A DNA stretch of 35,135 nucleotides from Microcoleus sp. CSU_2_2 (lineage in GTDB: Bacteria > Cyanobacteriota > Cyanobacteriia > Cyanobacteriales > Microcoleaceae): the NCBI GenBank assembly GCA_012035135.1, contig JAAUPI010000029.1, forward strand, positions 1-35,135, read 5' to 3'. A model generated the notes under the pieces. That model was not told where the DNA came from. It worked only from the letters and a program-made list of their open reading frames with translations, and made no database searches. Both the position numbers and the translations under genes were made by a program. Below are positions 1 to 35,135 of this stretch, one piece after another (the first letter of the stretch is position 1; every line of letters starts with the position of its first letter).

Positions 1-57
1 TACATTTACTACATTTACGAGATTATAAAAGGGGTAAGTAACCCGGATTTGGTATTA
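1..57. repeat. Partial palindromic MITE-like element (copy A, one end only)
   Basis: The first 57 bases match the reverse complement of 34991-35047: 39 identical bases, then one or two differences. They form one end of the roughly 150-bp element seen at the far end of the window, including its terminal motif CCGGATTTGGTAT. The rest of this copy lies outside the window. Confidence 0.8.
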
Positions 58-185
58 TACCAAATCCGGCTGATTCATCCCCGTTATAAATTGTATGGTG
101 CGTCGCTCGTTTAATCTCGGTTTAAGCGCGAGAATTATTCGTGGCGACGCACCCTAAAAGGGGGTAACAAACCCGGATTTGGTAT
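57..185. repeat. Diverged copy of the palindromic MITE-like element (copy B)
   Basis: The element is bounded by perfect 13-bp inverted ends, ATACCAAATCCGG at 57-69 and CCGGATTTGGTAT at 173-185. Inside is a second inverted pair, GGTGCGTCGC at 97-106 and GCGACGCACC at 144-153. The inner loop differs from copies C and D (34248 and 34993), so this is an older or sub-family copy. It abuts copy A head to tail. No coding frame is visible. Confidence 0.75.
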
Positions 186-202
186 TAAGCACTCCGAGGC
201 CT

Positions 203-268
203 AGAAACCGGGTTTTTTGCCAAATCTGTGGGTCACAATGAAGTATTCAAGGGAAAAACCCGGTTTCT
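203..268. repeat. Inverted repeat AGAAACCGGGTTTTT with 36-nt loop; possible terminator of the ABC gene
   Basis: Perfect 15-bp arms lie at 203-217 and 254-268. A related inverted repeat occurs at 22654-22716, so this belongs to a dispersed family. It lies about 40 bp beyond the 3' end of the leftward ABC transporter gene, so it could also act in transcript termination. The long loop makes that uncertain. Confidence 0.6.
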
Positions 269-308
269 GACTACCCGTGCATAATATCAAGTCCGATCGA
301 TACTGGGA

Positions 309-2282
309 TCAGTCAAACATCTTCACGCTAGCCCGGTATTCTTCCGCCGCCAGCAACCGCCAATTAGCATCGCCCACAAGTTCCAAAACCTGCTGATGAT
401 ATTTCAACAAACTCAATCGGTGTCCGACACTCACAAAAGTAGTTTTAGTCGATCGCAACTGCTCGTATAAATGTTGCTCGTTCTTCAAATCTAAAGCACT
501 TGTTGCCTCATCCAAAATAGCGTATCGCGGTTGGGTCAGCAACAATCTAGCAAAAGCCAGTCGTTGCTGTTCTCCCAAAGACAAAATCTCAGCCCAATCT
601 AAATCTGCATCAAAGCCACCCAATCTGTCCGGCAAATCTGCTAAATTTACTGATGCCAAAACCCTGCTCAATTTTTTCTCGTCAACGTCGCTGCTGGTGT
701 TGGGATAGAGAAGTTGCGATCGCAAACTACCCAAAATCATATAAGGACGCTGCGGCAAAAACAGCATTTCTCCCAATTCCGGCCGCACCAAACGACCTGT
801 TCCAGCATCCCACAAACCAGCAATTGCCCGTAGCAAAGAACTCTTTCCAGCACCGCTTTGACCGACAATTAACAGTCCTTCACCGGGCTGCACTGCTACG
901 GACAAATCGCTAATTAAAGTCTTTTGATGTTTCGGAGTATCTAAAGTAACGTGTTCTAGCAACAACTGCGAATCAACGGTTACATCTATTGTAGTTCCTC
1001 CGGCAGGAGATACGGCTCTTTCTGCTTCCAGAGTATCTGTAAAGATAGTCAAACGATTGATACTAGCTGCAAAAGACGAGAGCAGTTCAATGCGACTGAC
1101 AATCACAGAAAAAGCGCGCAAAACTTGAGTGAAAGCAAAACCAGCTTGGCTGATATCTCCAAACTGGATTGTACTGTTTTTGTCAGCAAAGTAAGCTGGA
1201 GCTAGAAACAAAGCCGGAATAATTACCACAGCATATCCGTATCCAGTTGTGAAATAATCCAAGTTTCGCTGCCAGCCAATTAGCAAATTAAAATTGCGAA
1301 ATACTTCCATAAATCGCTGTTTTATTTGCACCGATTCCTGCTCCTCGCCTTTGTAAAAAGCAATAGATTCAGCATTGTCGCGAATGTGAACCAGTCCGTA
1401 GCGGAAATTTGCTTCTTTTTTAAGTTGCTCGAAATTCAAAGGTACTAGTCTTTGGCCAAAAACTAGAGTGGCGATCGTACCCAAAATAGCATAGACAATC
1501 AGGAAAATTGAAAGTTGTTTTGAGATCGACCACAGGATACCAGTGAAAGATATAATATCAACTATTGCCCCCAGGACGATCAGCATAAATGCCAAACTTG
1601 TGTTGGTAAAAGATCTGACATCTTCAGAAATTCGCTGATCGGGATTGTCAATTTCTTTGTGAGAGTTGATTTTGTAATAAGCCCGATCGTGAAAATATTT
1701 GTCTAGGAACTTATTAGTCATCCACTCCCGCCAGTAGAGACCCATTTTATCTTGGGTATAGCGGTAAATTACCACAATGGGAGTGCCGACTACAAAGACG
1801 CTCGCATAGACAAAAAGATACTTCCAGTAATTGAGCTGATCTTTCTTTGCTAGCGCCGTATCAAAAAAGTTACTGACGTAACTAATTATGACATTCAGAC
1901 CGCTGACTGACAGGGACAAGAACAGCAATAAAGCCAATAAAGCCCACGCTTGCCACTGCGGAATCAATCTGCCTTTGCAAATGACAAAAGCGCTGAAAGG
2001 AATAATGAGCATCAAAGCAATAATGACAATTGCCGGCGAATTGATAATTCCTTGCAACAAACTAACTAAGCCAGCAGCTATATTGTTTACAAACTCTGGA
2101 AAAAAGACTTGAGCACCCAAACATACAGCGCTGACGAGCACAAACATCGCAGCGAAGAGGAAGATCAACAAGAGCACCACTAATCCTAAAAAAATCCTGC
2201 CGCCCCCAGGCTCTAAAGGATAAAAATAAGGCTGGGCGATCGCAATAAACCGATCCCATAACTGACGGTCAAATCGATTCAT
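309..2282 (-). CDS. ABC transporter, fused permease/ATPase of the YddA/SbmA-BacA type
   Basis: This 657-residue half-transporter has an N-terminal membrane domain (segments near residues 30-55, 80-100, 110-135, 155-172, 230-275 and 350-365) and a C-terminal nucleotide-binding domain. Visible ATPase motifs are Walker A GQSGAGKSS (474-482), Q-loop Q511, signature LSLGEQQ (568-574), Walker B YAILDE (587-592) and switch His621. The stretch RDNAESIAFYKGE near 301-313 is typical of the ABC_membrane_2/SbmA-BacA group, which works as a homodimer in the cytoplasmic membrane and includes peptide and vitamin B12 carriers. The substrate cannot be told from sequence. The gene stands alone, with DUF1361 upstream in the same direction. 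All key motifs are intact, so it is probably functional. Confidence 0.88.
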   Translation of the reverse strand: MNRFDRQLWDRFIAIAQPYFYPLEPGGGRIFLGLVVLLLIFLFAAMFVLVSAVCLGAQVFFPEFVNNIAAGLVSLLQGIINSPAIVIIALMLIIPFSAFVICKGRLIPQWQAWALLALLLFLSLSVSGLNVIISYVSNFFDTALAKKDQLNYWKYLFVYASVFVVGTPIVVIYRYTQDKMGLYWREWMTNKFLDKYFHDRAYYKINSHKEIDNPDQRISEDVRSFTNTSLAFMLIVLGAIVDIISFTGILWSISKQLSIFLIVYAILGTIATLVFGQRLVPLNFEQLKKEANFRYGLVHIRDNAESIAFYKGEEQESVQIKQRFMEVFRNFNLLIGWQRNLDYFTTGYGYAVVIIPALFLAPAYFADKNSTIQFGDISQAGFAFTQVLRAFSVIVSRIELLSSFAASINRLTIFTDTLEAERAVSPAGGTTIDVTVDSQLLLEHVTLDTPKHQKTLISDLSVAVQPGEGLLIVGQSGAGKSSLLRAIAGLWDAGTGRLVRPELGEMLFLPQRPYMILGSLRSQLLYPNTSSDVDEKKLSRVLASVNLADLPDRLGGFDADLDWAEILSLGEQQRLAFARLLLTQPRYAILDEATSALDLKNEQHLYEQLRSTKTTFVSVGHRLSLLKYHQQVLELVGDANWRLLAAEEYRASVKMFD

Positions 2283-2357
2283 CTTTGCTGTTTACAAAAC
2301 TACTTCGTTGTTATAACATATCGAGAGTTGCGATCGACTGCCACAGTAATTTATAGC

Positions 2358-2406
2358 AGTTGACAGTTGACCCTTCGACTACGCGAGCGGGCAGGCCGTT
2401 GACAGT
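2358..2406. repeat. Intergenic GTTGACAGT-type repeat with CGAGCGGGC core
   Basis: GTTGACAGTTGAC is followed by a GCGAGCGGGCA block and another GTTGACAGT. The same words recur at 15185-15261. GTCAACTGT tracts also occur at 3442-3462 and 12928-12945. This is a dispersed, non-coding repeat of the genome. It supports no gene call. Confidence 0.55.
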
Positions 2407-2422
2407 ATACCGGAATCAAAGC

Positions 2423-2442
2423 CCCCAGATTTATCACTGGGG
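2423..2442 (-). terminator. Hairpin downstream of the DUF1361 gene, weak terminator candidate
   Basis: CCCCAG (2423-2428) pairs with CTGGGG (2437-2442) around an 8-nt loop, 28 bp past the DUF1361 stop codon. Read leftwards, it is followed by only a short T-rich stretch (CTTTGATT). The stem is good but the U-tract is poor. Confidence 0.35.
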
Positions 2443-2447
2443 TCGCC

Positions 2448-2475
2448 TCTAAAATCTAAAAACTAAAAGCTAAAA
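2448..2475. repeat. Short tandem heptamer repeat (TCTAAAA-like, 4 units)
   Basis: Four 7-bp units follow each other: TCTAAAA, TCTAAAA, ACTAAAA, GCTAAAA. The last unit overlaps the stop codon of the DUF1361 gene. The same heptamer is repeated three times at 10814-10834. Tandem heptamers of this kind (STRR) are well known in filamentous cyanobacteria. Confidence 0.7.
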
Positions 2476-3321
2476 TCTCGCATCTATCGACTCGGAAGAA
2501 GTGACGCCCTCATCGAGAGACTCCGACTGCGATTGGCTATAAAATCGCTGGCTAATCCCCAAGTTGACTTGCTTGATTACCCAATACCAAGAGGTAATCA
2601 CTACAAAAGTTACAGCCATTACCAAAACCGGACGTTTACCAACCAAATCATTCATGACAGTGTTGACTAAGGCATCGGGGTTAGTCAAGATGTCCCAACT
2701 GTTGAAGCGGATAAATCGCCCTAAATAAACGCCGAGCGCCGAAAGTGCGTGTATAGTTAACTCGGTTGGCAGGATAAATTTACCCCAACCCTGTTGCTTT
2801 AAATAGTAACCCAAACTCATCACCGAGAGCACGTAAGCCTCAACTCCTACTAGCATAAAAGCTATATATTGCGGAATTAAAGCTAGAGTCACAACCCACA
2901 CCGATTGTCCCTCTTTAATCTGCTCGATTAGGTGAATGATATCAGTTAAAACGTAAGGTGCGTTCGGCAGAAAGGCGATAAATACCAGAAAACCAGCCCA
3001 CCAACGGAGGGAACGAACTCCGCGCTGTCGCAGTACCCAAATATCCACAGCCATCAGTGTCAGTGTAATCGCGATCGCCCCCAAAACATAAGTTTTGCCC
3101 AAATCTTGCAAAATGTGCTTCAAATAGAAGAAAAACACTCGCATACTGGGCAAAAAAGTAGCGCCGAGGAGAAACCCCGTTCCCCACATCAACCAGCGCG
3201 ATCGAGGTTTGCGGAACAGCCAAAAACTCAGAGCCAGCGGTACTAAACCTAAAAACAAATTCCAAGACATCCAGGGGATATTGTATCTCATTGCCCGCAG
3301 CGCTTCTATGATTAAATCCAT
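2470..3321 (-). CDS. DUF1361 domain integral membrane protein
   Basis: The 283-residue protein is almost wholly hydrophobic, with about seven membrane segments (roughly residues 20-38, 48-65, 78-93, 104-122, 140-165, 190-205 and 230-248). The motif LPNAPYVLTDIIHL (about residues 117-130) and the overall layout fit the DUF1361 family, whose function is unknown. The last 35 residues are polar and Ser-rich, probably cytoplasmic. The ATG at 3321 is the only reasonable start. The gene lies between the histidine kinase and the ABC transporter in the same direction, but both gaps exceed 130 bp and contain repeats, so it is probably transcribed alone. Confidence 0.8.
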   Translation of the reverse strand: MDLIIEALRAMRYNIPWMSWNLFLGLVPLALSFWLFRKPRSRWLMWGTGFLLGATFLPSMRVFFFYLKHILQDLGKTYVLGAIAITLTLMAVDIWVLRQRGVRSLRWWAGFLVFIAFLPNAPYVLTDIIHLIEQIKEGQSVWVVTLALIPQYIAFMLVGVEAYVLSVMSLGYYLKQQGWGKFILPTELTIHALSALGVYLGRFIRFNSWDILTNPDALVNTVMNDLVGKRPVLVMAVTFVVITSWYWVIKQVNLGISQRFYSQSQSESLDEGVTSSESIDARF

Positions 3322-3400
3322 GAGTTCTAATTTTCTACAATTAAAGGCTTAAAGCCGCATTCAGTTGGATCTATTTTAATCATTAACTTGTAAGGTGCGT

Positions 3401-3449
3401 CAGTTGACTGTCTTCCTCCCTCGAAGGGGCGAGGGGAGGGTGTCAACTG
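3401..3449 (-). terminator. Long hairpin downstream of the histidine kinase gene
   Basis: CAGTTGAC (3401-3408) pairs with GTCAACTG (3442-3449), and inside it CCTCCCTCG (3415-3423) pairs with CGAGGGGAGG (3430-3439) with one bulge. The hairpin begins just past the kinase stop codon. There is no clear U-tract. It could be a terminator, or a palindromic repeat that inserted at the gene end, since its outer arm is the dispersed GTCAACTGT repeat that also supplies the kinase stop codon. Confidence 0.4.
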
Positions 3450-3456
3450 TCAACTG

Positions 3457-6400
3457 TCAACTGCTATACTTATTTTGGCGATCGAATTTGCCGATCGGAA
3501 TCTGAATCTGAAAAGTTGTTCCACGTCCTATTTCTGAAATACACTCAATTTTTCCCTTGTGTTTTTCCACAACTATCGAGTGGGAAATAGACATTCCCAA
3601 ACCCGTACCTTTCCCTACTGCTTTCGTAGTAAAAAACGGATTAAAAATTCGATTTCTCACTGCTTCCGGGATGCCCGTGCCATTGTCGGAAATTTCCACC
3701 ATTACCATTTTTGGGCTCATCATCATAGTGCAAATAGAAATCCGACCAGGATTTGTCTCTGCTTCTGCAACAGATAACTTGTGATATCGTTCCTCGATCG
3801 CATCAATTCCATTCACAATAATATTCATAAACACCTGATTCAATTGGCTCGCGTAGCACTCCACCAGTGGCAACTTGCCGAAGTCCTTAACTACTTGAAT
3901 AGCAGGCCAGCTATCCCTAGCCTTTAAACGGTGCTGCAAAATCAACAAAGTGCTTTCAATTCCTGCATGAATATCGACCGGCTTCATCTCCGATTCGTCC
4001 AGTCGCGAAAAATTACGCAGAGACAAAACAATCTGCCTAATCCGCTCTGTTCCCACCTGCATCGAACCCACAATTTTAATTAAATCTTCTCTCATAAAAT
4101 CCAAATCAATTTCTTCAATTAGAGCCATAATTTTTGGTTTTGGTTCGGGATATTCCTGTTCGTAAAGATTTACCAGCTCTAGCAACTGTTTGCTATACTG
4201 CTTGAGATAAGCAATGTTAGCGTGAATAAAGTTAACAGGATTGTTGATTTCGTGAGCGATGCCGGCGACTAATTGCCCCAGGGAAGACATTTTTTCAGTT
4301 TGAACTAGCTGAGTTTGAGTAGAGCGCAATTCCAACAGCGCTTGTTCGAGCTGTTGAGCTCTTTCTCTTTCTCGCGCCTCACTTTGTCGCAGTGCTTCCT
4401 CTGCTGTTTTGCGCATCGTAATATCTTGAGCAAATCCAATTATCATCTTGGGCTGGTTTTCCGCATTTCTGCTAAAAATAGTATCCCGACTTTGCAACCA
4501 AAACCATTGAGCGTTTGCGGCTCGCATCCGGTATTCAATTTCCAAAACTTCGCCATCTTGAATTCCTGCAAAGGTAGCGTGATATTCCACAAATTTACTC
4601 CAATCTTCCGGGTGGATTAACTGAGGTAAAAGCGTCGCCCCCATTTCTTGAACTTCATCAAATGTATAACCCAAAAGTGTACCCACAGAAGAATTAGTGT
4701 AGACATTTCGCTGTTCTTCCAAGTCGTAGAGATACAAGATTCCGGGAGTAGCATCGGCTATTTTTTGAATGAACTGCTGACTTTCTTGCAAAGCTGCTTC
4801 TGCTTGTTTGCGATCGGTAATATCAATGGTGATACCGTCCCAAAGAATATCGCCGTTTTCTTTGGCTTCGGGACGAGAAATCACCTGAAACCATCTGATT
4901 TTTCCCGATGGTAAAACTAGCCTTCCCTCCCACTGCCAAGGTTGCATATTTTTGGCAGAAACAGCAAATGATTCGTAATAATTTTGGCGATCTTCGGGAT
5001 GAACCAAATCTATTAGCAAAGCCGAATTTTTCTGAATGACTGTGGGTTCTAACTCAAACATTTGTCGGCAAGCAGCACTGACGTAAGGGAAACTAACAGG
5101 ACCATCAGGACTCAATAAACATTGATAAATCATTCCCGGCAAATTAGCTGCCAGCTTTTGAAATTTGCTTTCACTTTCCCTCAAATCTTCCTGTGCATCC
5201 TGGCGATCGATACTTTCTTTTTGTAATTTTTGTAAGGTTTTACTTAATAAAGCTGTTCTTTGTTCGACTCTATTTTCTAGCTCTTCATTAAGTTTTTTCA
5301 GACTCTCTTCTGCTTGTTTGCTCTCGATCGCAATTCCTGCTACATTCGTTGCCACTTCTATCAATTGTATTTCAAAGTTGGTAGGAGTGTGCGGTTCAGG
5401 ATAATACATCGCAAAGGTTCCCAAAAGTTGACCCTGAGATGATAAAATCGGAGTAGACCAACAAGCTCTCAGTCCAAAACCTAAGGCGAAATCTCGAAAA
5501 TTTTCCCACAGCGGATCGGTAGCAATATCTGTGACAATAACAGGCTCTTTGCGATAGATAGCAGTACCGCAGGAACTAACATTCGGACCGATCGCTACTC
5601 CATGAACAGCAGCATTGTAACTGTCAGGCAAGCTGGGCGCTGCTCCGTGCAGTAGGTGTTCGCCGTCTCGATCGAGTAGCAAAATAGAACCCATCACGCC
5701 TCTAGATTGCTGTTCGATCGTTTTAATTAAAACATTTAACGTCTCGCCCAGAGGAGCGCTCTTAGCGATCGATTCTAATATTTGTTTTTGACCTGCCAAC
5801 CAACTATCAGATTGCTTGCGTTCTGTAATATCGCGAGCTACAAAAAGAACTGTGTTTTCTTGCATTGGGGAAATGGTAGCAGCAAACCAAGTTTCTCTAT
5901 TGCCAATTGGCAGGCTATACTCTACTGAAACCATCTGCTTTGTGTTGCTAGCAATTTGAATTTGACTGAGGCAAAAATCTGCTGACTCTGGTGGCAGGAT
6001 CTCGTTCATAGTCCTGCCGATAACTTCGGCCGACGGCTTGTATAAAAGTTCGGGATTTGTAGGCGCAATTTTCAGGTAACGTCCGTCCGTTGTATCCATG
6101 ACAAAAATTACGTCATTCATTGCGGCGAACAAAGCCCGCAATTCAGATTCAGAAGCTTGCATGGCCATTTCAGCTTGTTTGCGATCGCTAATATCTGTTC
6201 CCACACACAGCAATCCGATCGAGCGTCCTTTCGCATCCAGCAAGGGTTGATTTCTCCACGCAATCCACACTCTTTCTCCATTGCGGCGGATGTTTTCGTT
6301 CTCATTTTTGAAGTATCTTTTCGGGTGTACCAGGCAGTCCTGAATCATTGCTGCCAAGTCATTTCCCGACAAATCTGTCTCCGATACAAGAGTCCCGATC

Positions 6401-7431
6401 GCACTTTTGCCAATTATTTCTGCTTCTGAATATCCGAAAAAAGTTTCCGCAAACTCGTTAAAAAAAGTAATGTTCCCTGCACTGTCTAACTGCACAATAA
6501 TACTGTTCGCATTCTCAACCAGTTGCCGATATTTAGCTTCGCTTTCCCGCAATTTTGCAGGGCCGTACACCCAGCTAAATGCCACCGCCCCACTCAAAAG
6601 TGCCAGCAAACCCCCACCTCCGAGCAACAAACCCCGCAACGGCGAATTCACAGGCCATCCTCCTGCCGGAATTGCTGCCAACTGCCAGGAACCGCTGGGC
6701 AAAGTCACTTCCAGCAACACTGGATCTTGCTGAAAAATTGACTTGTCGCCGAAAAATACTTCGCCGGAGTCTCCCTTCTGGTCTTTGCCTCGCAAAGCGT
6801 ATTGCACATTCGCTGAGGGGTCTTGGAGTCCTGCTTCCTGGAGGAGGGTATCTTTGTCGATGACAAGGCTTGCCAACCCCCAATAAACTCCTTTTTCGGG
6901 AGTTTCCCCAGGGGGTGTGAGAAAAATGGGCGATCGACTGATGAACCCTACGCCGCCTTGTAATAATTTCACCGGCCCGGCAACGAGGGTTTTTCTGGTC
7001 TCGATCGCATCTTCGACCATTTGTCGCTGTTTGGGTACCATCAGCAAATCAACTCCAATCACTACTTCATTGCCTTGGCGCGGATAAATGTAAGCGATTG
7101 TGGTGTTTTTAACTAAACTGATACTGCGAATGCCCGTTTGTTGTGCCAGCAGAATTCTCGCCGTAGCTGCAAATTCCGCTTCGGTGATATTGGGGTTATT
7201 GGAGATATAAGCCACCAAACCACGCATCATAAACAGCCGTGAGTTCAAAGAACCTTCGAGATTAGAACGCACTGTGCTGAGTCTATCGAGCGTGCTAGCG
7301 CGGTTGTACTGCCAGAATCGCTGCTGTTCCGATCGATCTAAAACCCAGACACCGGCCAAAATTGCTACTGATGCCGAAATAGCTGCTAAATACGGTGAAA
7401 TTTGGAATTTTTTAATCTTAAAGTATTCCAT
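3457..7431 (-). CDS. Multidomain sensor histidine kinase (CHASE-PAS-PAS-GAF-PAS-PAS-HisKA-HATPase)
   Basis: Numbered from the ATG at 7431 (1324 residues), the order is: a membrane helix (12-32); an extracytoplasmic CHASE-like sensor (about 45-250, with NNPNITEAEF); a second membrane helix (266-290); two PAS domains (295-415, 425-540); a GAF domain (550-705); a coiled coil (705-755); two more PAS/PAC domains (755-1005); HisKA with H-box AHEINNPVNF (phospho-acceptor His1060); and a HATPase_c domain ending near the C-terminus (DNGTGIPE, TGLGMSIS). It should autophosphorylate and pass phosphate to a response regulator, but none is encoded next to it, so it is an orphan kinase. The frame stays open 26 codons further upstream, but that extension is polar and atypical; the chosen start places the membrane helix correctly. 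The last codons and stop come from an intergenic repeat. The ligand is unknown. Confidence 0.88.
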   Translation of the reverse strand: MEYFKIKKFQISPYLAAISASVAILAGVWVLDRSEQQRFWQYNRASTLDRLSTVRSNLEGSLNSRLFMMRGLVAYISNNPNITEAEFAATARILLAQQTGIRSISLVKNTTIAYIYPRQGNEVVIGVDLLMVPKQRQMVEDAIETRKTLVAGPVKLLQGGVGFISRSPIFLTPPGETPEKGVYWGLASLVIDKDTLLQEAGLQDPSANVQYALRGKDQKGDSGEVFFGDKSIFQQDPVLLEVTLPSGSWQLAAIPAGGWPVNSPLRGLLLGGGGLLALLSGAVAFSWVYGPAKLRESEAKYRQLVENANSIIVQLDSAGNITFFNEFAETFFGYSEAEIIGKSAIGTLVSETDLSGNDLAAMIQDCLVHPKRYFKNENENIRRNGERVWIAWRNQPLLDAKGRSIGLLCVGTDISDRKQAEMAMQASESELRALFAAMNDVIFVMDTTDGRYLKIAPTNPELLYKPSAEVIGRTMNEILPPESADFCLSQIQIASNTKQMVSVEYSLPIGNRETWFAATISPMQENTVLFVARDITERKQSDSWLAGQKQILESIAKSAPLGETLNVLIKTIEQQSRGVMGSILLLDRDGEHLLHGAAPSLPDSYNAAVHGVAIGPNVSSCGTAIYRKEPVIVTDIATDPLWENFRDFALGFGLRACWSTPILSSQGQLLGTFAMYYPEPHTPTNFEIQLIEVATNVAGIAIESKQAEESLKKLNEELENRVEQRTALLSKTLQKLQKESIDRQDAQEDLRESESKFQKLAANLPGMIYQCLLSPDGPVSFPYVSAACRQMFELEPTVIQKNSALLIDLVHPEDRQNYYESFAVSAKNMQPWQWEGRLVLPSGKIRWFQVISRPEAKENGDILWDGITIDITDRKQAEAALQESQQFIQKIADATPGILYLYDLEEQRNVYTNSSVGTLLGYTFDEVQEMGATLLPQLIHPEDWSKFVEYHATFAGIQDGEVLEIEYRMRAANAQWFWLQSRDTIFSRNAENQPKMIIGFAQDITMRKTAEEALRQSEARERERAQQLEQALLELRSTQTQLVQTEKMSSLGQLVAGIAHEINNPVNFIHANIAYLKQYSKQLLELVNLYEQEYPEPKPKIMALIEEIDLDFMREDLIKIVGSMQVGTERIRQIVLSLRNFSRLDESEMKPVDIHAGIESTLLILQHRLKARDSWPAIQVVKDFGKLPLVECYASQLNQVFMNIIVNGIDAIEERYHKLSVAEAETNPGRISICTMMMSPKMVMVEISDNGTGIPEAVRNRIFNPFFTTKAVGKGTGLGMSISHSIVVEKHKGKIECISEIGRGTTFQIQIPIGKFDRQNKYSS

Positions 7432-7659
7432 CTGTCGGCAGTCCAGGTGTATTTTTAATGTGAAGGAAAAGGAAAGAGGGAAAAAAGCCGAAATAGAAAT
7501 GCTCTCCACTCATCCAGGCTTAGCGTTGCGAGTCATGTAGTAATCTCACGCACTTATGTACTATTCTCCCGCTCCCCCATTCTTCCGCTTCCCCAGCTAA
7601 AATAGGGTGAGGAATTATGCTCTTGGGCGAAGAACGCGAATCAAAATAGGGGAAATTTG

Positions 7660-9027
7660 ATGCAGGAACAGTTGGTGGAAGCGATCGCACCCTACCGCGC
7701 TCGCGTGGATTATCTGGAAGTTCGCCTCGAACAAAGCGAATCAACTGCGATTAGTTTTCGGGGCCCTCAGTTAGATGCTGTCAACCGCAGTTTTAGTCTA
7801 GCTGGTGGCATCCGGGCTTGTCACAAAGGCGGATGGAGTTTTGTAACTTTTAATGGTTTGGCTGAGTTAAAAGACCGCATTGAAGAAGCAGTAGTTCAAT
7901 CTCGCTTGGTAGGCAGCGAAAAGACTGAACTAGCAGATGTCACCCCGGTGCAAGATTATGTAGCGGTAGAATTGGGCCGCGACCCGCGTTTTATTACTTT
8001 AGCAGAAAAGAGGCAGTTACTCGAATCTTACAACCAATTGTTATTAGATTACGACCCGCGAATTCAGACCACAATGGCTGGTTATAGCGATCGATTTGGG
8101 ATTACTTACTTTGTCAATTCTCAAGGTACTTGCATTGCTCAAGAACGCTTGGACGTGACGGGGCGTTTTGGGGCGATCGCTCGTGGCGAAGGCGGTGTCG
8201 TCCGCCAAGGGTTTGAGTCAATTCATTCGCGATCGAGCTACGATGTCTTGACAAATATTGAAGATCGAGTTAAAAGTGCTGCCGTTCGAGCTGTCAGTCA
8301 ACTAGAGGCAAAATCGGTTAAAGGCGGTCAATATCCGGTGATTTTAGACCCTTATTTATCAGGGGTTTTCATTCACGAAGCTTTCGGTCATTTATCTGAA
8401 GCGGACGGCATTTACGAAAACCCAAAAATGCAGGAATTACTGACTTTGGGGAAACCAGTGGCGATCGAACAATTGAATGTAATTGACGATGCGACTTTGC
8501 CGGGACTACCGGGAACTTTGAAATACGACGACGAAGGTGTGCCGGCACAGTGCAAGCATTTAATTAAAAATGGGATTTTAACTCAGCGAATGCACAACCG
8601 CGAAACTGCTGGGAAAATGGGCGAAAGTCCAACCGGAAATGCCCGGGCTTTGAACGCTACTTTTATGCCACTTGTCCGCATGACTAATACTGCGATCGAA
8701 TCTGGTTCGCATTCTTTTGATGAAATGCTCGCCGACATTGATGAAGGAGTGTATGCAGTGCGAATGTTGGGGGGACAAACTAACGGTGAAATGTTTACCT
8801 TTGCGGCGGCTCAAGGTTACATGATTCGCGACGGCAAATTAGCTGAACCGGTCAGCGATGTCACTTTAAGTGGCAACGTATTTCAGACTCTCAAGGATAT
8901 TGAGGCGATCGGCAATGACTCCGTTTATGCCTACGGTGGCTGTGGTAAAGGTGGCCAGGGTGGCTTGTCGGTGAGTGTTGGCGGCCCTCATTTGCGGATT
9001 AAAAATGTTGTTGTCGGAGGGCGCTAA
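7660..9027 (+). CDS. tldD: TldD/PmbA-family metalloprotease, TldD subunit
   Basis: The 455-residue protein carries the TldD zinc motif HExxxH as HEAFGH (about residues 239-244), followed by LSEADG, and the family C-terminus rich in Gly (GGCGKGGQGG). In known systems TldD pairs with TldE/PmbA to form a cytoplasmic protease that degrades unfolded or modified peptides and matures some peptide natural products; TldD holds the metal site. The TldE partner is not in this window, though cyanobacteria often keep it nearby. An ATG at 7660 is preferred over the TTG one codon earlier; AGGGG lies 8 bp upstream. The gene diverges from the kinase and converges with ald. Confidence 0.92.
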   Translation: MQEQLVEAIAPYRARVDYLEVRLEQSESTAISFRGPQLDAVNRSFSLAGGIRACHKGGWSFVTFNGLAELKDRIEEAVVQSRLVGSEKTELADVTPVQDYVAVELGRDPRFITLAEKRQLLESYNQLLLDYDPRIQTTMAGYSDRFGITYFVNSQGTCIAQERLDVTGRFGAIARGEGGVVRQGFESIHSRSSYDVLTNIEDRVKSAAVRAVSQLEAKSVKGGQYPVILDPYLSGVFIHEAFGHLSEADGIYENPKMQELLTLGKPVAIEQLNVIDDATLPGLPGTLKYDDEGVPAQCKHLIKNGILTQRMHNRETAGKMGESPTGNARALNATFMPLVRMTNTAIESGSHSFDEMLADIDEGVYAVRMLGGQTNGEMFTFAAAQGYMIRDGKLAEPVSDVTLSGNVFQTLKDIEAIGNDSVYAYGGCGKGGQGGLSVSVGGPHLRIKNVVVGGR

Positions 9028-9220
9028 TTTGTAGGAACGTTCAAGCGTGCCCTACAGGAATTGTGTTTATTAATTAGGCTCGATCGAACACAATTTCAAC
9101 CACTCCCCCCTGGAATAAACCGACATAATGCTCTGTGCCGATCGTCCGCATCTTGGCGGTTGACAAAACGGGCGATCGTATAGTGCTCAGCGTTCGATAA
9201 AATTCGGACGATCGATTGTA

Positions 9221-9245
9221 GGGAAACGGCACAGTGCCGTGTCCC
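9221..9245. repeat. Near-perfect palindrome of the GGGAAACGGCA family
   Basis: A 25-bp imperfect palindrome starts GGGAAACGGCAC and ends GTGCCGTGTCCC, in the gap between the convergent tldD and ald genes. Close relatives of this word start each 57-bp unit of the tandem repeat at 21441. It may serve as a bidirectional terminator here, but its recurrence suggests a dispersed repeat. The rest of 9028-9306 shows no gene. Confidence 0.6.
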
Positions 9246-9306
9246 GATCGTGGGTAATATTAATTCCGATGCCACCGGATTTGATATTACTTAAAAAACT
9301 GGAAAT

Positions 9307-10395
9307 TCAATCAGCTAAATCAGGGAAAACCTCGCGCACGGCCGGATGCACCAATCGGTGATTCTGCACGTTCAATCCCTTAGCCAAACTCTGGTTAATT
9401 TCCAAAGCTTGAATCCCGCGATTTGCCAACTGCACCACATAAGGCAAAGTGCTGTTATTCAAAGCTTGAGTCGCAGTCCAAGGTACCGCACCGGGCATAT
9501 TGGGCACGCCATAATGCACGACTCCTTCCTCAACATAAGTAGGATTTGTGTGAGAAGTTACCCGTAAAGTTTCGACGCAACCGCCTTGATCGACAGCCAC
9601 GTCAACAATCACAGAACCGGGGTGCATTTTAGCAACAAAATCGCGAGATACCAGGACGGGAGCTTTTTTACCCAACACCAAAACAGCACCGATTAACAGA
9701 TCCGCATCGGGAACAACTGCTTCAATTTGCAAAGGACTGCTGTAGAGGTATTCTACTCGGGAACCGAACACAGTTTCCAAGTAAGCCAGTCGATCGACAT
9801 TTACGTCTAAAATTTGGACTCTAGCGCCCATTCCTACGGCAATTCGCGCCGCTTCCGTGCCCACAATACCGCCGCCCAAAATCACAACTTTCCCCGGTTT
9901 CACCCCAGGTACGCCTCCCAAAAGTACGCCTCGGCCGCCTTGTTGGCGTTCCAGAAAGCGAGCTCCAAACTGCACGGACAAACGTCCTGCAATGATACTC
10001 ATCGGCGTCAGTAGGGGCAGTTTTTTATCTGGGAGTTCGACTGTTTCGTAGGCGATAGCCTGGACTCCGCTACTCATTAAGTGCTCGGTCAAAGTTCGAT
10101 CGGCCGCTAAATGCAAATATGTAAATAGCAACTGCTGTTTTTGGATCAGCGGATACTCAGCAGGTAGTGGTTCCTTAACTTTAACAATTAATTCCCGATT
10201 CCAGGCATCCTGAGGCTTTGAGACAATCTTAGCCCCAGCTTGAATGTAATCTGCGTCGGCGAAACCTGCCCCGGTACCGGCATTAGTTTCGACAAAAACT
10301 GTATGACCATTTTCCGAACACACCCGGACACTTGTGGGACTGAGCCCAACTCGAAACTCCAAATCCTTGATTTCCTTGGGAACGCCTATTTCCAT
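9307..10395 (-). CDS. ald: Alanine dehydrogenase
   Basis: This NAD-dependent enzyme interconverts L-alanine and pyruvate plus ammonia in the cytosol. The 362-residue length is normal for the family. Active-site residues are at their expected places: Arg15 (FRVGLSP), Lys74 (KVKEPLP), His95 (FTYLHLAAD) and Asp269 (VAVDQGGCVET). The Rossmann motif VVILGGGIVGTEAA spans 170-183. The start at 10395 has AGAGG about 7 bp upstream, a good ribosome binding site. The gene is monocistronic and convergent with tldD. Nothing is truncated. Confidence 0.95.
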   Translation of the reverse strand: MEIGVPKEIKDLEFRVGLSPTSVRVCSENGHTVFVETNAGTGAGFADADYIQAGAKIVSKPQDAWNRELIVKVKEPLPAEYPLIQKQQLLFTYLHLAADRTLTEHLMSSGVQAIAYETVELPDKKLPLLTPMSIIAGRLSVQFGARFLERQQGGRGVLLGGVPGVKPGKVVILGGGIVGTEAARIAVGMGARVQILDVNVDRLAYLETVFGSRVEYLYSSPLQIEAVVPDADLLIGAVLVLGKKAPVLVSRDFVAKMHPGSVIVDVAVDQGGCVETLRVTSHTNPTYVEEGVVHYGVPNMPGAVPWTATQALNNSTLPYVVQLANRGIQALEINQSLAKGLNVQNHRLVHPAVREVFPDLAD

Positions 10396-10863
10396 CTACA
10401 ACCTCTATTTTTAGTCGTGCCTTAATTAAATCTAACCTAGAAATAATTTCCTGGGGACAATATGTAGAATTTTCTATAGATTGGGAACTTCTGCTGTGCT
10501 CGGCGAACATTTTTGGGATTTTCAGCCACTGCGATCGCAATCCAAAAATATCGAGCAATCTTATTTCAGTGTGAATGAGAGTTTTTCGACGAACCTCACA
10601 GGCGCTGAGAAAGAGAAAATAGAGATAGCAAATTAGATTAAAACCTGGACTTTTAGGACGACTTTTATTACTGAAAAGTTCTAATAAGTTGCTCAAATTT
10701 GTTGAAAATTATAGTATACTAAAATAGATATAGGTAGAATAACCGCGATCGTCGAATGGGCGAAAATCCCAAACGACTAGCTAGGAAATAATCGCCTTTT
10801 TTCAATTCTTTAATCTAAAATCTAAAATCTAAAATCGATTGATTCACCACGTCTCTAGAAAAA
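10396..10863. other. 468-bp gene-free gap with a tandem heptamer
   Basis: This stretch separates divergent ald and the helicase gene. It is AT-rich and should hold both promoters, but I see no strong -35/-10 pair; TATACT at 10715-10720 is the best -10-like word. TCTAAAA is repeated three times in tandem at 10814-10834, about 30 bp before the helicase start codon. The open frame that extends ald upstream on the minus strand is not credible as coding. Confidence 0.5.
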
Positions 10864-12403
10864 ATGCCACGTATACCTACTTTAACATTCGATCGAGGCA
10901 CTCTCCTGCTGCATCCACCGCCCAGAGGCAGAGACTGGGTGGAATTTGCAACGTGGGACGATCGCGTCGAAAAATTCCGCATTCGGGCAATTCACTACCG
11001 CCCGCTAGTAGAATGCCTCCAAGCCGATTCGATCGACTTCACCGACGAAGCCCCCGCCTACGAACAACTCGAACTCGTACCCAGCGTGGAAATGCAGCCT
11101 TACGAACATCAAGAACAAGCCCTTACAGCTTGGCAACAAGCCGGGAGTCAAGGAGTTGTCGTCCTCCCCACCGCTTCCGGCAAAACTTATCTAGCGCAAT
11201 TAGCGATGCAAGCTACTTGTCGCAGTACATTAATTGTAGTACCAACTCTCGATTTAATGCACCAGTGGTACGCTAATTTAAAAGCAGCTTTTCCCCAAAT
11301 AGAAATTGGATTGTTGGGCGGAGGTTCGCGGGACAAAACGCCGATTTTAGTGTCAACTTATGACAGTGCAACTATTCATGCAGAAACCTTGGGCAATAAA
11401 TACGGCTTGTTAGTTTTTGACGAATGCCATCACTTGCCCACGGACTTTTTTCGAGCAATTGCCGAATATGCGATCGCACCTTACCGACTCGGACTGACAG
11501 CCACGCCCGATCGTACCGACGGCCGCCACAGCGATTTGCATTTCCTGATCGGCCCAACAGTATTTAGTAAAAGACCCGAAGATTTAGCCGGCGATGCTTT
11601 AGCCGAACACAAAATAGTTCAAATCATGGTAAAACTGTCAACAGAAGATGGCGATCGCTACCGCGAACTGATGCAAATTCGCAACGACTTCTTAAAACAG
11701 TCTAACATTAAAATATCCAGCCTCGAAGGATGGAAAAAGTTTATCATGGCAAGCGCGCGATCGCCACTCGGACGTGGCGCCATGTTAGCCCACAACCAAG
11801 CCAAAGCAATTGCCCTTTGCACCGAAGGCAAACTCCGAGTTTTAGCCGAATTGCTAGCCAAACATTACCCGCAGCGCACTCTAATTTTTACCGCCGACAA
11901 CGCCACAGTTTACCGAATTTCCCAAGCATTTCTGATTCCCACAATTACCCACCAAACTCCTGTTAAAGAACGGCACGAAATTCTCGATCGATTCCGCAGC
12001 GGCGAATACAAAACCCTCGTTGCATCCCACGTCCTCAACGAAGGAGTAGACGTTCCCGATGCCAGAATTGCGATCGTCCTTTCCGGTACCGGTAGTGAAC
12101 GCGAATACATTCAAAGATTGGGTCGAGTTTGCGCAAAGCAGCGATGTTAACAAACTAGCAATTCTTTACGAAGTAGTCACCGAAAACACCAGCGAAGAAA
12201 GAACTTCCCAGCGGCGACGAGGCGGAATTAAAGCTCAAAAACCCCAACCGCAAACGATCGTAGAAACACCGCAATCAGAACCTCAGCAACTAGAAATTTT
12301 TAAGCCGACACCAATTTACGGAGTTAATCGAGAGACCACAAAAAAAGCAGCAGAATCACCTGCAAAATGGGGTGAAAAAACAGATAAAACTGAGGAATTT
12401 TGA
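10864..12403 (+). pseudogene. XPB-like superfamily 2 helicase, frameshifted in motif VI
   Basis: The gene encodes a DNA helicase of the archaeal/bacterial XPB type. Frame 1 (10864-12150) shows Walker A LPTASGKT (101-108), a DEAH-box variant DECHH (186-190), TATPDR (212-217), and the second RecA domain down to IQRLGRV. There the frame breaks: reading continues as CAKQRC and stops at 12150, while the natural continuation SDVNKLAILYEVVTEN lies in the next frame from about 12137 to 12403. The expected motif VI GRVLRKG/S is restored if one base is missing from a T run near 12128-12130 and one from the A/G run near 12135-12138. This is either a sequencing error or a recent inactivating lesion. XPB partners the Bax1 nuclease encoded at 13066. 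The tail after motif VI is polar and probably disordered. Confidence 0.82.
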
Positions 12404-12459
12404 ACATTGCAAAATTAGTAGTGTATAATTTGAATATTAACAGATGATTCCTTCGTAAA

Positions 12460-12936
12460 ATGAGCGAAAATCCACAACTAAGTAACTTTAAAGTATTTCC
12501 CAAACATACAGGAGTTTGGGAAGGAACTTGGACAATTCTCAATGCCGATTTCCAAGAAATCCAGCGTTTTACAGCCGTATTAACCCAGAAAATTGAAGAC
12601 AACCAGTGGAGGCAAACCAACCTTCAAACTTATGCCAATGGCAAGAGTGAAACCCAAAATTTTGTAGGTCATGTTGTCGGTGAAGGGCAAGTGGAAATTG
12701 AAAGCCCAGACTTCCCCTTTTCCAACTACAAAACACTGGCGACAGAAGTTGGAGAGAATCTGATAGTTTTTCAAGTATGGGAGAAAGCAACAGGCATTCT
12801 CAGGGCTGTTGAAACCATCAATCTCGTCAGTGAAAATCGGCGGATTCGCACTACCCAAAGCTTGACAGAAGAGGGAAAACTTAGGGGAGTCATGGTGATT
12901 CTAGAACAAAAAATTGATTCAACAGTTGACAGTTGA
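12460..12936 (+). CDS. DUF3598-like, calycin-type small protein
   Basis: The 158-residue protein has a strongly alternating beta pattern with WEGTWT near residue 24 and repeated short strands separated by turns, as expected of a lipocalin-like barrel. The opening (FPKHTGVWEGTW) resembles the cyanobacterial DUF3598 family, part of which relates to phycobiliprotein lyases; assignment is by memory of the family, without a search. No signal peptide or membrane helix is seen. It lies 56 bp after the helicase gene and 129 bp before the Bax1 gene, on the same strand, so co-transcription with the repair pair is possible. A GTTGACAGT repeat follows directly after the stop codon. Confidence 0.6.
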   Translation: MSENPQLSNFKVFPKHTGVWEGTWTILNADFQEIQRFTAVLTQKIEDNQWRQTNLQTYANGKSETQNFVGHVVGEGQVEIESPDFPFSNYKTLATEVGENLIVFQVWEKATGILRAVETINLVSENRRIRTTQSLTEEGKLRGVMVILEQKIDSTVDS

Positions 12937-13006
12937 CAGTTGATAGTTGATGAAAGGAAGTGCGAGGGTTTTAAAACGGGGATTTCAACCATGTTCTAAA
13001 AACAAT

Positions 13007-13024
13007 CCGCCCTCGATCGGGCGG
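13007..13024. other. Hairpin CCGCCC-loop-GGGCGG between DUF3598-like gene and Bax1 gene
   Basis: A 6-bp GC stem with a TCGATC loop sits 40 bp before the Bax1 start codon. No U-tract follows, so it is not a classical terminator. It could attenuate or protect the downstream message. Confidence 0.35.
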
Positions 13025-13065
13025 GGATAATAACCCTTGATATTTGGTAAAATTTTTCACGATTT

Positions 13066-14283
13066 ATGCTACCCACTGAGTTATTAAGTCACCGCCAAAA
13101 TGGCGAATCGATAGTCCCTCTACGCCTCAAGATAGATACTAAAAATATAGATGCAGCTAGCGAAATTATAAATTGTTTTCAAGAGTCGATCGGCACCACT
13201 CAAGGCGAATTAGATAAACGCTTACAAGCCTTAGAAGGTGACAGTCCAGACTACCGACTCAAACGCGGATTTGCCCACCTGCTAAAAGGCGGTTTCTGCA
13301 CCTTTGAAATCATCAGTCCCTTAGAACCATCAGAATTGAGACAGCAAGTTTTTGCCCTAGCAGCGCAATCCTTACCCAGCATTAATTCTACCCAATTCAC
13401 CCTCGAACAACTAGCATTACAACTAAGCCAAAACTTAAATAGAGAAGTTTTACCCAACGAAATAAGTACAGGTTTATATGCAGATTTAAACGAAAACAAA
13501 ATCTTCACCCAATTCGATGCCCCGACACCAGAAGCCTTGCTGCATCGATACAACCTTTCTCAAGTTCAAGGCATATTTTACCGCGCCAGCCAAATTCAAA
13601 TCAACGCCCACCGCAACGATCCGGGAGAATATAAACTCTTATTTCGCTATCTGAAACTATTTCAATTAATGACATACATAGAAGGCGATTCCGAACACGG
13701 TTTTACGCTGACTATCGACGGGCCTACAAGTTTATTTAAACCTAGCACCCGCTACGGCTTAGCCATCGCCAAAATGCTGCCCGCACTGCTGCACGTCACC
13801 AAATGGAGTATGCACTCGACACTGCAAACCAAAGATCCTTATACTGGAGTTTTGAAAACAGGTAAATTCACCCTCAATTCTGAGTGCGGATTAGTCAGCC
13901 ACTATCCCCCCGGCAAGCCTTACGATAGTATGTTAGAAGAAGCATTTGCCACGCGGTGGGATAAGTTAAAAACCGAGTGGAAACTCGAACGAGAAGTCGA
14001 TCTAATTCCGATTCCAGGAAGCGTGATGATTCCCGATTTTCGGTTAGTGCATCCCGACGGGCGAGTATTTTTATTAGAAATAGTTGGTTATTGGCGGCCG
14101 GAGTATTTGCAAAAGAAATTTGCGCAAGTACACAAGTCAGAATGCGATAATTTGATTTTGGCTATTTCCGAACGGCTGAATTTGGAGAAAGCTGGGGTGA
14201 AGGTAAAAGACTTGCCTGCAAAGGTAGTTTGGTTTAAAGATAAATTGTTACCCAAATCAGTCCTGGAAGTCCTGGATGATTAG
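13066..14283 (+). CDS. DUF790 family nuclease, Bax1 homologue (XPB partner)
   Basis: The 405-residue protein opens with LPTELLSHRQNGESIVPLRL, typical of DUF790. In archaea this family is Bax1, a structure-specific nuclease that binds XPB helicase and acts with it in DNA repair. The C-terminal half has a PD-(D/E)xK-like nuclease core: IPDFRLVHPDG and FLLEIVGYWRPEY (about residues 322-348), followed by a conserved Lys-rich helix. Its position two genes after the XPB-like helicase on the same strand fits that partnership. The reading frame is complete, in contrast to the frameshifted helicase. The ATG at 13066 has no obvious Shine-Dalgarno sequence, which is common in this genome. Confidence 0.85.
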   Translation: MLPTELLSHRQNGESIVPLRLKIDTKNIDAASEIINCFQESIGTTQGELDKRLQALEGDSPDYRLKRGFAHLLKGGFCTFEIISPLEPSELRQQVFALAAQSLPSINSTQFTLEQLALQLSQNLNREVLPNEISTGLYADLNENKIFTQFDAPTPEALLHRYNLSQVQGIFYRASQIQINAHRNDPGEYKLLFRYLKLFQLMTYIEGDSEHGFTLTIDGPTSLFKPSTRYGLAIAKMLPALLHVTKWSMHSTLQTKDPYTGVLKTGKFTLNSECGLVSHYPPGKPYDSMLEEAFATRWDKLKTEWKLEREVDLIPIPGSVMIPDFRLVHPDGRVFLLEIVGYWRPEYLQKKFAQVHKSECDNLILAISERLNLEKAGVKVKDLPAKVVWFKDKLLPKSVLEVLDD

Positions 14284-14319
14284 ATCACTCGGCGGTTGAA
14301 ACCGCGTCTACATAAACAA

Positions 14320-14337
14320 AGTCCACCTCCGTGGACT
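14320..14337 (+). other. Hairpin AGTCCAC-CTCC-GTGGACT after the Bax1 gene
   Basis: A perfect 7-bp stem with a 4-nt loop lies 37 bp after the stop codon, preceded by CGGTTGAAACCG, itself a small palindrome (14292-14303). The pair looks like a dispersed cyanobacterial intergenic repeat. It may help end the repair transcript, but it lacks a U-tract. Confidence 0.4.
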
Positions 14338-14416
14338 AAGAAATAAGTCGGATTTTGTATTATACTAAATTTAGCCCGATCGCCAAATCGTCTCTCACCA
14401 TAAAACAGATCGCACA

Positions 14417-15136
14417 ATGGCAGACACAAGTATTGTCGAAAAAATTAAAAAGCTGCTAGCCCTCGCCACATCATCCAATGAAAACGAATCAACTGCTGCG
14501 GCCGAAAAAGCTTCCCTATTGCTAGCACAATACAATCTCAGCCTCGCCGACTTAGGCCCGAATCACCAAGAAGAGATTGACGAAACCGGAGTCGAAACCA
14601 CATCGAAATTTGTCACTTGGAAAATGATGCTGCTTTCGGGAATTGCCGAAGCTAACGGCTGCAATGCCATGCGAAACAGTTATACTGGCAGTATGTTTTT
14701 AGTAGGAACTTCTACAAATCTGATTGTGTGCAAGCACCTTTACGAGTATTTGAGTTCCGCGATCGAAAAAAGGGCGAAATACCGCAAAGGGAATGGCAGG
14801 GGACTGGCATATTTGAATGCTTTTCGAGTTGGATGTGCGACGAGATTGAGGCAAAGATTGTTGGAACAAAAAAGTCAGATGGAAGAGTCGGGGATTCCCG
14901 GAGAGGGGAATGGGGCGGCGACTCCAGGAATTGTGGTACGATCGATGTTTGAGAAAAATCAACAGGCGATCGCAGATTATTTACAGAATTTAGGTGCTAA
15001 AATTAAAACCAGAACAGGTTCTCAAATCAGTAGCGAAGCAGGTTTTAACACTGGTTATGAAGTAGGTGATAAAATTAGTTTGCACAAGCAAGTGCAGCCG
15101 GAACGAGAACAAAAACAGCTCAACGAATCTCTGTGA
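14417..15136 (+). CDS. DUF2786 domain protein
   Basis: The 239-residue protein begins VEKIKKLLALATS followed by a helical segment rich in Glu/Ala and LLAQYNLSLADL, the hallmark of the DUF2786 N-terminal domain (residues 5-45). The middle resembles the common second module of these proteins (WKMMLLSGIAEANGC, then a Cys/Leu-rich helix and an Arg-rich segment). The tail is polar, with no membrane segment. The function of the family is unknown; some members occur in phages and mobile elements. It lies 133 bp after the Bax1 gene, separated by palindromes, so is probably independent. Confidence 0.82.
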   Translation: MADTSIVEKIKKLLALATSSNENESTAAAEKASLLLAQYNLSLADLGPNHQEEIDETGVETTSKFVTWKMMLLSGIAEANGCNAMRNSYTGSMFLVGTSTNLIVCKHLYEYLSSAIEKRAKYRKGNGRGLAYLNAFRVGCATRLRQRLLEQKSQMEESGIPGEGNGAATPGIVVRSMFEKNQQAIADYLQNLGAKIKTRTGSQISSEAGFNTGYEVGDKISLHKQVQPEREQKQLNESL

Positions 15137-15184
15137 GTTGATAGCAGTTGAAATTAAGAGCTTTATTGGGCGATCGCAACAGTT

Positions 15185-15246
15185 GTCAACCCAACGGCAC
15201 GCGAGCGGGCAAGCTGTCAACCCAACGGCACGCGAGCGGGCAAGCT
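15185..15246. repeat. Tandem repeat, two perfect 31-bp units
   Basis: Units 15185-15215 and 15216-15246 are identical. Each starts GTCAACCCAACGGCAC and ends GCGAGCGGGCAAGCT. A GTCAATTGTCAACTG tail follows. The CGAGCGGGC core is shared with 2358-2406. It is non-coding and lies just beyond the gun4 stop codon. Confidence 0.85.
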
Positions 15247-15254
15247 GTCAATTG

Positions 15255-15971
15255 TCAACTGTTTAACCAAGCCGGATGAGCCATCAAAGCCGCAAACGGC
15301 TGCACTCCCCGCAACTGATTCGACAGTGGTAAATGCCCCCTCGGCGCACTCAAATCCCAAATAAACTCTTGTGGATACCGCGTCCAATTATTCCCCTTCT
15401 TCCAGCCAATTAACGGCCACAACTTATCCCAATTCTTGCCACTACTAAGCCAAATTTCGCGCTGTACCGAAAAGCCAAATTTGCCTTCGGAATGAACTTT
15501 CCACAGCGTATTAATTGTTTGTAAATCAGCCACCGGCAAACTCTCAACTTCCGTAAAATACAGCCACTTTCTCGCGGCAGCCGTCTCACCCGCCAATTCA
15601 CAAAGCTTGTCTAAAGTCAAGCGATCGGCCTCTTGAAATTCTTGTAATGCTAGCAACTGTTGCAGCGGAGTGTAGTCAATATTTGAATTCGATCGCAGCG
15701 GCACAATCCCCGTCGGAAAATTCCCTTGCAAAAACTCCGTCGCTTTCGGAGAGTTAGCATTGTACAAAATTTGGTAAGCCTTACCCATCACCGCAGTCGG
15801 TTCCTCCGACTTGCGCTCTAATAAAAATTCCATCAATACATCCCAACCGGAATCTGCCATATCTTGCAGCAGTTGCAGTTGAGTTCTCTCCGAACCCGAT
15901 CGTAACTGAGAACGGAGTGCGGCTGTATCGGCCGCCGAGTCTAAGGGAGAAGTAGAAATCGAGTCAGTCAT
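15255..15971 (-). CDS. gun4: GUN4, regulator of Mg-chelatase in chlorophyll synthesis
   Basis: GUN4 (Ycf53) binds protoporphyrin IX and Mg-protoporphyrin and stimulates magnesium chelatase at the entry to chlorophyll synthesis. The 238 residues from the ATG at 15971 match the usual cyanobacterial length of about 230: a helical N-terminal domain (1-80), then the GUN4 core with YPxxNxxDYTPLQQLLALQEFQEAD-type opening, DKLCELAG, WLYFTEVESLP, GKFGFSVQREIWL and the closing segment WDLSAPRGHLPLSNQLRG. A TTG two codons upstream is also possible, but ATG is more likely. No partner gene lies nearby, as is usual for this dispersed pathway. Confidence 0.95.
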   Translation of the reverse strand: MTDSISTSPLDSAADTAALRSQLRSGSERTQLQLLQDMADSGWDVLMEFLLERKSEEPTAVMGKAYQILYNANSPKATEFLQGNFPTGIVPLRSNSNIDYTPLQQLLALQEFQEADRLTLDKLCELAGETAAARKWLYFTEVESLPVADLQTINTLWKVHSEGKFGFSVQREIWLSSGKNWDKLWPLIGWKKGNNWTRYPQEFIWDLSAPRGHLPLSNQLRGVQPFAALMAHPAWLNS

Positions 15972-16211
15972 GAGCAACTTTCAGCTATCAGCTATCAGCT
16001 ACTCGCTGAAGCCCTGGTTTTTCTCCATTGTACAATGGTACTGACTCCGATTCACTTCTGGGCGATCGGCGGATGCTGGCGCACTGCGAGGCTAGCTTGG
16101 CCTGTCGCAGGCACTGTCTTCGGGAATGGTAACGATCGCAAATGGAGTTGATTTTCAGATTTGTCGGACTTTTACGATCGTTCCCATCTAAACTGCTATC
16201 CCCCTCGTCGC

Positions 16212-16230
16212 CAAACCGCCCAAGCGGTTG
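16212..16230. other. Hairpin CCAAACCGC / GCGGTTGG in gun4 upstream region
   Basis: An imperfect stem with an unpaired CCAA loop lies 40 bp beyond the 3' end of the leftward gene at 16270. Together with the rest of 15972-16269 it forms the gap before gun4. A related palindrome is at 25409-25426. It could be a weak terminator for the upstream gene. Confidence 0.35.
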
Positions 16231-16269
16231 GCGGTGGTAGTCGTCACCTATCCACTCTCTGTTTCGAGC

Positions 16270-16842
16270 CTAATCGTCCACAATCGAAGCCCATGCAGAG
16301 AACGAAGGTGGAAAAAAGTTGATGTCATACTCGGAGAATTCCCACTCCTTGACCCAAAGCGGGACTCCGCCAGAGCCTTTAGTTGTGGTAAAAGTTCGAT
16401 CTTTGACTTCGATCGTGTGAAATATCTGTTTCAAGGTATCCCCTCGATCCAAAGCTTCGCTGAGTATGTCGTCCAATTCAGGAGCAACACGCTTGACCCG
16501 ATTTTGCTCCTCCTCCAGCCACAAAAGTTTCAACGATTTCAGATCCCTCGGACTGAGGATGCTCTTGTAGTAGACCCGCTTGAGGGTGGCTACTGGCTCC
16601 AAAGAACGTTCGATGCGACGAATTTGCTGAACTCGGAGGTAGTGCCATTCAGCCAAACGCTTGCGTTCCGATGGCGGGATAACTCCCTTACCCGTTGCGT
16701 GTTTGTAGTCGTAGTTAATCAAACTGCAAGCCATATTGGCCAGCAAGTGGATTAACTGTTTTTCTTTGGGTGTTGCCTGTCGCCGTTCTTGGGTTCTTGT
16801 CAATACTCGCTCTCTGCGAGTAGTCACGAAAGTGTTTTCCAT
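16270..16842 (-). CDS. Hypothetical four-helix-like basic protein
   Basis: I do not recognise this 190-residue protein. It is mostly helical and rich in Arg/Lys/Glu: a basic N-terminus (TRRERVLTRTQERRQATPKEK), helices over about residues 23-120, then an acidic stretch EEEQNRVKRVAPELDD and a C-terminal part ending in aromatic residues (WVKEWEFSEYDINFFPPSFSAW). There is no signal peptide or membrane segment. The ATG at 16842 was chosen over in-frame starts further upstream because the extra residues look like non-coding sequence. No Shine-Dalgarno sequence is seen. The opposite-strand frame is long but has no protein-like features. Confidence 0.6.
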   Translation of the reverse strand: MENTFVTTRRERVLTRTQERRQATPKEKQLIHLLANMACSLINYDYKHATGKGVIPPSERKRLAEWHYLRVQQIRRIERSLEPVATLKRVYYKSILSPRDLKSLKLLWLEEEQNRVKRVAPELDDILSEALDRGDTLKQIFHTIEVKDRTFTTTKGSGGVPLWVKEWEFSEYDINFFPPSFSAWASIVDD

Positions 16843-17011
16843 TGGGTTTTTACGAGATGAAATATGATGAAATCCAGATCCGAATCGCCCGAACATCAAA
16901 AGATAAGGAAGTTTAGAGACGGGGAAACTCCACCTGCTGACTTGCCTCACCTTTTTATTTTCCCATTCACCCCTAGGATTTAGGTAGACTCATACTCAAG
17001 ATGGAGTTTTT

Positions 17012-17033
17012 ACCGCCTCGTTCGAGAGGCGGT
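17012..17033. other. Perfect hairpin ACCGCCTC-loop-GAGGCGGT
   Basis: Eight-bp arms surround a GTTCGA loop, 103 bp beyond the small secreted-protein gene (leftward). Read leftwards, it is followed by A-rich rather than T-rich sequence, so it does not qualify as a classical terminator for that gene. A T run lies on its other side. Its role is unknown. Confidence 0.4.
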
Positions 17034-17135
17034 TCTGACAACAACGACGGCTTCAGCGCCTATTAGACATCTCCTAAAAAGTCAGTCTTGCACAGGCCCA
17101 AATGCCTGTTCCACAAGAACTATGGTAGATGTCTA

Positions 17136-17345
17136 TTATTTCCTGCCTTTACCTGTCTTTACTTCTTCTTGCTCCCCATCCTCATTTGTTCCAGTGTAAT
17201 TGAAGTCGGGACGACTCTCCCAATCCGTTAAACTGCTAGCTGCTTTTTGTTGCGGAGATATCGCAGTTGCGCTGACAGTGCCTAGAGGAAAAAAGCTAAT
17301 GCCAGCCGAGGCTATTACCCCGAGAAATAAGATGCTGTTTTTCAT
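17136..17345 (-). CDS. Small exported protein with signal peptide
   Basis: From the ATG at 17345 the 69-residue product has a classical signal peptide: MKN, a hydrophobic core ILFLGVIASAGISFFPLG, and a likely cut after SATA (about residue 28). The mature peptide of about 40 residues is hydrophilic and acidic in the middle (TNEDGEQEEV) with a basic end (KTGKGRK). There are no cysteines. The family is not recognised; short exported proteins of this kind are common and poorly annotated in cyanobacteria. The frame is open further upstream, but the hydrophobic start points to this ATG. Confidence 0.55.
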   Translation of the reverse strand: MKNSILFLGVIASAGISFFPLGTVSATAISPQQKAASSLTDWESRPDFNYTGTNEDGEQEEVKTGKGRK

Positions 17346-17560
17346 GTTAGATGACCCTGATTGGCGTAGATTGACACTTTTTAGCAAATCCGATCTTTCA
17401 GAAGTGGGCCGATGCAATAGCCCACTTGTATTCTGATAAATCTGCCTGCCATAATCAATTCAGACAGGCACACCTGAGCGATCGAAAACGCCGGAAGTGA
17501 CGTGTTAGTAGTGTCCACGATCTTCCACCAACCCGAGTTTTTTGGGTAGTGGAGCTAAAG

Positions 17561-17640
17561 CCATCAGGGCGTCGATCTATCAGGGAGTTATGCCATCAGG
17601 GTGCTAATCCATCGGGTAGTTAATCCATCAGGGCGCATCT
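17561..17640. repeat. Iteron-like array, five 16-bp direct repeats
   Basis: Units start at 17561, 17577, 17593, 17609 and 17625, exactly 16 bp apart. The conserved head is CCATCAGGG (variants CTATCAGGG and CCATCGGGT), followed by a looser tail with consensus near GTTAAT. The period is not a multiple of three, so this is not a coding repeat. Regular spacing is typical of protein-binding arrays such as iterons or operators, or of a repeated RNA motif. It lies in a 760-bp gene-free gap (17346-18106), directly before a palindrome and an intrinsic terminator. Confidence 0.75.
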
Positions 17641-17647
17641 TTTACCA

Positions 17648-17663
17648 GCATGGAATTCCATGC
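17648..17663. promoter_or_regulatory. Perfect 16-bp palindrome GCATGGAATTCCATGC
   Basis: It starts 8 bp after the 16-bp repeat array and is fully self-complementary. A site of this form suits a homodimeric DNA-binding protein. No gene of a matching regulator is visible beside it, so its function is inferred only from symmetry. Confidence 0.5.
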
Positions 17664-17716
17664 CATCTAAGTCAACTAAAAAAACGCAGATTAACGATAT
17701 CTCCCACTCAAGCAGT

Positions 17717-17741
17717 CCTCAGCCAAATGCTGGGGTTTTTT
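17717..17741 (+). terminator. Intrinsic terminator without an annotated upstream gene
   Basis: CCTCAGC (17717-17723) pairs with GCTGGGG (17729-17735), allowing one G-U pair, with loop CAAAT and six T residues following (17736-17741). It is a textbook rightward Rho-independent terminator. The nearest genes are the leftward small secreted gene and the rightward AAA gene that starts 365 bp later, so no rightward protein gene ends here. It therefore points to an unannotated rightward transcript from the 17420-17740 region. Confidence 0.65.
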
Positions 17742-17888
17742 ATTGGGAGCTATTGCCGCTTAACCTTGACGGCGCTGCGGTGAGAAGTCTCCTTGACCAC
17801 ATCATACCACTGAGTGAATTTTAAAGTATTATTGTAAAAAAATGTAAACACAACAACTGTTTGGCGTTCTCGATCGAGTTTAGTTAAA

Positions 17889-17918
17889 CTTTACATAAAT
17901 ATGTGAATAAGTGTAAAG
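17889..17918 (+). promoter_or_regulatory. Inverted repeat CTTTACA / TGTAAAG upstream of the AAA gene
   Basis: Perfect 7-bp arms (17889-17895, 17912-17918) flank a 16-nt AT-rich spacer, about 190 bp before the AAA gene start. It may be an operator for that gene. The surrounding stretch 17815-17920 is markedly AT-rich, as for a promoter region, but no firm -35/-10 pair can be named. Confidence 0.35.
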
Positions 17919-18106
17919 AACAAGGGGCGAGGGGTGCGATCGCTCGGTCGTCAGATTTGGGGTTGCAAAGATACCGTAAAGATAGAGATGGAGAACTCTG
18001 AGTTAGTGGACAATGGGGAAAGAGGAACAAAAATTTTTAACCCTAGCAGGCTGGCAATAATTGCAATTTATAACCTTTCGATCGGACAAAATAGAGGTGC
18101 ATCATC

Positions 18107-20752
18107 TTGATTAATCAGCAGCAGGTGACAGCAGAAGCCCACTTAACCTATCAATATCAAATCGAAGGATATCTGCCGACAAGCGCCCCTACCTATATTA
18201 GGCGATCGGCGGACAGCGAGATCTACGAAGGACTCAAAGCCGGAGACTTTTGCTACGTAATGAGTTCGCCACAAATGGGAAAGTCCAGCCTCCTAGTGCA
18301 AACAATCCGGAGTTTGCACGCAGAAGGTACGGCTTGTGCCGCTGTTGACTTAAGAAGCATCAGCAGCCCAGATATCTCCCCCCAAAAATGGTATGCAGGA
18401 ATCATGTACCGCATAGCCAGCAGTTTACACATCACCAATAGGTTTGATGCCCTCAAGTGGTGGAACGATCGCGAACTGTTGTCGCCGATACAGCGATTGG
18501 AGATATTTATTGAAAAAGTTCTACTCAAGTTATTTCGGCAGAATCTAGTAATTTTCCTAGATGAAATTGACAGCATCCTCAGCTTAAATTTCAGTGCTAC
18601 CGATTTTTTTGCTTTAATCCGCACTTGTTACGAAAAGCGAGCCACTCATCCAGAATATCGGCGTCTGACTTTTGCAGTTATGGGAGTAGCATCCCCGTCA
18701 GAATTGATGCGAGACAAAAACTGCAACCCTTTTTTAATTGGACGAGCGATTCACTTAAGCCGATTTCAACTGCACGAAAGTTTACCGCTAGCAAAAGGAT
18801 TAGCACTCAAAGCTTTTCGCCCCCAAAAAGTGCTCCAAGAAATATTAGCTTGGACGGGCGGTCAACCGTTTTTGACTCAAAAACTGTGCTACTTGGTAGT
18901 TGAATATGGTTCTTTTATCGGCAGAAATTGCGAAGCCAATGAGGTGGAAAAACTGGCAAAAACCAGAATTATTAAAAATTGGGAAGAGTGGGATGAGCCA
19001 CAACATTTGGGTACAATTCACGATCGCCTTTTGCACAATCGCTACGACCCCAGCCGATTGCTAGCACTGTACCAACAAATTTTGCAACTATCTGACCCGA
19101 AAAACAACGAGGAAGCAGGGGGAGTAGCTGCCAATTACTCTCCCGAACAACTGGAATTACAGCGATCTGGACTTGTGGTTAAATATCAAGGCAAGTTAAT
19201 AGTTTCTAATCTAATTTATCAATCAGTTTTTAATCAATTTTGGGTCGAAAAGGAATTGGGGAATCTGGCTCCCTACAAACAAGCGCTGACAGCATGGCTG
19301 GCTTCCGATCGCGAAGATAAATCGCTGTTATTGACCGGAGAAAGTTTGCAGTCAGCTTTGGATTGGGCAGCGAATAAACAACTCAGTCAAGAACACTATT
19401 GGTTCTTGTATCCCGATCGAGATTTGCCTTCAACGCCCGAAGTAATTGCCACACAAGTTGCAGACACCAGTACAGATAGTAGCATTCTCAGCCTACTGTC
19501 CTCAGAGATTCTTTCAGTTAGCAGCCACGAGCAGAGATTGTACGATCATATTGTCTCCTGCGTGGAAAAAGAATCGCCAACAAAAGTGATCGATCGATTC
19601 CGGCAGTTATTTATCGACGGTATGGGCTATCCCGATCGAGAAATTGAAGCAACTTTATACAGTATTATTTCTGTGAAGCGATTGGAGCAAGATTTTAAAT
19701 ATATTCTCCACCGCTGCTGCTACATCCCCATCAACCGCTGGCAATTGCACTCACAACACAAATTTGCGATCGCTAAATTAGTGGCTTTATTTAAGCAGAC
19801 TTTACCCCGGTTCGGGATGGAGTTTTACATAGTCAAGCGCTTGCAAGATCAAATAGATTTATTTATTAAAAGTGAAGAATTTGTCACTTTAGAACGGTTG
19901 GTGAAAGCCGTAGAGCAAGAGTCAGAACCGCACAAACAAGAGTCTAATTGTGCCTTGGGCGAATTGATTTCTCGATATCCTTATTTATATGGCTATTCTT
20001 TGCTGAGCAAAGACAGCTTTGAGGAAAATCAAAAAACCATCAAACGCTTGCAAACTCAAAGAAAACGGCAATTTGAAAAAGATTTATCTCAATATTTGAA
20101 TTATTTAGTTGAGCCGAGAAATACAGAGATAGGAATCGTGCATCCGGCGGCAAATCCGACACTTTTGGACGATGAGGAATTGCATTTAGCTGTCAGAGAA
20201 TTTGCCGGAAAAATAGCAGGCGATCGCACTTACAAAGAATCGGCTCAGTTTTTCCTCAGAGATGCCAGACAAACTTCATCTTACGGAGCGTTTAAAGTTA
20301 ATTTATATGAATATCTCTTATCTTCGATCGAGCCAGAATACGGCGGTCGTCAATTTAACGATCGCTTGTACAAGCACATCAAAAATACCTTGCCAGAAAA
20401 TGACTCTGTGAAGTTAAATAATGTATTATTAAGTCGGACTTGCCATCAATTATTCAACTTTTTAGTAGTGGAAAATCCCCAACATCCCAGCCACTACGTT
20501 TTTTACGACTTAGTTCACAACCTCGGCCCCAGCCGAACCATGGGTTTGCTGCTCAAACTTGTACTGCTGTCTCGCAAAGCTCAACCGGAATTGGAAAAAC
20601 GATTTGCTATTTTGTTCAATCATTATGAAGGTAAAGCTTCCGGTGAAATTCTGTGGTTTCTCAAATCTTTAGAAAACTTAAATGTGGCATTGGTGATGAA
20701 TTTTGGGGATACAGATTTGTCTTTAGTTAAACAGAATCTACTGGTGACTTAA
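18107..20752 (+). CDS. STAND-type AAA-like ATPase fused to a conserved cyanobacterial C-terminal region
   Basis: The 881-residue protein begins with an AAA-like (AAA_35) ATPase domain, residues about 12-390: the family opening YQIEGYLPTSAPTYIRRSAD, Walker A SSPQMGKSS (53-61), Walker B VIFLDEID (147-154), and the winged-helix-like end around WTGGQPFLTQKLCYLVVE. A linker (about 405-450, LASDREDKSLLLTGESLQSALDWA) is common in these proteins. The remaining 420 residues are helical, without membrane segments or catalytic motifs that I recognise; they resemble, from memory, a stand-alone conserved hypothetical protein of cyanobacteria. STAND ATPases act as signal-activated switches in the cytosol; the signal here is unknown. 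The start is a TTG at 18107 with AGAGG about 10 bp upstream. No operon partner. Confidence 0.8.
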   Translation: MINQQQVTAEAHLTYQYQIEGYLPTSAPTYIRRSADSEIYEGLKAGDFCYVMSSPQMGKSSLLVQTIRSLHAEGTACAAVDLRSISSPDISPQKWYAGIMYRIASSLHITNRFDALKWWNDRELLSPIQRLEIFIEKVLLKLFRQNLVIFLDEIDSILSLNFSATDFFALIRTCYEKRATHPEYRRLTFAVMGVASPSELMRDKNCNPFLIGRAIHLSRFQLHESLPLAKGLALKAFRPQKVLQEILAWTGGQPFLTQKLCYLVVEYGSFIGRNCEANEVEKLAKTRIIKNWEEWDEPQHLGTIHDRLLHNRYDPSRLLALYQQILQLSDPKNNEEAGGVAANYSPEQLELQRSGLVVKYQGKLIVSNLIYQSVFNQFWVEKELGNLAPYKQALTAWLASDREDKSLLLTGESLQSALDWAANKQLSQEHYWFLYPDRDLPSTPEVIATQVADTSTDSSILSLLSSEILSVSSHEQRLYDHIVSCVEKESPTKVIDRFRQLFIDGMGYPDREIEATLYSIISVKRLEQDFKYILHRCCYIPINRWQLHSQHKFAIAKLVALFKQTLPRFGMEFYIVKRLQDQIDLFIKSEEFVTLERLVKAVEQESEPHKQESNCALGELISRYPYLYGYSLLSKDSFEENQKTIKRLQTQRKRQFEKDLSQYLNYLVEPRNTEIGIVHPAANPTLLDDEELHLAVREFAGKIAGDRTYKESAQFFLRDARQTSSYGAFKVNLYEYLLSSIEPEYGGRQFNDRLYKHIKNTLPENDSVKLNNVLLSRTCHQLFNFLVVENPQHPSHYVFYDLVHNLGPSRTMGLLLKLVLLSRKAQPELEKRFAILFNHYEGKASGEILWFLKSLENLNVALVMNFGDTDLSLVKQNLLVT

Positions 20753-20809
20753 ACATAATCCTTGCGACTAAGATCAAGTTAGGGTGAATAGCGGTGTATT
20801 ATTAATTTT

Positions 20810-21433
20810 ATGATTAGTTATCTCAAAGGCACTGTCGCCGATATCGCCAAAGGCAGTAACCGCGTCATCTTGACCCTCGAAGTCAATCAAATTGGCTATG
20901 AAATCCAAATTTTGCCCCGCGTCACCGGTCAATTGCCACCCACCGGCGAAATCGCCCAAATTTTTACTCACCAGCAAGTTAAGGAAGACCAAATCGTATT
21001 GTACGGTTTTGGCAGCGTCGCCGAACGAGATTTATTTCGGCAATTGACAAGTGTTAGCGGTGTTGGTGCACAATTGGCGATCGCACTTTTGGATACATTA
21101 GGATTGCAAGATTTAGTCCAAGCAATCGTCGGCGGCAATACCCGAATTCTCTCCAAAACCCCAGGCGTCGGCACCAAAACCGCAGAACGTTTAGCCCTCG
21201 AACTGAAAAGTAAACTATCAGAATGGCGACAAGATTCAGGTTTGACAGCATCAATTCCTGCCGGAGTCCCCGCAGCTATTCAAGAAGAAGTTGAGATGGT
21301 TTTGCTGGCGATGGGTTACACTGGGGCCGAAGTTTTACAGGCGCTGCAAACTCTTTCTCAAGATGCCAACCTCGCTAAAAAAGGGAATGCTGAAGATTGG
21401 ATTAGAGAGGCTATCGGCTATTTGAGCCGATAG
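20810..21433 (+). CDS. ruvA: Holliday junction branch-migration protein RuvA
   Basis: RuvA tetramers bind Holliday junctions and load the RuvB helicase motor during recombination and repair. The 207 residues match the usual 190-210. Domain I starts MISYLKGTVADI with an OB-fold (1-65); domain II holds two helix-hairpin-helix motifs (LTSVSGVGAQLAIALLD, LSKTPGVGTKTAERLALEL); the flexible linker is followed by domain III (about 155-207, EEVEMVLLAMGYTGAEV), which contacts RuvB. The gene lies 57 bp after the AAA gene. ruvB and ruvC are not here, as is normal in cyanobacteria. Confidence 0.96.
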   Translation: MISYLKGTVADIAKGSNRVILTLEVNQIGYEIQILPRVTGQLPPTGEIAQIFTHQQVKEDQIVLYGFGSVAERDLFRQLTSVSGVGAQLAIALLDTLGLQDLVQAIVGGNTRILSKTPGVGTKTAERLALELKSKLSEWRQDSGLTASIPAGVPAAIQEEVEMVLLAMGYTGAEVLQALQTLSQDANLAKKGNAEDWIREAIGYLSR

Positions 21434-21440
21434 CAACTCT

Positions 21441-21590
21441 GGAAACGGCAATGCGGTGTCCAGATTTGCCGATCGTTCCTTGATTATTTTGGCGTAGGGA
21501 AACGACAATGCCGCGTCCAGATTTGCCGATCGTTCCTTGATTATTTTGGCGCAGGGAAACGACAATGCCGCGTCCAGATTTGCCGATCGT
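21441..21590. repeat. Tandem repeat, 57-bp period, 2.6 copies
   Basis: Units start at 21441, 21498 and 21555. Each begins GGAAACG(G/A)CAATGC and continues through CCAGATTTGCCGATCGT to a TTGATTATTTTGGCG end; the third copy is cut short where the CRISPR-like repeat begins. Units two and three differ at one or two bases. The period is divisible by three, giving a repetitive frame on the minus strand, but it lacks a plausible gene context. The head of the unit matches the palindrome at 9221-9245. Confidence 0.85.
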
Positions 21591-21688
21591 TTCCCCACAA
21601 GGGGATTAAAATAGCGTAGCGTTGTGCGTTACCGTCAGCGTTGCGTTATTTAGTTGCAATTCACACTTCCCCGCAAGAGGATTGAAAC
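21577..21688 (+). CRISPR. CRISPR-like relic: one good repeat, one degenerate repeat, one 40-bp spacer
   Basis: The 36-bp sequence at 21653-21688 starts GTTGCAATTCACAC and ends AAGAGGATTGAAAC, the form of cyanobacterial CRISPR repeats with a CTTCCCCGCAAG core hairpin. A second match at 21591-21612 shares TTCCCC.CAAG.GGATT.AAA, but its left half diverges and merges with the tandem repeat. The gap of 40 bp between the two is of spacer size. No cas genes are in the window and no further repeats follow, so this is at best a dead remnant or a solitary repeat. Confidence 0.5.
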
Positions 21689-21749
21689 CTAGTCTGGTAA
21701 ACTGCCAACTCTCGTCGCGAAAACTCGCTCCTGCACCTTATTCGATCTG

Positions 21750-21758
21750 TGGTACAAT
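21750..21758 (+). promoter_or_regulatory. Extended -10 promoter candidate for rpsO
   Basis: TGGTACAAT contains an extended -10 (TG-N-TACAAT) 42 bp before the rpsO start codon. The -35 region is weak, with CTGCAC 16 bp upstream as the best match. An extended -10 can compensate for this. Transcription would begin near 21765. Confidence 0.4.
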
Positions 21759-21800
21759 CGCAGGTTGTGACGATCGTACAAAAAAACATAAACTCAATTC

Positions 21801-22070
21801 ATGGCACTTACACAACAACGCAAACAAGAAATCATGGGCGAATACCAAACCCATGAAACCGACACCGGATCGGCAGACTTACAAGTGGCGATGCTGAGCG
21901 ATCGCATTTCCAAACTCAGCGCCCACCTGAAAACAAACCAAAAAGACTACGCATCCCGCCGTGGATTGATGCTGATGATCAGCCGCCGCAAGCGCCTCCT
22001 AGCCTACATCCAAAAGCAAAATGTCGATCGCTACAAAGCATTGATTGCCCGTCTAGGCATTCGCGGCTAA
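21801..22070 (+). CDS. rpsO: 30S ribosomal protein S15
   Basis: S15 binds 16S rRNA in the central domain early in small-subunit assembly. The 89-residue sequence is full length and clear: QQRKQEIMGEYQTHETDTGSAD type opening, ISKLSAHLKTNQKDYASRRGL in the middle, and the basic motif SRRKRLLAYIQKQNVDRYKALI at the end. It is followed after 96 bp by a PAM68-family gene in the same direction, a neighbourhood I recall as conserved in cyanobacteria. Confidence 0.97.
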   Translation: MALTQQRKQEIMGEYQTHETDTGSADLQVAMLSDRISKLSAHLKTNQKDYASRRGLMLMISRRKRLLAYIQKQNVDRYKALIARLGIRG

Positions 22071-22166
22071 ACACCAGGGCCAAAATTTGCGACAATATTC
22101 CTTAAACTTGGACAAACACCAAGACTTATTGAATCAAAGTTCGAGATTTCAGGTTAGAGATAGAAT

Positions 22167-22628
22167 ATGTCCTCCGAACCACCCCGCCAGCGCTTACCCT
22201 TTGAACCGATCGCAAATCGCAAAAAAACGCCCAAAAAGCCCGCCGAATCCCTAGAAAACCCAGTCAAAGAAGACACTGGGCCCCAACCCCAAAAAACAGG
22301 CCCGCAGGCGCAATCGATCCCAGAAGCTGTCAGCAAACGCATGATATCGCGCATCGCCTTATTTTGCGGGCTACCGACACTCCTGGGAATTTCCACATTT
22401 TTTGTGAGTTATTTGATTGTCAGCAAGGGCTTGTTTGACTTACCCAACACAGCAGTCTTATTAGTAAGTATGGGTTGTTTTGGTTTGGGGGTTCTGGGAT
22501 TGAGTTACGGAGTGCTTTCTGCATCCTGGGATGAAGAAGTTTCAGGAAGCCGTTTGGGATGGGAAGAATTTACTACTAATTTTGGACGGATGCGAGAAGG
22601 GTGGCGTAACGCGAAATCTAAAAGTTAG
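22167..22628 (+). CDS. PAM68-family protein, photosystem II assembly factor (DUF3464)
   Basis: The 153-residue protein has a basic, Pro-rich N-terminal tail (PFEPIANRKKTPKKPAE), two membrane helices (about residues 56-79 and 88-112), and a conserved C-terminal segment GVLSASWDEEVSGSRLGWEEFTTNF. This is the PAM68 layout; in plants and cyanobacteria the protein sits in the thylakoid membrane and helps early photosystem II assembly. It lies downstream of rpsO and may share its transcript. AGAG lies close before the ATG. Confidence 0.9.
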   Translation: MSSEPPRQRLPFEPIANRKKTPKKPAESLENPVKEDTGPQPQKTGPQAQSIPEAVSKRMISRIALFCGLPTLLGISTFFVSYLIVSKGLFDLPNTAVLLVSMGCFGLGVLGLSYGVLSASWDEEVSGSRLGWEEFTTNFGRMREGWRNAKSKS

Positions 22629-22653
22629 TCTGAATTGCCCCGCGCTGAGTCTA

Positions 22654-22716
22654 AGAAACTGGGTTTCTATGGGAATTGACGCATCCTCACGAGATTCAAG
22701 CAGAAACCCGGTTTCT
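22654..22716. repeat. Inverted repeat AGAAACTGGGTTTCT / AGAAACCCGGTTTCT
   Basis: Fifteen-bp arms (22654-22668, 22702-22716) pair with one G-T mismatch, and an outer pair CTGAGTCTAAG (22645-22655) and CTTAGTCTCAG (22729-22739) extends the symmetry. It is related to the element at 203-268. It lies 25 bp after the PAM68 stop codon and could also limit transcription into aroF. Confidence 0.65.
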
Positions 22717-22837
22717 GAGTGCCCACGCTTAGTCTCAGAAAGTCCTTACTACAAATCAGCCGATCGCCCTTACATCTATTTTTCGGATTGCATCCGTGTC
22801 ATAATGCGTGTCTTAGCGCAACACACAAGAAAAAAAT

Positions 22838-23899
22838 ATGATTATTGTAATGAAAGCCGGCACTCCAGAAGCCGAGATCGATCGCATCGATGAAGAGCTC
22901 CGCACTAGCTGGGGTTTGACACCAGAAAAAATCGTCGGGCGTTACAAAACCGTCATGGGTTTGGTGGGCGACACCGTTGAGCTCGAACCGATGCAACTGC
23001 GCGAAATGAGCACTTGGATTGAGGAAGTGCTGCGCGTGGAAAAACCCTACAAGCGTGCTTCCCTAGAATACCGGCAAGGAGAACCCAGCGCCGTACCAGT
23101 ATCTACTCCTTTAGGCACTGTGACGATCGGCTTGCATCATCCGATCGCGATCGTAGCAGGCCCTTGCTCGGTCGAAAACGAAGAAATGATTGTCGAAACG
23201 GCAAAGCGCGTCAAAGCTGCTGGAGCTCAATTTCTCCGGGGTGGCGCGTACAAACCGAGAACTTCCCCCTACGCTTTCCAAGGTCACGGCGAGAGTGCTT
23301 TGGGATTGCTAGCTGCGGCGCGGGAAGCCAGCGGTTTGGGAATTATCACGGAAGTGATGGATGCGGCAGACTTAAGTGCGATCGTGGAAGTTGCTGACGT
23401 AATTCAAGTCGGGGCGAGAAATATGCAAAATTTCTCGCTGTTGAAGAAAGTCGGAGCTCAAGACAAACCAATTTTGCTGAAGCGTGGCATCTCGGCAACT
23501 ATTGAAGAATGGTTGATGGCTGCTGAGTATATCATGGCTGCTGGCAATCCCAACGTGATTTTGTGCGAGCGTGGAATTCGCGGCTATGACAGACAATATA
23601 CGCGGAACACCCTCGATTTGTCGGCGGTTCCCGTGTTGCGCACTCTGACTCACTTACCAGTTATGGTTGACCCCAGTCACGGCACGGGTTGGGCGCAGTT
23701 TGTACCGTCAATGGCCTTTGCTTCGATCGCCTCTGGGACTGATTCGCTGATGATAGAAGTGCACCCGAATCCCAAAAAAGCTTTGTCTGACGGCCCGCAA
23801 TCTTTAACACCGGATCAATTCGACAAGTTGATGGAAGAATTGGCGGTGATTGGTAAAGTCATGAACCGCTGGCCGCAACCAGTGCCTGTTTTGGCTTAA
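22838..23899 (+). CDS. aroF: 3-deoxy-7-phosphoheptulonate synthase (DAHP synthase), type I-beta
   Basis: The enzyme condenses phosphoenolpyruvate and erythrose-4-phosphate in the first step of the shikimate pathway. The 353 residues comprise an N-terminal ferredoxin-like regulatory domain (1-75, beginning MIIVMKAGTPEAEID) and a TIM-barrel (from about 85) with IAVVAGPCSVE-type opening IAIVAGPCSVEN, LRGGAYKPRTSPYAFQG, QVGARNMQNF, LLKRG and VDPSHGTG metal-site motif. This is the Thermotoga/Bacillus-type architecture, where the N-terminal domain confers feedback control. Not in an operon. Confidence 0.95.
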   Translation: MIIVMKAGTPEAEIDRIDEELRTSWGLTPEKIVGRYKTVMGLVGDTVELEPMQLREMSTWIEEVLRVEKPYKRASLEYRQGEPSAVPVSTPLGTVTIGLHHPIAIVAGPCSVENEEMIVETAKRVKAAGAQFLRGGAYKPRTSPYAFQGHGESALGLLAAAREASGLGIITEVMDAADLSAIVEVADVIQVGARNMQNFSLLKKVGAQDKPILLKRGISATIEEWLMAAEYIMAAGNPNVILCERGIRGYDRQYTRNTLDLSAVPVLRTLTHLPVMVDPSHGTGWAQFVPSMAFASIASGTDSLMIEVHPNPKKALSDGPQSLTPDQFDKLMEELAVIGKVMNRWPQPVPVLA

Positions 23900-24443
23900 T
23901 CGATCGTTTTTCGAGGTAATTCGCGCCAGTCGCTTGTGCGATCGTGTCAGCATCAAGCGCTAAGAAAGAACGTTTCAAACTTATACCGCAGAGTTTACCC
24001 AGGTTTACCTAGGTTTTTATAAGCGGTGAAGTATTTGGAAATCAAACAAGACATTTGAAACTTAAAAGGGAACAGGCACTCTTAGAACAGGCAACAGACT
24101 GTCCAAGGGATGGGGATTGAACCCCAACCCAAACAAACAACTTATAGAAGGGAAGAGGCAACAGTGAACAGGGAAGAGGCAACAGTGAACAGGCAACAGG
24201 CAACAGGAAATCATTGCCTATTGCCTGTTGCCTGTTGCCTTCTTCAATAGAAGATGGGGTTTTATACTCCGATTGGGAACAGGAACAGGAAACTGTTGCC
24301 CGTTCCCTGTTAAGAGTTCCCTTCTTCGATAATTCGTAATTATCGTAATTAATAGTAAGGACGATCGTGCGAATTTTGCCCGGTGCAAAACTTCAATTTG
24401 CGACTCGCATTAACTAAAAAATAGTGTAAAATCGGGATTTTAA
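23900..24443. other. 544-bp intergenic region with repeats and hairpins
   Basis: No protein or RNA gene is visible. The region has a 21-bp unit in two perfect tandem copies (24150-24170, 24171-24191), then a perfect 16-bp inverted repeat: GGCAACAGGCAACAGG (24192-24207) and CCTGTTGCCTGTTGCC (24224-24239). A further imperfect hairpin of GGGAACAGG / CCGTTCCC type lies at 24275-24306. These are dispersed cyanobacterial repeats. The last 130 bp are AT-rich and should contain the rsmD promoter. Confidence 0.7.
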
Positions 24444-25007
24444 ATGAGCTTGAGAATCTGCGGCAACCGCCAACTCAAAACTCTGCCGGGACTCGCAACT
24501 CGCCCCACACCTTCGCGAGTCAGAGAAGCTTTATTTAATATTTGGCAGGGGACGATCGCAGGTTGCAGGTGGCTCGATATCTGTACTGGTAGCGGTTCGA
24601 TGGGCGCAGAAGCCTTGTGTCGTGAAGCTTTTAGTGTCACCGGTATCGAACAGTCGGCGAAGGCTTGTGCAATTATCCGCCAAAATTGGGAACAGGTAGC
24701 GGATGCGTCTCAGGAATTCCACATATTGCGGGGAAATGCGATCGCCAAATTGGCCTCATTATCCAAACAGCAGTTCGATCGCATTTACTTCGATCCCCCC
24801 TACGCTAGCGACTTGTACGAACCTGTATTGAGCGCGATCGCCAGCCAAGAAATGTTAGCACCGAATGGCGAAATAGCCATCGAACACAGTCCCGATCGAG
24901 CGATCGAGCCTATTTCCGGCTTAGAAATCTGTCGGCAAAAAGTATACGGTAATACAGCTTTAACTTTCTACACTCGCTGTTCCGACTGTCCGACAGGGGT
25001 TCTTTAG
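24444..25007 (+). CDS. rsmD: 16S rRNA (guanine-966 N2)-methyltransferase RsmD
   Basis: RsmD uses S-adenosylmethionine to methylate G966 of 16S rRNA in the 30S subunit. The 187 residues show the family opening LRICGNRQLKTLPGLATRPTPSRVREALFNI, SAM-binding motif I WLDICTGSGSMGAEAL (about 43-58), and the catalytic motif FDPPY (about 117-121). Family length is 180-190. It appears to be the last core gene before the accessory region that starts around 25010. Confidence 0.93.
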   Translation: MSLRICGNRQLKTLPGLATRPTPSRVREALFNIWQGTIAGCRWLDICTGSGSMGAEALCREAFSVTGIEQSAKACAIIRQNWEQVADASQEFHILRGNAIAKLASLSKQQFDRIYFDPPYASDLYEPVLSAIASQEMLAPNGEIAIEHSPDRAIEPISGLEICRQKVYGNTALTFYTRCSDCPTGVL

Positions 25008-25115
25008 CAGGTTTCCACCTCTGTCTCCTAAACAGCGTGTTAAGGGCAGGCAAATCGTTAAACAGACAGGTACTACATTTGACGTTAAGTTGAGACTAAT
25101 GGCTGCGATCGCCCG

Positions 25116-25352
25116 CTACAACCTCAGCAATAAGGAGGTAAATTTTTCCCAATCCGTAATTTTGTGTCCATTACCAGGGGGTTGATTAGGTAATGATTGA
25201 AAATCTCCCGTCTCCCGTTCCCGCTTCAGCCATAATCTGATTGTGTTGCGACTAATACTGAATATCTCGCTGGCTTCAGTAATCTTTAACCCATCAAGCT
25301 TGATAGCTTGGATTACCTTTTGACGGAGATCGTAACTGTAGGGTTTGGGCAT
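25116..25352 (-). mobile_element. IS630-family transposase, N-terminal fragment
   Basis: The 78-residue frame begins MPKPYSYDLRQKVIQAI and contains a helix-turn-helix (ITEASEIFSISRNTIRLWLKRERETGD), then LPNQPPGNGHKITDWEKF. This is the DNA-binding start of an IS630/Tc1-like transposase. The family sequence ends at about 25138; the last residues before the stop are not of the family. The catalytic DDE domain is absent, so the insertion sequence is dead. The sequence 25020-25138 on the plus strand has an open but unrecognised frame (RVKGRQIVKQTGTTFDVKLR), perhaps a remnant of the gene it interrupted. Confidence 0.8.
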
Positions 25353-25815
25353 GGGTTTCCCTCCGGCACACCTGGAGTAAGATTAAGGTCTACTTCCATT
25401 ATATGGCTCAACCGCCTTGGCGGTTGCTATAACTAATGCACTTGTCGAGCGCTTTTATCTGAGCCTTTTGAGCTTTAGCAGTATTGGCTGCATTAGTCTT
25501 TTGAACTTTTTCAGTGACTCTCATTTCTCAATATTCCTGAATTCAAATTTGTTCATTCACACAGCAGCAATCGCTGCCCCTTTCAGTTCAATCATTGGGT
25601 TTTAATTTTCTTCAACAACAGCGATCGCTGTATTTAAATATCGTTTGATTGATAAAATCGATACTTTCATAGCTCATATCAAAGTTATTTTTTGGTTAAA
25701 AAGCCTAACAATTTGAAAAAAATAAAAACTCTACTTTACCGTTTTTAGGCTGAGCAGAGTTTTACATATTCGACAAGAGCGACGTTGAAGGGAGCTATAA
25801 AACTGAGGTGAAAGA
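25353..25815. other. 463-bp intergenic region beside the IS630 fragment
   Basis: No gene is supported. A perfect hairpin CAACCGCC-TT-GGCGGTTG lies at 25409-25426, inside a looser outer symmetry CATTA/TAATG, and may mark the outer end of the insertion sequence. The remainder is AT-rich, and 25660-25760 contains no repeat or RNA that I can name. Confidence 0.45.
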
Positions 25816-26502
25816 CTATTCTAAATCTTCATCTTCGTCCTCATCTTCATCAGTATCATCTTCTTCCTCGGTATCGAAATCATTTTCGCTGTCTTCATCC
25901 AAGTCTTCTTCAGGTTCATCTGTTTCCTCATCTTCATCAGCATCGAGTTCGTCTTCCAAGTCATCGACATCATCATCGGATTCATCCTGCTTGTTATAGC
26001 TATTGCGTTTAGCAAGTGATTCTTGATTGAATTTGACAAGACCTTTAATTGCTTCTTGTGGGTCAAGCTCGAAAACGTCGTATAGTTTTGCCATCACAAG
26101 CGCAATGACTTCCACATCGTGGCGCAGTGCATCGGGTTGACCGAATAAAGCTGGAAACACTTCGTTATTCCAACGCTGCCAGTTCATCGTTTTGCCGCGT
26201 TTTTTCAACTGTGCAGCAATATCCAAACCTAGTTTTTCCTTGGTAGCGTGACCCACCTTAGTTTGGAGGCGTTTTTCGCGCAGTTGAATTTTGACTCCAA
26301 ACTTTTTCAGAATGGTAGTTCGCACGCGGTCTAGAAGTGCGTCTGCTTGCTCTTCTACAGTGAGTGTCGAACGGCGACTGACCTGTGATTGGGTAGCTGT
26401 CGCTGGGGTCTTTGACTTAGCAGCACCATTGCTTTTGCCATTCAAAGTCACCGCTCCATTGGATGGGCGAGAGTTATGGCTTTTAGCTGTTGTAGTAACC
26501 AT
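25816..26502 (-). CDS. Hypothetical protein with basic N-terminus and long Asp/Glu tail
   Basis: The 228-residue protein is unrecognised. Residues 1-45 are a Ser/Thr/Lys-rich, probably disordered, basic segment. Residues 46-170 look folded and helical (LTVEEQADALLDRVRTTI, WQRWNNEVFPALFGQPDALRHDVEVIALVMAKLYDVF). Residues 173-228 are almost only Asp and Glu. Such a charge split is seen in DNA-mimic proteins and nucleic-acid chaperones, but no family can be given. The plus-strand Ser-rich frame opposite the tail is an artefact of the GAT/GAA codons. It stands alone in the accessory region, with an AT-rich upstream (26503-26731) that likely carries its promoter. Confidence 0.65.
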   Translation of the reverse strand: MVTTTAKSHNSRPSNGAVTLNGKSNGAAKSKTPATATQSQVSRRSTLTVEEQADALLDRVRTTILKKFGVKIQLREKRLQTKVGHATKEKLGLDIAAQLKKRGKTMNWQRWNNEVFPALFGQPDALRHDVEVIALVMAKLYDVFELDPQEAIKGLVKFNQESLAKRNSYNKQDESDDDVDDLEDELDADEDEETDEPEEDLDEDSENDFDTEEEDDTDEDEDEDEDLE

Positions 26503-26731
26503 GAAGTTTGATTTTATTAAACTACTTCACGGCTAACAGCGCCGTTAGGCGCTCTCAAATTTCATCAAATTTATAATTAGTTTTTTTTATTATCATTAAT
26601 AATAATTAATATTTTATCCTGTGAAACAAATTTTTGTAATATTTCGGTGTATCTTTTTTTGAGTAGCCGAAATACATAATTATGTATATTGAGGAAATTA
26701 GGTAAATAATTCCTAAGAATTAAGAGGAGGT

Positions 26732-26852
26732 GGCTCTCCTGGGTATTCGGTGATAAGTGAAGCCTATATGACTCCTGGTATGAGTTTCAATACTTGCACC
26801 GGGAGAATTTTGTAGCTTAAGATACAGTTTGCACCACAATCCCAGGAGAGCC
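26732..26852. mobile_element. 121-bp MITE, copy 1
   Basis: Terminal inverted repeats are GGCTCTCCTGGG and CCCAGGAGAGCC (12 bp, perfect). The copy matches 31477-31597 at 120 of 121 positions (difference at 26803), in the same orientation. It has no coding capacity. If the element also includes the T and A just outside the ends, GAGG flanks it on both sides as a possible 4-bp target duplication. It stands directly at the broken 5' end of the Ycf46-like gene. Confidence 0.9.
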
Positions 26853-28179
26853 AGAGGGAATTTACATTCTTGAGGGATTGCTAGATTTTGACGAATCCGG
26901 TCAGGTGAGTTCGCGTCTGGGATTTCAACTGGCAAATGCTTACTATCACTCATCTTGGTCTGCGGTTCCTCAGTTTTGGGTGATGCTGGAAAACTACATA
27001 CAACTGCCGGTGAACTTGCAGCCGCTGATTCCCGTACTGACGACTCCATTACCGTCCCGCGTTGCAACGCAAAAGGTGGTGGAGTTGTTTTGCGATCGCC
27101 ATCCTGGGCTTGGTGACAAAAGTAACGAGGTGTTGCAAGCTGCTTTGGTTCGAGCTTGCCAGGGGTTGCCACAAGGTGAAATCGAGTTGATTTTGGAACG
27201 ATCGCTAGCTTTTGCTTCGACTGTAGAGGAAATGGCGCATTTGGTACTCGACCACAAGGTTAACAAGTTGCGGGAGCGAGGCCTAGAGTTTATTGCCGAG
27301 GCAGATGTGCCGGATGCAGGTGGTTTAGACTTGCTAGACGAGTCCCTTTCAAAGGTGGCTTCGTTGTTGAGTCCAGAAGCAGAGAAATACGGACTCAAAT
27401 TTCCCAAAGGAATGATTCTCTGGGGGCCGCCGGGTACGGGCAAAAGTCTGAGTGCTAAACTTGCGGCTAAGAAGATGGGAGTACCGCTGTTGGCGGCTGA
27501 TTGGGGTTCGATCGTCGGTTCTTCCAAACCTGACTTAGCTCTGCGCGAACTGCTGGAATTGACTCAGGCTTTAAGTCCTACAATTTTGTATTGGGATGAT
27601 TTTGATAAAGGTTTTGCGGGGTGGGATTCCAATGCAGATGGCGGCGTTTCCAGGCGCTTATCGGGGAAGCTTTTAACCTGGATGCAAGAGCATCAATACC
27701 CAATATATATTGTGGCAACAGTTAACCGTTTGGGGATGTTACCACCAGAATTAATCCGCCGATTTGATGATATTTTCTTTGTAGACTTGCCTCACGAAGG
27801 CGCGATCTATGAGATTTTCAATCTTCATCTCAAAAAATATTTTCCTGATTTTCGTAATGCTTCTGAGTCGCCTTGGACGGATGATGAGTGGCGGATTTTA
27901 TTGAGAGATTACAGGCTTTGTACGCCAGCAGAAATTGGCAATGCTGTGAGAAAATGTGCTGAGGAAATCTATTATCGCGATCGGGTACAAGGGAAACAGC
28001 CGGATGAATTGAAGGTGACATTGAATGACCTCCGGCAACAGCGTTACCAGTTTACGCCGTCGATGCTGCGCGATGAAGAGCAAATTTTAGCAATTCGCAA
28101 TCAAGCGACTTATGCTCGATCGGCTAGTGGGCAGGATCGATCGCGATTTTCCATTCCGTTACAGGAATTGTTTGGTTAG
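26853..28179 (+). pseudogene. Ycf46-like AAA ATPase, 5' end lost at a MITE
   Basis: The product belongs to the Ycf46 group of AAA ATPases: an N-terminal region with LPVNLQPLIPVL and LPSRVATQKVV, then the ATPase core WGPPGTGKSLSAK (Walker A), ILYWDDFDKGF (Walker B), VATVNRLGMLPPELIRRFD (sensor and arginine finger), and VDLPHEGAIYEIF. Family-like sequence begins immediately right of the MITE (PEGIYILEGLLDF from 26851), with no ATG; a stop occurs in frame at 26818. The only start inside is a TTG at 26878, giving 433 residues against about 500 for the family. The missing N-terminal part is not found upstream. The core is intact, so a shortened protein might still be made. Confidence 0.75.
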
Positions 28180-28255
28180 TGTCCCCAAGAAATAAGGTTG
28201 ATTATGATTAATATCCACTTGAGAGAGCAACCAGCCTTACTTAAGTATCTATTAC

Positions 28256-28365
28256 TTACTCCCTTCCCGGTATAAGATTATGTACTTCTTCGATCTGTGA
28301 CGGAGCGTATGTGTGCATCTTGGCGGTCGAGCGCAATACAAAGTCTTTGAGTGGGAAGGGAGTAA
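28256..28365. repeat. 110-bp inverted-repeat unit between convergent genes
   Basis: Perfect 13-bp arms TTACTCCCTTCCC (28256-28268) and GGGAAGGGAGTAA (28353-28365) enclose 84 bp. TATCTA occurs just outside on both sides (28246-28251, 28370-28375), which could be a target duplication. The unit looks like a small MITE. The Ycf46-like and STAND genes converge here, so it may also end both transcripts. Confidence 0.6.
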
Positions 28366-28375
28366 ACAATATCTA

Positions 28376-31183
28376 CTAGCGCTTTAACAACCTCGCATTT
28401 AGTACAGGTCGAGCTTGACCTTCTTTTAAAATTGCCTTTTCATCTGGCAAAATTTCTAACTCGTCACCTACTTGTATCTTCTCCCAAACCTTGTCGGCTG
28501 AATCCATTTTATTAGATCTCACTTGGTACTGCTGATTTTCTTTAGACTTAGCAAACAGAAATGGTCTGTGTATCCCATTACCATCTGCGGTTGGTCGGTA
28601 GTAAACACTGACGCAAAGCCAATTACTATCCAGTTTGATATCAGTATTCAACTCTGTCCCGTTTATTGTCCAAAGCAGGTTCCATCGCTCGGAAGTTAAA
28701 GGATTCTGACTTCCTTCAATTGAGATTGCTGATAGCTCTTTAACCCACTGAAGTACATCTGGAGAATCCAGTTTAAGGGTTTTATGCTCTTGGCACATTG
28801 ACACTAGATGTTGATCGACAAAGGTAGTGAACTTCAATTTCGCTTCTTTACTAAGCCCTTGCTTATTTTTTGCCGCATATACTAACTGCTCTAAAAGTTT
28901 CATTCCCTCAGCTACGAAAACACCAACGTAGCCATTTAAAGCAAACACCTCACTAAGTACATCAACTGCTCCCAACAACGCTTTTTCGACAGATTCAGGG
29001 TCGTTTTGCTCATACGCGACTGACTGCCGCAGGGCTTGACAGCGAAGTGAACCTAAGATTCCACGCAGTTCGTTACCAGATTTCCACTCATTAGTATCCT
29101 CAATGACTTTTTCGGTTTCCCCCAGCCAAATGAGAGGAAGAAAGTAGTTTTGAACAACGTTCCTAGCGAGAAGTGCATTAGAGCGCTTTGGATCTTGCCA
29201 TCCAGCGTTTACCAAACGTTCAGCGACATTTTTAGCGTCCAAAAACTCCTTATCTGTCCGAAGTTCAAGGGACAAGCGTAAACCTGATGCTATATCAGAA
29301 GGCTCCATTTCCCACGCAGTCCGAAGTGCACGTTTTCCCTCTGCACGGTCTTGAAGATTTAGCAGGATAAGACCTTGAATGCGGTGGAGTACCGATTGAT
29401 CTGAATACCGATGGATAGCCTGTTTAACCTTATCAAGTTGGTCAGTCAAACTACGTCGCTCATTCTGCGTTAAACTACCCCGCTGCTTGGAGTAATGTGA
29501 CAACAACCGAATAGCGTCCGTTGATATGACTCGTACCTCTTCAGGAGCATTGTCTGGAACATATCCCCAAAAAAGTGGGCTGATTTGTTGATCGCGTTGC
29601 AGCTTATCTATTTCGCTCACAGACTGCTTCCTCTTTCGCAGTTTCTCCTGTACAGCAATTCGGACATCTGTATTGACGGGGCTATAAAGCAGAAGGTCGC
29701 GCACTGATGAACTGAGATTGTAACTTTCCTCAGTCAATTTTGAAATTCTTGTGACGAGACTGGTCCTTCCAAGTTGCACAAACGCTTCAGCAATTTCATC
29801 TAAGTTTCTTTCAAGGAGATCGCAAGCCTTTCCTCGACTGATTGGTTCCCCAGTTACAAAAAGACATTCAAGAACTTCATGCGCTACAGGTGATAGCGCG
29901 TCAATAAGATTCTTGTAGGAAAACTCAAGCACCTGCTGCTTAGTTTCAGATAAAATTTTATCGAGTGGTTTTCCAGCAATGTATCTATCGAGCGTCAAAC
30001 GAATTGCAAGAGGATTAGAGTCACTAGCTTGAACTATATTTTTGAGAAGATCCTCGCTAAGCCGTTCTCCCCCACACTTTTGTAAATAATTTCGAGCCAG
30101 CTCTAAGGCTCCTTTGAAGGACAGAGGCAGAAGAGGAAATGAAGTAGCAGAGTTGACGCTAATACGACTTGTAACGATAACTCGCCATTCACGGGGTAAG
30201 CTACGGTAGAAAGAGTCAAAGGCACTAGCAGAATCTCGAAGTATGGTTTCAAGGTTATCAAAACAAAGAAGTATTCGCTTGGATTTGAACCGCTGGCAGG
30301 TTTCGTCAAATTCCAGGTCGGCAAGACCTTCTTCATCAGCTAGTGTCCTAGCAATACTGTCACGGAGACCTTCTATATTTGCAGCGGGTGGAATTTTAGT
30401 AACAATTCCATCAGATGTCAATACCTCAGTTTTAGAGCTGAAATAAAGAATTTGATCGACCCACTCTCCCGATTGTGGCAAAGATACGATTTCTTTTAGA
30501 GCTTGCAGGACTAGAGCTGTCTTGCCCAATCCCCCAGGAGCAACTACCGCAATCAGAAGATTGCGTTCGTTTCTAATTTCTTCGAGTAGATCGGAAAGCT
30601 CTTTCTTTCTCCCTTTTAGACCAGTAATATCATGTTCAAAATCCTGTGGCAGATTGTTAGGAAGCGACCAAATCGGTGCATTGATCCAATCATCGGGCGG
30701 TTGAACCAGTTGTCCCGCCTGCGCTGCTAAAAAAGCCTTTGTTACCTCTCGGAACTGAATTAGGTCAATTGATGGATCGGTAGCAATAGTGGCAACGCGA
30801 TGCCAGTAGCAATGATGAAAAGGTCTATTAGGGTGACTAATAGCATTTCTGATATTAAATACCTCAAGCACCTCGCACAATGTACGAAGTCTTTTCAAGT
30901 ATTCTTCTTCTGGTCGTCCCTTAGCCGCGTCCACAGCCATCCTTAAAACTTCATCCAGGTAGCTAGCAGCAATGATTCCTGTGGTTGTCGAGTCGTCAAA
31001 TGGTCGCCCTGCTTTAAGCTCACGATCTTGAATGTTTTTGAGAGTGCCTGTAGGCAGTTCAGTCGGGTCTTTTTTTTCTTCAGCGACAAAGGAACCGAGG
31101 GTTCGCTCCAACTGATAAAGAACCATCGCGCTCTTCATGCGTGATACCTGAGACTCATCTGAGGCACTTTGCTTTTTATCCAT
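28376..31183 (-). CDS. HEPN-STAND protein, putative anti-phage sensor/RNase
   Basis: The 935-residue protein has an N-terminal helical domain (about 15-160) with Rx4H motif RNAISH (Arg112-His117), the signature of HEPN RNases. A NB-ARC-like STAND ATPase follows (about 185-440): P-loop APGGLGKT (215-222), Walker B RILLCFDNLE (303-312), sensor VIVTSR (335-340) and SNPLAIRL in place of GLPLA. Next come a winged-helix-like stretch (to about 500), a long helical repeat region (about 550-830) that could sense a ligand, and a beta-rich C-terminal module (about 840-935). STAND proteins with nuclease effectors, such as Avs, detect phage proteins and kill or stall the cell; this one would cut RNA by inference. 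A TATAAT-like box is at 31224-31229 (minus strand). It lies between two direct MITE copies. Confidence 0.75.
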   Translation of the reverse strand: MDKKQSASDESQVSRMKSAMVLYQLERTLGSFVAEEKKDPTELPTGTLKNIQDRELKAGRPFDDSTTTGIIAASYLDEVLRMAVDAAKGRPEEEYLKRLRTLCEVLEVFNIRNAISHPNRPFHHCYWHRVATIATDPSIDLIQFREVTKAFLAAQAGQLVQPPDDWINAPIWSLPNNLPQDFEHDITGLKGRKKELSDLLEEIRNERNLLIAVVAPGGLGKTALVLQALKEIVSLPQSGEWVDQILYFSSKTEVLTSDGIVTKIPPAANIEGLRDSIARTLADEEGLADLEFDETCQRFKSKRILLCFDNLETILRDSASAFDSFYRSLPREWRVIVTSRISVNSATSFPLLPLSFKGALELARNYLQKCGGERLSEDLLKNIVQASDSNPLAIRLTLDRYIAGKPLDKILSETKQQVLEFSYKNLIDALSPVAHEVLECLFVTGEPISRGKACDLLERNLDEIAEAFVQLGRTSLVTRISKLTEESYNLSSSVRDLLLYSPVNTDVRIAVQEKLRKRKQSVSEIDKLQRDQQISPLFWGYVPDNAPEEVRVISTDAIRLLSHYSKQRGSLTQNERRSLTDQLDKVKQAIHRYSDQSVLHRIQGLILLNLQDRAEGKRALRTAWEMEPSDIASGLRLSLELRTDKEFLDAKNVAERLVNAGWQDPKRSNALLARNVVQNYFLPLIWLGETEKVIEDTNEWKSGNELRGILGSLRCQALRQSVAYEQNDPESVEKALLGAVDVLSEVFALNGYVGVFVAEGMKLLEQLVYAAKNKQGLSKEAKLKFTTFVDQHLVSMCQEHKTLKLDSPDVLQWVKELSAISIEGSQNPLTSERWNLLWTINGTELNTDIKLDSNWLCVSVYYRPTADGNGIHRPFLFAKSKENQQYQVRSNKMDSADKVWEKIQVGDELEILPDEKAILKEGQARPVLNARLLKR

Positions 31184-31255
31184 AAATAATCACCGTTCAC
31201 TGGCTCTATTGTAGCATAAATGTATTATATAGAGAGAATGAATCATGCTCTTAAT

Positions 31256-31476
31256 TCAAGCCCAAGAAGAAGCAATTTTTACTTCCACTTCAACCGGAAC
31301 TTGCTGCAAATATAGCTCTCCAGCTTCCACCATCACTTGTTTGAGAATGCGACTGGTTCTTGTTAGAGTTGTCTGCGGACATTCTAACAGAATCTCGTCA
31401 TGTACTACACCAATCAACTTCGCTCCAGTCTTGGGTAAAAGCTTAAACAGACGAGCGATCGCCACTTTCAAAATAT
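31256..31476 (-). pseudogene. Family A DNA polymerase, C-terminal fragment
   Basis: The 71 residues encode the end of the polymerase domain: ILKVAIARLFKLLPKTGAKLIGVVHDEILLECP contains motif C VHDE, and the sequence ends EVEVKIASSWA. The family sequence starts abruptly at the MITE edge (31476). Its N-terminal partner lies on the other side of the MITE at 31598. Neither fragment can make an active polymerase. The 3' end runs toward the HEPN-STAND gene 72 bp away. Confidence 0.85.
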
Positions 31477-31597
31477 GGCTCTCCTGGGTATTCGGTGATA
31501 AGTGAAGCCTATATGACTCCTGGTATGAGTTTCAATACTTGCACCGGAAGAATTTTGTAGCTTAAGATACAGTTTGCACCACAATCCCAGGAGAGCC
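31477..31597. mobile_element. 121-bp MITE, copy 2, at the polymerase junction
   Basis: Same element and orientation as 26732-26852, with one base different. It sits between the two halves of the polymerase gene, but about 170 codons of gene are missing at this point, so a simple insertion does not explain it. No target duplication is seen, which fits a deletion by recombination between two copies. The inverted copy reads into the polymerase frame for 44 codons before a stop. Confidence 0.9.
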
Positions 31598-32625
31598 CTA
31601 AAGCGTCCCGAACGCGCACCGCATTGCCGATAGCTGGGGTGAATTCTTCCCGTTATCGGGTGAATGTGTTTCGGTAATGCCTCAGCAAAATTTGAACACA
31701 AAGATGCTAATTTCCGATAATTCAGTAGCAACTGGATAATCGGGTATTGACGAGCTAGAGGAATAAGTTCGCTCTTACTTGTTGACTTAATTGGAATGTT
31801 GAGAGCCTGAAGAGCACTTAAAACTTGTACAGACGAACGGGGGTTTATGGTTTCCACCATCTCTGGAAATAGCGAAAGTTGTGCGCTAGGGGCTGGTTTA
31901 AGACCGGCTTTCACTAATTCCACCAGCGTAGTCTGCTTTTGAGCTTTCAGTTCTTCGCCAACCAAATGCCAGTGTTTTGCATCCAGTAACATTCCATTTA
32001 GTTCCATTTGAGCTACAGCAGGCATCGCTTCAAATTCAATTTGGGCGGTTTCTAGTAACCCAGCACTCCGAAGTTTTGAGCTCAGCCGCGCTCTAAGTTT
32101 CAGCAGGACAGCAGCATCTAAAGCGGCGTATTCTAACTGAGAAGCTGATAGCTTACCTCCAAAATTGCTCGACTGTAGGCTTTTGTCAAGTTTGATTCCT
32201 AAAAATTCAAGAGCGAGGGATTGTAGATCGTGGTTTTTCTTGAGTCCAGATCGCAACACCTGGCTCGCTAGCATGACATCAAAAAATGGGCCAGACGGTC
32301 TAAGCCCAGCTATTTCTAGTACCTGCCAGTCGAACTTACCATTTTGAAATATTTTGAGCGCACTGCTGTTTAGAAGTGCTTTTAAAGGCGAATTATCGCG
32401 ATCGGCAAAAGCAGCTAGATCGACAATTATCACCGGGCGTTGGGGAACAGCTATTTGGATGAGTCGGATGCGTTCCGTAAGTGGATCTAGCCCGGTGGTT
32501 TCTGTGTCTATGGCTATAACACGAGCTTTTATTAAAGGCGAGAGAACATCATTTAGTCGGGAAAAGTTTGTAATCAGCTCGTATTCCACAATAGGATTTG
32601 GGGCGAAGTGTGGGGAATTATTCAT
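31598..32625 (-). pseudogene. Family A DNA polymerase with 3'-5' exonuclease domain, N-terminal fragment
   Basis: The 342 native residues hold a DEDD-type 3'-5' exonuclease (Asp40 and Glu42 in DTETTGLD; later QLEYAALDAA around 163-172) and the start of the polymerase domain up to ITGRIHPSYRQCGARSGRF, after which the MITE begins. This form of about 570-600 residues, without a 5' nuclease, is found in cyanobacteria and on plasmids. Residues 249-253 spell QLSLF, a canonical beta-clamp-binding motif. Motif A, the O-helix and motif B are gone; motif C is in the fragment at 31256. The exonuclease alone could still be produced, with 44 MITE-encoded residues attached. Confidence 0.85.
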
Positions 32626-32782
32626 GGGAGGAGAAAGGCTTTAAGGTAATAGTTTTAGTCGTAAAATTGATAGAACTAGCGGAGATAGGGGGGCAGATAT
32701 TCGGTAGAGAAGGGTAAGTTACATTCTTAATATTTATTTTGACACAAACTAATAGTGATTTGTTGAAATGTAAGTTGTGCTG

Positions 32783-32811
32783 TCCCCACTAATAAAACGG
32801 TATAGTGGGGA
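32783..32811 (-). terminator. Hairpin TCCCCACTA / TAGTGGGGA after the methyltransferase gene
   Basis: Perfect 9-bp arms (32783-32791, 32803-32811) with an 11-nt loop lie 10 bp past the stop codon of the leftward gene at 32821. There is no U-tract after it. A terminator or mRNA 3' stabiliser is likely by position. Confidence 0.45.
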
Positions 32812-32820
32812 AGCAATCGT

Positions 32821-33405
32821 CTATTTTTTGTCTATTACGACTAGGTAGCTCTCAACAGTAACCGGGCGATCGCTCCCCCAAAATATTTCTAAGGGAAGTT
32901 CGATTAACTTGGCAGACGTGCGCTTAAGAAAGGCTCGAAATGCTTGCGATCGCGGATCGGCTCGGACATTCATGGAATTGCTAACAACACTTACCAGCCG
33001 TCCAGAATTGGCTAGAAAAAGGTTATAAGCACGTTGTACGATATCTAAATCAACTCCTTTGATGTGGGGCGTTGAAAATGGTGGATTTGCCAAAATTCTG
33101 CTATATCGTCTCTGCGGTTCAGTTGTTAAAAAATCACTTCCAACTAGATTGAACCCTTTTTGGAACAGGAGTTGTTGTAGCAGAGGGTTTATTTCAATTA
33201 CATCAACGATCGCACCCGCTCTAACCATAGCCTCCGCTAATAAACCGTCTCCTGCTGTTGGTTCTAAGGCGTACATTCCTGAAACTAATTGAGCTTCTTC
33301 AATCATAAGCTCAATTAGCTCTGGGGGAGACGGAAACCAGGAATAAGGTGGAGCTTCTCGGATTCGATCGTATAGCATTTCTGCAAGCGATGAAGTATCT
33401 TTCAT
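32821..33405 (-). CDS. SAM-dependent methyltransferase, probable DNA N6-adenine type
   Basis: From the ATG at 33405 the product has 194 residues; a GTG at 33450 would add 15. Motif I is ALEPTAGDGLLAEAM and the catalytic motif is NPPF (ANPPFSTPHIKG), found in N6-adenine and other amino methyltransferases; an acidic motif DVIEINP binds SAM ribose. No target-recognition domain is visible, so a host-factor or plasmid methylase (or an rRNA/protein target) is possible. The C-terminus ends VESYLVVIDKK. The gene follows the small gene at 33462 by a short gap and precedes the polymerase fragment, all leftward. Confidence 0.75.
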   Translation of the reverse strand: MKDTSSLAEMLYDRIREAPPYSWFPSPPELIELMIEEAQLVSGMYALEPTAGDGLLAEAMVRAGAIVDVIEINPLLQQLLFQKGFNLVGSDFLTTEPQRRYSRILANPPFSTPHIKGVDLDIVQRAYNLFLANSGRLVSVVSNSMNVRADPRSQAFRAFLKRTSAKLIELPLEIFWGSDRPVTVESYLVVIDKK

Positions 33406-33461
33406 TTTAATTTTGCTGCTATTAGGGCTATAATTGACGAAGATTGTCACTTTTTATCGTG

Positions 33462-33776
33462 CTAAAATAAAGTCAATTGCCCTACAACTTTTGACTTATC
33501 TTTTAGTGACTTAGCTGTTACCATTTCAGTCGGTAAATCTGCATCAGCGCTTTTATCGTGGGACAATTTACGTTTGCCCCAGCCTTGGGATACTGCATGG
33601 CGGACAACGCTTTTGCTAATTGCTCTAGCAAGATGGTGATAATCATTTATTAAGTCGCAGTGCATACCCATCTGGGCTAATAGCTTCAGCTTTTCCAAAA
33701 TGCCGGACTGAGGTTTTACAGGATGAGTGGTAATTTCTTCAAGTAATTCGGGCGTTAACAGATTTAGCTGAGTCAT
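33462..33776 (-). CDS. Small protein ending in a beta-clamp-binding motif
   Basis: The 104-residue protein is not of a known family to me. Its last five residues are QLTLF, close to the consensus QL(S/D)LF that binds the hydrophobic pocket of the DnaN sliding clamp; a similar QLNLL is near the N-terminus (3-7). The middle is helical (ILEKLKLLAQMGMHCDLINDYHHLARAISKSVVRHAV) and then basic (WGKRKLSHDK). The stop codon lies 56 bp before the methyltransferase ATG, so the two are probably co-transcribed. A role in replication or polymerase recruitment on a mobile element is an inference. Confidence 0.65.
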   Translation of the reverse strand: MTQLNLLTPELLEEITTHPVKPQSGILEKLKLLAQMGMHCDLINDYHHLARAISKSVVRHAVSQGWGKRKLSHDKSADADLPTEMVTAKSLKDKSKVVGQLTLF

Positions 33777-33939
33777 ATCTTTTTGAAGGATAATTGCGTG
33801 ACAAATGAAGGTCAGAAAAATCGCGTAGCGAATTCAGTTACAGGGATTTGCGCGGTCTGTTGGGCAAACAATTCGACAGAGATACGCGCCTCTATCTACT
33901 TTGTAGCTACAGGATTTATGAACGAGCCAAACAATATCT

Positions 33940-34992
33940 ATGGCAATGAACCAGGTTACAGCGCTGATGGCTATGCTGTTAGCGGCTGTGAAAGTAACCC
34001 GTGCGAGTCCTCCCTTAACGGATATCGAAGCAACAGTTATAGCAGTCAGCAAACAGAGGGATACGGGGTTCCCGACTTCTTTGCTGATGGCTACCCTTGA
34101 GAACGTTTTTGAAGGCAATTTGAATTTAGCAGATACTCCGTGGACGGAGACGGCTGCTAACCCTAACCCTTATTTTGAACGAGGGGTAAATGACGCTAAT
34201 CCCTATCAAAATCAAAGAGCTACTTCTCATTTCGACGTTGATGACTTATACCAAATCCGGGTTTCCCATCCCCGTTATAATTGGTATGGTGCGTCGCTAT
34301 GAGATCTCCCAATAGCAACGAGAGTTATTCGTAGCGACGCACAGTACATCATGTTGGGCGATATCAGCCAAGCTTTGCAACCAGAACTGCTATCGTTTGG
34401 TTTTGTCGCGCAGCAAGCTGGTCTGAATTTAGATAGCGTAGCTTTAAGCGCATTTACTTTAGTTGCCAAGCAGTCGTTAAATCAGTTAGTTCAGGCTATC
34501 CCTCTTCTCGGTGAATTTAAAGTTGCAGAGATTGCGCCGGTGGCGGGAGTGCTAGCAACAAAAGCTGCTGGTATTGATGTAGCCGATCGCACTTTAGAGC
34601 AGCTCCTCATTTCCTATCCACAATTAAGTAATTTAAAACTCGGAGAAATTGACCTTTCTCAGTATTCAATCTCTTCGATTCCGAACTTAAGCAGCGCTCA
34701 ACTTGGCGCGTTTTCTGATTGGCAAACGACCTTAATTAAAGACGTACCGGGGCTGAATGCTTTACCTCTGTCTAGCTTTCCCAATCCCATAGCAGAATTT
34801 GGCAATTTAGTAATGAGAATTGATGCGATTTATGGCCCCGCCGAGCGGCGGCGAACGAAGACGATCTCGGGCTCCGACGTTCAAGGATTTTCGGTTAACT
34901 GTCAAGAAAATGATTGCGCTTATATCGAACTAGACGATCTGGAGAATTCGGGTCGGAACGCTCGCGGTTCGTTGGAAGGCAAGCAATGGATT
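33940..34992 (+). pseudogene. Predicted exported protein gene broken twice by the palindromic repeat
   Basis: Frame 1 opens at 33940 with a signal-like N-terminus (MNQVTALMAMLLAAVKVTRA) followed by SPPLTDIEATVIAVSKQRDTG, and runs to repeat copy C, where it stops at 34302. After the repeat, the same frame resumes (MLGDISQALQPELLSFGF...) through an Ala/Leu-rich helical region to copy D at 34993, where it is cut off. Thus one coding sequence holds two insertions. The second part has repeating Leu-rich short motifs (LKLGEIDLSQYSISSIP) and a pair of Cys (VNCQENDCAY). I recall similar proteins from cyanobacterial plasmids but cannot name a family; a conjugation or surface role is speculation. Confidence 0.5.
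34248..34342 (+). repeat. Palindromic MITE-like element, copy C (right end missing)
   Basis: The copy starts ATACCAAATCCGGG and ends at GCGACGCAC. Bases 34257-34342 are identical to the reverse complement of 35050-35135 (86 bp). GGTGCGTCGCTA and TAGCGACGCAC form the central stem; GAGATCTC lies in the loop. It lacks the last 55 bp of the element. It lies inside a coding frame and introduces a stop. Confidence 0.88.
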
Positions 34993-35135
34993 ATACCAAA
35001 TCCGGGTAACTTACCCCTTTTATAATCTCGTAAATGTAGTAAATGTAGGGTGCGTCGCTACGAATAACTCTCGTTGCTATTGGGAGATCTCATAGCGACG
35101 CACCATACCAATTATAACGGGGATGGGAAACCCGG
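34993..35135 (-). repeat. Palindromic MITE-like element, copy D (cut by window end)
   Basis: The element begins ATACCAAATCCGGGTAAC, shares its first 55 bp in reverse complement with bases 1-57, and its remaining part with copy C in inverted orientation. The window ends nine or so bases before the expected terminal ATTTGGTAT. Full length would be about 152 bp. It interrupts the exported-protein frame a second time. Confidence 0.88.

Follow-up and report, generated by a model that had tools for sequence, protein, structure and literature searches.

The sponge RNAs CsrB and RsmZ are small RNAs that carry many copies of a motif which, in the target mRNA, covers the ribosome-binding site. Their partner in this type of control, CsrA, needs GGA. 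In heterocystous cyanobacteria, NsiR1 is a small RNA in which whole genes are tandemly repeated. A further class of bacterial repeats consists of tandem units whose size is constant and whose sequence is variable, and they are described as a group that extends across genomes (PMC8161180). The locus described here is an array of five units in Microcoleus sp. CSU_2_2, and it lies in the window, that is, the whole stretch of 35,135 nucleotides that was analysed. Like CsrB and RsmZ, the RNA predicted from it multiplies a motif found at the ribosome-binding site of an mRNA. The features of the locus are collected in the table.

Features of the array locus in the window, with positions counted from its first letter
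Feature	Position	Strand	Remarks
190-aa protein	16270..16842	-	adjoins all array-bearing copies whose locus reaches far enough
Small ORF, 69 aa	17136..17345	-	hydrophobic signal-like N-terminus, conserved C-terminus YTGTNEDG..EEVKTGK
Array-motif copy ATCAGGGTCATC	17350..17361	-	at the ribosome-binding site of the divergent small ORF
Near-palindromic 26-bp promoter site AAGTGGGCCGATGCAATAGCCCACTT	17402..17427	+	family form close to AAGTGGGTTATTGCAATAACCCACTT
Predicted promoter	17426..17455	+	TTGTAT 17426-17431, 18 nt, -10 box CATAAT 17450-17455
Predicted non-coding RNA, about 280 nt	17462..17742	+	from placement of promoter and terminator; start inferred from the -10 box
Possible hairpin GGAAG...CTTCC	17493..17526	+	from sequence; without a T tail here
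Possible hairpin CCACCAACCC...GGGTAGTGG	17525..17552	+	overlaps the hairpin at 17493-17526
Array of five 16-nt units	17561..17636	+	cores at 17561, 17577, 17593, 17609 and 17625
Perfect palindrome GCATGGAATTCCATGC	17648..17663	+	read as RNA hairpin GCAUGG-AAUU-CCAUGC
Predicted intrinsic terminator CCTCAGCCAAATGCTGGGG then TTTTTTATTG	17717..17742	+	hairpin 17717-17735 plus T tail; -10.3 kcal/mol

On the plus strand the units read, in order, CCATCAGGG, CTATCAGGG, CCATCAGGG, CCATCGGGT and CCATCAGGG, with starts exactly 16 bp apart. The fourth unit (CCATCGGGT, at 17609) bears two changes; it is absent from the pattern-match list and was read off the sequence directly. Unit positions outside the core are more variable than the core. 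Over 80 bp the array matches itself at 66% with an offset of 16 and at 75% with an offset of 32 (z about 7.0), and the best stretch among 40 dinucleotide shuffles (12 kb, periods 8-40) reached z = 5.2. TRF scores the array at 68 for period 16 and at 95 for period 32. No ORF of at least 80 aa crosses it, only short ones. The sequence, TRF, the shuffles and the ORF list thus bear out the five 16-bp repeats in a non-coding gap that an earlier note on this DNA had described. A search for the unit elsewhere, proposed in the same note, gave a divided result: by itself the core is not a rare sequence in the window (9 occurrences allowing at most one mismatch vs 5.1 expected, as many being reached in 11 of 100 shuffles), whereas the phased arrangement is exceptional. 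Phasing, and not core frequency in the window, is the unusual property of the array.

The array region was matched in 34 of 59 relatives, among them all 28 congeners searched, and within the family in 52 of 61 genomes and 8 of 11 genera. When conservation was set against free variation in relatives, five units at 16 bp were found to be kept in 28 of 28 congener loci. Across the copies with at least three cores, many of which are close relatives, the core-to-core spacing is exactly 16 in 110 of the 152 spacings shorter than 60 nt.

The earlier note had joined the array and the palindrome GCATGGAATTCCATGC into one feature. Both are present where it had placed them, but the joining did not stand. 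The distance of the palindrome from the last core is 157-163 bp in 17 of 26 congener loci and 14 bp in the other nine, which the window resembles with its own 14 bp; because this spacing differs among congeners, array and palindrome are separable features. Among 28 congener loci the palindrome is identical in 18, has both arms changed in six and occurs as a single variant in two (one G-U wobble and one loop change, both tolerable in a plus-strand hairpin), and it was not found in the remaining two. It behaves as a hairpin that would belong with the terminator end and not with the array. In 19 of the 28 congeners (L012-L030) an insertion of about 145 bp, with possible hairpins of its own, lies between array and palindrome at the place of window position 17646.

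The array very probably (we would put it at about 0.85) forms the 3′ domain of a small RNA that is transcribed from the plus strand, is about 280 nt long and belongs to a family with a common palindromic promoter. The promoter palindrome is expected 0 times by chance (100 window shuffles), and the intrinsic terminator scan of the window returned one site vs 0.6 expected in shuffles. A strict sigma-70 scan of the window reported no promoter. The ORFs inside the predicted RNA are short ones only. Upstream of the array, the possible hairpin at 17493-17526 is the apparent counterpart, judged by its sequence, of the terminator hairpin of stand-alone copies; the hairpin that overlaps it is broken in a Trichodesmium copy, as read by eye.

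The strand of the RNA is indicated by three kinds of evidence. Promoter statistics were computed on the 41 copies left after removal of near-duplicates. NATAAT occurs 20-23 nt past the promoter palindrome in 27 of the 41; among control windows further down it occurs in 1 of 205. At the equivalent place on the opposite strand it is present in 6 of 41. Several of the 14 copies without NATAAT show TATAAA, TATATT or CATACT at about the -10 place, and nine Planktothrix-type copies have a TATGAT box facing the opposite way. A hairpin with a T tail was found, for 38 chosen copies at equal lengths of 376-420 nt, in 30/38 on the plus strand vs 4/38 on the minus strand and 31/190 shuffled plus strands. 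A cut-off of -12 kcal/mol leaves 23/38, 3/38 and 9/190. Three of the 30 plus-strand matches (L032, L033, L067) fall within the RNA and not at its expected end, and eight of the 38 copies (L013, L141, L034, L069, L070, L088, L139, L111) have no plus-strand terminator within 376-420 nt; L034, L069 and L070 are the three Planktothrix-type array copies tested. The terminator lies at 102-105 nt in 10 of 18 stand-alone copies and beyond the array in 12 of 20 array-type copies.

The third kind of evidence comes from wobble pairs. In the 24 stand-alone copies, many of which are close relatives, the plus strand yields a consensus hairpin of -11.5 kcal/mol with double changes in 6 of 11 pairs. GU vs AC cells number 14 vs 4 on the plus strand and 4 vs 7 on the minus strand. 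RNAalifold, run for the minus strand on alignments A1 and A2, gave two pairs on A1 and no pairs on A2; with RIBOSUM scoring both alignments fold on both strands, and more strongly on the plus strand. Of the alternatives that the earlier note had listed, the repeated RNA module is the one favoured by the promoter, terminator and wobble evidence on the plus strand.

The inverted-repeat pattern (17402-17428) matched 66 stretches in genomes, several of which hold more than one copy, and it gave 0 matches in the viral contigs searched. All copies possess the promoter palindrome because they were collected by that site. Members of the family occur, according to record titles, in Microcoleus, Tychonema, Kamptonema, Okeania, Trichodesmium, Planktothrix and relatives. 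In the members with an array, a CAUCAGG-type core can be counted 3 to 8 times ahead of their own terminator, with eight each in L086 and the Planktothricoides locus L132 and six in Oscillatoria SIO1A7 (L141). Many array-free members terminate about 100 nt past the palindrome, and the array member extends beyond. In the class-wide search, in which the promoter pattern was exact and strict and missed a known copy in G018, it was found in 4 of 388 genomes, all in the window's own family.

Nine of 15 array-free loci sit between convergent genes, by a reading of mechanical ORFs, and therefore the promoter has no mRNA to make there. Some array-free copies follow a gene that we take to be trpA, and others stand beside what is presumably a P450 gene. 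Genomes G343 and G344, tentatively Limnospira or Arthrospira, contain two to four tandem stand-alone copies (L149, L166), 164-176 bp apart; in L149 (G344, 822-1535) there are four, 164-166 bp apart, downstream of a gene read as trpA. In the array-free paralogues L139, L110 and L107 (Lyngbya aestuarii BL J, RM2_1_1 and M33_DOE_052), a motif close to AUCAGGGUCAUC lies downstream on the transcribed strand. At two of the 15 array-free loci (L135, 7168-7721; L111, 5610-6239) the palindromic site faces a gene resembling a single-domain response regulator. The transcripts driven by this site are therefore not necessarily all non-coding, and protein genes may belong to its regulon.

The array-bearing copies are associated with a divergent peptide. 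Among 84 copies, 42 have at least three cores, and 36 of these 42 have the peptide ORF, vs 0 of the 41 core-poor copies; L080, which has the ORF, was left out of this split as its sequence is too short for a core count. The six copies with at least three cores and without the ORF are of Planktothrix type. Peptide length ranges across loci from 48 to 77 aa; the N-terminus is hydrophobic, and the acidic C-terminus is conserved in a form near YTGTNEDG..EEV.TGK. The product of the small ORF is putatively secreted, as its N-terminus is read. The 69-aa sequence had no match in Pfam or NCBIfam. A class-wide search detected the peptide in 3 of 291 genomes, none of them outside the window's own family.

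The neighbouring 190-aa protein shows 66-89% identity across 17 aligned homologues and was found in 2 of 194 genomes of a class-wide sample, both of the window's genus. Its AlphaFold2 model has a mean pLDDT of 46. An identity as HetP was rejected, since Pfam and NCBIfam assign no family to it. Pfam placed the eight window proteins submitted to it in the GUN4, RuvA, DUF790, DUF2786, DUF3598 and AAA_35 families or in none. The window contains two other tandem repeats: one of 57 bp at 21441-21591 (2.6 copies, 95% matches), right behind ruvA, and a perfect one of 31 bp at 15184-15251 (2.2 copies), in the interval from the DUF2786 gene to the GUN4 gene.

The core of the array recurs once more at the locus. 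An inverted copy, CAATCAGGG, lies on the minus strand at 17355-17363, at the ribosome-binding site of the small ORF, where GATGACCCTGATT is unchanged in the aligned congeners. In the window this ribosome-binding site reads AAUCAGGGUCAUC, a sequence that agrees with the small RNA's units in both motif and sense. In 20 loci the likeness between array and ribosome-binding site was matched by at most 4 of 200 shuffles in 19 and by 9 of 200 in one; it was computed as minus-strand complementarity, which equals same-sense similarity on the other strand, and in several loci (clearly L001, L078 and L126) the segment taken as the array extended into upstream sequence via chance cores. In only 4 of the 20 loci does the own array rank first among the 20.

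With one representative from each of eight lineages, the aligned stretches are 9-16 nt long, several of them gapped or mismatched. Some shared stretches are specific to a lineage, such as CAUCUACUA in Okeania L031, GUACAUC in L086 and AUCAGGGGCAUCU in M33_DOE_052 L033. When arrays were swapped among the eight lineages, the extra upstream sequence being trimmed for L001, the mean score fell from 20.0 to 18.4 (p = 0.027), a modest difference between lineages that are not independent. The own array was best or tied in only 3 of the 8.

At other ribosome-binding sites in eight genomes there was no sign of the motif (14 matches, six of them at this ORF, vs 9 for the reversed control), and therefore the proposed factor would have one known target. 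The motif ATCAGGGKCATC gave 50 matches in 11 genomes vs 6 for the reversed control. The 31 sites read come from 30 loci: a long opposite-strand frame covers 23 of them, one is covered by a same-strand frame only, and seven lie under none; these seven comprise four peptide starts, one paralogous RNA and two others (L189, L199). A regulon defined by this motif was dropped, as with 23 of 31 sites under a long opposite-strand frame the excess looks mostly coding. Mini-ORFs within the units were dropped as well, for by eye they are open in some lineages and stopped at once in others. Among the predicted folds of 13 RNAs, eight have cores that are less paired than the remainder (by 0.01 to 0.27) and five have cores that are more paired, a mixed picture of core accessibility.

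The simplest reading of the motif shared by array and ribosome-binding site is that of a decoy. Some RNA-binding protein or small RNA would recognise the array-type motif on the peptide mRNA, and the factor bound at the ribosome-binding site would block translation of the peptide. The array RNA would titrate this factor as CsrB does CsrA, with a different factor and a different motif, and the palindromic promoter site would set the timing of sponge production. The statement as a whole, joining a small RNA with the array as its 3′ domain to this mechanism, falls somewhat short of even odds, and the copies and lineages that furnish its evidence are not independent. The mechanism taken separately, in which tandem copies of the ribosome-binding site titrate a repressor other than CsrA, is tentative and slightly less probable. 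The fuller version is doubtful: a Csr-like titration without CsrA, in which the array copies the neighbour's ribosome-binding site and a palindrome-binding regulator common to the paralogous RNAs governs release of the peptide. The decoy is kept as inferred because pairing between the array and the 5′ end varies by lineage and core unpairedness is mixed. Given the phased array and the matching ribosome-binding site, it is directly testable.

The same plus-strand small RNA could act in another way, the array providing repeated antisense seeds in which CCAUCAGGG pairs with sites of the CCCUGAUGG type in target RNAs or in its own 5′ end. Near-identical, repeated seeds of 8-9 nt suit base pairing, and duplexes between 5′ end and array were equalled by few of 300 shuffles in L081 (0), L033 (1), L003 (3) and L034 (3). 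The pairing is absent, though, in L086, L132 and L078 (222, 199 and 139 of 300 shuffles as good) and weak in the Microcoleus-type loci L013, L023 and L029 (69-82 of 300), and this reading appears unlikely. A somewhat lower probability attaches to the array as a DNA operator, whose direct repeats would bind an oligomeric protein and, with the inverted copy near the peptide start, control the divergent pair. The exact 16-bp phasing would fit such a site, as would copies that flank the promoter region on both sides; yet the array falls within the predicted transcript, about 100 nt past its start, the motif is sense-oriented in both transcripts, and the DNA site found family-wide is the promoter palindrome and not the array.

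On the minus strand, the small ORF could have a structured 5′ leader with units pairing with its ribosome-binding site. This model was dropped because terminators, wobble pairs and the -10 box indicate the plus strand. In the general form of the model, the peptide gene or the 190-aa gene would have a long 5′ leader with CCCUGAUGG units that mask the ribosome-binding site in cis. The array is indeed complementary to that site on the minus strand in the 20 loci tested, and TATAAT or TATGAT boxes face that way in some species. Against this stand the terminator counts and the wobble pairs of the stand-alone copies given above, together with plus-strand terminators just outside the array in several genera, and the leader ranks slightly below the operator. 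That the array consists of replication-origin iterons or forms a partition site, as the earlier note had considered, is very improbable. Phased direct repeats beside a palindrome do resemble such a site, but the region lies on single-contig assemblies of 6.7-6.8 Mb (G018, G020), the window's own genome (assembly 84% complete) has one match, Pfam recognised no replication or partition protein among the eight window proteins, and the palindrome stands apart from the array in the 17 congener loci mentioned.

The small RNA that remains the preferred reading was compared with known families. Rfam 15 gave 0 matches above the gathering threshold in the window and in six relatives, and in 13 further loci only group I intron and DUF3800-VI, with no match to the small RNA. 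PsrR1 (RF02701) matches weakly at 17677-17740, with 21.2 bits vs a gathering score of 42, UAUCUCCCA and the terminator shape being alike; this identity was rejected, as similar scores occur at other places in these genomes and 12 of 14 control genomes also match weakly. A literature search conducted without full texts, with most subscription papers outside its scope, found no description of the array or of the RNA family. An unexplained repeat thus becomes a small-RNA family with predicted boundaries, unmatched by Rfam 15. If the decoy model is true, it adds another route to sponge-type translation control, tied to a putative secreted peptide, and indicates a so far undescribed RNA-binding factor. 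The hosts of the family include soil-crust and bloom formers.

Beyond the multiplied motif, the locus differs from CsrB and RsmZ in several respects. Only one of the five array units contains GGA (17577, CAGGGAG), and the CsrA gene was detected in 0 of 11 genomes, with control detections in 3 of 14 (E. coli, B. subtilis, T. maritima). The regular 16-nt phasing of the array is a further difference. With NsiR1 it shares the condition of a cyanobacterial small RNA with tandem repetition, and in two genomes (G343, G344) the trpA-linked copies are tandem genes too. It differs in that the 16-nt units lie inside one RNA, a distinction from NsiR1 drawn by description only. With the constant-size repeats (PMC8161180) it has the constant unit size and the variable sequence in common, while here the repeat belongs to one RNA locus with a conserved core.
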